Of a DNA stretch of 64,000 nt, positions 1-64,000 are shown one piece after another. This stretch comes from Aequorivita viscosa. GTDB taxonomy: Bacteria; Bacteroidota; Bacteroidia; Flavobacteriales; Flavobacteriaceae. The position numbers were made by a program, and so were the translations under genes. Under the pieces are notes generated by a model, which worked only from the letters and a program-made list of their open reading frames with translations, searched no databases and was not told where the DNA came from. Where the stretch lies: NCBI RefSeq assembly GCF_900106795.1, contig NZ_FNNS01000009.1, forward strand, positions 1 through 64,000, written 5' to 3'. The stretch's first letter is position 1. Each line of letters begins with the position of its first letter.

Positions 1-3000
1 CTAACAGATAATTGCTCCCCGTTTAGTTTTGGTGCATTGATGTAGAATGTATCTCCATTCAATGGGTTCGGGAACAATCTGATGCCAACCAATAAACTGT
101 TGTCATCAACTCCTAAACGTTGCGCTGTTCTAATTGAGAAACGGTCGGTTGCAATGCTCAACGCATCGTTAGGGTCAACCCTAAAGCTGTACGAGTTTTC
201 TCCAGCTTCTAACAACATACTTGTACCAGTGAAGTGATCATCTAAGTACAAGAAATTAGCTTCCAAACCTTCAACAATAACCTTCAAAGTGTAATCAGAT
301 TTAGTATAACCTATTGAGTACATTGGGTACACCTCAGCAGCTTGTGGCAACGCCCTTTGCTCGATGCTTAAGTAGGTTCCGTTTAGGTCCCTTCCTAGAT
401 TTTCGTAGAAGTTCATAGGCTTCACTGCATCGGCAGGGGTTAATCCGTTGTCATTTCCTTCAGCAAATATAATTCCGAAGCTATCGTGTACGGGGCCTCC
501 ATTGTTGAAGTTTTCAGTAGTGAATAGCTGAACGGTCAACATATCATTAGCTGACACTGGACGGTTTGTTGGCGTGAAATTGCCCGGTGCCTTGCTAGCC
601 TCATTAAACACAACCGAAGTTGCACCCGCAGCTAAGGCAGCCGCTTGTGCACCCTGACCGGGCTGCAGGAATTGATTTGCGTCTGACCCAGAAGTGTTGG
701 ATCCACCGGGAAGGTTTACGGTAACATAGGCTCCGTGGGCTCCAAGCTCTGAATCATAAACATAATAATATCCAGTATTCAGGTTGGTGGAAGCTGCGAA
801 AACTGCATTAACATCTACCGCACTTTGATAAGGGTTACCGAACATTAAAACATCCCCTGCATTTGAAGTGGCATAGTTTTGAGTTTGAGTTCCTGTAACC
901 AATGAACCAGTAGCACGAAGCACAGTTTCACCAGCGGCAAGGTCGTTGGTTAAATCAACACTTCTATCGCCACGTACAAACAATAAGTACGGTTCACCAG
1001 CAGTCAATGTGTTTACATCGGTATTGGTAACTGCTTCAAACATTTGCGTACCCACATTCACAGTAAACATAGAAGGGTTTCCGGTAATAGTACCATCAAA
1101 ACCATTCATTTGGTCTGTAGTACTTCCTGTAATGTGCGTACCAAAACCTGGATTAGGATTATTGGTATTGCTCGTAGCCCCTTCTTGCCAGTTGTCGTGG
1201 ACAGAAGTTGAAGTAGTAACAGCACTGCTCACCATTCTGTAGGAGCGTTTGTTTTTCATATAGCGTTGAACGGTTGCGTCTCCATAAATAGCACCTGATG
1301 GTCCCATAGATGCCAGTTCTCCGTTTCCAGTTGCGCTACTCTCAAATATTAAATTCCCGTCGATTATGAGATTGTTTTCAGCATTGATGAAAGTTCCGTC
1401 GCTAACAGTTAGTGTTGCTCCTGGTCTTATCAAGATTCCGCAAGCGTTTATGTTTCCATCTGTTGTGTTATAATCATCGATTAAAATAGCTATTTTAGTA
1501 TTATCTGGTAGGCCATTGCTCCAGCTTCCGGTGGTGTATTCCGTAATGTCTGTACATGTGGCGCAGTTTTGTCCTCCATCGGTTATTGACCATCCATAGG
1601 TGTTTATAATATTGTCTCGAGCAGCTTGGCTAGTGCAATATTCAATAGTGCCAGCATTAAAAGTCACTCCATTTTGTAGTGTCTTGGAACTCCATCCTAG
1701 GAGCAGACGATCGTAATTAACGCTTGAAATAGCAGAACCGTCTATCATATTGTCCATGGTCGATACGTTGTATATGTTCCAGTCACCAATGTCTTGGTTA
1801 AAGGAACTTGCATTAAAAAACATATCATTCATATCTATAACACTACTTACATCCCAACTGCCAATATCTTTATTAAATGCAGCTGCATAAGCAAACGTTT
1901 GTGACATTCCTGTTACGTTACTAACATCCCAAGTGCTAATGTCTCCGTTAAATAGCGTTGCATTGTTAAAGAGGTTAGTCATGTTGTCTATATTGGCTAC
2001 ATTCCAAGAGCTTAAGTCGCCATTGAATAAAGTAGCGCCACTGAACATGTTAGTCATATTACTCGCATTTGTAAGGTTTGGAGCATCTGTGGCGTTGTAT
2101 GTTAAATTGGAACAGCCATAAAAAGCATTTTCCATAGATTCCCAAGCATTAGGCCCCCATTTTTCAATAGTCATTATTTTGTCTTTGTCGCCAGAGTTGT
2201 TGAAGTAGATTCGTGGGAAAGTTCCTCGAATTACAACTGTGTGGATACCTGGATTTGCATATGTATGAGTGGCGCTGTTTGTAAAGCCAGTTTCATAGAA
2301 TCCCAATCCTTCCCAATCTACATCATAATTGTATGATGAAATAAATGATATTGGAATGGTGATTGACTCGTTTGGCACAGTAGTTTGCCAAGTTGTAATA
2401 AACTCGTCCGGTATAACGCAGAGTTTACCACCGTCTGAAATTGTCCATCCGTAAGTGTTAATTATATTGTCTCGTGCTGTTTCACTATTGCAATATTGAC
2501 TACTACCAGCATCAAAATTCACGTTATTTTGAAGCGTTAAGTTGCTCCAGGCTGTTAGTAGTGAATCGTAGTAGAAAGTGTGGAGTGTGATGCCTCCAAG
2601 CATATCTGTCATATCTGTCACGTTGCTAACATCCCAAGCGCTTATGTCGGCATCAAACAAAGTGGCTTGGTTAAACATATTCGCCAAACTTGTAACCATG
2701 GAAAGGTTGGGTGTATCGCTAGAGCTGTAAACAAGGTTGGAGCAGCCATAAAATGCATTTTCCATAGATTCCCAGTTAATGCTGCTTCCCCATTGGTTAA
2801 TAGATTTAATTTTGTCTTTATCGCCAGTATTGTTAAAATAGATACGCGGAAAGGTGCCGCGAATAGTAACCATATAAGTACCTGCAGTAGCATAGGTGTG
2901 GGTAGCATCTCCTGTGAAGCCAGTTTCCCAAGTTCCGTCATTTTCCCAATCTACATCGTAGCTGTAAACAGACCCTGCTGCTGTTGGGATGGTAATGCTT

Positions 3001-3554
3001 TCACCTGCTGCTGTGGTTTCCCAAGTTGTTATAAATGTAGATGGGTCGCGAACTGACCATACGTAATTTGTGTTTCCTGTGAGGCAGTTGTCATCTACAT
3101 ATGCCGATGTATCACCGTTTGTATTATACCCTGGTGTTCCTTGATCGAGAAAATAGTCTTCAGCTACTTCATGACAACTTGCAATCCCGTATTTAGTAGC
3201 CCAAGCGGTGTGGGTTATCGTTGCTGGGTCGGTGGTATTCGGGTTTGTAGAGATAACGTAGTCTGTAGCGCTCCCTCCAAAAATAAGTGCCGCAGCTTCA
3301 ATAGCACTGAGTGTTGGTGGGGCGTCATTCCAATTCGGGCCATCATTGGTGTTAAACGAACCAATATATTGTGGCACTATTGCTCTGTGGTGGTTGCGTG
3401 AGCTCTTTCTTTTTTCTTGTGTCGAAGCGGTTTGCGTTTCTGTATGCATGCTCGCGTTTTTTGCCAACTGCGCAGAGGTTATTTGCGCATTTGTAATACT
3501 TGTAAATGCTAAGATTGTACAAATTACACTGAGGAAGCGTGTAAAGTTTTTCAT
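1..3554 (-). CDS. BspA-like surface protein with DUF285 repeats, T9SS-targeted (3' end cut by window)
   Basis: Open frame of about 1184 codons from ATG at 3554 to the left edge. An N-terminal signal peptide (MKNFTRFLSV..., ending near TNAQ) is visible. The protein contains two tandem modules beginning with FITTW at about residues 174 and 385. Each has a PKD/Ig-like stretch (sYxYDVDWE...HTYA.PG), then FPRIYFNNxGDKDKI, BspA-like/DUF285 repeats (MxxMFxxAxxFNxDISxWDVSNVT) and a closing NIINTYGW.I.DGG motif. The second module carries more DUF285 repeats. A long non-repetitive region follows, and the last visible residues (LFPNPLNGDTFYI) are the start of a T9SS type A sorting domain, so only a few dozen residues are missing. 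BspA-like proteins are cell-surface or adhesion proteins; a function here is inference. A -7 element lies 28 bp upstream. Confidence 0.85.
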   Translation of the reverse strand, partial: MKNFTRFLSVICTILAFTSITNAQITSAQLAKNASMHTETQTASTQEKRKSSRNHHRAIVPQYIGSFNTNDGPNWNDAPPTLSAIEAAALIFGGSATDYVISTNPNTTDPATITHTAWATKYGIASCHEVAEDYFLDQGTPGYNTNGDTSAYVDDNCLTGNTNYVWSVRDPSTFITTWETTAAGESITIPTAAGSVYSYDVDWENDGTWETGFTGDATHTYATAGTYMVTIRGTFPRIYFNNTGDKDKIKSINQWGSSINWESMENAFYGCSNLVYSSSDTPNLSMVTSLANMFNQATLFDADISAWDVSNVTDMTDMLGGITLHTFYYDSLLTAWSNLTLQNNVNFDAGSSQYCNSETARDNIINTYGWTISDGGKLCVIPDEFITTWQTTVPNESITIPISFISSYNYDVDWEGLGFYETGFTNSATHTYANPGIHTVVIRGTFPRIYFNNSGDKDKIMTIEKWGPNAWESMENAFYGCSNLTYNATDAPNLTNASNMTNMFSGATLFNGDLSSWNVANIDNMTNLFNNATLFNGDISTWDVSNVTGMSQTFAYAAAFNKDIGSWDVSSVIDMNDMFFNASSFNQDIGDWNIYNVSTMDNMIDGSAISSVNYDRLLLGWSSKTLQNGVTFNAGTIEYCTSQAARDNIINTYGWSITDGGQNCATCTDITEYTTGSWSNGLPDNTKIAILIDDYNTTDGNINACGILIRPGATLTVSDGTFINAENNLIIDGNLIFESSATGNGELASMGPSGAIYGDATVQRYMKNKRSYRMVSSAVTTSTSVHDNWQEGATSNTNNPNPGFGTHITGSTTDQMNGFDGTITGNPSMFTVNVGTQMFEAVTNTDVNTLTAGEPYLLFVRGDRSVDLTNDLAAGETVLRATGSLVTGTQTQNYATSNAGDVLMFGNPYQSAVDVNAVFAASTNLNTGYYYVYDSELGAHGAYVTVNLPGGSNTSGSDANQFLQPGQGAQAAALAAGATSVVFNEASKAPGNFTPTNRPVSANDMLTVQLFTTENFNNGGPVHDSFGIIFAEGNDNGLTPADAVKPMNFYENLGRDLNGTYLSIEQRALPQAAEVYPMYSIGYTKSDYTLKVIVEGLEANFLYLDDHFTGTSMLLEAGENSYSFRVDPNDALSIATDRFSIRTAQRLGVDDNSLLVGIRLFPNPLNGDTFYINAPKLNGEQLSV

Positions 3555-3581
3555 AATTTTTGTGGGTTAAGTTTAATTTGA

Positions 3582-3589
3582 CAAATATA
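3582..3589 (-). promoter_or_regulatory. Bacteroidota -7 element TATATTTG for the BspA-like gene
   Basis: On the minus strand TATATTTG matches the Bacteroidota consensus TAnnTTTG exactly and lies 28 bp upstream of the ATG at 3554. No clear TTG -33 box is visible, so the assignment rests on the -7 match and its position. Confidence 0.45.
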
Positions 3590-4035
3590 TTCCTAAAAAC
3601 TAATAAAACATTAAAATAGCTGAAATAAATTCAATTATTTTAATCAATAAATTGCTTTTGTGTATTTATTAAAGTGTTTATTATTTATTATGTTAAGTAT
3701 AAAACAGCGTTAATCAAATTTCTGTGATTCATTTACTTCTTTATATTTCTTGCGTAAAAGTGAAATAATATCGGGTTTACAACAAAAATAGACCGTTACA
3801 AAAGCGTTACAATTTGTTAGGCCTTGTATTTGTTTAGGTTAACAAGGGTGCGTTGTTAGGATTTAATGTGCTGAGGCACGAAAAAATTAAGTAAAAAACA
3901 CGGTTTTTGGTTAAAAAATCAACTCTTGTAGTTTGGTTTTTATGGTAGATTGGATATATTTTTCTGAGAAATTCACTAGTTTTTGAGTGGGCATATATTC
4001 CTTTCCCAATCTGTTTTTTCTCCAATAAAATGGCT
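3590..4035. other. Intergenic region without a recognisable gene
   Basis: AT-rich spacer between the divergent BspA-like gene and ctlX. The short open frames here have no recognisable product, and I see no tRNA-like, repeat or terminator structure. It should contain the two divergent promoters. Confidence 0.5.
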
Positions 4036-4043
4036 TAAATTTG
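4036..4043 (+). promoter_or_regulatory. Bacteroidota -7 element TAAATTTG for ctlX
   Basis: TAAATTTG matches TAnnTTTG exactly and ends 19 bp before the proposed TTG start codon at 4063, implying a short leader. No convincing -33 TTG is seen. Confidence 0.45.
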
Positions 4044-4062
4044 CAGCCTAAAATTTTTCAAA

Positions 4063-4995
4063 TTGGCAAAACAAATTACAGATACAATCGTAATGATTCG
4101 TCCGGTGGCATTTCGAATGAACGAGCAAACTGCGGTAAACAATTTTTTTCAGGAAGACTTGGATATTAAAAATGCCGAAATCAATAAAAAAGCGCAAGCA
4201 GAGTTTGACACTTTTGTAGATAAACTGCGTGCCGTGGGCGTACATGTTATCGTGGAAAATGATGATATAAAAATGGATACTCCAGATTCTATTTTCCCGA
4301 ATAACTGGATAAGTTTTCATCAAAATGGAGATATAGGGCTGTATCCAATGTTTGCTGAAAATAGAAGAAGAGAACGACGTGAAGAGGTGTTGCTACGCCT
4401 GGAAAGCGAAGGTTTTATTATCAATAATATTTACGATTATACTTCTGCTGAAGATGAAGGGATATTTCTAGAAGGTACTGGAAACCTATTATTGGATCGC
4501 GTAAATAAAAAGGCCTACTGTGCGCTTTCACCTCGCGCTCACGAAGAATTGTTGATTGAGTTTTGCGAAGATTTTGACTATCTACCTGTTATTTTTGTTG
4601 CAAATCAGACTGTAGATGGCAAACGCGTGCCAATTTACCATACAAATGTGATGATGTGCCTTGCGGAAGAATTCTGTGTAATTTGCCTAGATACTATCGA
4701 TGATGCAAAGGAAAAGAAAAATGTACTGCACCATTTAAAGGAAGATGGCAAAAAAGTAATTGCCATTTCTGAAAGTCAAATGCATCAATTTGCAGGAAAC
4801 ATGCTTCAGGTGCAAGGAAAGGATAAAAAATACTTGGTAATGAGTACTGCCGCTCATAAGAGTTTGACCCAAGAACAGATTTCAGAAATTGAAAAGCATT
4901 GCGAAATTCTAAGCAGCGATTTAACAACTATTGAAACCTGTGGTGGTGGAAGTGCCCGTTGTATGATGGCTGAGGTATTTCTTCCGAAGGAGTAG
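4063..4995 (+). CDS. ctlX: Citrulline utilisation hydrolase type, arginine-deiminase superfamily
   Basis: 310 aa. It belongs to the amidinotransferase/arginine deiminase superfamily and most resembles the CtlX proteins of Bacteroidota, which act on guanidino/ureido substrates. Visible active-site landmarks are the FLEGTGN motif (Glu about 137), the YHTNVMM histidine (about 193) and a C-terminal GGGSARC cysteine (about 300), in the order expected for the Glu-His-Cys catalytic set. The start is a TTG: the next in-frame ATG is residue 11, but the segment before it (MAKQITDTIVMIRP) resembles the N-terminus I expect for this family, and a -7 element lies just upstream. The gene ends 2 bp from the convergent SDR gene. 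The exact substrate is not provable here. Confidence 0.85.
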   Translation: MAKQITDTIVMIRPVAFRMNEQTAVNNFFQEDLDIKNAEINKKAQAEFDTFVDKLRAVGVHVIVENDDIKMDTPDSIFPNNWISFHQNGDIGLYPMFAENRRRERREEVLLRLESEGFIINNIYDYTSAEDEGIFLEGTGNLLLDRVNKKAYCALSPRAHEELLIEFCEDFDYLPVIFVANQTVDGKRVPIYHTNVMMCLAEEFCVICLDTIDDAKEKKNVLHHLKEDGKKVIAISESQMHQFAGNMLQVQGKDKKYLVMSTAAHKSLTQEQISEIEKHCEILSSDLTTIETCGGGSARCMMAEVFLPKE

Positions 4996-4997
4996 TT

Positions 4998-6431
4998 TTA
5001 AGAAGTCTCTTTAACCTTACTTATATTCCGAATCATTCCGTTAAAAATGAAGTGATGAAAGGGCAGCATTGCATACCAATACAGTCTGCCCCAAATTCCC
5101 TTGGGTCTAAAAGTTGCTGTTTGAATTAATTCGTTTTTGTCGTTAATACAGAATTCTAACCACGCTTCTCCAGGTAGTTTCATTTCAGCAAATAGCAATA
5201 ATCGTTTATTCTCTCTATCGGCATAAAGCACGCGCCAAAAATCCAAAGCATCGCCCGTGTGAATCTTTTTGGGATCGGTACGACCCCGCCGCAGTCCAAC
5301 CCCGCCAACCATTTTGTCCATAAACCCTCGAATTTGCCACAATCTGTTGCCGTAATACCAGCCGTTTTCACCTCCAATAGACCAAATGTTATCTAGGGCG
5401 GCTTCAGGGTTTTTAACTTCCAGGACTTTTCTATCCTTTAAACAACCAAAAGTGGGAACTTGGATGTATTCTTTCAAATTTGTTATTCTTCCAGCTGCTA
5501 ACGAATCCTTCCAACTGGAAATTACAAGATTTTGTTCAATTTTCACAAACGCCCTTTCAATTGCTTTTTCATAAGTAATAGGTTGAATGTTCAATATTTT
5601 TTGAAGATTATTGTCTGTAGCTACAACTTCCATTTTCATACTGTCCACTAAATTTACAGCTAGTTTGTACGATGTAGACGTTACAAAATACAACCAGTAT
5701 GATGATAACCGTGGCGACATAACAGGAACAGGAATTATCCACAACTTTAAACCCCGTATTTTGGAATACTTTAGAAGCATTTCTTTATATGTTAAAACAT
5801 CGGGCCCACCAATGTCAAAAGATTGGTCAAAACATTTTTCATTGTCTAATACGCCATACAGAAAAGCAATAACATCACGCACGGCAATAGGTTGGGTTTT
5901 AGTTTCCAACCATTTCGGGGCAATCATAATAGGAAGTTTTTCGCAAAGGTCCCGTATTATTTCAAATGAAGAACTTCCGCTTCCAACTACAATTCCGGCG
6001 CGTAACACAGTAAGGTGGTAACTCCCTTGATATAAAATATCTTCTACTTTTTTTCGGGACGACAGGTGTTTGGATAATTCTTGCTCATTTACAATCCCGC
6101 TTAAATAAATAACTTGTTTTACCGAGGTTTTTGCTATGTATTTATTGAAATTTTCGGCAGAACGCGCTTCCATTTCATCAAAATCGGTTGTAGAGCTGCT
6201 CATAGAATGAATGAGGTAATAGGCAGCATCGATATCTTTTGGGAACGAATCGAGATTTACTTCTTCAGCAAAATCAACTTCAATAACCGAAACTCTTTTA
6301 GTGGTTTCTGGGTCTAGTGGTAGTCTGTTTTTATCGCGTACAGCACAAATTACGTGATGCCCATTTTCAAGTAGTTCGGGCAATAATCTCATGCCTATAT
6401 AGCCGTTGGCCCCTGTAAGTAGTATTTTCAA
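4998..6431 (-). CDS. SDR-type NAD(P)-binding oxidoreductase with C-terminal DUF2867
   Basis: 477 aa. The N-terminus has the nucleotide-binding motif TGANGYIG (residues 6-13) of extended/atypical short-chain dehydrogenases (NmrA-like). It is followed by YYLIHSM and a conserved NEQELSKHL stretch that resembles the DUF2867-linked SDR family. The last third (from about residue 330, with GGENGWYYGNRLW, the GRTDP region and FRPKGIWGRLYWYAMLP) matches DUF2867, a START-like fold seen in light/stress-associated proteins. No signal peptide. Reaction and substrate unknown. Convergent with ctlX. Confidence 0.85.
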   Translation of the reverse strand: MKILLTGANGYIGMRLLPELLENGHHVICAVRDKNRLPLDPETTKRVSVIEVDFAEEVNLDSFPKDIDAAYYLIHSMSSSTTDFDEMEARSAENFNKYIAKTSVKQVIYLSGIVNEQELSKHLSSRKKVEDILYQGSYHLTVLRAGIVVGSGSSSFEIIRDLCEKLPIMIAPKWLETKTQPIAVRDVIAFLYGVLDNEKCFDQSFDIGGPDVLTYKEMLLKYSKIRGLKLWIIPVPVMSPRLSSYWLYFVTSTSYKLAVNLVDSMKMEVVATDNNLQKILNIQPITYEKAIERAFVKIEQNLVISSWKDSLAAGRITNLKEYIQVPTFGCLKDRKVLEVKNPEAALDNIWSIGGENGWYYGNRLWQIRGFMDKMVGGVGLRRGRTDPKKIHTGDALDFWRVLYADRENKRLLLFAEMKLPGEAWLEFCINDKNELIQTATFRPKGIWGRLYWYAMLPFHHFIFNGMIRNISKVKETS

Positions 6432-6583
6432 GTAGTAAAATTTGTTTAAAGATAAATCAATAAATTTAAACAGAGGTTAAAAAGCCGTTAAGTTCTAAGC
6501 TTTTTTGATTTCGAATAGGCTATCTTTATATTTTTCCCCTTGGCCAATTAAAGTACGTTTAACACCTTAAATATTTAGCACAG

Positions 6584-6790
6584 ATGAAAGTTTTAAAATT
6601 AGTTCTTATGGTTGCAGGCGTTGTTTTAATCCTCGCAGGTCTATACAAAGCTTTTGTTCCTCAGGCAGTTTTGGATATTGGACCGCTAGAAGTAAACGCG
6701 AAGGAAGGACTTACAAATCAAACATTAGGAATGATAGGAATTGGCGTTTTTGCCTTAATTGCAGGTGTGCTTATCAAGCAAAGAGGTTAG
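6584..6790 (+). CDS. Small two-helix membrane protein
   Basis: 68 aa with ATG start. Two hydrophobic segments are visible (about residues 5-22 and 46-64) separated by a short polar loop (PLEVNAKEGLTNQ), and the protein ends in KQRG, suggesting a cytoplasmic C-terminus. I do not recognise a named family. It stands alone between the divergent SDR gene and the convergent MarC-like gene, whose stop codon is only 3 bp away. It is probably real because of its clean start, its hydrophobic pattern and the lack of any competing frame. Confidence 0.65.
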   Translation: MKVLKLVLMVAGVVLILAGLYKAFVPQAVLDIGPLEVNAKEGLTNQTLGMIGIGVFALIAGVLIKQRG

Positions 6791-6793
6791 TTT

Positions 6794-7426
6794 TTAACCG
6801 TTTATGGTTTTTAGAATTGAAATAACAGCTGTGCTGATATATTCTATTCCTATTGAAATTACAATAAACCCAACGATACGAGAAATTGCGTTAATCCCCG
6901 AATCCCCAAGAATCTTACTGATGTAGTGTGAACTTCGTAAAATGATGAACGTAGCCAATCCAACCGTTATAACGGCCAACATTACCATAATTACTGCGCT
7001 TAGTTTCTGATATTCTTGATTAAAAGTTATTAGAAGCGAAATAGAGCCTGGGCCTGCGAGCATTGGGATGGCCAGGGGTGTAAGCGAAAATTTTTCTCGA
7101 TTGTTTAAGTCCTTTTTAACCCGCTTGTTTTTCATCCCTTTGTGTTTTGAAAAAGTTCCGGTTAAAAGTGCAAATCCCGAGGTTACAATTATCATTCCGC
7201 CAGCAATACGAAGCGAGTCTAAGCTTATCCCGAAAAAAGATAGTAAATAAGTACCTGCAAAAAACGAAATAAGTAAAATTACAATTACATTAATCGTGGT
7301 TAATAGCGAAGTTTTGTTGCGCTCTTCTGGGCTTTCTTCACTTGTTAGACCAACAAATACCGGCACGGTTCCTAAAGGGTTAATCACTGAAAAAAGTGAA
7401 GCAAATACATATAAAAAAATGTCCAT
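6794..7426 (-). CDS. MarC/UPF0056 family integral membrane protein
   Basis: 210 aa, six predicted transmembrane helices, with the family signatures SVINPLGTVPVFVGLT near the N-terminus and PLAIPMLAGPGSISLLI in the middle. The asparagine-proline half-repeat motifs are characteristic of MarC/YhgN proteins of the inner membrane. Despite the historic name (multiple antibiotic resistance locus), the transport role of the family is not settled; some members are annotated as neutral amino acid transporters. Family assignment is firm, function is not. Confidence 0.9.
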   Translation of the reverse strand: MDIFLYVFASLFSVINPLGTVPVFVGLTSEESPEERNKTSLLTTINVIVILLISFFAGTYLLSFFGISLDSLRIAGGMIIVTSGFALLTGTFSKHKGMKNKRVKKDLNNREKFSLTPLAIPMLAGPGSISLLITFNQEYQKLSAVIMVMLAVITVGLATFIILRSSHYISKILGDSGINAISRIVGFIVISIGIEYISTAVISILKTING

Positions 7427-7558
7427 AGTTTTTTTGTAAAGGACGTGCGCTTTTTTGATTTGAATTTTACCGAAATGTTAAGTTTAAATTGAAAAATTAT
7501 ACTTCAATATATCTAACCGAATTGCGTTTTAGTCGGGATTATTTTCTTTATAAACCCG

Positions 7559-7566
7559 TATATTTG
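7559..7566 (+). promoter_or_regulatory. Bacteroidota -7 element TATATTTG for argS
   Basis: TATATTTG is an exact TAnnTTTG match 66 bp upstream of the ATG at 7633. It lies inside the longer open frame that begins at a TTG at 7489, so if the promoter is real the upstream start cannot be used. Confidence 0.45.
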
Positions 7567-7632
7567 TGCCCAAATAATCAGGTTTCTGTCATTTTGGATT
7601 TAAGAAGCATGATTCATAATTTAGAACAAGAA

Positions 7633-9441
7633 ATGACTCTTCAACAAACATTAGAAAACCGAATTAAAGACGCAGTAAAACAAATTTATGGCGCAACTCT
7701 TGAAACCGTAGAACTTCAAGCTACCCGAAAAGATTTTGAAGGTGATATTACGGCTGTTGTTTTTCCGATGCTTCGGGTGATAAAAGGAAATCCAGTTCAG
7801 ATAGGAGAAGCTATCGGAAGCTATTTGGTAGAAAATGTTTCTGAAGTTGAAAAATTCAATGTAGTTCAAGGCTTTTTGAATATTGTGTTGAGCGATTCGT
7901 ATTTTTTAGATTTCTTTAATTCTATAGAAGATTTTTCTTCCTATGGAAAAGTGCCGCAGGGAAAAGAAGCTTTAATGGTTGAATATTCTTCACCTAATAC
8001 TAACAAACCACTTCATTTAGGTCACGTTCGAAATGTTTTGCTTGGCTATTCAGTTTCTGAAATTGAAAAGGCTGCGGGAAAAAATGTGTACAAAACACAA
8101 ATAATCAACGATCGTGGAATTCATATTTGTAAAAGTATGCTTGCCTGGAAAAAGTTTGGAAATGGCGAAACTCCCGAATCCAATCTTCTAAAAGGCGATA
8201 AGCTTGTTGGAAATTATTACGTAAAATTCGATCAAGAATATAAAAAGGAAATAGAATCTTTAAAAGCTGAAGGTAAAACCGAAGAAGAAGCAAAAGCGCA
8301 AGCCCCATTAATACTTGAGGCTCAAGATATGCTTCGTAAATGGGAAGCTGGGGATGAAGAGGTTGTAGCACTTTGGAACAAAATGAATGGTTGGGTTTAT
8401 AAGGGTTTTGAAGAAACATATAAATCCATCGGAGTCGATTTTGATTTCTATTACTACGAAAGCGACACCTATTTATTAGGAAAAGATATTATAGAAGAAG
8501 GTATCAAGAATGATGTTTTCTTTATGAAAGACGATGGTTCCGTTTGGTGCGATTTAACCGAAGATGGCCTTGACGAAAAACTCGTTTTAAGAAGCGATGG
8601 CACCGCCGTTTATATGACACAAGATTTAGGTACTGCTGTACAGCGCGTAAAAGATCATCCCGACGTTGGAGGAATGATTTATACCGTGGGGAACGAACAA
8701 GATTATCATTTTAAAGTCCTGTTTTTGATTCTTAAAAAATTGGGCTATAAATGGGCTGATAACCTATTTCATTTGAGTTACGGAATGGTCGATCTTCCTT
8801 CAGGTAAAATGAAAAGTCGTGAAGGTACCGTTGTCGATGCAGATGATTTAATTGCACAAATGACCGCCACGGCAAAGGCGATTTCTGAAGAACTTGGTAA
8901 AATTGATGCTTTTTCCGAAGATGAAAAAAGCGAACTTTATAAAATGATTGGGTTAGGGGCTTTAAAATATTATATCCTTAAAGTAGATCCTAAAAAACGA
9001 ATTCTTTTTAATCCTGAAGAAAGCGTAGATTTTCAAGGTAATACTGGGCCGTTTATTCAATATACCTATGCACGAATTCAGTCTATATTACGAAAAGCTG
9101 CCTCAACAGCGTCCCTACAGAGGGCAGTCCAAGTATTCGACGACCAAACATTGAGTGTGGCTGAAATAAATATGCACCCAAAGGAAAAGGAGCTAATCAA
9201 GATTATCCAACAATATCCTGAAACCATTCAATTGGCAGCTGAAAATTACAGTCCCGCGTTAATTGCAAATTATACGTATGATTTGGTAAAAGAATTTAAT
9301 AGTTTTTATCAAAATGTGCCTATTCTAGCTACTCAGGATGAAACTGAAAAAATGTTTCGCGTTAAGTTGTCAAATGCTGTAGCGGAAGTTATAAAAAGTG
9401 CTTTCGCGTTATTAGGGATTGAGGTTCCGGAGCGGATGTAG
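7633..9441 (+). CDS. argS: Arginyl-tRNA synthetase
   Basis: 602 aa cytoplasmic class I aminoacyl-tRNA synthetase charging tRNA-Arg. The HIGH motif is HLGH (residues 128-131) in NTNKPLHLGHVRN. The KMSK-loop equivalent is KMKS (about 392-395) in GKMKSREGTVVDADDL. The N-terminal Arg-tRNA-synthetase domain (LENRIKDAVKQIYG) and the C-terminal DALR anticodon-binding domain (from about residue 470) are both present. The frame stays open to a TTG at 7489, adding 48 residues without family resemblance. I chose the ATG at 7633 because it gives the usual N-terminus and length and because a -7 element lies between the two starts. Confidence 0.95.
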   Translation: MTLQQTLENRIKDAVKQIYGATLETVELQATRKDFEGDITAVVFPMLRVIKGNPVQIGEAIGSYLVENVSEVEKFNVVQGFLNIVLSDSYFLDFFNSIEDFSSYGKVPQGKEALMVEYSSPNTNKPLHLGHVRNVLLGYSVSEIEKAAGKNVYKTQIINDRGIHICKSMLAWKKFGNGETPESNLLKGDKLVGNYYVKFDQEYKKEIESLKAEGKTEEEAKAQAPLILEAQDMLRKWEAGDEEVVALWNKMNGWVYKGFEETYKSIGVDFDFYYYESDTYLLGKDIIEEGIKNDVFFMKDDGSVWCDLTEDGLDEKLVLRSDGTAVYMTQDLGTAVQRVKDHPDVGGMIYTVGNEQDYHFKVLFLILKKLGYKWADNLFHLSYGMVDLPSGKMKSREGTVVDADDLIAQMTATAKAISEELGKIDAFSEDEKSELYKMIGLGALKYYILKVDPKKRILFNPEESVDFQGNTGPFIQYTYARIQSILRKAASTASLQRAVQVFDDQTLSVAEINMHPKEKELIKIIQQYPETIQLAAENYSPALIANYTYDLVKEFNSFYQNVPILATQDETEKMFRVKLSNAVAEVIKSAFALLGIEVPERM

Positions 9442-9474
9442 GTGTTCTTTGAAACTTTGCGTGAAGGTTTCTCT

Positions 9475-9622
9475 CGCAAAGGCGCTAAGCCGCAAAGTTT
9501 TTCTAGGTGCACCTGCCCGATAACTTGTTGGATTTCCCGGTTATTAATCTCCTTTTACTCAGTTCAGAATATAAATGCTAGAAAGGAGTGGCTTTTTTTC
9601 TTTGCGTCTCTGAACCTTTGGG
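9475..9622. repeat. Imperfect inverted repeat in the argS/carbonic anhydrase spacer
   Basis: Two 23-bp arms, 9475-9497 (CGCAAAGG...GCCGCAAAG) and 9600-9622 (CTTTGCGTC...CCTTTGGG), match at 17 of 23 positions when one is reverse-complemented, with about 100 bp between them. The CGCAAAG/CTTTGCG words are typical of dispersed intergenic repeats in many bacteria. The open frame that spans the block (9442-9687) is best explained as translated repeat, not a gene. Confidence 0.45.
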
Positions 9623-9640
9623 TGCAAATTTTGATTTGCT

Positions 9641-10288
9641 TTATTTTCGTAGAATATCTTCTTTATCTAAATGATAAATTTCCATAATTCCTTCTAGGAC
9701 TTTCTCGAAATCTATATTTAAGTCGATTAATTTTCCTGTTCCAATATCCATAACCCACCCGTGAACGGCTAGCCTTCCTTGGCGAACAGCAATTTGGACA
9801 TCTGCCGTTTTAATAACATTCACACATTGTTCTTGAACGTTTAGTTCTACAAGTCTTCTATACTTTTCTTCCTCGCACGAAATAGCGTTAAGTTCGTTAC
9901 GGTGCAAACGATATACATCTCTAATGTTTCGCAACCAAGGGTTTAAAATTCCTAAATCCTTAGATTGCATAGCAGCTTTTACACCCCCACAACCATAGTG
10001 ACCGCAAATAACGATGTTTTTTACTTTAAGGACACCTACTGCATAATCTATAACACTCATCGCGCTTAGATCTAGATTTGAAACCATATTAGAAATGTTT
10101 CTCATTACAAATACGTCTCCGGGCTTTACACCCATAACTTCTTCTGCAGTAACTCGACTATCGCTACAACCGATATACAGAATATCTGGGTTTTGGCCAT
10201 TAGCTAGGTTTTTAAAATATTCAGGGTCAATTCCTAATTTATCATTTACCCAGACCTCGTTGTTTTTGAAAATTTGTTCTATATTCAT
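9641..10288 (-). CDS. Beta-class carbonic anhydrase
   Basis: 215 aa, cytoplasmic zinc enzyme interconverting CO2 and bicarbonate. The zinc ligands and catalytic dyad of beta-carbonic anhydrases are visible: CSDSR with Cys41, Asp43 and Arg45, then GHYGCGG with His97 and Cys100. Length and motif spacing are normal for the family, and no signal peptide is seen. A -7/-33 promoter pair lies upstream at 10317-10349. Confidence 0.95.
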   Translation of the reverse strand: MNIEQIFKNNEVWVNDKLGIDPEYFKNLANGQNPDILYIGCSDSRVTAEEVMGVKPGDVFVMRNISNMVSNLDLSAMSVIDYAVGVLKVKNIVICGHYGCGGVKAAMQSKDLGILNPWLRNIRDVYRLHRNELNAISCEEEKYRRLVELNVQEQCVNVIKTADVQIAVRQGRLAVHGWVMDIGTGKLIDLNIDFEKVLEGIMEIYHLDKEDILRK

Positions 10289-10316
10289 AGTTTTTGTGTA
10301 GATGATTTTGAGATTA

Positions 10317-10349
10317 CAAATGTACGTAATGTAGAAAATAACCCTTCAA
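10317..10349 (-). promoter_or_regulatory. Promoter of the carbonic anhydrase gene
   Basis: On the minus strand TTG (10347-10349) is followed after 22 bp by TACATTTG (10317-10324), an exact TAnnTTTG match. This gives a leader of roughly 20-25 nt before the ATG at 10288. Confidence 0.5.
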
Positions 10350-10426
10350 AATTTTTGTAGGCATTTTAAGATTTTCCATTTTGTGTGTATCTATCTGTTA
10401 GTAAGAAGGGTGAGGGTTTGTGTTTG

Positions 10427-10870
10427 TTGCGTTAAGGACAAATATTGGCAGCTAAAATGTTGACAGGGCTGATTTCTGCTTCGTTAGATATAGGGTATAA
10501 CCTCCCCATTTTATATGGCGTACCTAACGGCACGCTGGTTGCAATTAATTTTTTCTACCGATAGGTGGCCCTAGCGGGACATATTGGGGGTTTTGGCTCT
10601 CCTTAAAAATACAATTTTTATTGTTTTTTTTGTCTCGTTAGACAGAACGTGATTAATTTCATTTTCCATCCTTTTTTCATTTATATGGCGTACCTAACGG
10701 CACGCTGGTTTCAATTAATTTTTTTCCGATAGGTGGTTCCTAGCGGGACATATTGGGGGTTTTTAGCTCTCCTTTAAAGATACAATTTCCATTCTTTTTT
10801 TGTCCCGTTAGGGACACACCATTGGTAGCCAAAATTTCCAATTTCATTAATTTTTGTGCCGTTAGGTACA
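10427..10870. repeat. REP-like repeat cluster with 170-bp direct repeats
   Basis: This 620-bp gene-free stretch contains two near-identical copies of a unit of about 155 bp with a 170-bp period: 10511-10665 and 10681-10835. Each copy has GTACCTAACGGCAC (10520-10533 and 10690-10703), then CCTAGCGGGACATATTGGGG, then TGTCxCGTTAGxxAC (10631 and 10801). An inverted GTGCCGTTAGGTAC at 10856-10869 closes the array. A degenerate partial copy (10427-10498, GTTAAGGACA...TTGGCAGCTAAAAT...CGTTAGATA) precedes it. The palindromic words around CCTAACGG/CCGTTAGG resemble REP elements dispersed in Bacteroidota. No coding potential is seen. Confidence 0.75.
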
Positions 10871-10908
10871 GGATATGGAATTCAATTTTTCAAAATATTA
10901 ATCCACCA

Positions 10909-13900
10909 TTACGGTTTTAATTCTTTTAAAATTTCTGAAATAGCCTTGTCTAATTGCGGTTGATTGCCTTCGAGCCTATCTTTAAAACCTTCATTCACGT
11001 AGATGTCTGGTTGCACACCAGTATGTTCTAAATTATCTCCATCCAGTGTGTAACAGCCCCAAGACGGCAAGCGATAAGCCGAGCCATCTACAAGGTTAGC
11101 ACTCGAGGTGAAAATTATCCAACGATATGTCTCGGTTCCTATAATCGTTCCCAGGCCTAACGCTTTAAAACCAGCGGCTGTTACTTCGGCATCACTTAAT
11201 GATTGTTCATTAATGAGTAGCATTATTGGTTTTGCTGCAGGGGTAAAATTGGGCTGCGTTGCCAGTTTGCCATTCCTATATTTCCATTGTGCATAAGGTT
11301 TTTGTGACAAAAATTGTAAAACCGCGTCGTGCACATTTCCACCTGTGTTATTTCGTAAATCCAATATTAATGCTTCTTTTCTATGAGCTTCGGAAACCAT
11401 CTCTTTCATAAAGTTATCGAGTTCGCCTCCACCCATATTCTTCATATGGATATATGCAATTTTATCGTTACTTTTTTCATCCACATACTTCTGATTTTCT
11501 GCTACCCATTCATCATACAGTAAATCTTTGAGCTTTCGTGAGGTTATAGGATGTAGGTTTACTATAATATTATTCCCGTTTCTTTTAAATGTTAATTGTA
11601 ATTCATCATATCGTGAAGGTGCAGAGAAATAGGCTTCTCTGTTTTTGTTCGTGTCTACTTCAATTCCGTTTACTGCGATTAAAATGTCACCAGGTTTAAT
11701 ATTTTTTCCCGTAATATTTGCAGGGCTTTTACTTACAATATGCGCTACCTTGTATGGGTTGTCTTGTGAAAATATAATTCCCGTTTCTGAAGTAGCGCTA
11801 CCGTAATAGGTCTCATCTTCTTTTCCAGAGGTATAGAAGCCAACATGCGATGTGTTTAATTCGCCAAGCATATCGTTAAATAACATACTTAACTGCGATC
11901 GTTTTGTAATATGTGGTAAAAACCGTGCGTACTTATCCCTAAGCTGTTGCCAGTCTTCGCCGTGGAAGTTATCGTCGTAATAATTAGCTTCAAAACCTGC
12001 CCAAGCTTCAAAAAACATCTGTTGAAATTCAGTTTCTAAATTTTTACGAAAAGTAGCTTCTGTTTCAATTTTTTCAAGTTTATTGTTTTTTAGGTTCAGC
12101 GTATAAATGGAGCCATTTAATAAAGCATAATTATCATCTTTTGCAGTTTCTAATTGACCTCTTCTAACAACAATGTCATCCACTTTTTCGGTTTTGTTGT
12201 CTTCAAATGGTTTACTAATTGTTCGCCATAAGTTTGTTTTTCCTTCAGCATGATTTGAGTAATAGTAAACATAAGTATCTTCATCTGTTGAAATGATAAA
12301 CGCCTTGCCCTGAGAGCCAAAAGCAGGGCTAATTCGGTCTAAACGATCCATCAAACCTTCTTTATTTATAGTAATTGAAATAGGTTTTTTAATGCTGTCG
12401 GTTTCTTTTTCGGCTTTCTTTTTCTTTTTGGATTTATCCTTATCCTTTTGCTCGTCTTCTTTAAAAAGATCTTTAAATTTTTCAGATTTAAATGGATTGT
12501 CATAGATATCTAAAGCCATTCGGTAAATATGTGTGTCTGCATTTCCTCTTGGGAACGATGGCTGCGTTAAGTTAGATTGGAAATAAATGTATTTTCCGTC
12601 TGGAGACCACGTTGGATTGCTTTCAGAAACACCTGTATTTGTTAGGTTTATAATTTGTTTTGAAGGGATATGGTAGGTAAAAATATCGAGTTCAAAATTG
12701 CGGAAGGCACTGTATAAAATATAGGAATCGTCTGGTGAAAATTGAGGCTCGGGTGGTCGAAGGGCCCAAAACTCATCGGTTACCAAAGTCTTACTTTTTA
12801 ATGTTTTTAAATCTAAAAACTTCAATTCATCACGGCCACTTATATATGCTGCATTTTCCATTTTGTTATCCAAAACAATGTTTGCATTATTCTTTTTCTC
12901 GTTTGTAATTCTTTTTTCTTTTCCGGTACCGTCGGCAGGAATTATAAACAGATTGGTGTAGCCAGAAGCCGTTTGATTGTATAATAATGTGCGATTGTCT
13001 TTAAGCCATTTTACCTCTTTAACGCGTTCATTTGGGTTGGTGATTATTTTTTTAATAAACTTTCCTTTTATGTCTGAAACAAACAATTCACCGCGCGATA
13101 TAAACGCCATTTTCTTATTATCGGGAGCTATGGACATTGTACTTATTTTGCCTTGCGTTTTAAAATCTTGCTCTTTAGAAAGAGTGTTGTTTGTGTTTAA
13201 CTGAACTTTGATTTTTTGAGTTTTATTTGAAACAACATCATATAAATGAATTTGATAGTCTTTTGTAAAAACCACCTTATTTCCATTTGCGCTAACTTGA
13301 GGCCAACCAATTGAAGTTTCAAAATTGGTCAGAGCTGTTTTGATGTTTCCTTTAAAGGTATACAGGTTATATTCGCCATTAATTTCGTCTGAAACAAAAT
13401 AGATAACACCATTTTCATCTATGGTTGTCCACATATCTTTTCCGTTGTAATCGGTGTATTCTTTAAATTCCTTTGTTTGTGGATTGTACGATTTAATATC
13501 GGGATTGTAGGCGCCTTTGTAGCGTTTTCGACTTGCGAAGTTTTTACTTTCCCAACTTTCATTAAAAAAAATTTCATTTGTTTTAGGGTGGGAAACAACG
13601 TTGTGAACATTGTTGAAATAATTTTCAAACAAGCGATTTGGTGTGCCTCTAGAAACTGGAACTTTATAACCGCTATAGCGATTGTATCGCGATGAGGTGA
13701 AATAGATTTCTTTTGAATCCCACGACCAGCAATCTACATCATCTGCGGCTTCATGAAATGTAATTTGTTTAACCTCACCGCCATTTATAGGCATTACATA
13801 AACATCTTTATTGCCATATTGTGTGGCACTAAAAGCTATCCATTTTCCATCTGGCGAAATGTGAGGAAGCGTTTCTTCCCCTTCCATAGCCGTGAGCCTA

Positions 13901-14073
13901 AAAGCATCACCACCGCTTGACGGTACTTTCCATAAATCGCCATCGTAGCTAAAAACGATGGTTTCCCCGTCTGGCGTTAAGGTTGGGTCTATTTGAAAAT
14001 ATACTTCTTGAGAAGAAAGTATTGAAGTAAAAGCAAAGAAAACTAGAAGAGACAAGAGGTAATGCAATTTCAT
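10909..14073 (-). CDS. Tricorn-type S41 peptidase, exported
   Basis: 1054 aa with a Sec signal peptide (MKLHYLLSLLVFFAFTSILSS). Residues about 25-520 form a beta-propeller of WD40/TolB-like PD40 repeats (SPDGKWIAFSA, APDNKKMAFIS, SPDDSYILYSA, SPDGKYIYFQS). A lysine-rich linker lies near 540-570, followed by a second propeller-like part. The C-terminus carries the tricorn core, a PDZ domain (KPGDILIAVNGIEVD) and the S41 domain with LDLRNNTGGNVHD and the nucleophile in LSDAE (Ser960). The order matches Tricorn protease, here presumably periplasmic, degrading peptides. It is monocistronic, with the repeat cluster downstream. Confidence 0.92.
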   Translation of the reverse strand: MKLHYLLSLLVFFAFTSILSSQEVYFQIDPTLTPDGETIVFSYDGDLWKVPSSGGDAFRLTAMEGEETLPHISPDGKWIAFSATQYGNKDVYVMPINGGEVKQITFHEAADDVDCWSWDSKEIYFTSSRYNRYSGYKVPVSRGTPNRLFENYFNNVHNVVSHPKTNEIFFNESWESKNFASRKRYKGAYNPDIKSYNPQTKEFKEYTDYNGKDMWTTIDENGVIYFVSDEINGEYNLYTFKGNIKTALTNFETSIGWPQVSANGNKVVFTKDYQIHLYDVVSNKTQKIKVQLNTNNTLSKEQDFKTQGKISTMSIAPDNKKMAFISRGELFVSDIKGKFIKKIITNPNERVKEVKWLKDNRTLLYNQTASGYTNLFIIPADGTGKEKRITNEKKNNANIVLDNKMENAAYISGRDELKFLDLKTLKSKTLVTDEFWALRPPEPQFSPDDSYILYSAFRNFELDIFTYHIPSKQIINLTNTGVSESNPTWSPDGKYIYFQSNLTQPSFPRGNADTHIYRMALDIYDNPFKSEKFKDLFKEDEQKDKDKSKKKKKAEKETDSIKKPISITINKEGLMDRLDRISPAFGSQGKAFIISTDEDTYVYYYSNHAEGKTNLWRTISKPFEDNKTEKVDDIVVRRGQLETAKDDNYALLNGSIYTLNLKNNKLEKIETEATFRKNLETEFQQMFFEAWAGFEANYYDDNFHGEDWQQLRDKYARFLPHITKRSQLSMLFNDMLGELNTSHVGFYTSGKEDETYYGSATSETGIIFSQDNPYKVAHIVSKSPANITGKNIKPGDILIAVNGIEVDTNKNREAYFSAPSRYDELQLTFKRNGNNIIVNLHPITSRKLKDLLYDEWVAENQKYVDEKSNDKIAYIHMKNMGGGELDNFMKEMVSEAHRKEALILDLRNNTGGNVHDAVLQFLSQKPYAQWKYRNGKLATQPNFTPAAKPIMLLINEQSLSDAEVTAAGFKALGLGTIIGTETYRWIIFTSSANLVDGSAYRLPSWGCYTLDGDNLEHTGVQPDIYVNEGFKDRLEGNQPQLDKAISEILKELKP

Positions 14074-14183
14074 AGGACTTTTTTAAATAATTAAAGCGAG
14101 TAATTTAATTATTTTAAAATTGGTTTCTAAATAAATTTCAGTGAGAAAACAAGAGCATCTTTTGAAATATGTTTTTGGAAATG

Positions 14184-14804
14184 TTACTCACCCCAATGCA
14201 CAAAAACCGACTTGATTTTTTTGATATTTTGATTACTTGGAAATTGATCTTCTAGCTTTTGAGTCAATTTCATTCCAATGCCACAATCTTCAAAGTCGTA
14301 CTGGCACCTATAACTGTAAGCCAACGCCAATCGGTAATTTGCTTCAAAGTCGCTCGGAAAAAGTTGAAGCGCTTTTTTATATTGAAAAACAGCGTTAAAG
14401 TAATGTTGTTTTAATAGCCAACTGTCTCCATCTTTTATGTAAAACATATATTGTTCTTCATTTTTTGCTTTGATGCTCTGTTCATCCGTTTTCTGAGTAC
14501 TAAAACTAAAACTTTGAAATGTCTTAAATATTCCGAAACCAATAAGCGGGATAGCAACACAAATAATGATTACGAAATTGCGGGCTTCTCTTTTTCTTTT
14601 TTGGATGATACATGCGCGTATCTTCTTTAATTGTGCGGGTGTAGCTTTTTTAAAATTGAAAGTGGCTCCAGCTGCTTTGTTGTACTCGGCTTTAATGACT
14701 TGATAGCTGCTGGGTTTAAAGTAACTTCTTCTATTAGGCATTAATTTTTTGTTGTTACGGAGTGTAACAATCATATGATTTATACTCCCAAAGCCTCCAA
14801 GCAT
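14184..14804 (-). CDS. Hypothetical membrane-anchored protein with TPR-like C-terminus
   Basis: 206 aa. The N-terminal third is basic and lacks a signal peptide. One transmembrane helix is visible at about residues 76-94 (NFVIIICVAIPLIGFGIF). The C-terminus reads as tetratricopeptide-like helices (YIKDGDSWLLKQHYFNAVFQ, FPSDFEANYRLALAYSY). I do not recognise a named family. A shorter start at the M of MIVTLRNNKKL (residue 11) is possible. Confidence 0.65.
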   Translation of the reverse strand: MLGGFGSINHMIVTLRNNKKLMPNRRSYFKPSSYQVIKAEYNKAAGATFNFKKATPAQLKKIRACIIQKRKREARNFVIIICVAIPLIGFGIFKTFQSFSFSTQKTDEQSIKAKNEEQYMFYIKDGDSWLLKQHYFNAVFQYKKALQLFPSDFEANYRLALAYSYRCQYDFEDCGIGMKLTQKLEDQFPSNQNIKKIKSVFVHWGE

Positions 14805-14894
14805 AGTTCTTTTATAAATGGTTTCAAATATTGTGTTTTACAACAATATCACACCAATATAATAATAAAAAACGTTCACGCAGAAAATAAGTCG

Positions 14895-14902
14895 TAACTT
14901 CG
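14895..14902 (+). promoter_or_regulatory. Possible -7 element TAACTTCG upstream of the RNA helicase gene
   Basis: TAACTTCG differs from TAnnTTTG at one base and is followed by CGCC, a context repeated at the riboswitch promoter at 60096. It would give the helicase mRNA a long leader of about 180 nt. No TTG -33 box was found, so this is tentative. Confidence 0.3.
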
Positions 14903-15090
14903 CGCCTTATTAAAACCGTCTTCTTAGTTTTAAGGGTTCTTAAAAAAGACCGAATTCTAAAAGCGCCGCGATATACTATCTCCAAGCGCAGCGGTCTCAA
15001 ATAATCAAATAATAAATATTCAATTTTTTTGGTCACTGGTCTTAGGTCATTCAGTCTTAAGTCTCATGTCTAAAATCTAATATCTAAAAA

Positions 15091-16362
15091 ATGTCATTTA
15101 AATCTCTTGGGCTGTCTGATGCCCTGCTGAAAGCTATTAGCAAAAAAGGATATGAAACGCCATCGGTAATTCAACAAAAAGCAATTCCTTTAATTTTAGA
15201 ACAGAAAGATGTACTCGCATCCGCACAAACGGGTAGTGGGAAAACTGCTGGTTTTGCTTTGCCAATACTACAAATTTTAAACAATGAGCCACCTTTAAGA
15301 AGAAGGCCTGTTAGAGCATTAATATTAACACCAACCCGTGAACTCGCTGCGCAAGTGCAAGACGAGTTTAAGGAATACAGTGAATTTACTGATCTGCGTT
15401 CGACCGTTATTTTTGGTGGAGTAGGAGCAAATCCGCAAATTAATGCATTGCGAAACGGAGTAGATATTTTGGTTGCAACTCCTGGACGATTATTAGATCT
15501 GGAAAACCAAGGTGCGCTTTCACTTTCTAAAGTTGAAATTTTAGTTTTGGATGAAGCCGATAGAATGCTCGATATGGGCTTTCTTCGCGATATTAAAAAA
15601 GTGCTTGCGCTACTCCCTAGCAAAAGACAGAACCTTTTGTTTTCTGCAACTTTTTCAAAGGAAATTAAAAAACTGGCGAATGAGTTTCTTCACCATCCTG
15701 TTTTGGTAGAAGCCACTCCAGAAAACACTACGGTTGAAAAAATACACCAAACTGTTTACCGAGTTGACAAAGCCCAAAAAACAGATTTAATTATAAAACT
15801 TATTTCTGAAGGAAATTGGCAACAAGTCTTAGTTTTTACTAGAACCAAACACGGTGCGAACCGATTGAGCGAAAAGCTTGAAAAAGCAAAAATTACTTCG
15901 GCGGCAATTCACGGAAATAAAAGTCAAGGCGCAAGAACCAGAGCACTCTCTGGATTTAAGGAAGGAAAAGTACGCGTGTTAGTTGCGACTGATATTGCAG
16001 CACGTGGTCTTGATATTCCTTTATTACCACACGTTATCAATTTTGAATTGCCAAATATTTCTGAAGATTACGTACATCGAATTGGTCGCACCGGAAGGGC
16101 AGGAGCGAGTGGTGAAGCACTTTCGTTAGTGAGCCTAGATGAAGTTGGGTATTTAAAAGATATCGAAAAACTTATTGGCGAACGTCTGCAACCTAAAATT
16201 CTTTCCGACTTTCAACCAACTGAAACCATGGCAGAGGTAAAAGCTGCCGAGGCAGAAAAGAAAAAGGAGAAAGCCAGACGCCAAAGTCGTGGACGGAATT
16301 CAGGAGATAGAGGAGGCACTTCTTCTAAAGGTCAAGCTAAAAGAGGTGGCGGAAGAAGATAA
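15091..16362 (+). CDS. rhlE: DEAD-box ATP-dependent RNA helicase, RhlE type
   Basis: 423 aa. All helicase motifs are readable: Q-motif region ([14 protein letters not shown]), motif I AQTGSGKT (45-52), [21 protein letters not shown] (about 154-157), SAT, then the C-terminal lobe with [12 protein letters not shown] and [11 protein letters not shown] basic Lys/Arg/Gly-rich tail after about residue 375 is typical of RhlE-like proteins that bind RNA non-specifically. The family remodels rRNA and mRNA in the cytoplasm, often in the cold. It is followed by a strong terminator, so it is probably a single-gene transcript. Confidence 0.9.
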
Positions 16363-16433
16363 AAGACTGTTTTCAAGCTATGAGTTTAGAGTTGAGAACC
16401 TTGTAGCTTATAATTCCTTTATTATCGATAAAT

Positions 16434-16483
16434 AAAAAAAAGCAAAATTCAGCCAAATATTTAAGGCTGAGTTTTGCTTTTAT
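16434..16483. terminator. Rho-independent terminator after the helicase gene
   Basis: A hairpin with arms AGCAAAATTCAGCC (16441-16454) and GGCTGAGTTTTGCT (16465-16478) has one mismatch. It is preceded by an A-run and followed by a T-run, so it can act in both directions for the convergent helicase and lipoprotein genes. Confidence 0.85.
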
Positions 16484-16579
16484 CATTTAATTTTGATTTT
16501 TAGAGTGGGAGAATATGGCGGGTTGAGGGAAGAAAGCTTTCGGTTAATTGGAAGACTAAATGTTTAGGTTCCATGTTTG

Positions 16580-17305
16580 CTATTGATTCACTTGGAAACC
16601 CATTTCGCTTTGTTTTTGAGCATTCCATTTATTTAAGTCTAACGATTTTAAATCGTCTAGGGTGTTAATTCGCCAGTTATTGCATACAAATGTTCCTTTT
16701 AGAATAGTGTCGTTTTCGAAATATCCATATTGTTGTGGGAGTATAAGTTTGTAATTTCCAAAAATGTTTGAGGCAATGGCGTAGTTCATTTTTGAAATAT
16801 TGACTTCATATTTTGAAACCTCAAAATGATTGTAGCCTAATCCTCCGTAATCATTGTCGGTCGATTTTGAAATAAGGTCTATTTTTTCAATTAAACTGTC
16901 TTTTATGTGAAATGTTAGTGTTTTCATCTGACCTTTAACTGAACCTGGTTTTCCTAAATTCATTAGAATCCTGTTTCCTTTTTGTCCGCTGTTTAACTCT
17001 GTTTTTGTAGGAATTCCAGAGGTAATTTGAATTTTTATGGTGTTATCTTTTTTGTTTTTTTCGCAGTTGCATAGCACAGGGAGTGTTTCACTTTTTTGAT
17101 TGTTCGAAATGGTTAAAGTGAAATCAGCATCGCTTTTGTTTAATAGGCTATCAATTTTGAAATAGCTTTTAAAACTTTTTTCGTTCTTAGCTATTTTGGA
17201 AGTTTGGTTAATCAACACTAATTCGGGTTTTTTATCCACTTTCTTTTCATTACACGAAAACAAAATCAAGACAGATAACGTTACTATGAAAGACAATTTT
17301 ATCAT
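16580..17305 (-). CDS. Hypothetical lipoprotein
   Basis: 241 aa with a type II signal peptide ending in LILFSC, so Cys18 is the likely lipidated residue. The rest is Lys/Asn-rich without a domain I recognise. A CNC motif near residue 80 and an aromatic YGGLGYNHFEVSKYEV segment are visible. It stands alone between the helicase terminator and the divergent PASTA gene. Confidence 0.75.
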   Translation of the reverse strand: MIKLSFIVTLSVLILFSCNEKKVDKKPELVLINQTSKIAKNEKSFKSYFKIDSLLNKSDADFTLTISNNQKSETLPVLCNCEKNKKDNTIKIQITSGIPTKTELNSGQKGNRILMNLGKPGSVKGQMKTLTFHIKDSLIEKIDLISKSTDNDYGGLGYNHFEVSKYEVNISKMNYAIASNIFGNYKLILPQQYGYFENDTILKGTFVCNNWRINTLDDLKSLDLNKWNAQKQSEMGFQVNQ

Positions 17306-17447
17306 TTTGCTAATACTTTAAAGACGTTCTGAACGTATTTTTCAATTATTCAACAGAAGGAAAGATAAGGGAATTAATAGAAATTGAGCAGACATAAGTG
17401 AAATCAAATTCTATTTCAGATTCGATTTCGATTTCATCAAAAGATAT

Positions 17448-17455
17448 TACCTTTG
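17448..17455 (+). promoter_or_regulatory. Bacteroidota -7 element TACCTTTG for the PASTA-rluD pair
   Basis: Exact TAnnTTTG match 34 bp upstream of the ATG at 17490. It would drive both overlapping genes downstream. Confidence 0.45.
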
Positions 17456-17489
17456 GTTTTTCTATTTTAGTGGCTTAACAAAGAAACAT

Positions 17490-18113
17490 ATGACATTTTT
17501 CCGATTTGTGTTCACCAAAACATTTCTAAAGCAAGTGCTTCTGGCTTTTGTAGTTATATTGGTTTTGGGGTTCCTAACGCTTTGGTGGTTGCGCTTTACG
17601 ACTAATCACAATGAAAAAATCCAAGTTCCCGACTTGGCTAAAATGTCGTTAGACAAAGTAGAGCAAACATTGGATGAGATGGATCTGCGTTATGAAATTT
17701 TAGATTCTGCAAACTATAATCCAGACTATCCAAAATATTCGGTGATTGATCAAATTCCAAAACCGGGCAAATTTGTAAAGGAAAACAGAAGGTTGTATCT
17801 CACGCTGAATCCTTCGGGTTATAGTAAAGTAGATGTTCCCAATATTCTTGGGCGTACGCGCAGACAAGCTGAACCAACTCTTTTAGCAATGGGCTTTGTA
17901 ATTGGAAAAATAAGTCATCGTCCCCATATTAGCGATAACGTTTTAGAAATGCGCTACAACGGTGAAAAATTGGAGCCAGGAACACCCTTAGGAAAAAAAT
18001 CTGTCATCGATCTAATTGTAGGAGACCAATCTCTTAACAAACTTAAAACTGATGAAGACGCTATAAATGATCCGCTACCGGTTGAAAATGTAGACGAAAA
18101 TGATGAATTCTAA
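17490..18113 (+). CDS. PASTA-domain membrane protein
   Basis: 207 aa. One N-terminal transmembrane helix (about 17-35) is followed by two PASTA repeats: one starting IQVPDLAKMSLDKVEQTLDEM near residue 44 and one starting VDVPNILGRTRRQAEPTLLAM near 114. The tail is acidic. PASTA domains bind peptidoglycan fragments or beta-lactams in kinases and penicillin-binding proteins, but here there is no kinase or PBP domain, as in other Bacteroidota homologues. The stop codon overlaps the start of the rluD-type gene by 14 bp, so the two are translationally coupled. Confidence 0.85.
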   Translation: MTFFRFVFTKTFLKQVLLAFVVILVLGFLTLWWLRFTTNHNEKIQVPDLAKMSLDKVEQTLDEMDLRYEILDSANYNPDYPKYSVIDQIPKPGKFVKENRRLYLTLNPSGYSKVDVPNILGRTRRQAEPTLLAMGFVIGKISHRPHISDNVLEMRYNGEKLEPGTPLGKKSVIDLIVGDQSLNKLKTDEDAINDPLPVENVDENDEF

Positions 18114-19146
18114 CGAAGAAGAAATTGACGATACTGGAGGAAATGACGACCTTTATGAGCATTATCGTTTTACAGCAGACAAAGGTCAGGGAGCGTTAAG
18201 GGTAGACAAATACCTGATGAACCTGATTGAAAAGGCTACTCGAAATAAAATACAAAAAGCTGCCGAAGCTGGGAACATTCACGTAAACGGAGTTCCAGTG
18301 AAATCGAGCTATAAAGTGAAAGGAAACGATGTGGTTACTGTTCTTTTCGAACATCCTCCTTATGAATTTCTTTTAGTTCCTGAAAACATCCCTTTAGACA
18401 TTGTATATGAAGACGACGCAGTACTTGTAGTTAATAAAGCTGCAGGAATGGTCGTGCATCCTGGACATGGAAACTATAGCGGTACATTGATAAATGCGCT
18501 TACCTATCATTTTGACAATCTACCGAACAATAGTAGCAACCGTCCGGGACTTGTTCATAGAATTGACAAAGATACCAGCGGACTTCTAGTAGTTGCGAAA
18601 ACGGAAGAAGCGATGACCCATCTTGCCAAACAGTTTTTTGATAAAAGCACAGAGCGGGAATATGTTGCTTTGGTTTGGGGAAATGTAGAAGAAGATGAAG
18701 GAACTATTGAAGGTAATATTGGTCGACACCCCAAAAATAGATTGCAGAATACCGTGTATGAAAACGATGTTGACGAAAAAGGAAAACCTGCCGTTACCCA
18801 TTATAAAGTATTGGAAAGATTTGGTTATGTAACCCTCGTTTCCTGCCGATTAGAAACAGGTCGTACCCACCAAATTCGGGTTCATATGAAATATATTGGC
18901 CACACTCTTTTTAACGATGAGCGTTATGGTGGCGAAAAAATTTTAAAAGGAACTACATTCTCAAAATACAAGCAGTTTGTAGATAACTGTTTTAAAATTC
19001 TTCCTCGTCAGGCCTTGCATGCACGTACATTAGGTTTTCTCCATCCAATAACAGAAGAGTTTATGCGCTTTGAATCATCGATACCGGAAGATATTGAAGC
19101 TTGCCTAGAAAAATGGCGAAATTATTCGCAGCACGTGATAGAGTAG
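18100..19146 (+). CDS. rluD: RluA/RluD-family 23S rRNA pseudouridine synthase
   Basis: 348 aa. An N-terminal S4 RNA-binding domain (about 30-85) is followed by the catalytic domain with HRIDKDTSGLLVVAK, whose Asp (about residue 156) is the catalytic aspartate of RluA-family enzymes, and by GRTHQIRVH. In the cytoplasm the enzyme isomerises uridines in large-subunit rRNA. RluD specificity (helix 69) is inferred from the S4 domain and length; RluC or RluA-like specificity is not excluded. Two consecutive ATGs (18100 and 18103) could start it. It overlaps the PASTA gene. Confidence 0.88.
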   Translation: MMNSNEEEIDDTGGNDDLYEHYRFTADKGQGALRVDKYLMNLIEKATRNKIQKAAEAGNIHVNGVPVKSSYKVKGNDVVTVLFEHPPYEFLLVPENIPLDIVYEDDAVLVVNKAAGMVVHPGHGNYSGTLINALTYHFDNLPNNSSNRPGLVHRIDKDTSGLLVVAKTEEAMTHLAKQFFDKSTEREYVALVWGNVEEDEGTIEGNIGRHPKNRLQNTVYENDVDEKGKPAVTHYKVLERFGYVTLVSCRLETGRTHQIRVHMKYIGHTLFNDERYGGEKILKGTTFSKYKQFVDNCFKILPRQALHARTLGFLHPITEEFMRFESSIPEDIEACLEKWRNYSQHVIE

Positions 19147-19318
19147 CGCAGGCCAAATCAGTAATTTTATGGGTATAAAGGTTTCATTCCCTTTTAATAG
19201 TTTCAACTGAAACTTTTCCTAAAATAACTTGAGAATATCCAGTATATTTACGCCCTTTATAATTTTACTGTTTGCACAGTAAACCTTGAAATCATTATTA
19301 ATTACAAACTCCTTTTTA

Positions 19319-21460
19319 ATGAAAAAGTTTTTTATTAGTTTAATTGTTGCTGTTTTTGCCTTGCCAATTCATGCCAACGAAGGTATGTGGTTCTTGATGC
19401 ATATAAAACGACTTAACTATGTCGATATGCAGAAAATGGGGCTTCAGCTTACTCCAGAAGAAATTTATAGTGTAAACAATGCTAGCCTTAAAGATGCGAT
19501 TGTACAATTTGGCGGCGGATGTACAGCAGAAATTATTTCAAACAAAGGTTTGGTTTTGACCAATCACCATTGCGGTTATGGTAATATAGCCGAACTCTCA
19601 ACTGCTGAAAATGATTATTTAACCAATGGATTTTGGGCGGCGAATCACAAAGAAGAATTGAAACCTAAAAATCTTTCGGTACGTTTCTTTGTTAGAATGG
19701 ACGATGTTTCTAAACGTATTCTAGCTCGCGTAAACGATGAAATGACTGAGCTTGAACGCGAGGCGGCAATCAATCAAGAAATCGCGAAAATTGAAATGGA
19801 AAATAACGAAGACGGAAAATATACCGTTTCGGTAAAGTCATTCTATAATGGCAATGAATTTTATTATTTCGTGTATCAAGATTATACAGATGTTCGTTTG
19901 GTAGGTACTCCTCCAAAAAGTATCGGAAAATTTGGTGGCGACACAGACAACTGGGAATGGCCAAGGCATACTGGTGACTTTGCACTATTTAGGGTTTATG
20001 CCGATAAAGACGGAAACCCTGCTGAATATTCAGAAGACAATGTGCCTTTGGAGCCAAAATATCACTTAACAACAAGTTTAAAAGGATTTAAAGACAACGA
20101 TTTTGCTATGATTTTAGGGTATCCAGGTAGAACAAACCGTTGGATGCCTGGTGCTGGAATTGAGCAAAATACAAACTATGCTTATCCTGCTTGGGTAGAA
20201 GCTTCTAGGACTTCTATGGATGTTATGGAGAAGTATATGAAAAAAGATCAGCAAGTTAACCTTGACTACGCTTCTAGCTATGCGGGTATTGCAAATTATT
20301 GGAAAAACCGCCAAGGAATGATCGATGCTTTGAAGCAACACGAAACGGCAAAAACCAAATATGCCGATGAAAAAAGCTTTCAAAAATGGGCTTCTAAAAA
20401 GAAAAATAGAAAGTATGCCGAGGTAATGCCTATTATCAACGATTACTATAAAAAAACAAATGAAATTAGCCGACACGATAACTACCTAAGACTTCTGCTT
20501 AGAACTCGTTCGGCTACCATTCCGTATCGTTTGGGTAAATCGCTTGAATATTACGCAGAACAAAATGATGCCAAAAAAGAAGAACTTCGTCCTAAATTAG
20601 AAACTGAAATTGAAAATCTTTACGACGGACTTCACCTTCCGTTAGAAAGAGATATGCTTGCAGCTCAATTGAGTCTTTATAACGAAAAGGCCCATAATCC
20701 AGCTTCGGAAGTAGCAGAAATTGCAGCAACTAATGGTAATAAAGTTGAAGACTGGGAAAAGTATCTTACAACTTCATTTCAAAACAGCATTTTTCAATCA
20801 AAAGAAAAATTGAATGCATTTTTGGACAATCCAGATGCAGCTAGATTACAGAACGACCCATTGTATAATCTATCAATAGCCCTTCTTAACAGATATCGTT
20901 ATAAGTCTGAAGAGCAGAAAGAGTGGGAAAACGACTTTCAACGTGCTTATAGATTGATGGTTCAAGGAATGAGACTTCAAAATCCTGATAAAAAATACTA
21001 TCCTGATGCTAACAGCACTTTAAGACTTTCATACGGAAAAGTTAACTCACTTCCAGTAGATGAGCGAAATGATGCAAAAGAAAATTACTACACTACCTTA
21101 AAAGGAACTGTCGCTAAATACCAACCTGGCGATGATGAATTTGACATGCCTAAAAAGCTTATCGACTTATACGAAAAGAAAGACTTTGGTCAATATGCAG
21201 ATAAAGACGGTCATTTGCCCGTAAACTTTTTATCTGATAATGATATTACTGGAGGAAACTCTGGCTCTCCTGTTTTAAATGGAAAAGGAGAACTTATCGG
21301 TCTTGCTTTTGATGGAAACATTGAAGCTATGGCAGGTGATGTTATTTTTGATGAAAACCTACAACGCACTATCAGTGTAGATATTCGTTATGTATTGTTT
21401 TTAATTGACAAGCTTGCTGGAGCTACTCATATTATTGATGAATTAACATTGTCTAAGTAA
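19319..21460 (+). CDS. S46 family dipeptidyl peptidase (DPP7/DPP11 type)
   Basis: 713 aa from ATG at 19319; the frame is open to a TTG at 19286, but the ATG starts a clean signal peptide (MKKFFISLIVAVFALPIHA). The mature N-terminus NEGMW is the S46 hallmark. The chymotrypsin-like triad is visible in LTNHHCGYG (His), DTDNWEWPRHTGDF (Asp) and TGGNSGSPV (Ser648). The specificity position 18 residues after the Ser is Gly (FDGN), as in DPP7 (hydrophobic P1), rather than the Arg of Asp/Glu-specific DPP11. Periplasmic peptide degradation feeding amino-acid catabolism is the family role. Confidence 0.92.
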   Translation: MKKFFISLIVAVFALPIHANEGMWFLMHIKRLNYVDMQKMGLQLTPEEIYSVNNASLKDAIVQFGGGCTAEIISNKGLVLTNHHCGYGNIAELSTAENDYLTNGFWAANHKEELKPKNLSVRFFVRMDDVSKRILARVNDEMTELEREAAINQEIAKIEMENNEDGKYTVSVKSFYNGNEFYYFVYQDYTDVRLVGTPPKSIGKFGGDTDNWEWPRHTGDFALFRVYADKDGNPAEYSEDNVPLEPKYHLTTSLKGFKDNDFAMILGYPGRTNRWMPGAGIEQNTNYAYPAWVEASRTSMDVMEKYMKKDQQVNLDYASSYAGIANYWKNRQGMIDALKQHETAKTKYADEKSFQKWASKKKNRKYAEVMPIINDYYKKTNEISRHDNYLRLLLRTRSATIPYRLGKSLEYYAEQNDAKKEELRPKLETEIENLYDGLHLPLERDMLAAQLSLYNEKAHNPASEVAEIAATNGNKVEDWEKYLTTSFQNSIFQSKEKLNAFLDNPDAARLQNDPLYNLSIALLNRYRYKSEEQKEWENDFQRAYRLMVQGMRLQNPDKKYYPDANSTLRLSYGKVNSLPVDERNDAKENYYTTLKGTVAKYQPGDDEFDMPKKLIDLYEKKDFGQYADKDGHLPVNFLSDNDITGGNSGSPVLNGKGELIGLAFDGNIEAMAGDVIFDENLQRTISVDIRYVLFLIDKLAGATHIIDELTLSK

Positions 21461-21490
21461 AATTCTCGCATCGTAATTGCTGAAATTATT

Positions 21491-21530
21491 AAAAGCCATA
21501 AATCCTAATAAATAGGGTTTGTGGCTTTTT
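21491..21530 (+). terminator. Rho-independent terminator after the S46 peptidase gene
   Basis: AAAAGCCATAAATCCTA and TAGGGTTTGTGGCTTTTT form a hairpin around an ATAAA loop, ending in a T-run, 30 bp after the stop codon. Confidence 0.8.
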
Positions 21531-21625
21531 ATATTCAATTACGTTTTTATTTTGAAGATTGAAGCCTGTGAGTTATAAATTCGTTAAGATGTTACATAGT
21601 TTTAATAGAGCAACTGTATATCGGT

Positions 21626-21633
21626 TACATTTG
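21626..21633 (+). promoter_or_regulatory. Bacteroidota -7 element TACATTTG for the hydrolase gene
   Basis: Exact TAnnTTTG match ending 16 bp before the start at 21650. Confidence 0.45.
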
Positions 21634-21649
21634 TAATAAACGATTATTA

Positions 21650-22621
21650 ATGATGAAATTTATAAAAATACTTAGTCTTTTCGTTGTTTTTATCTTTTTC
21701 ACAAATTGTGAAAAGGAATATATGAAATACACTGAAAAGCCTGAATATATTACCCAGCCATCAGCAGAATACAAAGCCTATTTTGAGGCGTATGACGAGG
21801 CATTGTCGCTGTGGGATATAGATTATGACGAACTCTATATTCCAACTTCATACGGCACGGCGCATGTTGTTGTAAGTGGTCCTAAAAATGGAGAGCCTTT
21901 AGTATTGCTTCACGGAATGAATGCTAGTTCTACAATGTGGTATCCAAACGCAAAAGCCTTGGCTGCTGAATACCGAGTTTTCGCGATAGATTTAATAATC
22001 GAGCCAGGTAAATCTTTTAAAACAGCTGAGTTTGAAAAAATAGATGATATTTCATTGTGGTATCAAGAAGTTTTCAATGCTTTACAATTGGAATCTTATC
22101 ACTTGGTCGGCGCTTCTCGCGGTGGATGGATAGCTGTGAATTTGGCGTTACATAATCAAGAAAAAATTAAAAGCATGGTGTTGTTAAGTCCAGCACAGAC
22201 GTTTATTTGGATTCGACCGAGCGTTGGATTGTTAAAGAATATTGTTAACATTTTCTCTTCTCAAGAGAAAAAGACGATACGTTCTTTGGAAACGATGTCT
22301 ACAAACGTTGGCAACATAGAAAAGAAGTATTTGGATCAATATCTTATTGCAACAGAAAAAGATTCTATTAATAAGTTTATGATTAAGATGACGCCGTTTT
22401 CCAAGGATGATTTCCAAAAGCTTAGAATGCCAGTTTTGGTGCTAATCGGCGACGATGATATAATTAACAACGAAAAAACCATCCGACTCGCTAAAGAAGA
22501 TATACCAAGAGGAGAAGGTGAAGTAATAAGCAATGCAGGCCATTTTTTATCGATAGATCAAGCCTCCACAGTGAATGATAGAATTGTGAGTTTCTTGATA
22601 AGGGTTGATGAGGATCAATAG
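21650..22621 (+). CDS. Alpha/beta-hydrolase lipoprotein
   Basis: 323 aa with a lipobox-like signal ending FFTNC (Cys about 20), so probably anchored in a membrane facing the periplasm or surface. The alpha/beta-hydrolase fold is evident: oxyanion-hole LLHGMNAS, nucleophile elbow GASRGG (Ser156), acid in IGDDDIINN and the catalytic His in NAGHF near the C-terminus. Substrate unknown; esterase or lipase-like activity is inference. Either of two consecutive ATGs may be used. Confidence 0.85.
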   Translation: MMKFIKILSLFVVFIFFTNCEKEYMKYTEKPEYITQPSAEYKAYFEAYDEALSLWDIDYDELYIPTSYGTAHVVVSGPKNGEPLVLLHGMNASSTMWYPNAKALAAEYRVFAIDLIIEPGKSFKTAEFEKIDDISLWYQEVFNALQLESYHLVGASRGGWIAVNLALHNQEKIKSMVLLSPAQTFIWIRPSVGLLKNIVNIFSSQEKKTIRSLETMSTNVGNIEKKYLDQYLIATEKDSINKFMIKMTPFSKDDFQKLRMPVLVLIGDDDIINNEKTIRLAKEDIPRGEGEVISNAGHFLSIDQASTVNDRIVSFLIRVDEDQ

Positions 22622-22803
22622 TTTGATGCCTTTCAAGAATGAGCTAAATCCATAACAGTCGCTATTGTGAAACAAGGGTTTAGATTTGCGATTTTATTGA
22701 TTACACGATATTTTTTGGATGTTCGTAATTGAGTCTTTACTATTTCAAGTAATTAAAAGTAATTGATTTACATTTTCCGATTTCGTCGTAATCATAGTCA
22801 AAA

Positions 22804-22815
22804 GGTCTCGACTGC
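22804..22815 (+). repeat. Dispersed repeat word GGTCTCGACTGC, copy downstream of the A2M gene
   Basis: GGTCTCGACTGC followed by GCTCC. It is an exact inverted match to 29563-29574 on the other side of the A2M gene. Similar GGTCTCGACTGCGCTC words are common intergenic repeats in Flavobacteriia. Confidence 0.5.
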
Positions 22816-22880
22816 GCTCCATCAGACAGAAAACATCTAATTTTTATTTCCCATTATATTCGATTTAGAGCTTTTATTGT

Positions 22881-25800
22881 TTATTCTAAAATAGTCACCC
22901 GAATTCCCTCAGAATGATCACCGAATTCTGGGGCATACATACTCTGGATTGTGGTAATACCATTAGAAAAATTGCCGATATTATTTGCCCGCACATCATA
23001 TTCAAGAACGTAAGTCCCTTTGCTTATGTTATCAAAAAAGAAGTGTGTCGCAGCATCACGGGTGCTCTTGTAATATCCTAGTCCATCTTTATATTCATAT
23101 TCTGAAAGCACATCAACCGGTTCGAAGGCTGAAGCTCGCATATCTTTTAAATGAACGAATTCCATATTTTCCTTTGTAGCAATAATTAAGCGTACTGTAA
23201 TCAAATCACCTAACTTAAGCTGATTCTCTTCTGTTATACGTTGAAGTTGTTGCCCGGTAGAAGTATTCTTTTTTAGATAAAGCTCTTTTTTAATACTTAA
23301 TGGTTTATCTGAATTTGATTCAATTTTATCGGCCTGTTCGAAATATTGCCAGTAAAATCCGCCAAAACCAGGAACATCAGATTTATTATTAATTGATAAA
23401 TCCGCCATATCCTTTTGAATTTCTGAAGGTTTAAAGTTGAGTTTAAAATATCCTGTTTCTACTTCTTTTTCTACTTCAGCTAGCTTTTGTTTCAATAATT
23501 TGGAATCGCCCAGTTTGAACTTTGTTTTGTCCTTTACATCGGTCCAATCTTTTCCATATTGAAGCATGGAGTTTATTGCTTCCGTAGTAGATTTGGTAGA
23601 TGACCAATGTTTTACCTGCTTATTCTTTAGCAACCAAACTTTCATAGCTTCAACCGATTTTCGATCGTTTTCTATTTCTGAAAAGGCTTCAATTAAGAGA
23701 GCTTGTGTTTCTATTGGAGCGTTATACCAATACCAACCTGGCTTATTTTCTATCCAATACATTCCCCAATCTTCATTATTGGATGATGTTTCCTTTAAAT
23801 TATTAATTATTTTTTCAGCTGTTTTAGAATCTCCAAACCGATGGAGAACAATAGCTGCCATTGCTTTCTGAAATAAGGAAGTTTGCAGCCAATTATCCTT
23901 GAGTGAAGCCAAGTCTTTGTCAATAGCTAGTTGTAGTGAATCTGAAATCTTATTGCTCTTTAAATAAAAGCTTCTAGTATATAAATAATGCGTTTTTCTA
24001 ATATTAAGAAACGAATTGAAGTTTGTTAGACCTTTATTTTTATAGTATCTTTTTTCCGTTTTGTTATCCAAAAAACGTATCGCTTTGTCGGTAATGGCTT
24101 TGTAATCGAAAGCAATTGAATCTGTTTGTTTGTTTAGTTTTCCAAAGCCAGCAACTATATAACGTGTGATAAACTCACTTTCTCTACCACCTTCAAACCA
24201 CGGAAATGCTCCATTAGCCATTTGTTGATTCTGCAATTTTTTAAAAGTGGATTCTTGCGATTCTTGTAATTTGTCTAAGTTGAAAAACAATGCCAATCTC
24301 GCCTTTTTTTCTTCTTCAGATTCGGAATCTCTAAACCATGGTGTTTCAGAAAGTATGATAGATTTCAGTTCTTCGTTTTGCTCCAATTCTGACTTTAAGT
24401 CTAGAGGTTCTTTTGTTTTAAAATAGGCGGCTATTCTAGGGTTACTATTTAAGATTTCGGAAGCTATGGAATTGGCATAAAACCTCGCAAATACCTGTTC
24501 GGAACAATCGTGTTCATATTCTATTAAATAGGGTAATGCTTGTATTGCCAACCAAGTTGGGTTTGAAGTGTATTCTAAAGTAAGTTGGTGGTTTTTGAGC
24601 GTAGTGGAGGTGTTATTTTTCAATTTTTCAAAACTGTATTCTTTTGTGGTGTTTCCTCTTACCCAAATAGGAATACTCTCTGTCACCAAAATAGTATTGG
24701 TTAGAACGGGAATTAGGTTTTCTTCTCCATCTGTAAACTTACCTGATTTTGCGACCACCTTATACTGAACTCCTTGAACTCCCTCTGGAATTCTGATTTT
24801 CCAAGACACTGTAGTATTGCCTTTTGCTGAGGTTTGAAAATTGCGATGGTTTATTTCATTACCCATTTCTATATCTATTCGCTTCATGCTAACAGCATCG
24901 AAAAGCTGCAACATTGCTATTCCTGTTTTGTTTTCTGAAGTCAGATTGGAAATCCGTGCCGATATCGAAATACTATCTTTCTCCCTGAAAAACCGAGGCA
25001 TATTTGGAACAATCATCAACTCTTTTTGAGTGATTACAAAATTCTCCAAATATCCAGATTCGGCCTTTTTGTTATGAGCAAGCAGCCGGAGTTTCCATTG
25101 AGTCAGAGCTTCGGGACTTGTAAAGTTGAAGCTGATGTTTCCTTTTTTGTCTGTTCTAAGTTGAGGTTCAAAAAATGCGGTTTCATTAAAATTTGTACGG
25201 GTTTTAACCTCGGTTAATTCTTGCAAACCACTTTTTGTGGTTATAATAATCACACCGTTAGCTCCTCTGGAACCATATAACGCTGTAGCTTCATTTCCTT
25301 TTAAAATACTGATATTCGCGATGTCATCATTATTTAAGGATGCTAAAATATCTGCGGTGTCCTCTGAATTCTTGTCTGAATTAACGGGAACGCCATCAAT
25401 TATTGCTAGTACATTGGAAGTGCCTGGACTCAACGAGCCAGAACCGCGAATTTTTACAGTTGCTCCTTGACCTGGTTTTCCAGTTTCTTGGTTGATTGTT
25501 ACTCCAGATACTTTTCCGGCTAGAATGTCATCTATCTTGTAACTTACTATAGCAGAGGTTTGTACGGTTTTTTCACTACTTGAATATCCAGTAACCACCA
25601 CTTCTTCTAATGAAGCGCCTGGATCTAGGGAGATGTCATATTCGTCTGATTTCACATTTATTTCTTGCGTATCGAATCCGACATACGAAAAAACGAGTTC
25701 TTCGCCTTGAGCTACATCTATGGAATAGTATCCATCAAAATCTGATTGTGTGCCACGATTTGTTCCTTTCACGATTACATTGGCCCCAGGCAAGGGGAGT

Positions 25801-28800
25801 CCGCTATCATCGGTAATAATGCCGTAAACTGTTGATGCATTTGAAGGAATTTTAGAAATAGCTTTTTTTGAATGTTTGAAAATTAAGTTATTACTGGGAT
25901 TAGCAAAATCAAACCCAAACCAGAATATATCTACATTGTTATTGGAAAACTGAAATCTAGGAAGCTCTGAATTCAGATTTCTTAATCGTGTGTACGAGTC
26001 ACTGTTGCTAAGATTCGACGTCCTTGAATAATTGGAATATCCATAGTAATGCCGGAAGTTTAGTTTATTCCAATCTTCTACCTTAAACTGGTCTAAAGAA
26101 CTGTCGTACATAGAGGCAAGCACTTCGGCTTCTGTGGCTTTGTCTTTTTTAGTGATGCTAAAGCTCCATGTTTGCTTGCTTCCTGGTTCAATTTTATTTC
26201 TAAAAGTCTTGATGGCGATATTTATTTCCCCCGATTCTTTCTTTGCAATTGGAAAAGATTCCGTAAACAGTTGGTTTTCAAAATAGCTTTCAAACGATAG
26301 GTTTACGTTGTCGGTTCTTTTCGAATCGATTGGGATACGTATTTTGGAATAGCCGTCTTCTAATTTTATGTGAAGTATTTCAGAAGAAGAAGTACCATTA
26401 TTCGAAACATTCAGAAAAATGGTTTTGATTTCTGATCTGACTTCCAATTCAGCAAAACCATCTTTAAATGGATTATCGTTTTTTTGAGTAAGTGTAAAAA
26501 GCTTATTTACCAAGTCTGTATCAGAATGAATAACTTTAAACTCCGATGAGGTTTTAATTAAATTGTCTTCTGTATCTACTGCTGAAAAAACCAGCTTGTA
26601 ATTCCCGATTGCTTTTTCTTTAAGGAAATCCAATGACAGCTCGTTTTCGGTTTCAGTATTTATTTCTTTTGAAAACACTAAAACTTCTAATTGTTTTTCA
26701 GAATTCGTATTCTTTTCAAACGGAAAGAGTTTTTCAAATTCCTCTTCAGTAAAACCAGGTATTTCTGGATTGGGAAATACACGATCTTTAAATTTAGATT
26801 CTATTTTTGATTGATAATAAATTTCGACTTTTCCTTTTGTAGCTAAAAATTCGCCGTTAAGGTTGGTGCTGTTTAGGGTAAGCACGTTTTCGTTTTTTGT
26901 ATTTATAAGTTGAGGAATAACTGCAGTAAGGGCTAAATTATGGTAGCCAACTTTCACTGTAGTTTGTGAACTTTGGGTTTCACCGCGAGCATCGGTTATA
27001 TCTGCATAGACTGTATAATGGAACACGGGCAATTCCTTTTTGTCCATCGAGGAATACGGGATGGCCGTGAAATCAATTTTGAAGCTGCCGTCATCTTCTG
27101 TAATTGTCTCTCCTTCGGCTATGGTTTTGGTTTCTTCGGAATAATAGGTTCGCCAATAACTGGGGTAAGAGTTTCTTTCAACCCGATAAATCACTTTTGA
27201 AGCATCGAGGTTAACACCCGAAAAGGCAGTTGCTTTTCCTGAAACAGTTACTTCTTGATTTACTACAACAGTTTCCTTAATGGGTTCAAATTCAATTTTA
27301 AAAGTTGGCCGTTTGTATTCTTCTACATTGAAATTAACTGCAGAGAAATTAAAATCCACAAAATCCCAAAATAAATGTTCTTCATCTTCTTCGTTGTATA
27401 AAGGGTCATTTTCTATATTGTCGGGTTCGTCAACCTCAATGGAATATCTTCCTGTTGGGCCGTCTTTCGGGATGATAAATTCAAAAGTGAAGGAGCCAAA
27501 TTCATTGGTTTGTATTTCAAGTTCTTTTACAGTATTGTAATTTGGATCGGATATTTCAACATAAACTGTCAAATTAGGCACTGTGCTTTTTACGCCGTTT
27601 TTCTTTTGAAGCGCAATCCCTTTTACATATACTTTTTGTCCAGGTCTATAAATGGCTCGATCTAGAAAAAATTGCACTTTCCCAAAATAAGCTTCGTAAT
27701 CGTCGTTATTGTATTTCTTATAGTATCCTCGGTGGAAATTTACATTTAGGGTATCGGTGGCATTGGTGACTTCTGCAAGTGAATTTCTGTTGTTGCCAAT
27801 ATGTGGTTTCCAATTTTCTACAGCGACCGTTCCTTGTTCGTTGGTTTTTACTTTGGTGTTTGCAAACGCTATTGAAACGTCCTTTTTTGGTTGCCCTGTT
27901 TTTCTATCTACCACCTGTAGATAATCTACATTATTTCTACTTTTCTGAAGAACCGAGAAATCGGATACGGTTACAAATAAATAATTAAAGTTGTCGGTTT
28001 TATTAAAGCCTGATTTATCAGCTTCAAAAAGCATTAAGTAGGTTCCTTTTGGCAGTAGGGGCAATAAAATCTCGGTGCTGTATTCGAAAAAATCCTCCTT
28101 ATTAGGAAGTTTATATGAAGTTGGTTGTTGCTGGTTCCCATTTCTGATAATATTAGTAATCCAACTATCACGTTGGAAGGCGTTGTTGGGAATTTCAAAA
28201 TCGTTTGAAACTTTATATGCTTTTAGGAATAAGCTATCCGCATTTTTGAAATTCACAAATGCCCTGGTATTTTCTCCTTCATAAACGAACCTTTGCAATT
28301 TCACCTTTATTTCTTTTGAAAGTATTTGCTCCTTTTTAATAAAGGCTAACTTATAAGTATTCGACCTCGATTCTATTTTGAGGATGCTATCCAAGACTTG
28401 AATTGCTGTTTTGTTGTATTCAGGATGTTTGTCTTTTGATGCTAATTTTGAATAGAGATTGGCGCGGAGTAGTTGTACTTCCTGGCGTAATTCAGTTTTC
28501 TTAGTAGCATTCTGAAAACGGGTTAAAATCTGTAAAAAGCCCTCTGAATCCTTGTAAACATAGGTGTCGAAAAATTGTAATCTTTTCAGCTCGTATCGCC
28601 TGTCGGTAAGATTGCTGCGTTCCAATTCCTGATACAGCAATGTCGTTTTTTTGAGGTTGCTGTCTGGTAACGAATCGAACTTTAATGATGTAAATTCAGA
28701 AGATTCTCCAAGAACGGATTGCTTTATTGTAGAGAAAAGAGGCGGTACCTCATCCCAACGGTTTATGTGAGAGGCGTAAATCTCAATGTATTTTTCAAGA

Positions 28801-29369
28801 AGAAATTCATATAAATTTCGGTTCTCGAGAAGCGCTAGCTTTTCAAAATATAAAATAGATTCAAAATCTATTAAAGCTGTGTTTTTTAAACTGTTTTTAT
28901 TTGCGAGCGATTTAGAAATGTAAAAATCTACTTCTCTTTCAAAATCGGGAAGACTCCAACTCTGGAAGTCGGGATTAAAAGTAGATTCAGTAGCTGTTCT
29001 TCCTTGGATTTGATATTTGTTCCTCCGTAAATAGTCATTAAGAGAAGTAATGTAAATATATTCTAGAACAGCTTTGTTTGGCTCGGAAATTTCGGCTATA
29101 TCAGACTTAATGTTTTTGATAATGAGACTTTGTGCATCTTCCTCAAGCTTTTGAATATACTTGGATCGAAAGAAAAAAGTTTTGATTATTTCCAGCTCAT
29201 CTCCTCTTCTTTTTGCCTTTTTATAAATTTTGTTTACCTCCTTGAAAGCCGATTTAATACTGCCAACTTCTTCATATTCAATTACCTTCTTCCAATTTCT
29301 TTCAAAGTTTTGACCAAAAGAATTTAGTGAGAAAAGTAGGATTATAAAGAGAGTGAGATTTTTTATCAT
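22881..29369 (-). CDS. Giant alpha-2-macroglobulin family protein with inserted TonB-plug module
   Basis: 2162 aa with a Sec signal peptide (MIKNLTLFIILLFSLNSFG) and no lipobox. The N-terminal half has macroglobulin domains including MG2 (AIYRPGQKVYVKGIALQ) and ends in a bait-region-type domain (EPGSKQTWSFSITKKDKATEAEV, about 1080-1115). Residues about 1170-1380 are foreign to classical A2M: a CarboxypepD_reg-like repeat (VYGIITDDSGLPLPGANVIVKG) and a SusC-type TonB plug ending GSRGANGVIIITTKSG. The A2M domain follows (SPEALTQWKLRLLAHN, about 1390-1430), then the thioester region with C-S-E-Q (Cys1622), an alpha-alpha toroid and the C-terminal receptor-like part. A2M proteins trap proteases covalently. 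The plug has no beta-barrel, so it is not a transporter. Confidence 0.88.
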   Translation of the reverse strand: MIKNLTLFIILLFSLNSFGQNFERNWKKVIEYEEVGSIKSAFKEVNKIYKKAKRRGDELEIIKTFFFRSKYIQKLEEDAQSLIIKNIKSDIAEISEPNKAVLEYIYITSLNDYLRRNKYQIQGRTATESTFNPDFQSWSLPDFEREVDFYISKSLANKNSLKNTALIDFESILYFEKLALLENRNLYEFLLEKYIEIYASHINRWDEVPPLFSTIKQSVLGESSEFTSLKFDSLPDSNLKKTTLLYQELERSNLTDRRYELKRLQFFDTYVYKDSEGFLQILTRFQNATKKTELRQEVQLLRANLYSKLASKDKHPEYNKTAIQVLDSILKIESRSNTYKLAFIKKEQILSKEIKVKLQRFVYEGENTRAFVNFKNADSLFLKAYKVSNDFEIPNNAFQRDSWITNIIRNGNQQQPTSYKLPNKEDFFEYSTEILLPLLPKGTYLMLFEADKSGFNKTDNFNYLFVTVSDFSVLQKSRNNVDYLQVVDRKTGQPKKDVSIAFANTKVKTNEQGTVAVENWKPHIGNNRNSLAEVTNATDTLNVNFHRGYYKKYNNDDYEAYFGKVQFFLDRAIYRPGQKVYVKGIALQKKNGVKSTVPNLTVYVEISDPNYNTVKELEIQTNEFGSFTFEFIIPKDGPTGRYSIEVDEPDNIENDPLYNEEDEEHLFWDFVDFNFSAVNFNVEEYKRPTFKIEFEPIKETVVVNQEVTVSGKATAFSGVNLDASKVIYRVERNSYPSYWRTYYSEETKTIAEGETITEDDGSFKIDFTAIPYSSMDKKELPVFHYTVYADITDARGETQSSQTTVKVGYHNLALTAVIPQLINTKNENVLTLNSTNLNGEFLATKGKVEIYYQSKIESKFKDRVFPNPEIPGFTEEEFEKLFPFEKNTNSEKQLEVLVFSKEINTETENELSLDFLKEKAIGNYKLVFSAVDTEDNLIKTSSEFKVIHSDTDLVNKLFTLTQKNDNPFKDGFAELEVRSEIKTIFLNVSNNGTSSSEILHIKLEDGYSKIRIPIDSKRTDNVNLSFESYFENQLFTESFPIAKKESGEINIAIKTFRNKIEPGSKQTWSFSITKKDKATEAEVLASMYDSSLDQFKVEDWNKLNFRHYYGYSNYSRTSNLSNSDSYTRLRNLNSELPRFQFSNNNVDIFWFGFDFANPSNNLIFKHSKKAISKIPSNASTVYGIITDDSGLPLPGANVIVKGTNRGTQSDFDGYYSIDVAQGEELVFSYVGFDTQEINVKSDEYDISLDPGASLEEVVVTGYSSSEKTVQTSAIVSYKIDDILAGKVSGVTINQETGKPGQGATVKIRGSGSLSPGTSNVLAIIDGVPVNSDKNSEDTADILASLNNDDIANISILKGNEATALYGSRGANGVIIITTKSGLQELTEVKTRTNFNETAFFEPQLRTDKKGNISFNFTSPEALTQWKLRLLAHNKKAESGYLENFVITQKELMIVPNMPRFFREKDSISISARISNLTSENKTGIAMLQLFDAVSMKRIDIEMGNEINHRNFQTSAKGNTTVSWKIRIPEGVQGVQYKVVAKSGKFTDGEENLIPVLTNTILVTESIPIWVRGNTTKEYSFEKLKNNTSTTLKNHQLTLEYTSNPTWLAIQALPYLIEYEHDCSEQVFARFYANSIASEILNSNPRIAAYFKTKEPLDLKSELEQNEELKSIILSETPWFRDSESEEEKKARLALFFNLDKLQESQESTFKKLQNQQMANGAFPWFEGGRESEFITRYIVAGFGKLNKQTDSIAFDYKAITDKAIRFLDNKTEKRYYKNKGLTNFNSFLNIRKTHYLYTRSFYLKSNKISDSLQLAIDKDLASLKDNWLQTSLFQKAMAAIVLHRFGDSKTAEKIINNLKETSSNNEDWGMYWIENKPGWYWYNAPIETQALLIEAFSEIENDRKSVEAMKVWLLKNKQVKHWSSTKSTTEAINSMLQYGKDWTDVKDKTKFKLGDSKLLKQKLAEVEKEVETGYFKLNFKPSEIQKDMADLSINNKSDVPGFGGFYWQYFEQADKIESNSDKPLSIKKELYLKKNTSTGQQLQRITEENQLKLGDLITVRLIIATKENMEFVHLKDMRASAFEPVDVLSEYEYKDGLGYYKSTRDAATHFFFDNISKGTYVLEYDVRANNIGNFSNGITTIQSMYAPEFGDHSEGIRVTILE

Positions 29370-29724
29370 AACAAATTGATTTTGTGGAATAAGATACTAA
29401 CTTAAGTTAAAACATCAATTAGATGATGATTTTTTTAAAATAGGCTAGATTCGATACTCTGAATTTATATTTAAAAGATATGTGTGAATAAGAAGGTTGT
29501 TAAAAGGCGAAAAACATTTGGTTTGTCAGGTCGATCGCCAGCCCGAAAGATTAACCTGGCGGGCAGTCGAGACCTAATTGGAAGCTAAGAACATAAAATT
29601 ATCGACCTCGCTCGAACAAACAAGCATAGTTGCTTTTTGACAGCGCAAATTTTGAATTTTAAAATCTGTCTTTTCTGCTTTGGAAAGAATAGCATTAAAG
29701 TATGTCTCAATTTCGCCAAACTGC
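29370..29724. other. Intergenic region with REP-like hairpin words
   Basis: Gene-free stretch between the divergent A2M and MFS genes. It holds a hairpin (CGCCAG 29536-29541, CTGGCG 29556-29561) and the word GCAGTCGAGACC (29563-29574), the inverted copy of 22804-22815. No coding potential is seen. Confidence 0.5.
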
Positions 29725-29732
29725 TACCTTTG
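29725..29732 (+). promoter_or_regulatory. Bacteroidota -7 element TACCTTTG for the MFS gene
   Basis: Exact TAnnTTTG match 23 bp upstream of the ATG at 29756. It lies downstream of an in-frame ATG at 29702, arguing against that earlier start. Confidence 0.45.
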
Positions 29733-29755
29733 CCCAAAATTCCAGAAACAGAAAA

Positions 29756-31255
29756 ATGCAGGAAAAACCCGTGAAAGAAATGCGTCGGGATTGGATCTTG
29801 ATTGCGCTAATGCTTACAATGAGTTTGGCCGCTATGGACGCTACTATAGTCGCCACAGCCATTCCTCAAATTGTGGGTGATCTTGGCGGTTTTTCGCTGT
29901 TCAGTTGGTTGTTTTCCATTTATTTACTCATCCAAACTATCACCATTCCCGTTTATGGGAAATTGGCAGATATTTATGGCCGCAAACCAATTTTAATATT
30001 CGGAATTGTAATTTTCGTAATAGGCTCGGCTTCTTGTGGCGCAGCTTGGAATATGTATTCCTTGATTGTTTTTAGAGGAGTGCAAGCAGTAGGAGCGGGG
30101 GCAATAATGGCTACGGTAAATACTATAGCCGGCGATATTTATACAATTAAACAGCGCGCCAAAATTCAAGGTTGGCTATCCAGTGTTTGGGGTATTTCAG
30201 CAATCTTAGGCCCTGCTATTGGTGGCGCCTTGGCTGACTACGCTTCGTGGCGATGGATATTTTTGATAAACATTCCATTGGGAGCTGGGTCTATAGCTTT
30301 GATAGCCTATTTTCTTAAAGAGAATAAAGTGTCTAAACGGCATAAAATTGATTGGGCCGGTGCCGCTGCAATGCTTATTACAGGAAGTATAATCATGTTT
30401 GGACTGCTTCAAGGTGGGCAAGCTTGGCCGTGGTTTTCTCAGAATACGTTGATAATAATTCTAATAGCGATGGTGATGATTTATATCACCGTGAGGATTG
30501 AACGCCGCGCAGAAGAACCTATCTTACCAAGCTGGGTCTGGAAAAAACGAATAATTTTAGGGTCTAATCTCGCAACTATCGGAATGGGAATAGCCACAAT
30601 GGGCCCGAGTATGTTTCTACCTGTTTTTGCGCAGTCGGTTACAGGCGTTGGGGCGATGGCAGCTGGATTTATTTTGGCAAGTATGAGCATTACTTGGCCG
30701 CTTTCATCAGCTTTATCTGGAAATTTATACTTGCGCATTGGTTTTCGGAATACTGCACTCTGCGGAATTACCATAGTTATTTTAGGGGCTTCAAGTTTCC
30801 TGTTCTTGCCTTTTCCAGGTCCCGTTTGGGCGCTAGTGGCGATACAAATGACACTGGGAGCAGGTTTCGGGCTTATAACCACGCCTTTGTTGGTCGGAAT
30901 TCAATCTACCGTAGTTTGGGAGCAGCGCGGAGTGGTAACGGGCACAAGTATGTTCTCTCGCTATTTTGGACAAAGTATTGGGGCGGCAGTATTTGCAGCT
31001 ATATTTAATTCAGTACTTACCGATAGAATTGATACTGCTCCTGCAAATCTGCAAGCAGAACTTCCAAGTGTAAACAAAGTGGTTGAGGTGCTTCAATCGC
31101 ATAAATCTGTTTCGGAAGTAAGCTTGTATCTACGCGAAACATTCTTTGCCGCCACACAAAATGTGTATATGGGGATGGTAATTGCTGGGCTTGTAACATT
31201 AACTATTTTACTTCTTACTCCAGCAAAATTTCCTACGCTTCAGGAGAAACAATAA
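29756..31255 (+). CDS. MFS drug-exporter-like transporter, DHA2 (14-TM) type
   Basis: 499 aa from the chosen ATG. It has the H+-antiporter MFS layout of the EmrB/QacA subfamily: the first helix with MDATIVATAIPQIVGDLGG (motif D1-like), the loop motif GKLADIYGRKP (motif A) and the antiporter motif C region (GISAILGPAIGGAL), with about 14 hydrophobic segments overall. It probably exports small toxic compounds from the inner membrane. The frame is open from an ATG at 29702, but those 18 residues are polar, unlike the family, and precede the -7 element. No regulator gene is adjacent. Confidence 0.88.
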   Translation: MQEKPVKEMRRDWILIALMLTMSLAAMDATIVATAIPQIVGDLGGFSLFSWLFSIYLLIQTITIPVYGKLADIYGRKPILIFGIVIFVIGSASCGAAWNMYSLIVFRGVQAVGAGAIMATVNTIAGDIYTIKQRAKIQGWLSSVWGISAILGPAIGGALADYASWRWIFLINIPLGAGSIALIAYFLKENKVSKRHKIDWAGAAAMLITGSIIMFGLLQGGQAWPWFSQNTLIIILIAMVMIYITVRIERRAEEPILPSWVWKKRIILGSNLATIGMGIATMGPSMFLPVFAQSVTGVGAMAAGFILASMSITWPLSSALSGNLYLRIGFRNTALCGITIVILGASSFLFLPFPGPVWALVAIQMTLGAGFGLITTPLLVGIQSTVVWEQRGVVTGTSMFSRYFGQSIGAAVFAAIFNSVLTDRIDTAPANLQAELPSVNKVVEVLQSHKSVSEVSLYLRETFFAATQNVYMGMVIAGLVTLTILLLTPAKFPTLQEKQ

Positions 31256-31653
31256 AAAGTTGTAGTCAAACATTTCTTTATAAGCGTTCTGTATATTCAA
31301 TAGTTCTAAACTTCCTTTTTAAGGATTTGAATTTTTCGGCTAAGGCTCAAAACTGATTTCGTAACTTTTATTTCTTTTATCAGAATTTTACCTCAATAAA
31401 CTATCGGTTTTAGATAGAAATTTTTAGGTTTAAAGATATGTTTTGGGATTTCTGTAATTATCATTTTCATATTCAATAAAGTAGAAATACATCCATCTTA
31501 AATTAGGCTGCAATATCCTAGTAAAAGCCCTTTATTATAAGTCAATGTCGAATAAATTGCTTATATTAAGGATGTTGATGATGGAAGAAGACGTAATGAA
31601 AAAAATGTGTCTAGATGCTGTTTCAAAAATGTTAACCCTAAAATATTGTATAT
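31256..31653. other. Intergenic region upstream of the baeRF gene
   Basis: About 400 bp, AT-rich, without repeats, terminator hairpin or a convincing promoter. The only small open frame of note is 31578-31679 (33 codons, MMEEDVMKKMCLDAVSKM...), which overlaps the first codons of the baeRF gene in another frame; its reality is unproven. Confidence 0.4.
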
Positions 31654-32484
31654 ATGAAAACAACCTTAAAACGTCTTAAAGACATCCGTTCGGAAAATTG
31701 TATTACAATTATTATGACCACACACCGAACAAAACCTGAGTATTTAAATGATGATTTGCGTCTTAAAAACCTCATTAAAGAAGTCGAAACACGCCTCACA
31801 GCAGATGTAGATAAAAAGAAAGCTGATGAGTTGTTAGAAAAATTGAATTCTTTAGCCAAGAGTTTAGACCACAGTCAAAATCTAGAAAGTTTGATGCTTT
31901 TCGTAAATGAAGACACAGCAGAATATGTCAGATTGCCTATAAATGTGGAAGATCGAGTTGTAATTGACGATACCTTCGCAACAAGAGATCTTTTTAGAGC
32001 TATTCATATAGAAATGCATTACTATATTTTGGTGCTAAGTCAAGAGAAAATTAGATTGATTGAAGCTATGAACGATAAGGTAATAAAGGAAATTGGAAAT
32101 CCTTTCCCACTTGAAGATATTCAAGAATTTTCGAAAGACGACCCAAGCGATTCAGTTTCTTCGCGCCGAACAAATTTGATGATTGAGTTTTTTAATCGAG
32201 CAGACAAGGACGTAAATGAAAAGCGAAAATCAAATCCGCTACCGGTATTTATCTGTGGTTTGGAAGAAAACTACAATGAGTATATTAAAATTGCCGATTT
32301 AAAAAACACCCTTTTTGATGTGTATTTAGATAAAAATAAAATCAACGACGCTGCTCATTCAATAGTAGAAGATGCCTGGGCAGTAGTAAAGAATTATGTG
32401 ATTGAAAAGAACAACGGCCGTAAAGCCGAATTGAAAAAAGCAGTAACCGAGAACAAATTTGTTAGTGATACAAACGAAATTTGA
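31654..32484 (+). CDS. baeRF (bacterial release-factor-like) protein, prematurely stopped by an in-frame TGA
   Basis: 276 aa up to a TGA at 32482-32484. The N-terminus (MKTTLKRLKDIRSENCITIIMTTHRT) and the order of segments match the bacterial archaeo-eukaryotic release factor (baeRF) family, relatives of eRF1/Pelota predicted to act in translation or ribosome rescue. The C-terminal eRF1 domain-3-like part is missing from this frame but continues in the same frame directly after the stop (32485-32727). The stop sits at NEI-stop-RAISEGR, where I expect a conserved Trp (NEIW), so TGG-to-TGA is the simplest change. A pseudogene, stop readthrough or sequence error are all possible. Confidence 0.8.
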   Translation: MKTTLKRLKDIRSENCITIIMTTHRTKPEYLNDDLRLKNLIKEVETRLTADVDKKKADELLEKLNSLAKSLDHSQNLESLMLFVNEDTAEYVRLPINVEDRVVIDDTFATRDLFRAIHIEMHYYILVLSQEKIRLIEAMNDKVIKEIGNPFPLEDIQEFSKDDPSDSVSSRRTNLMIEFFNRADKDVNEKRKSNPLPVFICGLEENYNEYIKIADLKNTLFDVYLDKNKINDAAHSIVEDAWAVVKNYVIEKNNGRKAELKKAVTENKFVSDTNEI

Positions 32485-32727
32485 AGAGCTATTTCAGAAG
32501 GAAGAGTCCAAACATTATTCATTGAGCAAGGTCTTTTTCAACCTGCTATTATGAAAGGAGATGAAATAGTTTATGTTTCTGAAGAACAGCGAAACGATAC
32601 AGGTGTAATTGATGATATTTACGACGAAATGATCGAAGCCAATATGAATTTTGGTGGAGACGTGGTTTTTCTTCCAAAAGGAGAGCTTTCAAAATTTAAT
32701 GGTTTTGGAGCTATCACACGGTATTAG
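32485..32727 (+). pseudogene. 3' part of the baeRF gene, in frame after the TGA
   Basis: 80 codons continue in the same frame as 31654-32484 and end in TAG: RAISEGRVQTLFIEQGLFQPA, IDDIYDEMIEANMNFGGDVV, FLPKGELSKFNGFGAITRY. These are the conserved C-terminal motifs of the family (GRVxTLFIExGxFQPA and GGDVVFLPKGEL). Together the two parts make a normal-length 357-codon frame (31654-32727). No decay is visible apart from the one stop, so the change is recent or the stop is tolerated. Confidence 0.85.
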
Positions 32728-32762
32728 TGGTAAATGATTTAACCAACTAAGGTTCTTTTGAA

Positions 32763-32830
32763 AAATCAGCCTTGCTTCATATTGTCTTTCCTCTAAAGAT
32801 AGGCTAGAAGCGAGGCTGATTTCATTTTAT
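32763..32830. terminator. Large hairpin terminator between baeRF and pldA
   Basis: AAATCAGCCTTGCTTC (32763-32778) pairs with GAAGCGAGGCTGATTT (32807-32822), with an inner stem in the loop (GTCTTT/AAAGAT). A T-rich tract follows and an A-run precedes, so it may serve both convergent genes. Confidence 0.8.
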
Positions 32831-32931
32831 GGTTATTGCTTTAAACTCATTTGGTCAAATCGTACCTACTTTATCAAAGAAATTATTCATTATTGATTTG
32901 GATTAGTCTAAATCAATAACAAGAAACTCAA

Positions 32932-33825
32932 TTAATACAAGGATAATCCTAATCCAAAAACAGTCTGATTGTGATTATAGTCAATCATACTCTCGCCAAA
33001 TCCTGTAAAAAATTGTGCGTGAAGTTTCAGGTTTTTAATCAGCGGGTAGGAGTAGTCAATTCTTAAACTTGCGTGACTTCTGTCGCCACCTCTAAGCGAA
33101 TGTCTTGTTGCGACTTCAAAATCGTGCTTGTTAATAGTATAATTTAATTGAAGTTCTGCTCGCCCCATATAGTCGCCAACATCAGGGTTATCGTCTTTTG
33201 CTTCCGCTACAGGGAGTCGAATCCAAGGCTTTAAAATTACTTGTATTTGCTCCACTTCCCAGCCAAACTGAAAAATTACCCTATTCCAACTTCGGCTAAG
33301 TGGATCTGCCCGACCATTGCTTTCGTGATTGATACCAAATCCCGTAAAAACACTATGAAATTTTCCAATGCGATAAGGGGTGGCAAAAAGTATAAACGCT
33401 TCAGGCTGATAATTTGTTTCTCTAAAAGGTCGTGAAAGCGAATTATTAAATACTTGCCATCTCGAACTTTGTGTGTACGCAAACCATACATCGCCCCCTA
33501 ATTTTTTTCCAAGCACATTGTGCATTACCTTGGTTTTAAAGCTTAATTGAAACTTCATTTCAATGGCGTTATAAGGTATGTCCAAATCGGAAACTTCACT
33601 CGCATTACTAGCTGTGGGCGATTTATTAACGTCTGAAGTGTAGTTGGCAAACAGTACATAAATTGGTTTGTAAGGCGAAAGCTTAAATTCAACTTCTTTT
33701 GAAAGTGAGGTGGAATCTAATTCCCATTTTGCAGCAAGAGTAGATGATTTGTAATCTTCTTGTGCCAAGCTAGTATATGAAAAGAGAACTAAAATTAAAA
33801 AGAATTGGAGTATTGTAAACTTCAT
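32932..33825 (-). CDS. pldA: Outer-membrane phospholipase A (OMPLA)
   Basis: 297 aa from ATG at 33825; an upstream TTG at 33843 would add six residues but no better signal. Signal peptide ends near TSLAQ. The active-site signature of outer-membrane phospholipase A is present as GINHESNGRADP with His167 and Ser169, then SRSWNR with the Asn of the triad near 181. Amphipathic beta-strands fill the rest and the C-terminus ends in FGLGLSLY, an aromatic-terminated barrel strand. The enzyme hydrolyses phospholipids that reach the outer leaflet, as a calcium-dependent dimer in known members. Confidence 0.92.
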   Translation of the reverse strand: MKFTILQFFLILVLFSYTSLAQEDYKSSTLAAKWELDSTSLSKEVEFKLSPYKPIYVLFANYTSDVNKSPTASNASEVSDLDIPYNAIEMKFQLSFKTKVMHNVLGKKLGGDVWFAYTQSSRWQVFNNSLSRPFRETNYQPEAFILFATPYRIGKFHSVFTGFGINHESNGRADPLSRSWNRVIFQFGWEVEQIQVILKPWIRLPVAEAKDDNPDVGDYMGRAELQLNYTINKHDFEVATRHSLRGGDRSHASLRIDYSYPLIKNLKLHAQFFTGFGESMIDYNHNQTVFGLGLSLY

Positions 33826-33840
33826 TGCGATTATTTGCGG

Positions 33841-33848
33841 CAAAAATA
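33841..33848 (-). promoter_or_regulatory. Bacteroidota -7 element TATTTTTG for pldA
   Basis: Exact TAnnTTTG match on the minus strand, 16 bp upstream of the ATG at 33825. It overlaps the alternative TTG start at 33843, which favours the ATG. Confidence 0.45.
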
Positions 33849-34130
33849 CGCTTCAAACGTTAAGGTTATTCTTAATGCTCCCTATTTTTAAATCTGTTAA
33901 ATTGTTCTGTAAATTAAAACCAATTCAAAACGACTTATTTACTTTTGAATATTTAATGATTGGTTTGAGTCGCAAAAACTATTGCACAGGGATGTTTGAA
34001 ATAATGCAAGAAAAATGAAAAACTGAACTTGTATTGCTTCCTACAAAATGTCATTGCAAACTTTTTAATGTACGGCTTTTAAACTTTCATTAGTAATAGC
34101 TTCGTAACTAAGAATAAAGACTAAAAATAT

Positions 34131-35006
34131 ATGGCTTCAGGAATTTTCGCAGTATTGGATGATATAGCTGTCTTAATGGACGATGTAGCCATGATGAGTA
34201 AAGTTGCAGCTAAAAAAACAGCTGGAATTTTAGGGGACGATTTAGCTGTGAATGCTGAAAAAGCCTCAGGATTTGCCTCTTCGCGAGAAATACCAGTGTT
34301 GTGGGCAATTTCGAAAGGATCTTTATTGAATAAAGTTATTATCCTTCCAATAGCCTTCCTTTTAACAGCTTTTTTACCTGTAGCTATTATTGTTATTTTG
34401 GTTTTGGGAGGAATCTATTTAGCTTATGAAGGAGCCGAGAAAATTTACGAATTCTTATTTCCTCACAAACACGATAAAGAATCATTGATTGATGAAGGAC
34501 TTACCGAAGCCGAGATTTTGGCAATAGAAAAGGTGCGAGTGCGGGATGCAATTGTTACCGATTTTATTCTGTCTGTAGAAATAATAATTATCGCTCTTGG
34601 CAGTGTAGCCGGGCAACCCTTGCTTACCCAAATTATGGTTGTTAGTATTATTGCACTCATTGCCACAGTTGGCGTGTATGGAATAGTAGCGTTAATTGTT
34701 CGTATGGATGAGGCGGGCTATAAACTTATAGCAAGCAGCAAGAAAGAAAAGAGTTTTGCTAAATTCTTAGGAAATATACTCGTCAAAGCACTACCGTACG
34801 TTATAAGGGGGTTGAGTGTAATTGGCACCATAGCCTTACTATTTGTTGCTGGTGGTATTTTTGTTCACAATCTCGATTTCTTTCACGGTTTTCTACCCGA
34901 ATTGCCATCCCTCGTTCTTGAATTTGCTGTTGGGTTGGTGGTTGGTTTTCTTGCACTTTTAGTGGTGATGATATCAAAGTGGTCCTGGAAGGCTATTCGC
35001 AAGTGA
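34131..35006 (+). CDS. DUF808 family membrane protein
   Basis: 291 aa. The N-terminus ASGIFAVLDDIAVLMDDVAMMSKVAAKKTAGILGDDLAVNAE is the characteristic opening of the DUF808/YedI family. About six transmembrane helices follow (e.g. about 66-95, 139-160, 165-185, 225-245, 262-283), with a charged loop (FPHKHDKESLIDEGLTEAE). The family is widespread in the inner membrane and has no established function. Confidence 0.9.
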   Translation: MASGIFAVLDDIAVLMDDVAMMSKVAAKKTAGILGDDLAVNAEKASGFASSREIPVLWAISKGSLLNKVIILPIAFLLTAFLPVAIIVILVLGGIYLAYEGAEKIYEFLFPHKHDKESLIDEGLTEAEILAIEKVRVRDAIVTDFILSVEIIIIALGSVAGQPLLTQIMVVSIIALIATVGVYGIVALIVRMDEAGYKLIASSKKEKSFAKFLGNILVKALPYVIRGLSVIGTIALLFVAGGIFVHNLDFFHGFLPELPSLVLEFAVGLVVGFLALLVVMISKWSWKAIRK

Positions 35007-35083
35007 TATAAACTAAAAAAGCCAAGCACACTCTTTTTCAAGATTATACTCGGCTTTCGCTATTTGAAAAATATAGAACTAGC

Positions 35084-35461
35084 TTAGATATTCGGAATCA
35101 CCAACTCATCTCCAGGATGAATAAGATCTGCCGACTTTAATTTCCCACGGTTTGCTTCAAATATTTTATTGTATTTATTGGCATCACCGTAATATTGTTT
35201 TGAGATTTTACTCAAACTTTCCCCACTTTTCACGGTGTGATGTGCAAATACAGAAGTGTCTGCAACTTTAATATCTGCCATAATATCGGTTGGGTTTTCG
35301 CCGCCTACACGTTTAATTTCGTCCCAAAGTAGGTTCTTTTCATACTGGTTTTTTGCAGTACCCCATACTTTCAGTTGGCCATTTTCTTCTTTAACGTCTC
35401 CGTTCTGAATATTTAATTTTTCGCCTAAATCCAAGACGCTTTGATATTTTGACTTAATCAT
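35084..35461 (-). CDS. LysM protein with BON-like N-terminus
   Basis: 125 aa starting at ATG 35461; the frame is open to 35500, but the extra 13 residues (MLYLYSFTLKNIK) do not belong to the family. Residues about 10-65 resemble a BON-type domain (VKEENGQLKVWGTAKNQYEK). Residues about 75-125 form one LysM domain (HTVKSGESLSKISKQYYGD...IHPGDELVIPNI) that binds peptidoglycan-type glycans. No signal peptide is visible, as in YgaU/Kbp-like proteins, which it resembles in layout (BON then LysM). Confidence 0.85.
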   Translation of the reverse strand: MIKSKYQSVLDLGEKLNIQNGDVKEENGQLKVWGTAKNQYEKNLLWDEIKRVGGENPTDIMADIKVADTSVFAHHTVKSGESLSKISKQYYGDANKYNKIFEANRGKLKSADLIHPGDELVIPNI

Positions 35462-35724
35462 TTTGATGTTTTTTAATGTGAATGAATAAAGATACAGCAA
35501 TGTTCAAATAAATCATATTTATTAAAAAAACTTTATGAATTTTCACTAGAATAACATCGTAAAACAATTGAATTGTCACGATTTCGTTTCAGTTTTATCA
35601 AAGTTTAAGACAAAGCCAAATTTGAAGTAAAAGTTCTGAGCGCTTTTAAAAAGTATCGGAAACCAAACATTTTTAGTATCTTACTTGCTCCAAACTCCCC
35701 TATGTTTAATTCAAATTACAACCT

Positions 35725-37266
35725 ATGCTTACAAAAGTCTATGGAAGCGCTGTTTTTGGAGTTGAGGCCACAACTATCACCATTGAAGTTAACGTTGATA
35801 AAGGGGTAGGCTATCATTTAGTGGGCTTGCCAGATAATGCTATTCGCGAAAGCAATTACAGAATCGCAGCCGCTCTTCAAAATAACGGTTACAAAATCCC
35901 TGGAAAGAAACTTATTTTAAATATGTCGCCCGCCGATCTTCGGAAAGAGGGTTCTGCTTACGACCTCACGTTGGCAATGGGGATATTGATTGCTACCGAA
36001 CAAATAAAGGAGCAAAACCCGCTGTCAGAATATATTATTATGGGCGAACTTTCCCTCGACGGAAATCTACAGCCCATACGAGGAGCATTGCCAATAGCCA
36101 TAAAAGCGAAAGAAGAAGGGTTTAAAGGTTTTATCCTACCAAAACAAAATGCAAAAGAAGCAGCAATCGTTGAAGGTCTAGAGGTTTTTGGACTTGATAA
36201 TATAAGTGAGCTAATCAATTTTTTCAATGAGAATATTCCTTTAGAAAAGACCGAAGTAGATATAGAAGCAGAATTTTACAATCACCTGGAACACCCAGAA
36301 TTTGATTTCGCCGACGTGAAAGGACAGGAATCCATCAAACGCTGTATGGAAATTGCCGCAGCAGGGGGTCATAACATCATTCTAATAGGACCGCCAGGGT
36401 CAGGAAAAACAATGCTTGCCAAGCGGTTACCGAGTATATTACCACCAATGACTTTACAAGAAAGCTTGGAAACAACCAAAATTCACAGTGTTGCAGGTCG
36501 CACTATGGAAAAAGGCGGTGTAATGACTTCACGCCCTTTTAGAAGCCCGCATCATACAATCTCGGACGTCGCCTTGGTTGGTGGCGGTCAATACCCACAA
36601 CCTGGCGAGATTTCATTGGCTCACAATGGTGTGTTATTCTTAGATGAACTACCCGAATTTAAGCGAGGTGTTTTGGAAGTAATGCGACAGCCCTTAGAAG
36701 ATCGAGACGTTACTATTTCCCGTGCAAAATTCACAGTAACATATCCCTCTAGTTTTATGTTGGTCGCGAGTATGAACCCGAGTCCGGGTGGTTATTTCAA
36801 CGATCCCGATGCGCCGGTTATGTCTTCCCCAGCTGAGATGCAACGTTATTTAAGCAAAATTTCCGGCCCGCTTTTAGACCGAATTGACATTCATATAGAA
36901 GTAACACCAGTTCCTTTTGAAAAATTGAGTGATGAGCGCCGTGGCGAATCCAGTATAGTTATTAGAGCACGAGTTACCGAAGCAAGAAAAATACAGTCTG
37001 AACGATTTAGCGACTACGAAAATATTCACTACAACGCTCAAATGGGAGTGAAGCAAATCCGTGAATTCTGTAAACTGGATGGGGCCTCACTTCAACTGTT
37101 AAAAACCGCAATGGAGCGTTTAAACCTTTCGGCCAGGGCGTATGACCGAATTTTAAAAGTCGCAAGAACCATAGCTGATTTAGAAGCTTCCGAAAATGTT
37201 ACAGGCAACCACATTTCTGAAGCCATTCAATATCGTAGCCTTGACCGTGATGGGTGGTTTGGATAA
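35725..37266 (+). CDS. comM: YifB/ComM family Mg-chelatase-like AAA+ ATPase
   Basis: 513 aa. The N-terminal ChlI-like domain ([46 protein letters not shown]) is followed by an AAA+ core with Walker A GPPGSGKT (about 222-229) and Walker [11 protein letters not shown] (about 303), then the Mg-chelatase C-terminal domain ([20 protein letters not shown]). ComM in naturally competent bacteria is a hexameric branch-migration helicase for integrating transformed DNA; homologues are widespread even in bacteria not known to be competent. No competence genes lie nearby. Confidence 0.92.
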
Positions 37267-37416
37267 TTTCATAACCTAAGACCCTAAATAGTTTTAAAAC
37301 AGACGGCTGAGAATAATTCAAAAAGTTATGATTAGCGTTCATTTAACTTATTTTTAAGAATAAACATCCTCGCCTCATGTACCTTTAAAACTTACATAAA
37401 ATCAACCTATCTGCTT

Positions 37417-40284
37417 ATGCTTATTAAAACATTTAAAACCAGTATTTTGGCTATTGGTGTCTTTTCATTATTCACTATGTCGTGTAATGACAACAAAGCC
37501 ATAACTCAAGACGAAAGTGCTAAACTTTCTGTAGATTTTGAAAAATACCAACTCGAGAATGGGTTGGAAGTCATTCTTCACCAAGATAAAAGTGATCCAA
37601 TCGTATCACTCGCCATTCAATACGGGGTGGGTTCCAATCGTGAAGTTACTGGTAGAACCGGTTTCGCCCACTTATTTGAGCATATGCTTTTTCAAGAATC
37701 GGAAAACGTACCACAAGATCAATTTTTCAAAACCATTCAAGATGTTGGAGGAACTTTAAACGGAGGAACTTGGAAAGATGGAACTGTTTATTACGAAGTA
37801 GTTCCTAAAAACGCAATGGAAACCGTAATGTGGCTGGAAAGCGACCGTATGGGATTCTTGATTAATACAGTTACCCAAGCTGCTTTCACGAATCAGCAGG
37901 AAGTAGTTCAAAATGAAAAGCGCCAACGTGTGGATAACAATCCGTATGGCCACACTCGCTATGTAATAGATAAAAGCTTGTACCCTGAAGGGCATCCGTA
38001 CAATTGGCAGGTAATAGGTGAATTGGAAGATTTACAAAATGCAACTGTAGAAGATGTGAAAGAGTTTTATGATAAATTCTATGGTCCAAATAACGCCACC
38101 CTTGTCCTTGCAGGTGATTTTGATACAGCCGAAGCCAAAAAATTGATTGAAAAATATTTTGGTGAAATTAAACGTCGCCAAGAAGTAGAACCTTTAAAAC
38201 CACAACGGGTAACCCTTGCCGAAACAAAAAGATTGTACCACGAAGACAATTTTGCAACTGCGCCACAACTAACAATGGTCTGGCCTACGCTGGAGCAGTA
38301 TACTGATGATGCCTATGCGCTAGACGTTTTAGAAGAAATTCTTTCCGAAGGAAAAAAGGCTCCTTTGTATAAAGTTTTAGTGAAAGGAAAAGACCTTACC
38401 TCAAGAACTACAGCTTATAACAGTTCTAATGAACTTGCAGGGGATTTTAGAATTTCCATTACTGCAAATAACGGGGTAGACTTAGACGCAATTGAAGCAG
38501 GAATCAACGAGTCCTTTGCCTTATTTGAAAAAGAAGGAATAACAGATAGCGATATAGAACGCGTAAAAGCAGGGCTTGAAACACAGTTCTACAACGGAAT
38601 TAGCAGCGTGTTGGGCAAGTCCTTTCAACTAGCAAATTACAATGTATTTGCAGGCGATCCTGGATTTATTACCCAAGACATTGAAAACATCAAAAAGGTT
38701 TCAAAGGAAGATGTACAACGAGTTTATGACACGTACATAAAAGGAAAACCTTACGTTATGACAAGTTTTGTTCCTAAAGGGCAGCTAGAACTTATTGCTG
38801 AAAATTCTGAAAAGGCAAATGTTGTAGAAGAAGAAATTAAAGAAAATGTGGCTGTAGAAGTAGAAGAAGCAGTTACCGAAATAGTTAAAACACCTTCAAA
38901 ATTTGATCGTTCCCTGCAACCAGCTCCAGGAGAATCACCAGCACTGAATATTCCTGAAATGTGGACGCAAACTTTGAGCAATGGAATGAAAGTTTCAGGA
39001 ATTCAACAAGATGAAATTCCAGTTGCAACTTTCAGTTTAGTTATTGAAGGCGGTCATTTAATGGACAATATGGAGAAGAATGGAGTGGCTAATTTGATGA
39101 CAGACATTTTGATGGAAGGAACGGCAAACAAAACACCTGAACAATTAGAAGAAGAAATTGCACTATTAGGAGCTAGTATCAATATGTACACCACACGAGA
39201 GTCTATTGTAATTAGAGGAAACACTTTGACGCGTAATTTGAAAAAGACAATGGATTTGGTAGCTGAAATTCTTCTAGAACCTCGTTGGGATGAAGCAGAA
39301 CTGGCTCGTGTAAAAACTAAAACGATTAACAATATAGAGCGTTCTGATGCCAATCCAAATGCCGTTGCAAGCCGAGTGTATGACAAGATTCTTTATGGTG
39401 AAGACCACATTTTCAGTTATCCAACTTCGGGAACAGTAGAATCAGTTAAGGCAATTGCAATGGAGGATTTGAAAGAATTTTACAATAATAACTTTTCACC
39501 TTCTATCAGTACATTTCAAATTGTAGGTAAAGTTGACAAAAATGCTGTGCTAACTAATTTGAAATCGTTGGAAGAACGTTGGCCAGCGAAGGAAGTTAGC
39601 ATTCCTGAATATCCAGTTGCGAATACAAGAGATAAGGCTTCTTTGTATTTTGTTGATATTCCAAATTCAAAACAATCGGTTATAAATATAGGGTATGTTG
39701 CTATTCCAAGAACCGACGCCGATTTCTATCCTTTGAAAGTTATGAACTATAAATTGGGAGGTTCTTTCTCTGGGAATTTAAACCTAATTCTTCGTGAAGA
39801 AAAAGGATACACCTATGGCGCTCGAACCAATTTTAGCGGTAGTAAAATTCCAGGAACTTTTACAGCATCGTCTAGTGTTCGTACCAATACTACAGGCGAA
39901 TCGGTTGAAATTTTTAGAGATCAAATTAATAAGTATAAAGAAGGAATTTCAAAAGAAGATCTTGATTTTACTAAAAATGCCCTAATCAAATCGAATGCAC
40001 GACGTTTTGAAACTCAGTCTTCTTTGTTAGGAATGCTTCAGGAAATAAACCAGTACAATCTTGCCGATAATTATATTGAAGACGAAGAAACTATTGTTAG
40101 AAATATGACCTTGGAAGAACATAAGGCTCTAGCAAATAAGTATTTGGATGCATCAAAAATGGCGTATGTAGTGGTAGGAGATGCCGAAACCCAATTTGCG
40201 CAATTCAAGAATATGGGCTTTGATGAGGTAAAACTTGTCGATAAAAATGCAGAAGAAGTAAAGCTCGAAAATGTTAAAATGTGA
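37417..40284 (+). CDS. M16 family zinc metallopeptidase, double-domain lipoprotein
   Basis: 955 aa. The signal peptide ends in a lipobox (FTMSC, Cys23), predicting a membrane-anchored periplasmic protein. The N-terminal M16 half carries the inverted zinc motif HLFEH (His85, Glu88, His89) and a downstream glutamate region (NEKRQRVDNNPYGHTRY). After an acidic linker around residues 465-495 comes a second M16-like half without HxxEH (TQTLSNGMKVSGIQQ...), the usual inactive partner. Such proteins degrade peptides in a clam-shell chamber. A near-consensus TACCTTTA lies about 30 bp upstream and a terminator follows. Confidence 0.9.
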   Translation: MLIKTFKTSILAIGVFSLFTMSCNDNKAITQDESAKLSVDFEKYQLENGLEVILHQDKSDPIVSLAIQYGVGSNREVTGRTGFAHLFEHMLFQESENVPQDQFFKTIQDVGGTLNGGTWKDGTVYYEVVPKNAMETVMWLESDRMGFLINTVTQAAFTNQQEVVQNEKRQRVDNNPYGHTRYVIDKSLYPEGHPYNWQVIGELEDLQNATVEDVKEFYDKFYGPNNATLVLAGDFDTAEAKKLIEKYFGEIKRRQEVEPLKPQRVTLAETKRLYHEDNFATAPQLTMVWPTLEQYTDDAYALDVLEEILSEGKKAPLYKVLVKGKDLTSRTTAYNSSNELAGDFRISITANNGVDLDAIEAGINESFALFEKEGITDSDIERVKAGLETQFYNGISSVLGKSFQLANYNVFAGDPGFITQDIENIKKVSKEDVQRVYDTYIKGKPYVMTSFVPKGQLELIAENSEKANVVEEEIKENVAVEVEEAVTEIVKTPSKFDRSLQPAPGESPALNIPEMWTQTLSNGMKVSGIQQDEIPVATFSLVIEGGHLMDNMEKNGVANLMTDILMEGTANKTPEQLEEEIALLGASINMYTTRESIVIRGNTLTRNLKKTMDLVAEILLEPRWDEAELARVKTKTINNIERSDANPNAVASRVYDKILYGEDHIFSYPTSGTVESVKAIAMEDLKEFYNNNFSPSISTFQIVGKVDKNAVLTNLKSLEERWPAKEVSIPEYPVANTRDKASLYFVDIPNSKQSVINIGYVAIPRTDADFYPLKVMNYKLGGSFSGNLNLILREEKGYTYGARTNFSGSKIPGTFTASSSVRTNTTGESVEIFRDQINKYKEGISKEDLDFTKNALIKSNARRFETQSSLLGMLQEINQYNLADNYIEDEETIVRNMTLEEHKALANKYLDASKMAYVVVGDAETQFAQFKNMGFDEVKLVDKNAEEVKLENVKM

Positions 40285-40342
40285 TTGCGAAGTTATTAGG
40301 TTACTATGATGTATTGAGTAACTAATTAAGTATTATAAATTT

Positions 40343-40380
40343 AAAGGAAGGGAGGCACAAACGCTTCCCTTCTTTGATTT
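40343..40380 (+). terminator. Rho-independent terminator after the M16 peptidase gene
   Basis: AAAGGAAGGGAGGC and GCTTCCCTTCTTT form a GC-containing hairpin with a short loop and a T-rich tail about 60 bp after the stop codon. Confidence 0.75.
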
Positions 40381-40473
40381 TAAAACTAATTCAATTGCTA
40401 CCTTTACATTACTGATAATTTTGGTGAAGTGAAGGAGATTAAGTCATTTTAGCTTTATTCTATTTGAAAAATT

Positions 40474-41673
40474 ATGCGTGCCTATAACTTTTTTGTAATT
40501 GTACTATTATGCGTTTTCATCTTTTTGGTAGATGCCGCCGCCTATTATTGGTTATTATCCATACTTGAAATAATTCCTTCGTCTTTCTTAACTACGCTAA
40601 TAAAAATTCTTTTCTGGTTTTTCACCTTCGGACTTATTTCTGCTATTTTGATCCTCAAACTAAGCCTAAGCTATATAGATCCATCCAGACGCCAAAGGCT
40701 TATATCTTCAATGTACGGACTTACGGTATCCTCCTTTATTCCCAAGATTGTCTTTGTGGTAATTATTAGTCTTTTACATTATTCTAATTATATTTTTTCC
40801 GACAGTCAGTCCGTAATTTGGGTCTCAATAGCTGGTTTGGTGGCGGGTTTTTTGCCGTTTTTTGTTATTGTTTATGCCACACTAAAAGGGCTTTATAGGT
40901 TTAAGGTATATAATATTACACTAAAGAACGAAGCTTTGAAAAACCTGCGAATTATTCAGATTTCAGATTTGCATTTAGGCAGCTTTCGTTCGCAATACAA
41001 AGTCTTTGATCGTGCCATAAAAATGATAAATGATCTTGAGCCAGACTTTATTTTCTTTACCGGCGACCTTGTTAATAATTATGCGTGGGAACTAAAAGGA
41101 TGGGAAGATAGTTTTAAGAATCTGGTAGCAAAACGAGGCAAATATGCTGTTTTGGGAAATCACGATTATGGTGATTATAGTGTGTGGCCAAGTCCAGAAG
41201 AAAAACAAACTAATTTTGAAGCCATTAAAGGTTTTTTTAATGAAATAGGGTTTACATTGCTTTTAAATGAAGCCGAAACCGTAATCGTAAATTTTCAGGA
41301 AGTTGCCATTGTGGGCGTTGAAAATTGGGGGAAGCCACCGTTTAAACAATATGGCGATTTACCAAAAGCCTTGTCTAATGTTACAGACGTTTCTACCAAA
41401 ATACTTTTAAGCCACGACCCGAGCCATTGGAAAGAAGAAGTACTGAATCATCCCGATATTTTCTTGACGCTTTCTGGGCACACACACGGAATGCAAGCGG
41501 GAGTTTCGATTGCTGGAAAGCAATGGAGTCCCATTAAATACAAATACCGTGAATGGGCAGGGCTGTATCAGGAGAACAACCAATTTTTGTATGTAAATCG
41601 AGGCTTGGGATGGATGGGTTTTCCGGGAAGATTGGGGATGCGACCTGAAATAACGTGTATTGACTTCGAATAA
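40474..41673 (+). CDS. Membrane-bound calcineurin-like metallophosphoesterase
   Basis: 399 aa. Four hydrophobic helices in the first 145 residues precede a calcineurin-like phosphoesterase domain with its metal-ligand motifs in order: ISDLHLGS (about 164), FTGDLVNN, GNHDYGDY, SHDPSHW and SGHTHGMQ. The layout matches the YkuE/YaeI-type family. Natural substrates are not established. Flanked by terminators on both sides. Confidence 0.9.
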   Translation: MRAYNFFVIVLLCVFIFLVDAAAYYWLLSILEIIPSSFLTTLIKILFWFFTFGLISAILILKLSLSYIDPSRRQRLISSMYGLTVSSFIPKIVFVVIISLLHYSNYIFSDSQSVIWVSIAGLVAGFLPFFVIVYATLKGLYRFKVYNITLKNEALKNLRIIQISDLHLGSFRSQYKVFDRAIKMINDLEPDFIFFTGDLVNNYAWELKGWEDSFKNLVAKRGKYAVLGNHDYGDYSVWPSPEEKQTNFEAIKGFFNEIGFTLLLNEAETVIVNFQEVAIVGVENWGKPPFKQYGDLPKALSNVTDVSTKILLSHDPSHWKEEVLNHPDIFLTLSGHTHGMQAGVSIAGKQWSPIKYKYREWAGLYQENNQFLYVNRGLGWMGFPGRLGMRPEITCIDFE

Positions 41674-41720
41674 TATATAGTCTTGGTATTTTTAATTAGT
41701 GTGGCTTTCATATTTCAAAA

Positions 41721-41756
41721 AAAATAGATTTAACCTTGACGGCTAAATCTATTTTC
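41721..41756. terminator. Bidirectional terminator between convergent genes
   Basis: AAAATAGATTTAACC and GGCTAAATCTATTTT form an almost perfect hairpin around TTGAC, flanked by A-runs and T-runs. It lies between the stops of the phosphoesterase (41673) and the DJ-1-like gene (41780). Confidence 0.8.
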
Positions 41757-41779
41757 GAAGTTTTACTGTTTACAACTAA

Positions 41780-42328
41780 TTAAGCATGTTGCAGTTCGTG
41801 CTTTCCTTCTTTTATTTCCTCAATTAATTTACTGTTGAATGCTGGAAGGTCATCTGGATTTCGGCTAGTAACAAAAGCTTCATCAACAACAACTTCCTCA
41901 TCAACCCAATGCGCACCAGCGTTCTCCAAATCTTTTCGGATGGAAGCGTACGATGTCATTTTTCTACCTTCTACAACTTCTGCATTAATTAAAGACCAAG
42001 GGCCGTGGCAGATAGCCGCTACTGGTTTCTTTTGTTTAAAGAAATCCCTTATAAATTGAAGAGCATCTTCATTAGTACGTAACTTATCGGGATTAATAAC
42101 GCCACCAGGTAATACTAGGGCATTGTAATCGCTAGCACTCACATCTTTCAACACCTTATCTACTTCGTATTCGTTGCTCCAATTTCCTTTGCTCCAACTT
42201 TTAATTTTTCCAGAGTTTGGACTTACAATATCTACATTAAATCCTTCTTTCTCCATCGCTTCTTTTGGGGATTTCAATTCACTTTCTTCAAATCCATCTG
42301 TTGCCAAAATTGCTATTCTCTTATCCAT
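41780..42328 (-). CDS. DJ-1/PfpI family protein (type 1 glutamine amidotransferase-like)
   Basis: 182 aa, cytoplasmic. The nucleophile elbow AICHGPW (Cys107, His108) and the DGFEESEL glutamate (residues 14-15) are the catalytic signature of the PfpI/YhbO branch of the DJ-1 superfamily. Members have been described as proteases, glyoxalases or protein deglycases, so the exact reaction is uncertain. A near-consensus TACCTTTA on the minus strand (42362-42369) may be its -7 box. Confidence 0.9.
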   Translation of the reverse strand: MDKRIAILATDGFEESELKSPKEAMEKEGFNVDIVSPNSGKIKSWSKGNWSNEYEVDKVLKDVSASDYNALVLPGGVINPDKLRTNEDALQFIRDFFKQKKPVAAICHGPWSLINAEVVEGRKMTSYASIRKDLENAGAHWVDEEVVVDEAFVTSRNPDDLPAFNSKLIEEIKEGKHELQHA

Positions 42329-42507
42329 AATTTTCTGTTTTTTAATTAATATTTCTTTTGTGTAAAGGTAAGATTCATAGCTCGTTTACTGTATTAAGTA
42401 AATTGTAAACCTATGATAAAAAGCGTTAAAACCATTATTAATGAAGGAGTTGTGAGCTTTTAACGTGTGTTGAACAAGGTGGATCAAAGTCCAAAACCTG
42501 TTTCTTA

Positions 42508-44697
42508 TTAATAACAATCCATTTTTAGATGCCCATTATTAATTAGGGTATCTAAAGTTGTATCCGAATTTATCAGTATTTTTTCTATAACATCCATAAC
42601 TCCGTGTTGCATCGTTAGGGAGCCACAAATCATAATTGTACCACCATTCTTGATTGTTTTTAGAATGGTTGTTTGTTGTTGTAGGACTAAATCTTGAACA
42701 TATTGCTTATTTTCTTTTCTTGAATAACATTTGTGAAGGCTAAGGTTTGAATTTTTTAAGTTTTCGAGTTCCAAGAAGTTATCATAAATATTTGAGGATT
42801 CTTTTACACGACCGCCCCACAAAAGCACTACATCGGCGTTTTTGTTTTCTTTTATCATTCCCAAAAACGGAACTATTCCTGTGCCGTTGGATATTAATAT
42901 TGCCGATTCAGAATATATTGGAAAGTGGAACTGTGAATTTGTTTCAACAGCTGCCTTAAAAATATCATTTTTGTTCAATTTAAAAAGGAAAGAAGATCCA
43001 AGACCAAATTCGTGCTTTTTGATGCTTAATATTATCTCATCGCCTATTTTAGCAATGGAGTATTGTCGAGCGGTTTTAGTGCCCGCAGGTAAAATAGAAA
43101 GTAGGTCTCCAGATGTAAATTTAATTTTACGCTTTGGTTTTATGCGAAGCAAAAAGGTGTTATCTATATTTAGTTCGCTTCTTTCTACAACTTTAAAAGA
43201 AATTAGTTTTAGTTTTTTAGATTGCTTTGGCGGATCAATTTTTAAAGGCACTGCTGTTAGTTTACTCCATTGCTGTGCCCATTTTTGAAAGTCGACGAAA
43301 TTGGAATTGTCAATTTTGTAGAGGGGTAAGACGCGATGAAAACCTTTTCTTGTTTGGAAAAGTAAATCTATTTCCTTTGCAAACTGACAATAATCGGGAT
43401 AATTCAAGGATCCAAATCCTACAACGGAAAAGTTTATAGTGTTTGGTTGCTTAACAAATTCAAAAAGGGTTTTAAACTTTCTTGCGTTGGTAGGTGGTTC
43501 TCCCTCACCATAAGTTGAGGTTAGTACAATAATGTGTTTAGCTTTTGCATAAGTAGAATAGTTGTTTAATTCTGTTAAAAAAACGTCTTTACCTTTTAAG
43601 GTAAGTGCCTTCTGAAGTCGGATTGCAAAATCGAAAGAGGTTCCGGTTTCAGAGCCAATCAAAATTATGTATTCACAAACGTCTTTATCTAGTTTTTTTG
43701 AGATTGCACCTAATTTTTTACATCTTTTCAAGGTCATTACGAATCCTGAATACATAAAGAAAACAATGGATGCGCTTGCAACCAATAGTACGATTGACCA
43801 CAGCACACTGCCTTCACCTGTATGAAGTGCTATGCTTAAGCGTGAAGCTAATGTTACAAAAGGATATGAAGCTGAGCTTACAATAGCGCCTGTTTGTTGA
43901 TTTAAAAGGACTTCCTTATTTTTTAATGCAATGTGAAAATAATCATCGGCAGCATCGGAAAAAGGAAATGCTACATTCCTTATTTTAGAGAGTTTTGTTT
44001 CTTTAAAAAAAGGAATTTCTGATAGTTTCCCATATGTATTTGGTGCGTTTGAAACTGCCACTTCCTGTAACTCAATTGTAGAATTTGGTAAAAGATTGAA
44101 TCTTTCGGCAGAAAGATAAACTCCTGTAAGGGAAAGAATAATTATAGGAAGAAGTAACCATCTACTTAGAATAACGTGATAGCGCATTTCAAAATACTCC
44201 TTTTGTACTTTCGAAAATAGTTTTTTTATTCCGCCTTGTCTTTTTGCTAAAAGAAAGATACCAGTAATAGCAATAATAAATAGTAAAAATGAAACCAGAC
44301 CAACAAAAAACCGCCCAACACTTTTTAGAAATAATGAACGGTGCAAGTTGGTGGCAAAGCGGTAAATCTCCGGTCTTTTAGTAACTTCACCTATCTGTTC
44401 TCCTGTTTTTGGGTTGATGTAAATATCTAATGTTTCAAAATCTTCGTTGAGTACAGATGCCTTTACGAAGCCAGAAGATTCTACTTCCAAAAAAAATACT
44501 TCTGCGTAATTCTCTTTTAATCCAACAATCGCTGTTGCCAAAGAAACGTTTTCTAGATTTGAAACACCGTAATCCTTTGTTTGATGTATAATTGGCTCAA
44601 CAGCTAAGATAACTCCTGTAATTGAAGCGATCAAAAGGAATAGGGAAGAAGCTAAGGCAAGTATTAAATGGCAGTATCTCCAGATGGAAATTGTCAT
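42508..44697 (-). CDS. PepSY-TM / flavodoxin / NAD(P)H reductase fusion, probable ferric-type reductase
   Basis: 729 aa, last gene of the haem/iron operon. Residues 1-330 are a PepSY-associated membrane part with about four helices and conserved histidines (RYCHLILALASS, ATNLHRSLFL, ALHTGEGS). A flavodoxin-like FMN domain follows (ILIGSETGTSFDFA, about 345-490), then an FAD/NAD(P)H ferredoxin-reductase module (ARQYSIAK, SNGTGIVPFLGM, LWGGRVKESS, MICGSLTMQHGV). This is the layout of a cytochrome P450-reductase-like electron donor fused to a PiuB-like membrane protein. It probably passes electrons across the inner membrane to ferric iron, haem or a siderophore; the substrate is inference. Confidence 0.85.
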   Translation of the reverse strand: MTISIWRYCHLILALASSLFLLIASITGVILAVEPIIHQTKDYGVSNLENVSLATAIVGLKENYAEVFFLEVESSGFVKASVLNEDFETLDIYINPKTGEQIGEVTKRPEIYRFATNLHRSLFLKSVGRFFVGLVSFLLFIIAITGIFLLAKRQGGIKKLFSKVQKEYFEMRYHVILSRWLLLPIIILSLTGVYLSAERFNLLPNSTIELQEVAVSNAPNTYGKLSEIPFFKETKLSKIRNVAFPFSDAADDYFHIALKNKEVLLNQQTGAIVSSASYPFVTLASRLSIALHTGEGSVLWSIVLLVASASIVFFMYSGFVMTLKRCKKLGAISKKLDKDVCEYIILIGSETGTSFDFAIRLQKALTLKGKDVFLTELNNYSTYAKAKHIIVLTSTYGEGEPPTNARKFKTLFEFVKQPNTINFSVVGFGSLNYPDYCQFAKEIDLLFQTRKGFHRVLPLYKIDNSNFVDFQKWAQQWSKLTAVPLKIDPPKQSKKLKLISFKVVERSELNIDNTFLLRIKPKRKIKFTSGDLLSILPAGTKTARQYSIAKIGDEIILSIKKHEFGLGSSFLFKLNKNDIFKAAVETNSQFHFPIYSESAILISNGTGIVPFLGMIKENKNADVVLLWGGRVKESSNIYDNFLELENLKNSNLSLHKCYSRKENKQYVQDLVLQQQTTILKTIKNGGTIMICGSLTMQHGVMDVIEKILINSDTTLDTLINNGHLKMDCY

Positions 44698-44808
44698 TGC
44701 TGTGCGACTTTAGATTTTTGAATTAGGATTGGATGACTTAAGACGTAGGACTAATGTGAAACTATAATGTAGGTACTACGTCCAAGTCCTCAGGTATTAA
44801 TTCGTTTT

Positions 44809-45294
44809 TTATTGCGTGAGCATACGTACGTAACGGATAAAGCCTTTCCCTTCTTTTTTAGAGTTCAGGCTTTCTGTCGTAAGCGGAAATTGAAGATCAT
44901 CTTTATAATATTTTTGATCTTCGACGGACGTTTCAAATCGCAAAGAGTAACCCTTATCTATTTTATTTATTGGAATTTGCAAAATACTAACAGTGCGTTC
45001 ACCACCGCTAATTGTTTCTCCAGAAATAGCATCGATATTCGGGCGACGTTTACCATAAAATTTCCACCATTCACTTATTTCACTATACCATTCAGGGTCT
45101 TTTCCTAAAACGTTTAAAGTTTCTTCGTATTCTCCATTAGGGTTCATCAAGGAAACTATAACATAAGCACCTTCACCATTGTAATTTGTCATTTGTATAA
45201 GGCATTTAACAGGTTTGGTTTCATTGATTGTAAATCCAACCGTTAGAAAAATAAGGATAAAAAAGACAGGTATTATTTTAGATAACTTCTTCAT
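44809..45294 (-). CDS. DUF2271 domain exported protein
   Basis: 161 aa. The signal-like N-terminus (KIIPVFFILIFLTVGFTI) is followed by a single DUF2271 domain (IQMTNYNGEGAYVIVSLMNPNGEYEETLNVLGKDPEWYSEISEWW...DAISGETISGGERT). DUF2271 proteins are often encoded beside PepSY-TM proteins, as here, where the reductase follows after 111 bp. It starts 1 bp after the ankyrin gene stop. Function unknown; a periplasmic accessory to the reductase is inferred. Confidence 0.85.
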   Translation of the reverse strand: MKKLSKIIPVFFILIFLTVGFTINETKPVKCLIQMTNYNGEGAYVIVSLMNPNGEYEETLNVLGKDPEWYSEISEWWKFYGKRRPNIDAISGETISGGERTVSILQIPINKIDKGYSLRFETSVEDQKYYKDDLQFPLTTESLNSKKEGKGFIRYVRMLTQ

Positions 45295-45295
45295 A

Positions 45296-46786
45296 TTATT
45301 TCAAAAAATTTAAACTTATATTTTGTTTTTGCAACTGTTCATTTTCGCTCGCTAAATCGAAAGCTGTTTCGTCAAAGCCAGTTTTGACGTTTTTATTAGC
45401 GCCAATGGAGATTAAATATTTCATCATTTCATCATTTTCAGCTTTCATTGCAGCCTGATGTAACGCTGTTATACCTTCATTGTTTTTGGCATTTACAGGA
45501 ATTTGAAAAGTTGCGAGACGCTTCATCAATTCAAGATTGTTTTCACTGGCTGCAAAATGGCAGAGCGTATTGCCATTGGCTTGAGTAGTATTTAATTTTA
45601 ACCCGATTGTTTTGAGTATTTCTAATTTGGTTTCAAAGGCATCAGAGTTATTTGCTAAGTATGATTTGGCCAAATAGTATGCGACAGTATTACCATTTGA
45701 GTCTTTTGCCATAGCATCACTTCCTTTTTGTAATAAGAAATCAACTATTTGTGGATTATTTCCAGCTACAGCAAGCATTAGAGCAGTTTGACCTTTGTTA
45801 TTTGCGTAGTTATAATCATTAAGATTATTCGAAAGCAGTTTTACTATTTCTAACTTATTGCGTGAAGCAGCGTTTAAAAAAGGAGTATTACCTTCTGAAT
45901 CTTTTTGATTTACATCTGCGCCAGCTGAAAGAAAAAGTTCAAAAATATTCTTATCTGAAGTGCTATATGCCAATCGATGCAAAGGGGTGAAGCCATCTAT
46001 CGTAACAATATTGGGTTTAAGGCCTAAGTTTTTAAGGTATTGAAAAACTTCAAATTTGTTTTCAAACCCTCTTGTTCCTTGCGCTGCAAAAAGAAAAGCA
46101 TTGCCTCCATTTTTGTTCAAGGTTTTGTAATCCACACCTTTGTTAACTAACAAGTTTAAGAATTCAATATTTCCGCGTCTGGTCGCATAATTGAATATGC
46201 CATTTCCCTCATCGTCGGTGCTATTTAACGAAATACCCTTCTCGATAAAGTAATTAATGTCCGCTTCATTTTTTAAATAAGGTGCTGCAAGAAGCAAGGT
46301 ATTCGCGCCATTTTGGTCTTTTTCTCGGGTAAGATCAACACCTTTTGCTATAAACAAATTATAAATTTCACGATTTGTAAGTCCCGAAGTAGCGGCAAAG
46401 GTAAGCGGAGTATTTCCGCGGCTATCACGTGCCGTTATGGAAGAGCCTTTTTCTAATAAAGAAATAACATTCTGAATTTCTCCAGCATAGGCCGCCCAAT
46501 GTAAATAAATTCGACTGTCGTGCGTGCGTTTATCGATGGGATTGCCTTCTAAGGACAATAAATAATTTATAATTTTATTGTCAGTTTTGGTAATTAGGGC
46601 ATATACGGTAGCGTCAAAACCGTTTTCATTTAGTGCGGTTGGATCGTGCCCTTCCGAAATCTTTTGTTTTAAGGTTTCTAAACTTGGGTTTTGTAACCAA
46701 AACGCACGGTCAGCAAGTACATTCTGTTGCTGTGCTAAAGCGCTGAAAGTTACTAGAAACAATAGGATTTTGAGTGTTATTTTCAT
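45296..46786 (-). CDS. Exported ankyrin-repeat protein in the haem/iron operon
   Basis: 496 aa from ATG at 46786; the frame extends to 46819, but the ATG begins a signal peptide (MKITLKILLFLVTFSALAQQ). The mature part is almost entirely ankyrin repeats, about 12 to 13 by eye, recognisable by GNTPLTFAA, GNTPFLNAASRNKLEIVKLL, GQTALMLAVAGNNPQIVDFLLQKG and GITALHQAA. Ankyrin repeats bind proteins; the signal peptide puts this scaffold in the periplasm or beyond. It ends 1 bp before DUF2271, so coupling is likely. Its role in iron uptake is unknown. Confidence 0.88.
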   Translation of the reverse strand: MKITLKILLFLVTFSALAQQQNVLADRAFWLQNPSLETLKQKISEGHDPTALNENGFDATVYALITKTDNKIINYLLSLEGNPIDKRTHDSRIYLHWAAYAGEIQNVISLLEKGSSITARDSRGNTPLTFAATSGLTNREIYNLFIAKGVDLTREKDQNGANTLLLAAPYLKNEADINYFIEKGISLNSTDDEGNGIFNYATRRGNIEFLNLLVNKGVDYKTLNKNGGNAFLFAAQGTRGFENKFEVFQYLKNLGLKPNIVTIDGFTPLHRLAYSTSDKNIFELFLSAGADVNQKDSEGNTPFLNAASRNKLEIVKLLSNNLNDYNYANNKGQTALMLAVAGNNPQIVDFLLQKGSDAMAKDSNGNTVAYYLAKSYLANNSDAFETKLEILKTIGLKLNTTQANGNTLCHFAASENNLELMKRLATFQIPVNAKNNEGITALHQAAMKAENDEMMKYLISIGANKNVKTGFDETAFDLASENEQLQKQNISLNFLK

Positions 46787-46886
46787 AGAATTATATTTCA
46801 AAAAACAAACCCTTAGCACCTCTTCATTTAAGCTAAAGTTAATTTTGGAGCTTAGTCGAGAGGTGCGGGAGTTTATAGGATGCCTG

Positions 46887-47807
46887 TTATTTTATAAATG
46901 AATCAATCACTTTGTCGATTGATTTTTTATTGGTGTATTTTTCTTCGTCAAATAAAAACTTGTACAAAGGCTTGTTGTCTACTTTTTCTTCAAGAGAAAG
47001 ATCTTTGTTTTTAGCGTATACTCGGTTCCATTTATCACGAACAAGTGCCCATTTTTCACCATTGTCTTTCCACCATTTTGCAGCAACTGCGCATCGACTA
47101 TCTTCAACTTTTACATAGGTGTTATATCCTTTTTCCTTGGCCAGAATCACGTCTTCCTTGCCAGCTTCACGAATTACTTTTTCATTGTCTTGATCGTGAA
47201 CCCAGCCAAAATCTGTAATTTCAACACGATTACCTCGCACTGTTAAGTTGTAGTCGCTTCGCGTGGTATATTCACGTCTTGGCAATGGTGCGTTGGAAGT
47301 GTTCTCCCAGTAATTCTTCCCATCGACGTGTACCCAAGAACCCGAACCTTCGTATCTTGGACTATCATCTACCTGAAAAACTTTTTGAGTCCATTGACCT
47401 TTTACTTTTGCAGCTGGTAACTGTATAAATTCCCAAGTGTTGTCTGCGTTGTATGAATAAAAATCTGTGTTTTCATAAAGCCAGTCTTGGCGCCAATGTT
47501 TTACAATCATAGGTTCAGCAGGATTGCCCACTTGAAGTAAATGTTGAATAACAATTTTATTATCTTCATCTGTAATTATTTCAGCCCATTCCAAGCCTGA
47601 AGACACTTCATTTGGCGAAGGTTTGTAAAGCGAATCTTTGCTGTAATTAAAGGTTTCAGCAAAGTTGAAGGTTACTTCGAAGCAACCACACATATCTTTA
47701 ATAGACTTTTTATCTAGTTCTTTTTTGTCTAATTCTTTTTTGTTTTGCGCTTGTAGTGTCATTACTGAAATGAATAGCGCCAATAGGAACGAGTTTTGTT
47801 TTTTCAT
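46887..47807 (-). CDS. DUF6607 family exported protein
   Basis: 306 aa with signal peptide (MKKQNSFLLALFISVMTLQAQ). A short direct repeat KKELDKKELDKK follows the cleavage site. The body matches DUF6607 (DMCGCFEVTFNFAETF, WRQDWLYENTDFYSYN, YTTRSDYNLTVRGNRVEITDFGWVHDQDN). The CGC motif near residue 41 is the only cysteine pair. DUF6607 genes commonly accompany HmuY-like genes in Bacteroidota. It starts 6 bp after the preceding HmuY-like gene, firmly in the operon. Function unknown. Confidence 0.8.
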   Translation of the reverse strand: MKKQNSFLLALFISVMTLQAQNKKELDKKELDKKSIKDMCGCFEVTFNFAETFNYSKDSLYKPSPNEVSSGLEWAEIITDEDNKIVIQHLLQVGNPAEPMIVKHWRQDWLYENTDFYSYNADNTWEFIQLPAAKVKGQWTQKVFQVDDSPRYEGSGSWVHVDGKNYWENTSNAPLPRREYTTRSDYNLTVRGNRVEITDFGWVHDQDNEKVIREAGKEDVILAKEKGYNTYVKVEDSRCAVAAKWWKDNGEKWALVRDKWNRVYAKNKDLSLEEKVDNKPLYKFLFDEEKYTNKKSIDKVIDSFIK

Positions 47808-47813
47808 TTTATA

Positions 47814-49055
47814 TTAATTTAGAATAAGTTTTTTTGAGATAACGTTCTTTCCGGCTTTAAACTGAACCATATATATTCCGCTTTGTAATGAAGAAAGATC
47901 TAGGGTTTTGTTGAAAAAACCATTAGTTGAAGCAATTTGAGAAGTATGTACCAACTGCCCTTGAATGTTATAAATTGAAAGATTGTTTTCTATTGAGTTA
48001 GTGTTTTTTAAATCGTAAACTATATTTACAATTTTGTCTGTAGTGGGATTTGGAAACATTCCGAAAGTAACGCCTTCAGAAATATCCTCAAGCCCCAAGA
48101 TATCTGATACATCTTCATAATAAAAACTTAAATTTCCGTTTGATGCGCCTTCAAATGATTCAAAAACTAAGCGGTACACAGTGTTTTCATCGTATTTTAA
48201 ATAATAGGCCATATCCGTATTTACATCATAACCTGATCCGTTAAAGGTTTTCCAATTGTATCCTATGGTATTTATTTCTTCAGAATACGCTAATCCGTTT
48301 GGATTGCCATTACCATCGGGCTCTTCGTTTTTTGCAACGGTTACATTTGGGTTTTGTAAGGTTCCCGTTACAATATAATTTTCGCCTGGAGGATCTAAAA
48401 AAGTATTGTATTTTCTAAATACGAAATCCCAAGAACCTATCGCTGGTTCGGCAACAACTTCTGCATTGTTTTGAAGCGAATAATAATTGTAACGGTTTTC
48501 TGGATTACTTGTGTTTGATACAGTTGTAGTTGTTTCATCTATCCAATCAGTTCCATCCCAAGTAGCGTATTTAAAAGTGTAGCCACCATAGTAATCTTCA
48601 TTAATAAACTTTCTATAGGTGTCATCGGTATACTTTAATACAAAAACGATTGTTCCCTCTACGTGGTGAGATACTGGGTTGTATTCTCCCCAACCATAAC
48701 TCGCAGAACCTTGCATAAAAGCACCATTATCCCAATTAGTATCGTCATTATACAACGGTGTCCAAGACGCTTCGTCTGCAATATCAATTGTGTTGAAATC
48801 GGCCGGATTGTTTGATGCTTCATAAACCTGAATGCCTATTCCATCATTTACACGAATACCAATATTTTGTGAGTTTTCACGTAAAAAGGCTATGTCCCAA
48901 CTTGAAGCAGGAAACGTATTTGTCTCTGCTGAAGAGAGTTTGTAGTAAACTTCATTACTGTATCCTTGCCCCATCGAAAGGGTTGCATTTGTTTGTTGTG
49001 CCTGTGAAAGTAACCCAGTCAAGGCTATGGCAGCAATATGTAATAGTTTTTTCAT
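47814..49055 (-). CDS. HmuY-like protein with T9SS sorting domain
   Basis: 413 aa. The Sec signal peptide (MKKLLHIAAIALTGLLSQA) is followed by an HmuY-like fold, recognisable from SSWDIAFLRENSQNIGIRVN, the central IGSWDFVFRKYNTFL and YYLKYDENTVYRLVFESF. The last about 80 residues form a T9SS type A sorting domain (MFPNPTTDKIVNIVYDL...GIYMVQFKAGKNVISKKLILN). HmuY proteins bind haem at the cell surface or after shedding. This copy has no lipobox and would be exported by T9SS, so it may be a secreted haemophore. Haem-ligand histidines cannot be assigned with certainty by eye. Confidence 0.82.
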   Translation of the reverse strand: MKKLLHIAAIALTGLLSQAQQTNATLSMGQGYSNEVYYKLSSAETNTFPASSWDIAFLRENSQNIGIRVNDGIGIQVYEASNNPADFNTIDIADEASWTPLYNDDTNWDNGAFMQGSASYGWGEYNPVSHHVEGTIVFVLKYTDDTYRKFINEDYYGGYTFKYATWDGTDWIDETTTTVSNTSNPENRYNYYSLQNNAEVVAEPAIGSWDFVFRKYNTFLDPPGENYIVTGTLQNPNVTVAKNEEPDGNGNPNGLAYSEEINTIGYNWKTFNGSGYDVNTDMAYYLKYDENTVYRLVFESFEGASNGNLSFYYEDVSDILGLEDISEGVTFGMFPNPTTDKIVNIVYDLKNTNSIENNLSIYNIQGQLVHTSQIASTNGFFNKTLDLSSLQSGIYMVQFKAGKNVISKKLILN

Positions 49056-49083
49056 TGTATTTAAATTTTTGTTGATTTATAAA

Positions 49084-50490
49084 TTATTTTAAAAGTTCAT
49101 ATTTGAATTCTGGGTAACCACGCTGTCCTTGATCATTTAGTAGCGCCGTAAACTTTAGTTTGTAATTGTTATTGTTAGCGTCTTTTATGATATAGAATAT
49201 ATTGTGATTCAGTACTTTATCATCGTTCATAACATTTCTCCAAGTCTCACCAATGGTGCGTTGATCAAGTTTAAAATTAGATTCAACTGTGTTTGAGAGT
49301 AAAAAGGTGTCATAATCATAATGTTCGGTCGAAACGGTGTATACAGTTACTCCGCCTTTTCGGTTGTGGAGTACACCGTCAGAAAATCCATAAGATCCTG
49401 CGCCTTCAATAATGTTTGTAAAAACTGTAAAATTGAGATCCCACCGATCTGCTTCGGGTTCTACACTAACAGTGGAGTTCGTATCAAAACTGAAGAAAGT
49501 CGCATTGTAGCCAGATGATTTATCAATGGTGATTTCTTGGTGATTGGTATCGTTAAGGTCTGCATATTGTAAAATATAGCTAGTACCGTCTCTAAGAATT
49601 CTTATTTTTTTCCACCCACGTGCATCGCCAGCTACAGCTACACTGCCATTGGTTGGGGTTTCGGTTCCTACTTTGTAACCTAAGTTTACTAAATAGACTT
49701 TGTTTAGGGCATCTTCTAAATTAATTTCTTTAATGGCAGTTCGATTTATATCGCCGTCAGGGTAGTCTATGTATATTTCGTTTGAAGGGTCGAAAGTACC
49801 TACTGCTACTTGCGGCATTAGGTCGGCTACATCTGCTTGCGTAATATTGTCGATATTGGATTGTTCTAATTCGGCTGCGGCCATATATATGGAACCATTT
49901 ATACCTACGCGAAATTCGTCATAGGAGTAGAAGGCGAGATCCCAAGAATCTCGTAATACTTGTTTGGTAGTTTTTGAACTTAAATCTACATATACTTGAA
50001 ACTGTTCATTTGGCCCACCTACTTCTGGCTGAATGCTTCCCCCTAGTGCTGCTTCAGAATTAATTGTAAAAGTGGTGTTGCCTTGAATGCTAGCATTTGG
50101 ATAATCTATATTGTCAATCTTGAAAATTATATTGGTAGTTTCATCCAAGTTTGGGTTTAAAAGTCGAAATTTAAAGTTGTTGGAGTTACTGCCTTGATTT
50201 ATGGGGAGTGTTATCTTTCCGTTTATAAGTGCGGGTTCTGTCGTAAAATCGACACCATAAACTGCATTCTCAGCAGTTACCGTAATGCTAAAACCGCCTG
50301 CTTCTATAGCAGATGTTGAATATATTAGCATTATATCTTCAAAAACATTAATCTCTTTAAGATTCGCGGAACGATCTTCATAGGCGACCACAAATGGGTC
50401 AGTACTAAGATTGTTATCATCTGAACTGCAAGAAGCGAATCCGAATATGGCTAAGGTTATGTATATAAAAATATTAGTTGTTTTCATCAT
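49084..50490 (-). CDS. HmuY family lipoprotein with Calx-beta-like N-terminal domain
   Basis: 468 aa lipoprotein: signal ending FGFASCSS, lipid Cys about 21, followed by SSDDN, an acidic signal favouring surface export in this phylum. Residues about 40-145 look like a Calx-beta-type domain (FSITVTAENAVYGVDFTTEP, LPINQGSNSNNFKFRLLNPN). The HmuY part follows (QFQVYVDLSSKT, DSWDLAFYSYDEFRVGING, WKKIRILRDGTSYILQYADLND, RWDLNFTVFTNII). It sits directly against the TonB receptor gene (0 bp gap), the classic HmuR-HmuY order. The expected role is capturing haem at the surface and handing it to the receptor. Confidence 0.85.
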   Translation of the reverse strand: MMKTTNIFIYITLAIFGFASCSSDDNNLSTDPFVVAYEDRSANLKEINVFEDIMLIYSTSAIEAGGFSITVTAENAVYGVDFTTEPALINGKITLPINQGSNSNNFKFRLLNPNLDETTNIIFKIDNIDYPNASIQGNTTFTINSEAALGGSIQPEVGGPNEQFQVYVDLSSKTTKQVLRDSWDLAFYSYDEFRVGINGSIYMAAAELEQSNIDNITQADVADLMPQVAVGTFDPSNEIYIDYPDGDINRTAIKEINLEDALNKVYLVNLGYKVGTETPTNGSVAVAGDARGWKKIRILRDGTSYILQYADLNDTNHQEITIDKSSGYNATFFSFDTNSTVSVEPEADRWDLNFTVFTNIIEGAGSYGFSDGVLHNRKGGVTVYTVSTEHYDYDTFLLSNTVESNFKLDQRTIGETWRNVMNDDKVLNHNIFYIIKDANNNNYKLKFTALLNDQGQRGYPEFKYELLK

Positions 50491-52626
50491 TTATAGGTTT
50501 AAGTTGTAAGCTAGTTTCACAAAATAAGATCGACCATAAGCGAGGGGTATTTGTGTTGCAGGTCCGTTATGAGCTCCGCCATTTATTGCTGTTGTTTCTA
50601 CTGAGTTTACATTAAAAAGATTGCGGGCTCCAATAGTAGTAGTAACGTTATTGTTGAAAAAGGATTTACTGATTGTAGCATCCATCCAGCTATAATCATC
50701 GGTTTTTCCAGTTTCGAATACTTGGACGCCTTCTTGGTTTGTTTTTTCTACAAACTGTTGCTGTTCACCAATGTATTTAAAGTAGGTTGAAAGGGTGGTA
50801 TTCCATTTTGGAAGTGTGTATGAAAGATTTGCATTTAATTGAAGGTTAAAAAGAAAATCATCATTATTGTTATTATTGGTTTTTAAGACTTTTGAAATTC
50901 CCTGAATAGAAGCTCCTAGCTGTGCTTTTAAGTTCCCTACATACAATTCGTTTTCCATAAAGGCACCAATGACCCTATATTTATCTATGTTATTATATTG
51001 AAAAGCAAGCGGACTCTGTTGAACCACTATTAATTCAATACGATCGTTAAGTCCTAGATAATTAAGACTCAATTTGTTTTTTAAACGAATTTTTCCCTCA
51101 GATAAGGAGGTTTTTTTCTTTATGTGAAAGAAGGCAGAGAGTCCTTTTTCAGGAAGTAAATCTGGGTTGCCTTGCACATTGTGGTTCACGTCAACAAAAT
51201 AAGTGTATAGCTCGTCGTAATTCGGGGTTCGATTTGCAGATCCTAGGATGGCTCGAAGTTCCCATCCTTTATTTATACTTTGTTTCGCACTTAAAGAACC
51301 TATAAATTGTGTATCGAAAATATTGCTAAAGGAAACTCTAGCTCCCGGTCGGAAGGAGAAGCTTTCCGAAAGTTTTATTTCAGAGGAAGCGAAAAAATCA
51401 TAGTTATTAAGATTTTGAGTGGTTTTTTCTTCACCTGGCGTTATCAATATGGCAACTGCCGATCCACTTCCTCGTTCGTTGGTAAGTTCATAACCTGCTT
51501 GGAGGCTAATTTTTTCTGTATTAATAAGATTATTAAAAGTACCACGCGAGAAAAAAGCGGTTCGTTGTTGGTATTGGCCTTTTTCTATATTCTCTTTTAC
51601 ATCTTCGCGAATGATATATGAGTAACGCTCTAAGTCCTTAGTTTGCTCCTGGTAGCTTATTGAAAAATTGTAATTAATTTTTTGAAATATCGAACCCGTT
51701 AAGTTTAGATGATGGTAAAAGCGGTTGTTTGTAAAAAGTTCATCTTGTGAGATTGGATGTGTAGTTCCTGTTGCCGGGTTTTCGTTGACAGCAACCAATT
51801 TGCTGTAGTTTTCAATAGTTTCATTTAAATAGTCGAACCGATAAAAAATTGAAAAATCATTTTTACTGTAGGATAGCAGTGCTTTGGCATTTTGCTGAAG
51901 TTTTGGTAGCCACTCATGGCCGCGTTTGTCATCGTTGCGATCGTATTTTTCTCCCATTCTATCGCTCCAATACCCACCGAAATCGTTTCGGGTGTATCCT
52001 ATGTTTGCATATAAGTACTTGTTTAATTTGTGCCCCACTCGCAACGATTGGATGTGACGGCCTTTATTGAACCATTCGTATTCATCACCTACTGATTCTT
52101 CTTGAATATAGGTGCTGATATCCCAAACGTTGCGTGAGGACTTTTTTGTTATAACGTTTATAATTCCAGATACGGCATTGGCGCCGTATTGTACTCCCAT
52201 AGCGCCTTCCACGATTTCTACACGCTCAACATCATCAAGGTTGATAAGGGTGAGGTCGGTATTATTTCCCATACCTTCCTCATTGATTATAGGAACATTA
52301 TCTACCAACACCTTAAAATATTGGCTGTCTAAACCAAAAAGGCTAACTCCGCTTTTACCAGTTGAGGTGTTTGGTGTTATATTTAGGTTTAGCGTTGTGT
52401 TTAGTATGTCTGCAAGACTATTTCCGCCTTGGCGCTCGATGTCTTTTCGGGAAATAACCTTTACTTCAAATACAGATTTACCTACAGATTGTGGATTGTG
52501 TTGACCTGTTACAATAACCTCCTCTAGTCTTTGCACTTCAGTAGTGTCTTTAACTATTTCCTGTTGAGCGAATAGGGGTATGCTAACGAGCAAAGTTGTG
52601 AGATATATAAAATGGTTTTTAGTCAT
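50491..52626 (-). CDS. TonB-dependent outer-membrane receptor, HmuR-like haem/iron uptake
   Basis: 711 aa with signal peptide (MTKNHFIYLTTLLVSIPLFAQ), a plug domain (about 35-150: EEVIVTGQHNPQSVGKSVFEV, ILNTTLNLNITPNTSTGKSG, VERVEIVEGAMGVQYGANAVSGIINVITKK) and a 22-strand-type barrel ending with an aromatic residue motif (YFVKLAYNLNL). The LRAILGSANRTPNYDELYTYF...NPDLLPEKG region corresponds to the FRAP/NPNL box of haem receptors, though not as a perfect match. It heads the operon and is followed by HmuY. Haem as substrate is inferred from context. Confidence 0.85.
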   Translation of the reverse strand: MTKNHFIYLTTLLVSIPLFAQQEIVKDTTEVQRLEEVIVTGQHNPQSVGKSVFEVKVISRKDIERQGGNSLADILNTTLNLNITPNTSTGKSGVSLFGLDSQYFKVLVDNVPIINEEGMGNNTDLTLINLDDVERVEIVEGAMGVQYGANAVSGIINVITKKSSRNVWDISTYIQEESVGDEYEWFNKGRHIQSLRVGHKLNKYLYANIGYTRNDFGGYWSDRMGEKYDRNDDKRGHEWLPKLQQNAKALLSYSKNDFSIFYRFDYLNETIENYSKLVAVNENPATGTTHPISQDELFTNNRFYHHLNLTGSIFQKINYNFSISYQEQTKDLERYSYIIREDVKENIEKGQYQQRTAFFSRGTFNNLINTEKISLQAGYELTNERGSGSAVAILITPGEEKTTQNLNNYDFFASSEIKLSESFSFRPGARVSFSNIFDTQFIGSLSAKQSINKGWELRAILGSANRTPNYDELYTYFVDVNHNVQGNPDLLPEKGLSAFFHIKKKTSLSEGKIRLKNKLSLNYLGLNDRIELIVVQQSPLAFQYNNIDKYRVIGAFMENELYVGNLKAQLGASIQGISKVLKTNNNNNDDFLFNLQLNANLSYTLPKWNTTLSTYFKYIGEQQQFVEKTNQEGVQVFETGKTDDYSWMDATISKSFFNNNVTTTIGARNLFNVNSVETTAINGGAHNGPATQIPLAYGRSYFVKLAYNLNL

Positions 52627-53069
52627 GATTTAAGTTAGATTAAGACTTTACTTCTAAAAGATTTATTTAAATACGGTTACATCATCTTTGGAATGAATTC
52701 GACATAAGAGATCATAAGTAGAAGTAATCTTAAATAGCTGTTATTTTTATTTAATCTAAATAAGAGGCAAATGTAAAGACTGATTTTGTTTGGAGGGAAA
52801 GGGAGATGTAATATTATTTAAGCTTTTTGATATCTTTTTTTATATTTCTGGCGTAGTCTTTTTATAAAGATCTAAGGATGAAACAAGAGAAATAGAAATC
52901 AGAAAAGAACTTGAAATCCAGGAGGCCTTTTATGTTTTTGCAGTCAGATAATCCTTCATAACCACAGAAATGCGTAATGCCTTTGTGTGAAAGAAGAGAA
53001 TTTTAAAGTGAATTTGAAATATAGAAATGTTGGTGCTTTGTGGGCATTAACCACAATATGCCCTAAGAT
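52627..53069. promoter_or_regulatory. Regulatory region of the haem/iron operon
   Basis: 443 bp without a gene between the AraC-type regulator and the TonB receptor. On the minus strand TACATTTG (52768-52775) is an exact -7 element, giving a leader of about 135 nt. Six bases downstream of it lies the palindrome described separately at 52747-52763. The rest (52780-53069) shows no recognisable structure. Confidence 0.55.
52747..52763. promoter_or_regulatory. Perfect palindrome TTATTTA-ATC-TAAATAA, putative iron-responsive operator
   Basis: Seven-base perfect inverted repeats with a 3-bp spacer, positioned just downstream of the -7 element of the TonB receptor promoter, where a bound protein would block transcription. 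A 15/17 identical copy lies at the promoter of the adjacent AraC-type regulator. A Fur-type repressor is the obvious candidate given the iron-uptake genes; this is inference. Confidence 0.6.
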
Positions 53070-54029
53070 TTATATTTGATATTTTTTAGGCGAGCAGCCG
53101 TAAATTTTCTTGAAGGCAATTGAAAATTGAACAAGTCCGTTATAGCCACAAAGTTCAGCAATTTCTGTTATGTTGTGTTTTTTTTCGTGAAGTAGCTTAA
53201 GGGCGTACTTCATTTTAAGGCTGATTACGTAGTTTTTTATGGTTACGCCGTAATATGTTTTAAAGTCTTTTCTAAGTTTAGTTTCATTGAGAAAAACTTC
53301 TTTAGAAAGTTCATTGATTGTCGGGGCTTTTGTAAACCTATTATCAAGAATAAGTTTTGCTTGACATAGCTTTGCAATTTCATCTGCATTGAACTCCACA
53401 AGATTGTTATATTTTTTTTGATGCAGATAAAGCTCTAACTGTAACAATAATAACTCTTGTACTTTGTTTTCAATAAATATTCGCTTAAACAAACCTTCTC
53501 TATTACAATCTTTTATTTCCTTGATAATCCCACCAATTAAAGGATCAATAGGAAGGTCTGCAACAAAGAGATTGGTTGTGGTATTGTTAAATATATGAGA
53601 AGCAAATTCCTTATGCGATTCGTAACTATGGTGGATAAGGTTAAAGTAAAATTCCTTAGAAAGAATAATCATAAAAACGCTATCCGTTTCTTGATAGGTT
53701 GTAACAAAATAGGTTTTAGAATTAGAGCCATAGATTATATTGTGTGTAGGTCTTTCGTTACCTGTTTTAATTATAAACCTCATTATTACAGGTTCTCCCG
53801 AAATTTCCAACCCCTCTGTAATATCTGAAGACTGAATACATTTTATTTCCCTGATTAAAATTCCAGAAGCCTTAAGAATCTTTGATTCAAAAGAAATCAA
53901 TTGTCCGCATTCCATACAGTATTCCGTCTCCTCAAAAACTTGTCCTTTTTGATATGCAGAGATTAAACAAGTTTTAATTGTCTCTTTGTCTATTTTCTCA
54001 ATTCTACCCGATATTGTAAGGTATTCCAT
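53070..54029 (-). CDS. AraC-family transcriptional regulator
   Basis: 319 aa from ATG at 54029; a TTG at 54041 would add four residues. The C-terminal about 100 residues hold the double helix-turn-helix of AraC proteins (TINELSKEVFLNETKLRKDFKTYYG and ITEIAELCGYNGLVQFSIAFKKIYGCSPKKY). The N-terminal part is PchR-like in layout and contains a C-x2-C pair (YCMECGQ) that could bind metal or sense redox. It lies directly upstream of the haem/iron operon in the same orientation, with the same palindrome in its promoter. It probably activates the operon in response to a haem or iron signal. Confidence 0.85.
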   Translation of the reverse strand: MEYLTISGRIEKIDKETIKTCLISAYQKGQVFEETEYCMECGQLISFESKILKASGILIREIKCIQSSDITEGLEISGEPVIMRFIIKTGNERPTHNIIYGSNSKTYFVTTYQETDSVFMIILSKEFYFNLIHHSYESHKEFASHIFNNTTTNLFVADLPIDPLIGGIIKEIKDCNREGLFKRIFIENKVQELLLLQLELYLHQKKYNNLVEFNADEIAKLCQAKLILDNRFTKAPTINELSKEVFLNETKLRKDFKTYYGVTIKNYVISLKMKYALKLLHEKKHNITEIAELCGYNGLVQFSIAFKKIYGCSPKKYQI

Positions 54030-54076
54030 TTTATTTAACAACGATTAGTTTTGATAGAGGTGGAAATTTACTTGCG

Positions 54077-54104
54077 CAAATCTATTTATATTCAATCTAA
54101 ATAA
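54077..54104 (-). promoter_or_regulatory. Promoter of the AraC-type gene with the shared operator
   Basis: On the minus strand TAGATTTG (54077-54084) is an exact TAnnTTTG -7 box, 47 bp upstream of the ATG. Immediately upstream of it, 54088-54104 (ATATTCAATCTAAATAA on plus) matches the operon palindrome at 15 of 17 positions, 11 of them contiguous. Confidence 0.55.
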
Positions 54105-54161
54105 AAACTATATTATTAAATGTTTCAATGTTCTTGATAAGTAATTTATAAGCAAATGTGG

Positions 54162-54244
54162 GTACTGTCCCATTATATCCCAGTTCTTGTCCTACAATGT
54201 CCTACTTCTTTTTTAAAACTAATAAGGTTGATGCCATACTTTTA
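54162..54244 (+). promoter_or_regulatory. Promoter with TGTCCTAC element for the FG-GAP-like T9SS protein
   Basis: GTACTGTC (54162-54169), then TTGTCCTAC and ATGTCCTACTT as two tandem TGTCCTAC half-sites (54187-54207), then a near-consensus -7 box TACTTTTA (54237-54244) starting 30 nt after the element. GTACTGTC and ATGTCCTACTT recur upstream of the T9SS gene at 57686 with almost the same distance to its -7 box. Probable activator site. Confidence 0.5.
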
Positions 54245-54324
54245 CATTGTCAATTTTATTTAAAGGAGTGTTTAAACATCAGTTTTAGGGTTCAATAGTT
54301 TTAATTAATCAAAATTCATTCAGT

Positions 54325-55809
54325 ATGAAAATTAACACCAAAAATATTGCTGTGTTTTGTAGCTTATTGTTTTCAATTTCCACATCTGCGCAATTCACAC
54401 AACAATCGAAACTTGTAAGCCCTGAAAGAGGTTCTAGAGATGAATTTGGTACTTCCGTAGATATTCGAGGAGACTTTGCAATTTCGGGAACACCTCGTTA
54501 TGATATTGCTGCAGGTGCTGCATATATTTATACGAAAGATGCCAATGGCAATTGGAATTATCATCAATCCCTAATTCCTGACGATAGTAAACCTATGGCC
54601 GAATTTGGAGGAGCTGTAAAGATGTCCGAAGATTATATTGTTGTGGCTTCGGGTAGAGCAGATATCGGCCAAACTATTCGTGCTGGCGCTTTGTATGTTT
54701 ATAATAGGGATGAAACCAATTGGAATTTTAGCACCAAAATTATTACTAGCGACTATAGCAATGATGCCATGCTGGGAATGACGCATACAAGTTTAGATAC
54801 TGAAAATAACACCATTGTTGCCGGGGCTCCAGGTGAAAATGTTTGGACTGGAAGTGTCTATGTGTTTGAGAAAAATGGTGGTGAATGGTCTGAAGTTCAA
54901 AAAATACTAAGTCCTTCACCCGAAGAAATTAGTAGTTTTGGAATAGGTGTAGCCATTTCTGGGAATACCTTGGTAATTGGTGCCAATGAAGCCAATAATT
55001 TTATAGGAGCAGTTTATATCTACAATAAAAATGCAAACGGGCAATGGATATTTAATCAAGAAATTACTGCCGCGGATGGCATCTCAGGCGATTATTTTGG
55101 ATCATCAGTGAGTATAGATGATAATATTATAGTTGTTGGTGCTTTTGGAGTAAATGGAGTAAAAGGCGCAGCATACGTATTTAAAAAGAACGATTCAGGA
55201 AGTTGGGAAGAGTTACAAAAGTTAACTGCCTCTACATCTATACCCGATGCTCACTTCGGATTTCAATGTGATGTTGCAGGAGCAAACTTGGTAGTGGGCG
55301 CACCTCACGCCTGGGCTTTTACCCTTGGAGAAGTGTTTTTATTTAATGAAAACGTATCAGGGCAGTGGGAAGAAACGCAAATAATTCAGAGTAACGACAT
55401 AGCGGTAGCAAACTTTTTTGGATGGTCCGTAGCTCTTTACGAAGATCAAATAATTGCAGGTGCTCCTTGGGAAAACACAGATGAAAACGGAAATAATCCC
55501 ATAGACGAATCAGGATCAGCTTATATTTTTAAAAATCCATCTTTGCATACATCAGATTTCAACAAAAAGGAAGCAAGTGCTCTCTACTATCCCAATCCTA
55601 CAGAAAAATTATTAACCATAGCAAGTACTAATAAAAGGATTAAAACTATAAAAGTGGTAGGTGTAACAGGGCTGTTGTTAAAAAAACACGATGAAGTAAA
55701 TTCTGTGAATTTCACCTTAGATATACAACATTATAGTAATGGGGTTTATATGGTATATGTCGAATTTGACGATGGCTCTAAAAGCATTCAAAAAATAATA
55801 AAACATTAG
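54325..55809 (+). CDS. T9SS-secreted FG-GAP (integrin-alpha-like) repeat protein
   Basis: 494 aa with signal peptide (MKINTKNIAVFCSLLFSISTSAQ). Residues about 30-410 hold seven or so FG-GAP-like repeats of a beta-propeller, each with a pattern like FGxSVxIxxxxxxVGAxxxxxxxGAxYxF (FGTSVDIRGDFAISGTP, FGIGVAISGNTLVIGAN, FGSSVSIDDNIIVVGAF, FGWSVALYEDQIIAGAP). The last about 75 residues are a T9SS type A sorting domain (YYPNPTEKLLTIAS...NGVYMVYVEFDDGSKSIQKIIKH). Probably a surface or secreted binding protein. It shares a promoter element with the gene at 57686. Ligand unknown. Confidence 0.85.
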   Translation: MKINTKNIAVFCSLLFSISTSAQFTQQSKLVSPERGSRDEFGTSVDIRGDFAISGTPRYDIAAGAAYIYTKDANGNWNYHQSLIPDDSKPMAEFGGAVKMSEDYIVVASGRADIGQTIRAGALYVYNRDETNWNFSTKIITSDYSNDAMLGMTHTSLDTENNTIVAGAPGENVWTGSVYVFEKNGGEWSEVQKILSPSPEEISSFGIGVAISGNTLVIGANEANNFIGAVYIYNKNANGQWIFNQEITAADGISGDYFGSSVSIDDNIIVVGAFGVNGVKGAAYVFKKNDSGSWEELQKLTASTSIPDAHFGFQCDVAGANLVVGAPHAWAFTLGEVFLFNENVSGQWEETQIIQSNDIAVANFFGWSVALYEDQIIAGAPWENTDENGNNPIDESGSAYIFKNPSLHTSDFNKKEASALYYPNPTEKLLTIASTNKRIKTIKVVGVTGLLLKKHDEVNSVNFTLDIQHYSNGVYMVYVEFDDGSKSIQKIIKH

Positions 55810-55837
55810 GTAGAAGTTAGTTTTTTCAAATTGAAGT

Positions 55838-55871
55838 AAAGGCCAAGGCGTAAAATGCTTTGGCTTTTTCA
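55838..55871 (+). terminator. Rho-independent terminator after the FG-GAP gene
   Basis: GCCAAGGC and GCTTTGGC form a hairpin (loop GTAAAAT), followed by TTTTTC, about 30 bp after the stop. Confidence 0.75.
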
Positions 55872-55948
55872 TTTTAATGGGTTCCGATTTTCATGCATTA
55901 TAAACGCATACTGTATATTCCATTAATTTAAGCTTTAGGAGAAAGTAA

Positions 55949-55977
55949 TTGTAAACCCTATTTTATTTTTATATTCG
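55949..55977 (+). promoter_or_regulatory. Promoter of the TPR-HTH regulator gene
   Basis: TTG (55949-55951), an 18-bp spacer, then TATATTCG (55970-55977), one base off TAnnTTTG, 41 bp before the ATG. No TGTCCTAC element is present here, unlike the two neighbouring T9SS genes. Confidence 0.45.
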
Positions 55978-56018
55978 TTTTTTTAAGAGAAAAACCAAGT
56001 CGCCCAAACCCATTATAA

Positions 56019-57566
56019 ATGAAATCCATTTTTATAGCACTTTTTCTACTAATAAATGTGCAGCAAGAAACTAGGCAGGAATGCGATGCTTATATACAAA
56101 CAGCTATAGAGGCAATGCACAAACAAGAGCATACCAAGTCTTTGGAGTTGCTTATTAAAGTTCAAAAAATAGCTCAGGAAAAAGGTTGGTATAAGGAATT
56201 GTTTTTAGCCCTAAATAACATTGGAGCCAATTATTACAAACTTTCAGATTATGGAGAGGCCCTCGAAAATTATCTCGCAGCCTACGATATAGCATTAGCT
56301 CATTTGGATTCGAAACAAGAAATGGTGGTGCTTAACAATATTGGAATTCTCTTTTATCAAGAAAATAATTTGGCAGAAGCTGAAAAATATTTTTTGAAAG
56401 CTTATGACATCGCTACAGAACATTCCGATGATTTTAAAAAAGGCTTGTACGCTGTAAATTTAGGGTTGGTATATAATAATGCAGGACGGCTGTCGGAAGC
56501 AAATACCTATTTACAAAAAGCATTACCACTACTAGAAAACAACCAAAACGTACTCTTACAAGGAAGATATGCATTGGCAGAAAACCTTTATTTAAAAGGA
56601 GAATATCCAAATGCGAAGAAAACCTTGTTGGCTTTAATTCCAGAATTAGACCGCACAGAATTTATAGAACAAAAAGCATCCGGTCTGTTATTGCTTTCCA
56701 AGATGTTTCAAAATGAAGGAAATATTGAAGAAGCCCACAAATACGCCAGCGCAGCGCAAAGCAGCAATAACAGTTTAGATTCGCAAATACGGGTACATCA
56801 GCAGCTATCTATTTTAACTTATAACAACAAAAATTATGAAGTGGCACGTGTTTATAAAGATTCGGTTATTTTACTTCAGGATAGTTTGTACAAAATAAAA
56901 AGTAATAGTCAGTTTGAAGCCAATCGTGTAAAGTTTGCCATTCGCAATTATGAAATGGAAATTATAGAAAAGACAAAAAATTTCCAAGCAGAACGTAAGC
57001 TGCTATACATTTTGTTTGGGGGAATTGTCATCTTGCTTCTTATATTAATTTGGGCTTGGCGAAGCAATGTTATCAAATTCAGACAGAAAAAAATTATAGC
57101 AGAACGAAATCAAAAGATTAAAATGCTGGAAATGGAGAGCGAACTAGAAGCAAAAAATAGAACGCTAGCGGTAAAAGCGTTGAATATGTCTAGTAGAAAC
57201 GAAATGTTGCAAGAGGTGATTCAGAATATGAAGGAGCAGCTAGATTTAGCTAACAAACCTGAAATTCGAAACTACATTTCACAGTTAAATAAATACTTGA
57301 AAAAAGACACTGCCAAAGATGATTTCTTATTACATTTTGAAGAAACCAACTATGGATTTTTGAGTTCCTTACGCGAAAAGCATCCAAGTCTCAATGCCAA
57401 TGATATTCGATTTATATCGTATTTATATATGAATTTATCTATAAAAGAAATATCCTCACTATTAAATATTACGCCCGATGCTTGTAGAAAACGAAAGGAG
57501 CGTATCGCAAAAAAAATGAATTTACAAGAAACTGCAGAATTGTTCCCATATCTCTCAACTATCTAA
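56019..57566 (+). CDS. Membrane TPR protein with C-terminal helix-turn-helix, putative regulator
   Basis: 515 aa. A signal-like N-terminus is followed by about five to seven tetratricopeptide repeats (residues about 25-300: LALNNIGANYYKLSDYGEALENYLAAYDIA, VVLNNIGILFYQENNLAEAEKYFLKAYDIA). One transmembrane helix (LLYILFGGIVILLLILIWAW, about 328-347) and a coiled coil (about 355-405) come next. The C-terminal LuxR-like HTH reads LNANDIRFISYLYMNLSIKEISSLLNITPDACRKRKERIAKKMN. This is a common Bacteroidota one-component layout: periplasmic TPR sensor, membrane, cytoplasmic DNA-binding end. Its neighbours on both sides are T9SS proteins sharing a promoter element, so they are its likely targets. 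Confidence 0.85.
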   Translation: MKSIFIALFLLINVQQETRQECDAYIQTAIEAMHKQEHTKSLELLIKVQKIAQEKGWYKELFLALNNIGANYYKLSDYGEALENYLAAYDIALAHLDSKQEMVVLNNIGILFYQENNLAEAEKYFLKAYDIATEHSDDFKKGLYAVNLGLVYNNAGRLSEANTYLQKALPLLENNQNVLLQGRYALAENLYLKGEYPNAKKTLLALIPELDRTEFIEQKASGLLLLSKMFQNEGNIEEAHKYASAAQSSNNSLDSQIRVHQQLSILTYNNKNYEVARVYKDSVILLQDSLYKIKSNSQFEANRVKFAIRNYEMEIIEKTKNFQAERKLLYILFGGIVILLLILIWAWRSNVIKFRQKKIIAERNQKIKMLEMESELEAKNRTLAVKALNMSSRNEMLQEVIQNMKEQLDLANKPEIRNYISQLNKYLKKDTAKDDFLLHFEETNYGFLSSLREKHPSLNANDIRFISYLYMNLSIKEISSLLNITPDACRKRKERIAKKMNLQETAELFPYLSTI

Positions 57567-57572
57567 AACAAA

Positions 57573-57646
57573 GTACTGTCGCAGAAATTATTGCTACATG
57601 TCCTACTTATTCGTGTTGGTTTTTGTTTAAAAATGAAATGTATTTG
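57573..57646 (+). promoter_or_regulatory. Promoter with TGTCCTAC element for the BNR-repeat T9SS protein
   Basis: GTACTGTC (57573-57580) and ATGTCCTACTT (57598-57608), preceded by the related TTGCTAC, then a near-consensus -7 box TGTATTTG (57639-57646) starting 31 nt after the element. This mirrors the layout at 54162-54244. Confidence 0.5.
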
Positions 57647-57685
57647 GCAATTTAGCCTTATCAATCATTTTAAATAATTAACACT

Positions 57686-59998
57686 ATGAAAAATCAAATT
57701 ACGCGCTTCTTATTTTTTCTTCTTATTTTTTTCGCCTGTAGTCCGTTCTATGGGCAATTGGAATTTGTAGGTTCAGCTGAATACGGAAGAATCTTTAATA
57801 TTACATACGACCCTCAGGTTGAAAACAAATTGTATGCAACTTCTTTGAACAACCACATTCTCGTTTCCGAAGACAACGGAGAAAACTGGAATGTTTTGTT
57901 TTCTATGACTTTTGGAGAGGTTATGGAATTTCAGAACCTGAAAATGACCAACAACAATACGGCTCTGAGTTTTATTAAATACAATCAAGATTCGCCAGAC
58001 AACACTATTTTGATATTCGACTTAGATACTGAAACCATTATTAACGAAATCGAAATACCAGCTATTTCAAATGTAAATACAATTCAATCATACAGCATCT
58101 ATCCACAAGACTCCAATATCATTTTAATGAACGCTGTATTGGATTTCGGAACTTCAGAAAACACCTACTACACCACCGATGGTGGGCAGAATTGGGAAAT
58201 GGTATATTCAAAGAGTGATTTTGATGAGGTTTCATTAAACAACATTGCAATTAACCCAGAAAACCCAGAACACTTAATTTTAACCCGAGGTTTTGGACCA
58301 AATGGAGTAGAAGGAGGAATGCTAATCTCTACCGATGCTGGCCAAACGTGGGAAGTAAAGTTGGAGGGTATTGTATTAAACCCAGTTTCCTTTAATCCGT
58401 TTAATACTGATGAAATTTATGCAGGAACAGGGATTAGCTTTGGAAGCACTCCAGAAAACATATACCGTTCTATTAACGGTGGAGATTCTTGGGAAACCAT
58501 TCCATTAATGTGGACAGCTGGAAACCTGGACAACATCAATTACATCGCTTTTAATCCCAACAATGAAGGACATATTATTGTTCTTGAAGAAAATGAAATC
58601 GTTATTTCTACCGACAATGGTGTTTCGTGGACAAACTATGTGTATGATATGGACGATGTTCATACCTATTATTCAGGTTGGAATCTTTCATTCAATCCAT
58701 TTAATGAAGATGAAGTATTTATAAATAGCGATTACTTTCCTTTGAAATCGGAAGATGGAGGAGCTACCACTTTATGGAAAAAGAATAATTATTTTAGGTC
58801 GACAGGAACCTTAGGAATGTTCTCAGGGATTACGGAGCATTTGTACTACGGAGTTCAATACGGTTATGTGCACCGAAATCTTTCTACAGAAGTTGAAGAA
58901 AACTTTAATATAATGCCTTTAACAGCATACTCTCAGGGAGGTGCTCCTCCATTGTTCGTAGACAATACTATGGAGGGCAGAGTGTTTATTTTTAGCAGTG
59001 GTTGGTTTGGCGCAGACTTGAAAGTGAGTGTTGATCACGGCCAAACACAATATCAAATTCATAATTCGTATATGAATTATGTCGATGCGCTTGTAGCAAA
59101 CCCTTTTAATTCTAATGAAGTTTGGTATGCGATGTCAAATAATATGGGTGATGTAGAGTTTTGGAAAGCAGATGTAACCGATTTAAATGCTATTACAAGT
59201 ACTCCAATTACAACCCCAGAAACAGGTACGATTAACGGAATTTATTTTGATGAAGCGGTTTCAGGTAAAGTAATAATTACAATTGGTACAAATGTTTACA
59301 AATCTGAAGATAATGGAGCTACTTGGATACTTTCGAGTCGAGGTTTAGAAGAATTGGTGCCAGATTTCGATTTAATTTTAGATCTATCAGCTAATCCCTT
59401 AAATACTGACCAGTTAACTATTTCAACCAATAAGGGAATTTTCACGAGTATGGATGGAGGAGATAATTGGATTAAGATATATGAGAATCTTGTCTACAAA
59501 ACATACCACTCCTCGGTTACTGAAGGCCATATTGTAGGAATTGTTCTCAATTCGGCAATTTCAGACTTTACCATTGTTTATTCTAGTGACGCTGGGGAAA
59601 ATTGGGAGGAAATAAATAATGACGAATTGTTAAAAACCGCAGCTACCGATGCTCTCGTAAAATTTCAAGAAGATAGTGCTGAGGTTTATATTGGCAGTAT
59701 CGATCTAGGATTGATGCTTTATACCATCGATTTACAAGGCTTAGGAAGTGAAGGTATAACCAGGCATTCTTCATTGATTAAAGCTTATCCTAACCCAACG
59801 AATGATATTTTATATTTAAAGAGCGACAAAAACAGTATGAATTTAAGTTTATATTCATTGACAGGGCAACTTGTATTTACAGAGTCAATTAGCAGTAACG
59901 TAGCTCAAATAGATTTAAGTTTCTTGTCTGACGGAATCTATCTTCTTAAAGTTGAAAACGAAGCAGGAGTTGAAACCTTGCAAGTAGTAAAGCAATAG
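57686..59998 (+). CDS. T9SS-secreted BNR/sortilin-like beta-propeller protein
   Basis: 770 aa with signal peptide (MKNQITRFLFFLLIFFACSPFYGQ). At least eight BNR/Asp-box motifs of the form S-x-D-x-G-x-x-W are visible (SEDNGENWNVLF, TTDGGQNWEMVY, STDAGQTWEVKL, SINGGDSWETIP, STDNGVSWTNYV, SEDNGATWILSS, SMDGGDNWIKIY, SSDAGENWEEIN), typical of sortilin/VPS10-like propellers. The C-terminus is a T9SS type A sorting domain (AYPNPTNDILYLKSDKNSMNLSLYS...DGIYLLKVENEAGVETLQVVKQ). The Asp boxes are structural and do not by themselves imply sialidase activity. The gene is controlled from a promoter like that of the FG-GAP gene. Confidence 0.85.
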   Translation: MKNQITRFLFFLLIFFACSPFYGQLEFVGSAEYGRIFNITYDPQVENKLYATSLNNHILVSEDNGENWNVLFSMTFGEVMEFQNLKMTNNNTALSFIKYNQDSPDNTILIFDLDTETIINEIEIPAISNVNTIQSYSIYPQDSNIILMNAVLDFGTSENTYYTTDGGQNWEMVYSKSDFDEVSLNNIAINPENPEHLILTRGFGPNGVEGGMLISTDAGQTWEVKLEGIVLNPVSFNPFNTDEIYAGTGISFGSTPENIYRSINGGDSWETIPLMWTAGNLDNINYIAFNPNNEGHIIVLEENEIVISTDNGVSWTNYVYDMDDVHTYYSGWNLSFNPFNEDEVFINSDYFPLKSEDGGATTLWKKNNYFRSTGTLGMFSGITEHLYYGVQYGYVHRNLSTEVEENFNIMPLTAYSQGGAPPLFVDNTMEGRVFIFSSGWFGADLKVSVDHGQTQYQIHNSYMNYVDALVANPFNSNEVWYAMSNNMGDVEFWKADVTDLNAITSTPITTPETGTINGIYFDEAVSGKVIITIGTNVYKSEDNGATWILSSRGLEELVPDFDLILDLSANPLNTDQLTISTNKGIFTSMDGGDNWIKIYENLVYKTYHSSVTEGHIVGIVLNSAISDFTIVYSSDAGENWEEINNDELLKTAATDALVKFQEDSAEVYIGSIDLGLMLYTIDLQGLGSEGITRHSSLIKAYPNPTNDILYLKSDKNSMNLSLYSLTGQLVFTESISSNVAQIDLSFLSDGIYLLKVENEAGVETLQVVKQ

Positions 59999-60031
59999 GT
60001 TAAAAGCAACAACCTATTATAAATAAAACAG

Positions 60032-60070
60032 AAAGGGTTTGGCTTTGAATAAAAGTCAAACCCTTTTTTG
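60032..60070 (+). terminator. Rho-independent terminator after the BNR protein gene
   Basis: AAAGGGTTTGGCTTT and AAAGTCAAACCCTTT form a hairpin around GAATA, ending in a T-run. Confidence 0.8.
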
Positions 60071-60103
60071 TTGACCATTACAATCAATTTATTCATACCT
60101 TCG
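60071..60103 (+). promoter_or_regulatory. Promoter of the cobalamin operon
   Basis: TTG (60071-60073), 22-bp spacer, TACCTTCG (60096-60103), one base off TAnnTTTG, followed by CGCC. It would start transcription just upstream of the riboswitch. Confidence 0.5.
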
Positions 60104-60147
60104 CGCCACATTTGGTTTGCATCTGAAAATTTTTCAGAGCAATTAAA

Positions 60148-60330
60148 AGGGAATTAGGTGCCATTGGTTAATACCAATCTAAACCTGAGCTGTTCCCGCA
60201 ACTGTAAGCTTTGTCCGCCGTAGGTGGATGCCTGTAATTAAATCTTCAAGAAATCCACTGTCCGCCTCGGCGAATGGGAAGGAGAATTACCGGACGCGAG
60301 CCAGGAGACCTGCCACTTGTCAATCAATTT
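60148..60330 (+). ncRNA. Cobalamin (B12) riboswitch
   Basis: The aptamer core is readable: GGTGCC near 60158, the conserved CCTGAGCTGTTCCCGCAACT (60184-60203), the GCCGTAGG/CCGCCTCGGCG peripheral region and the B12 box GAGCCAGGAGACCTGCC (60298-60314). A following segment (GGCTTTCGGG... GGCCTCGGG, 60340-60363) ends at the start codon of the TonB receptor gene and could form a translation-blocking structure. The family switches off vitamin B12 uptake or synthesis genes when adenosyl- or other cobalamins are abundant. Boundaries are approximate. Confidence 0.93.
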
Positions 60331-60365
60331 AAATACGTTGGCTTTCGGGTAAAAGGCCTCGGGTT

Positions 60366-62201
60366 ATGAAAGAAATTTTCTACATCCTGTTTTTATGCAT
60401 GGGCTTTGGTCAGGTGATTTATTCCCAGACCGATAACATAACCACATTGGAAAATGTGTACCTCAAATCTGTGCGTATAAAAGATTCGGCTTACACCACC
60501 AATGTCACAATCCTTAGCGATAGTGTACTTCGTCAAAACCAAGCTTCACTCACCAATCTATTAAATTATAACAGCACCGTTTATTTCAAAGAAAACGGGT
60601 TGGGGATGGTTTCATCACCTTCATTCCGCGGCACTACAGCATCTCAAACCGCTGTTCTTTGGAACGGCATAAACATCAATTCGCAGACCACTGGACAAAC
60701 CGATTTTAACACCATTAATATCCGTGGCTATAATAAGATTGAGGTAAAACCAGGCGGTTCTAGTGTAGCCGATGGAAGCGGTGCAATTGGCGGGACAATT
60801 AACTTGGTCAATCAACTTGAGTACGACGCTGGATTTAATAACGAACTATTTTTTAATTATGGCGAATTCAATACCCATGGATTAGACTATCGCACTTCAT
60901 ATTCTTCAAAAAAGTTAAGTCTTATGCTCGGGGTGGCAAGAAATGGTTCAGACAACAATTATCCGTATCCCGAAACAGAGCGAATCAATAGCAACGGACA
61001 TTACCAAAACACGAATATCAGTTTTGCAGCCAGCTCAAAACTCGATTCAAAAAATACATTAAAGGTTTTTGCAAATGTTTATAAAGGCAGAAGAAACTTT
61101 TCAGTACCAACACCCAATGCACTAAAAACTAAATACACCGATTTCAATACCCGTAGCTTAATAGAGTGGGAGCGTGTTTTGGGAAAATTTGTTTCCAACT
61201 TAAAGGTAGCGACAACTACGGAGGAGTATCGTTATTTTGGAAATATTGCAAGTGACTTTTATACCACAGCAACGGTAAATAGTTTAATTGCAAAATATGG
61301 ATTGGATTATGCTTTCTCCAACAACATGCTCTTTAGTCTGGGTGCAAACTATACCAGAAATGATGGGCAAGGCTCCGATATCCAAGCCGAAACTAGAAAT
61401 CTAGCCGCGGCAATTGTCAGTTTTAAACACAAGATTTCCAAATCTGTTTTATACGAAATAAGCCTGCGGCAGGAAGCGAATGCAGCTTATGGAAGTCCGT
61501 TGCTTTATTCAGCCGGTATGAGCGTACAACTTACGAGCTTCTATCAATTAAAACTAAACACTTCAAAAAACTATCGAATCCCCACCTATAATGATTTGTA
61601 CTGGCAAGGTTTGGGTAATCCAAATTTAAAGCCCGAAGTATCCTATCAAGGAGAAATCAGCAATAATTTTAAAATTAAAAACGCTTCCCTTTCTGTTACA
61701 GCATATTACAATTCAGTAAAAAATCTCTTGCATTGGATTCCCGGCAGCGACGGCATTTTCAGACCCGAAAACACCAATCAAGTTCAGATTTATGGGTTGG
61801 AATCTATTCTGAATCTAGAAAGGAAAATCGATTCCCATCTTTTCAGTTTATCAGCTACGTATGCCTATACGATTTCTGAAAACTCAAAAACTCAAAAACA
61901 ACTTATCTATGTACCCTTCCATAAGTTAACTGCTTCTGTAGGTTATGGATTTAAAAACTTTTCTGCCTATTACCAATACCTCAACAATGGCGAGGTATTT
62001 ACAACTACCGACAATGCTACCGAACATATTCTCAACAGTTATATGGTTGCCAATTTGGGCGCCGAATATGCGCTTGGCAAACAAAAGAAATACAAACTCG
62101 GAGTACAAGTTTTAAACCTTTGGGATGAAGCTTATGAAAGTGTTCAAAACCGACCTATGCCTGGAAGAAACTTTAATTTCTATATCAACTTAATTTTTTA
62201 A
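60366..62201 (+). CDS. btuB: BtuB-like TonB-dependent vitamin B12 receptor
   Basis: 611 aa, small like BtuB, with signal peptide (MKEIFYILFLCMGFGQVIYSQ), a plug (about 30-155: LTNLLNYNSTVYFKENGLGM, SFRGTTASQTAVLWNGININ, IEVKPGGSSVADGSGAIGGTINLVN) and a barrel ending in FYINLIF with a terminal Phe. The central YRIPTYNDLYWQGLGNPNLKPE segment is the usual receptor signature. The riboswitch directly upstream identifies the substrate as cobalamin or a related corrinoid. The next gene starts 3 bp after the stop. Confidence 0.9.
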   Translation: MKEIFYILFLCMGFGQVIYSQTDNITTLENVYLKSVRIKDSAYTTNVTILSDSVLRQNQASLTNLLNYNSTVYFKENGLGMVSSPSFRGTTASQTAVLWNGININSQTTGQTDFNTINIRGYNKIEVKPGGSSVADGSGAIGGTINLVNQLEYDAGFNNELFFNYGEFNTHGLDYRTSYSSKKLSLMLGVARNGSDNNYPYPETERINSNGHYQNTNISFAASSKLDSKNTLKVFANVYKGRRNFSVPTPNALKTKYTDFNTRSLIEWERVLGKFVSNLKVATTTEEYRYFGNIASDFYTTATVNSLIAKYGLDYAFSNNMLFSLGANYTRNDGQGSDIQAETRNLAAAIVSFKHKISKSVLYEISLRQEANAAYGSPLLYSAGMSVQLTSFYQLKLNTSKNYRIPTYNDLYWQGLGNPNLKPEVSYQGEISNNFKIKNASLSVTAYYNSVKNLLHWIPGSDGIFRPENTNQVQIYGLESILNLERKIDSHLFSLSATYAYTISENSKTQKQLIYVPFHKLTASVGYGFKNFSAYYQYLNNGEVFTTTDNATEHILNSYMVANLGAEYALGKQKKYKLGVQVLNLWDEAYESVQNRPMPGRNFNFYINLIF

Positions 62202-62204
62202 TCT

Positions 62205-63290
62205 ATGAGAAATCCATTTTATAAAATTGGAAGCTTTTTGCTATTGCTTTCGTTCTTTGCAGTCTCTTGCACTAGCGATGATAGGGAAACTCCAAAAGAA
62301 GAAACTCCGCTAAGTGGTGATTATGCACAAGGAATCTTCATCTTGAATGAAGGTGGATTTGGCTACTCAAATGCTTCGGTTTCCTTTTTAGATGCCGCCG
62401 GACAGATTTACAACTCCATCTACTCAAATGTCAACAGCACCAATTTGGGCGATACCGCGCAGAGTATGGGGTTTGAGGGTGATAATGCGTACATAGTTGT
62501 CAATAATTCGTCAACGATAGAAGTGGTAAACAGAAATAGCTTCCAACATATCGCTACGGTTTCAAATATGATTGTAAACCCGCGATACATCGTTTTTAAA
62601 GGGAATAAAGGCTACATCAGCAATTGGGGGGATCCTAATAATGTAAACGATGATTATTTAGCCGTCCTGAACTTAGAAACCAATCTAGTGGAAGCCAAAA
62701 TTTCAGTAGTTGAAGGCCCTGAAAAGCTATTAGTTTACAATGGAAAAATCTACGTTGCACATAAGGGCGGATACGGGTATGGAAACACTATTTCAGTAAT
62801 AGACATGGCTTCACAAAGTCTGCTTGCTAGCATTCCGGTTGCCGATGTCCCTAACGGAATGGTTATTAAAAACGGCTTCCTTTACGTTATTTCTTCAGGA
62901 AAACCATCGTATACACAGGATGAAACCTTGGCAAAACTCTTCAGAATAAATCTTGAAAACAATAATGTCGAAAATGTGCTAACCTTTCCTCAGGGGAAAC
63001 ATCCCGAACATTTAGAGTTAGATAATGAAGCGCTCTTTTACGTTATGGACAACAGTGTTTATACAATTAGCCTAAGCGACTTCCAACTCTCACAAAACCC
63101 ATTTTTCGAACCTACTTCAGATGGGGTAGAATTGCTTTATGGTTTTAAAGTAAACCAAGGCAATATATACATAGCAGATGCTAAAGATTATGTTTCAAAC
63201 GGTGAAGTTTTTATCTATAACCTCGCTGGCGACTTACAGGAAAAACACACAGTTCAAATCATTCCGAATTCATTCTATTTTAATAATTAA
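62205..63290 (+). CDS. BtuG-like cobalamin-binding surface lipoprotein (DUF5074/YncE-type propeller)
   Basis: 361 aa lipoprotein: lipobox FAVSC (Cys22) followed by TSDDRE, an acidic surface-export-like signal. The mature part (FILNEGGFGYSNASVSFLD..., YISNWGDPNN, VAHKGGYGYGNTISVID) is a DUF5074/YncE-like beta-propeller. In Bacteroides, BtuG proteins of this type bind B12 very tightly at the surface and pass it to BtuB. Position directly after btuB under a B12 riboswitch supports the same role here. Ligand binding is inference. Confidence 0.82.
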   Translation: MRNPFYKIGSFLLLLSFFAVSCTSDDRETPKEETPLSGDYAQGIFILNEGGFGYSNASVSFLDAAGQIYNSIYSNVNSTNLGDTAQSMGFEGDNAYIVVNNSSTIEVVNRNSFQHIATVSNMIVNPRYIVFKGNKGYISNWGDPNNVNDDYLAVLNLETNLVEAKISVVEGPEKLLVYNGKIYVAHKGGYGYGNTISVIDMASQSLLASIPVADVPNGMVIKNGFLYVISSGKPSYTQDETLAKLFRINLENNNVENVLTFPQGKHPEHLELDNEALFYVMDNSVYTISLSDFQLSQNPFFEPTSDGVELLYGFKVNQGNIYIADAKDYVSNGEVFIYNLAGDLQEKHTVQIIPNSFYFNN

Positions 63291-63313
63291 TAAATATTTA
63301 AAAATTGCTTACC

Positions 63314-64000
63314 ATGAAAAATCATTACACAAAAACAGTAGTAGTATTAGCTGCATTGCTCTTTACAACCTTTGGGTTTTCCCAGAGTTACACAGACGGA
63401 GTTTTTATTCTAAACGAAGGTTTAATAGGAACTGAAAATTCAGAAGTATCCTTTTTAGACACTGACGGCACGCTTGAAAACAATATTTTTTCCGCACAAA
63501 ATGGAGGAATGGCTTTAGGAGATACGGGTCAAGGAATGGGGCTTACCGAGGATTTCGCCTATGTAGTTTTAAATTACAGCAATGAGATAAAAGTAGTAAA
63601 CAGAACCACATTTGAGTTCGTCGCTACCATCACAGATCAAATTGAATTGCCTAGACATATCGCTTTTTTTGAGGGTAATGGTTACGTTACCAATTGGGGC
63701 GATCCAGGCAATACAGACGATGATTTTGTAGCCGTTATAGATCTTGCTACCAATACAGTAACGGGAACAATTCCCGTAGCCGAAGGCCCGGAGGTAATAC
63801 TAGAGAAAAACGGAAAACTCTTTGTGGCTCATAAAGGAGGTTACGGCTATGGCAATACAATTTCAGTGATTGATGCTATAACTGAAGAGATTACAAGTTT
63901 AGATGTTGCAGATGTTCCTTCAGCTATAAAGCTAGACGATTCTCATCTTTACGTTTTGTGTAGTGGGAAACAAGCTTGGACAGGCGATGAAACAGCAGGT
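63314..64000 (+). CDS. Second BtuG-like propeller protein, non-lipoprotein (3' end cut by window)
   Basis: 229 codons from ATG at 63314 to the right edge, in frame throughout. It has a plain Sec signal peptide (MKNHYTKTVVVLAALLFTTFGFSQ) with no lipobox. The rest is clearly paralogous to the preceding protein: GVFILNEGLIGTENSEVSFLD, YVTNWGDPGN and VAHKGGYGYGNTISVIDA align motif by motif. It is 23 bp downstream and in the same operon. A C-terminal T9SS sorting domain would be expected beyond the window but cannot be seen. Confidence 0.82.
   Translation, partial: MKNHYTKTVVVLAALLFTTFGFSQSYTDGVFILNEGLIGTENSEVSFLDTDGTLENNIFSAQNGGMALGDTGQGMGLTEDFAYVVLNYSNEIKVVNRTTFEFVATITDQIELPRHIAFFEGNGYVTNWGDPGNTDDDFVAVIDLATNTVTGTIPVAEGPEVILEKNGKLFVAHKGGYGYGNTISVIDAITEEITSLDVADVPSAIKLDDSHLYVLCSGKQAWTGDETAG

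Follow-up and report, generated by a model that had tools for sequence, protein, structure and literature searches.

The window, i.e. the whole stretch of 64,000 nucleotides that was analysed, from a bacterium of the family Flavobacteriaceae, carries on its forward strand a gene with a reading frame (31654-32727) that starts with ATG at 31654, runs through 276 sense codons, meets a TGA at 32482-32484 as codon 277 and then continues for 80 sense codons to a TAG at 32725-32727. The base following the TGA is A (UGA-A). The features considered here are as follows:

29702..31255, + strand: DHA2/EmrB-like MFS efflux gene (TIGR00711, 187 bits, below the cut-off of 230)
31654..32481, + strand: Balon/baeRF gene before the stop, 276 codons; N-terminal domain at about residues 1-121, then the middle domain (PF18845), starting at residue 122; the boundaries are approximate and taken from the Pfam match
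32482..32484, + strand: in-frame TGA, codon 277, in UGA-A context (sequence, orthologue alignment)
32485..32727, + strand: 80 intact codons and terminal TAG, with an eRF1_3-like C-terminal domain (PF03465 weak, E 0.02, below cut-off; orthologue alignment)
34131..35006, + strand: YedI-like (PRK10062) gene, used as downstream syntenic marker (257 bits, below the model cut-off of 475)

When the frame was re-read, the coordinates and the NEI-stop-RAISEGR context of the original prediction were found to be exact. Elsewhere in the window, at 22881-29369 on the reverse strand, a bacterial alpha-2-macroglobulin-like protein of 2162 aa (MG2, A2M, bMG10) is encoded. It has CarboxypepD_reg-like and TonB Plug domains inserted at residues 1180-1373, and this insert resembles the front of a SusC-type receptor.

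The interrupted gene had been described as a baeRF gene. The baeRF type held, with a Pfam match to baeRF_family3 at residues 122-284 and a weak one, below cut-off, to eRF1_3 at residues 272-357, while the identity could be refined: by its sequence the gene is a homologue of the ribosome hibernation factor Balon. When TGA is read as Trp, residues 1-357 of the protein align end to end with residues 1-369 of PDB 8rd8_B (E 6.5e-53), and the GGQ release motif is absent from the 357-residue read-through sequence. The PDB molecule name of 8rd8_B is "Methyl-accepting chemotaxis protein"; the Balon paper, with which 8RD8, 8RDV and 8RDW were deposited, names Psychrobacter urativorans AOC03_06830 as Balon (PMC10901736). 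The NCBIfam equivalog NF052287 ("AOC03_06830 family ribosome hibernation factor") has a cut-off of 330 bits, which is exceeded by the read-through protein (356.3) but not by the 276-aa product of translation table 11 (253.4). A structure prediction of the protein was set aside (mean pLDDT 39.5 from 8 sequences). In Balon the C-terminal domain contacts EF-Tu (EF-Tu-GDP), and other parts of the protein contact the decoding and catalytic centres (PMC10901736). The stop at codon 277 takes away almost the whole of the corresponding domain.

To judge from its coding character and conservation, the frame behind the stop (32485-32727) is not a chance open frame. Its hexamer coding score was +0.66, whereas the five remaining frames scored between -0.47 and -0.97. 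The orthologue alignment spans the stop, the orthologues being 357 aa long in 20 of 21 cases and 355 aa in one, and the 80 codons contain no further stop or indel in this alignment, in agreement with the C-terminal part having been called intact. The 80 residues are 84-90 % identical to those of seven of the nine nearest congeners, and 82 and 76 % identical to those of the remaining two. Comparison of the codon in relatives had been proposed as a check. Codon 277 is TGG in 17 of the 21 orthologues (12 from congeners, 9 from named genomes), TTC in two and TAT in two, i.e. aromatic in every relative and a stop in none. The TGA thus stands at a Trp position, and it differs from the codon of the nearest relatives by a single base, both as predicted.

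The nearest sequence, that of genome G002, is 79 % identical over the whole length and is sister to the window's gene (support 99/95). Within the genus set of 28 genomes (25 with a completeness of 90 % or more and a contamination of no more than 5 %), the gene was present in 12 of the 27 other genomes searched, with an internal stop in none of the 12, and unmatched in 15. A family search of 397 genomes gave matches in 39, with 45 rows of which many are distant or partial, and an internal stop in the window's row only. Intact orthologues and a lineage-specific stop, as in a nonsense pseudogene, were found for the Balon gene. As a separate observation, the orthologue of Flavobacteriaceae bacterium LYZ1037 has an independent in-frame TAA at codon 52, the rest of its frame being intact.

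Decay after the stop, also expected of a nonsense pseudogene, was not found: residues absent from the 21 other sequences number 25 in the 276 codons before the stop and none in the 80 codons after it. The terminal branch of the post-stop part was 0.018-0.084 per site, which implies 1.5-6.7 replacements. Synonymous sites are saturated in comparison with G002, and with an assumed terminal dS of 0.5-2 a neutral tail would be expected to gain, as a rough estimate, about 90-350 replacements over the branch. The stop would then, again roughly, cover at most about 0.4-8 % of the terminal branch. Because the 80 codons are without decay, the stop must have arisen very recently unless the tail is still in use, and if the gene is a pseudogene, only a very young one would be compatible with this tail.

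The two parts of the gene have evolved at different rates. Before the stop (31654-32481) the terminal branch was 0.237 in the window's lineage and 0.066 in the sister G002, whereas after it (32485-32724) the corresponding values were 0.084 and 0.137. Among ten close sequences, positions at which the other nine do not vary had changed in the window's gene in 18 of 162 cases before the stop and in 0 of 51 after it (stratified permutation of the contrast, P 0.003, post hoc and uncorrected). No acceleration was seen in three neighbouring genes, for each of which 3 to 6 outgroups were used. General relaxation is not supported, since it would have affected both parts and the post-stop part is not accelerated. 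Nor is the post-stop part likely to result from recent gene conversion, as none of the nine congeners used in the comparison comes near it at synonymous positions (of the codons for the same residue, 47-61 % are identical).

Programmed readthrough similar to the autoregulation of RF2 had been put forward as a further possibility, and it was not supported. The tRNA search listed 33 genes, with an ARAGORN anticodon for each; the list is incomplete, since it contains no tRNA-Ile. The single tRNA-Trp listed has the anticodon CCA, and a tRNA with the anticodon UCA was not among the 33 listed from this draft assembly. The tRNA-Trp changes named for recoding in the extract from PMC13092985 (4-bp anticodon stem, A9C, G24A) are absent from the listed tRNA-Trp, which has a 5-bp anticodon stem (CTGGT/ACCAG), A9 and G24. 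UGA-to-Trp recoding in the genome is thus contradicted by the listed tRNAs, and genes broken by TAA occur as well. Selenocysteine at codon 277 was rejected because no tRNA-Sec exceeded the cut-off, the best score being 41.3 vs 47 bits, at a tRNA-Ser; the same search exceeded the cut-off in 5 of 14 control genomes. Neither a stop conserved among relatives nor a structured 3' signal, as would be expected with programmed readthrough, was found: none of the 21 relatives has the stop, and the three stretches folded around it gave no RNA fold signal (z 0.51, -1.13 and 0.07). The prfB match in the window's genome, which begins at profile position 14, contains no stop, which argues against RF2-like autoregulation.

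In E. coli, tRNA-Trp misreads UGA especially readily when the next base is A (Engelberg-Kulka 1981, cited in the extract from PMC5289835). With one reporter, UGA readthrough was 12 % in E. coli vs 0.04-0.08 % in two Pseudomonas species (extract from PMC9481147). As UGA-A is leaky in E. coli and levels vary greatly between species, trace readthrough of the UGA-A described here is plausible by analogy.

The genus was also scanned, by coding score, for stops flanked by coding sequence on both sides. In the window's genome 864 kb gave 13 candidates, with 6 more found in G002 (400 kb), 2 in G025 (220 kb) and 3 in G008 (180 kb); they were judged by eye and many look like gene ends or are ambiguous, and the counts are too few and too dependent on judgement for a comparison of rates. 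Besides the Balon gene, which is itself one of the clear cases, at least three genes in these 864 kb seem to be interrupted by TGA or TAA. A TPR/LuxR-type regulator gene (G000:C31:35248) has an in-frame TGA and is a clear case by eye; it has no close copy in the other 27 genus genomes, so that the call relies on the look of its two parts. An SDR-like gene, named by eye (C37, about 121358), is a clear case with an in-frame TAA. An aminotransferase class V gene (G000:C28:55367), found under one of two sets of scan thresholds, has two in-frame stops, TAA and TGA, the second 80 codons further (L186), and is otherwise intact, while G014 and G023 read through both positions in its orthologue. Inspection by eye also revealed single-stop breaks in G002, whose genome is a single contig (at least one of them clear, 322404), and in G008 (one, 161181). 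Breaks in both the window's and sister genomes suggest that single-stop breaks are an ordinary background which is not limited to TGA.

Loss of Balon seems tolerable. Deletion of Balon made Psychrobacter arcticus grow slightly faster in rich medium and impaired the early part of recovery after long stationary phase (PMC10901736). Three RaiA/HPF-domain genes are present in the window's genome, which gave no second match to baeRF_family3. The EmrB-like efflux gene is the next gene upstream of the Balon gene also in 4 of the 12 congeners, and in 7 of the 12 the Balon gene precedes the same YedI-like marker, its location being different in the other 5. No gene remnants were seen in the orthologous slot of 19 regions (best E 1.4), 14 of them from genomes in which the gene was unmatched and 5 from genomes that have it elsewhere; G007, which has no marker, was left out, and some regions ended at contig ends.

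The observations are probably best accounted for by a plain nonsense mutation which the Balon-family factor gene acquired at codon 277 very recently. Normal termination would then yield a 276-aa protein that includes the counterparts of the regions with which Balon touches the decoding and catalytic centres, and since nearly all of the EF-Tu-GDP-contacting domain would be lost, the factor is inferred to be null or weakened. Trace readthrough at UGA-A by tRNA-Trp may still yield a little full-length protein. With no match to the gene in 15 of 27 congeners, three RaiA/HPF genes and the growth gain of the deletion, the mutation could be drift or a change selected in culture. The contrast between the fast evolution before the stop and its absence after it is not explained by a young nonsense mutation and counts against this explanation. 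A recent nonsense mutation and a sequencing error had both been named originally as options, and both are kept. Error in sequencing or assembly, with the gene intact in the cell, is the main rival, albeit an unlikely one. The assembly is a draft of 62 contigs, and a single-base difference from the codon of the nearest relatives with fully intact sequence behind it is what an error could produce, but the similar breaks in G002 and G008 and the two stops in the aminotransferase gene speak somewhat against it. The nonsense mutation is most likely real.

It is very improbable that the truncation is functional, with the 276-aa protein bringing about hibernation independently of EF-Tu. Both the N-terminal and the middle domain are kept, one baeRF-1 family has retained its N-terminal domain and lost the C-terminal Pelota domain (extract from PMC6514570), and the fast evolution before the stop on this lineage could be adaptation. 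However, the undecayed tail makes the stop too young for much shaping by selection, the truncated protein does not reach the equivalog cut-off and no relative has the stop. There is a slighter chance still that tRNA-Trp readthrough gives useful amounts of full-length Balon. Trp as the usual residue, the conserved C-terminal part and the leakiness of UGA-A in E. coli would agree with this, but the listed tRNAs, the tRNA-Sec score, the lack of a fold signal and of conservation of the stop, and the TAA breaks in the same genome do not. In the most doubtful of the readings, a leaky UGA-A would give a short factor by termination and full-length Balon by Trp readthrough, in a ratio set by termination efficiency, with readthrough perhaps raised under stress with altered termination or decoding accuracy; a conserved C-terminal part and a fast-evolving front part would fit such an arrangement.

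Recoding, if true, would have connected hibernation with termination, but the evidence favours ordinary breakage. The Balon gene has apparently been caught at the moment of loss, in a clade which holds the gene patchily. The second independent stop, in LYZ1037, together with the growth gain after deletion (PMC10901736), gives the testable idea of repeated loss, possibly in culture. What is seen here is most likely recent gene breakage and not a new way of decoding stops.

In RF2 the in-frame UGA lies near the start of the gene. Like prfB, the window's gene contains an in-frame UGA and would code for a protein of the ribosomal A site, but it has no frame change, its stop is late and found in no relative, and the prfB match of its own genome is stop-free, whereas in RF2 the frame is shifted at CUU UGA C (extract from PMC5289835). 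The likeness to Balon covers the whole length of the read-through protein, which, unlike the 276-aa product, exceeds the equivalog cut-off; the difference is that the frame here is open to codon 276 only, with the EF-Tu-contacting domain behind the stop. The decoding-centre HP motif of Balon, which we take to be the HP in HREHP, is replaced by KP in the HRTKP of the window's gene, at a position that varies among relatives. The EmrB-like efflux gene adjoining the window's gene is of a neighbour type listed in the Balon paper (PMC10901736). Nonsense-type pseudogenes show the same picture, with one stop in a patchily distributed gene that is intact apart from it, and no difference from them was seen except the youth of this stop.
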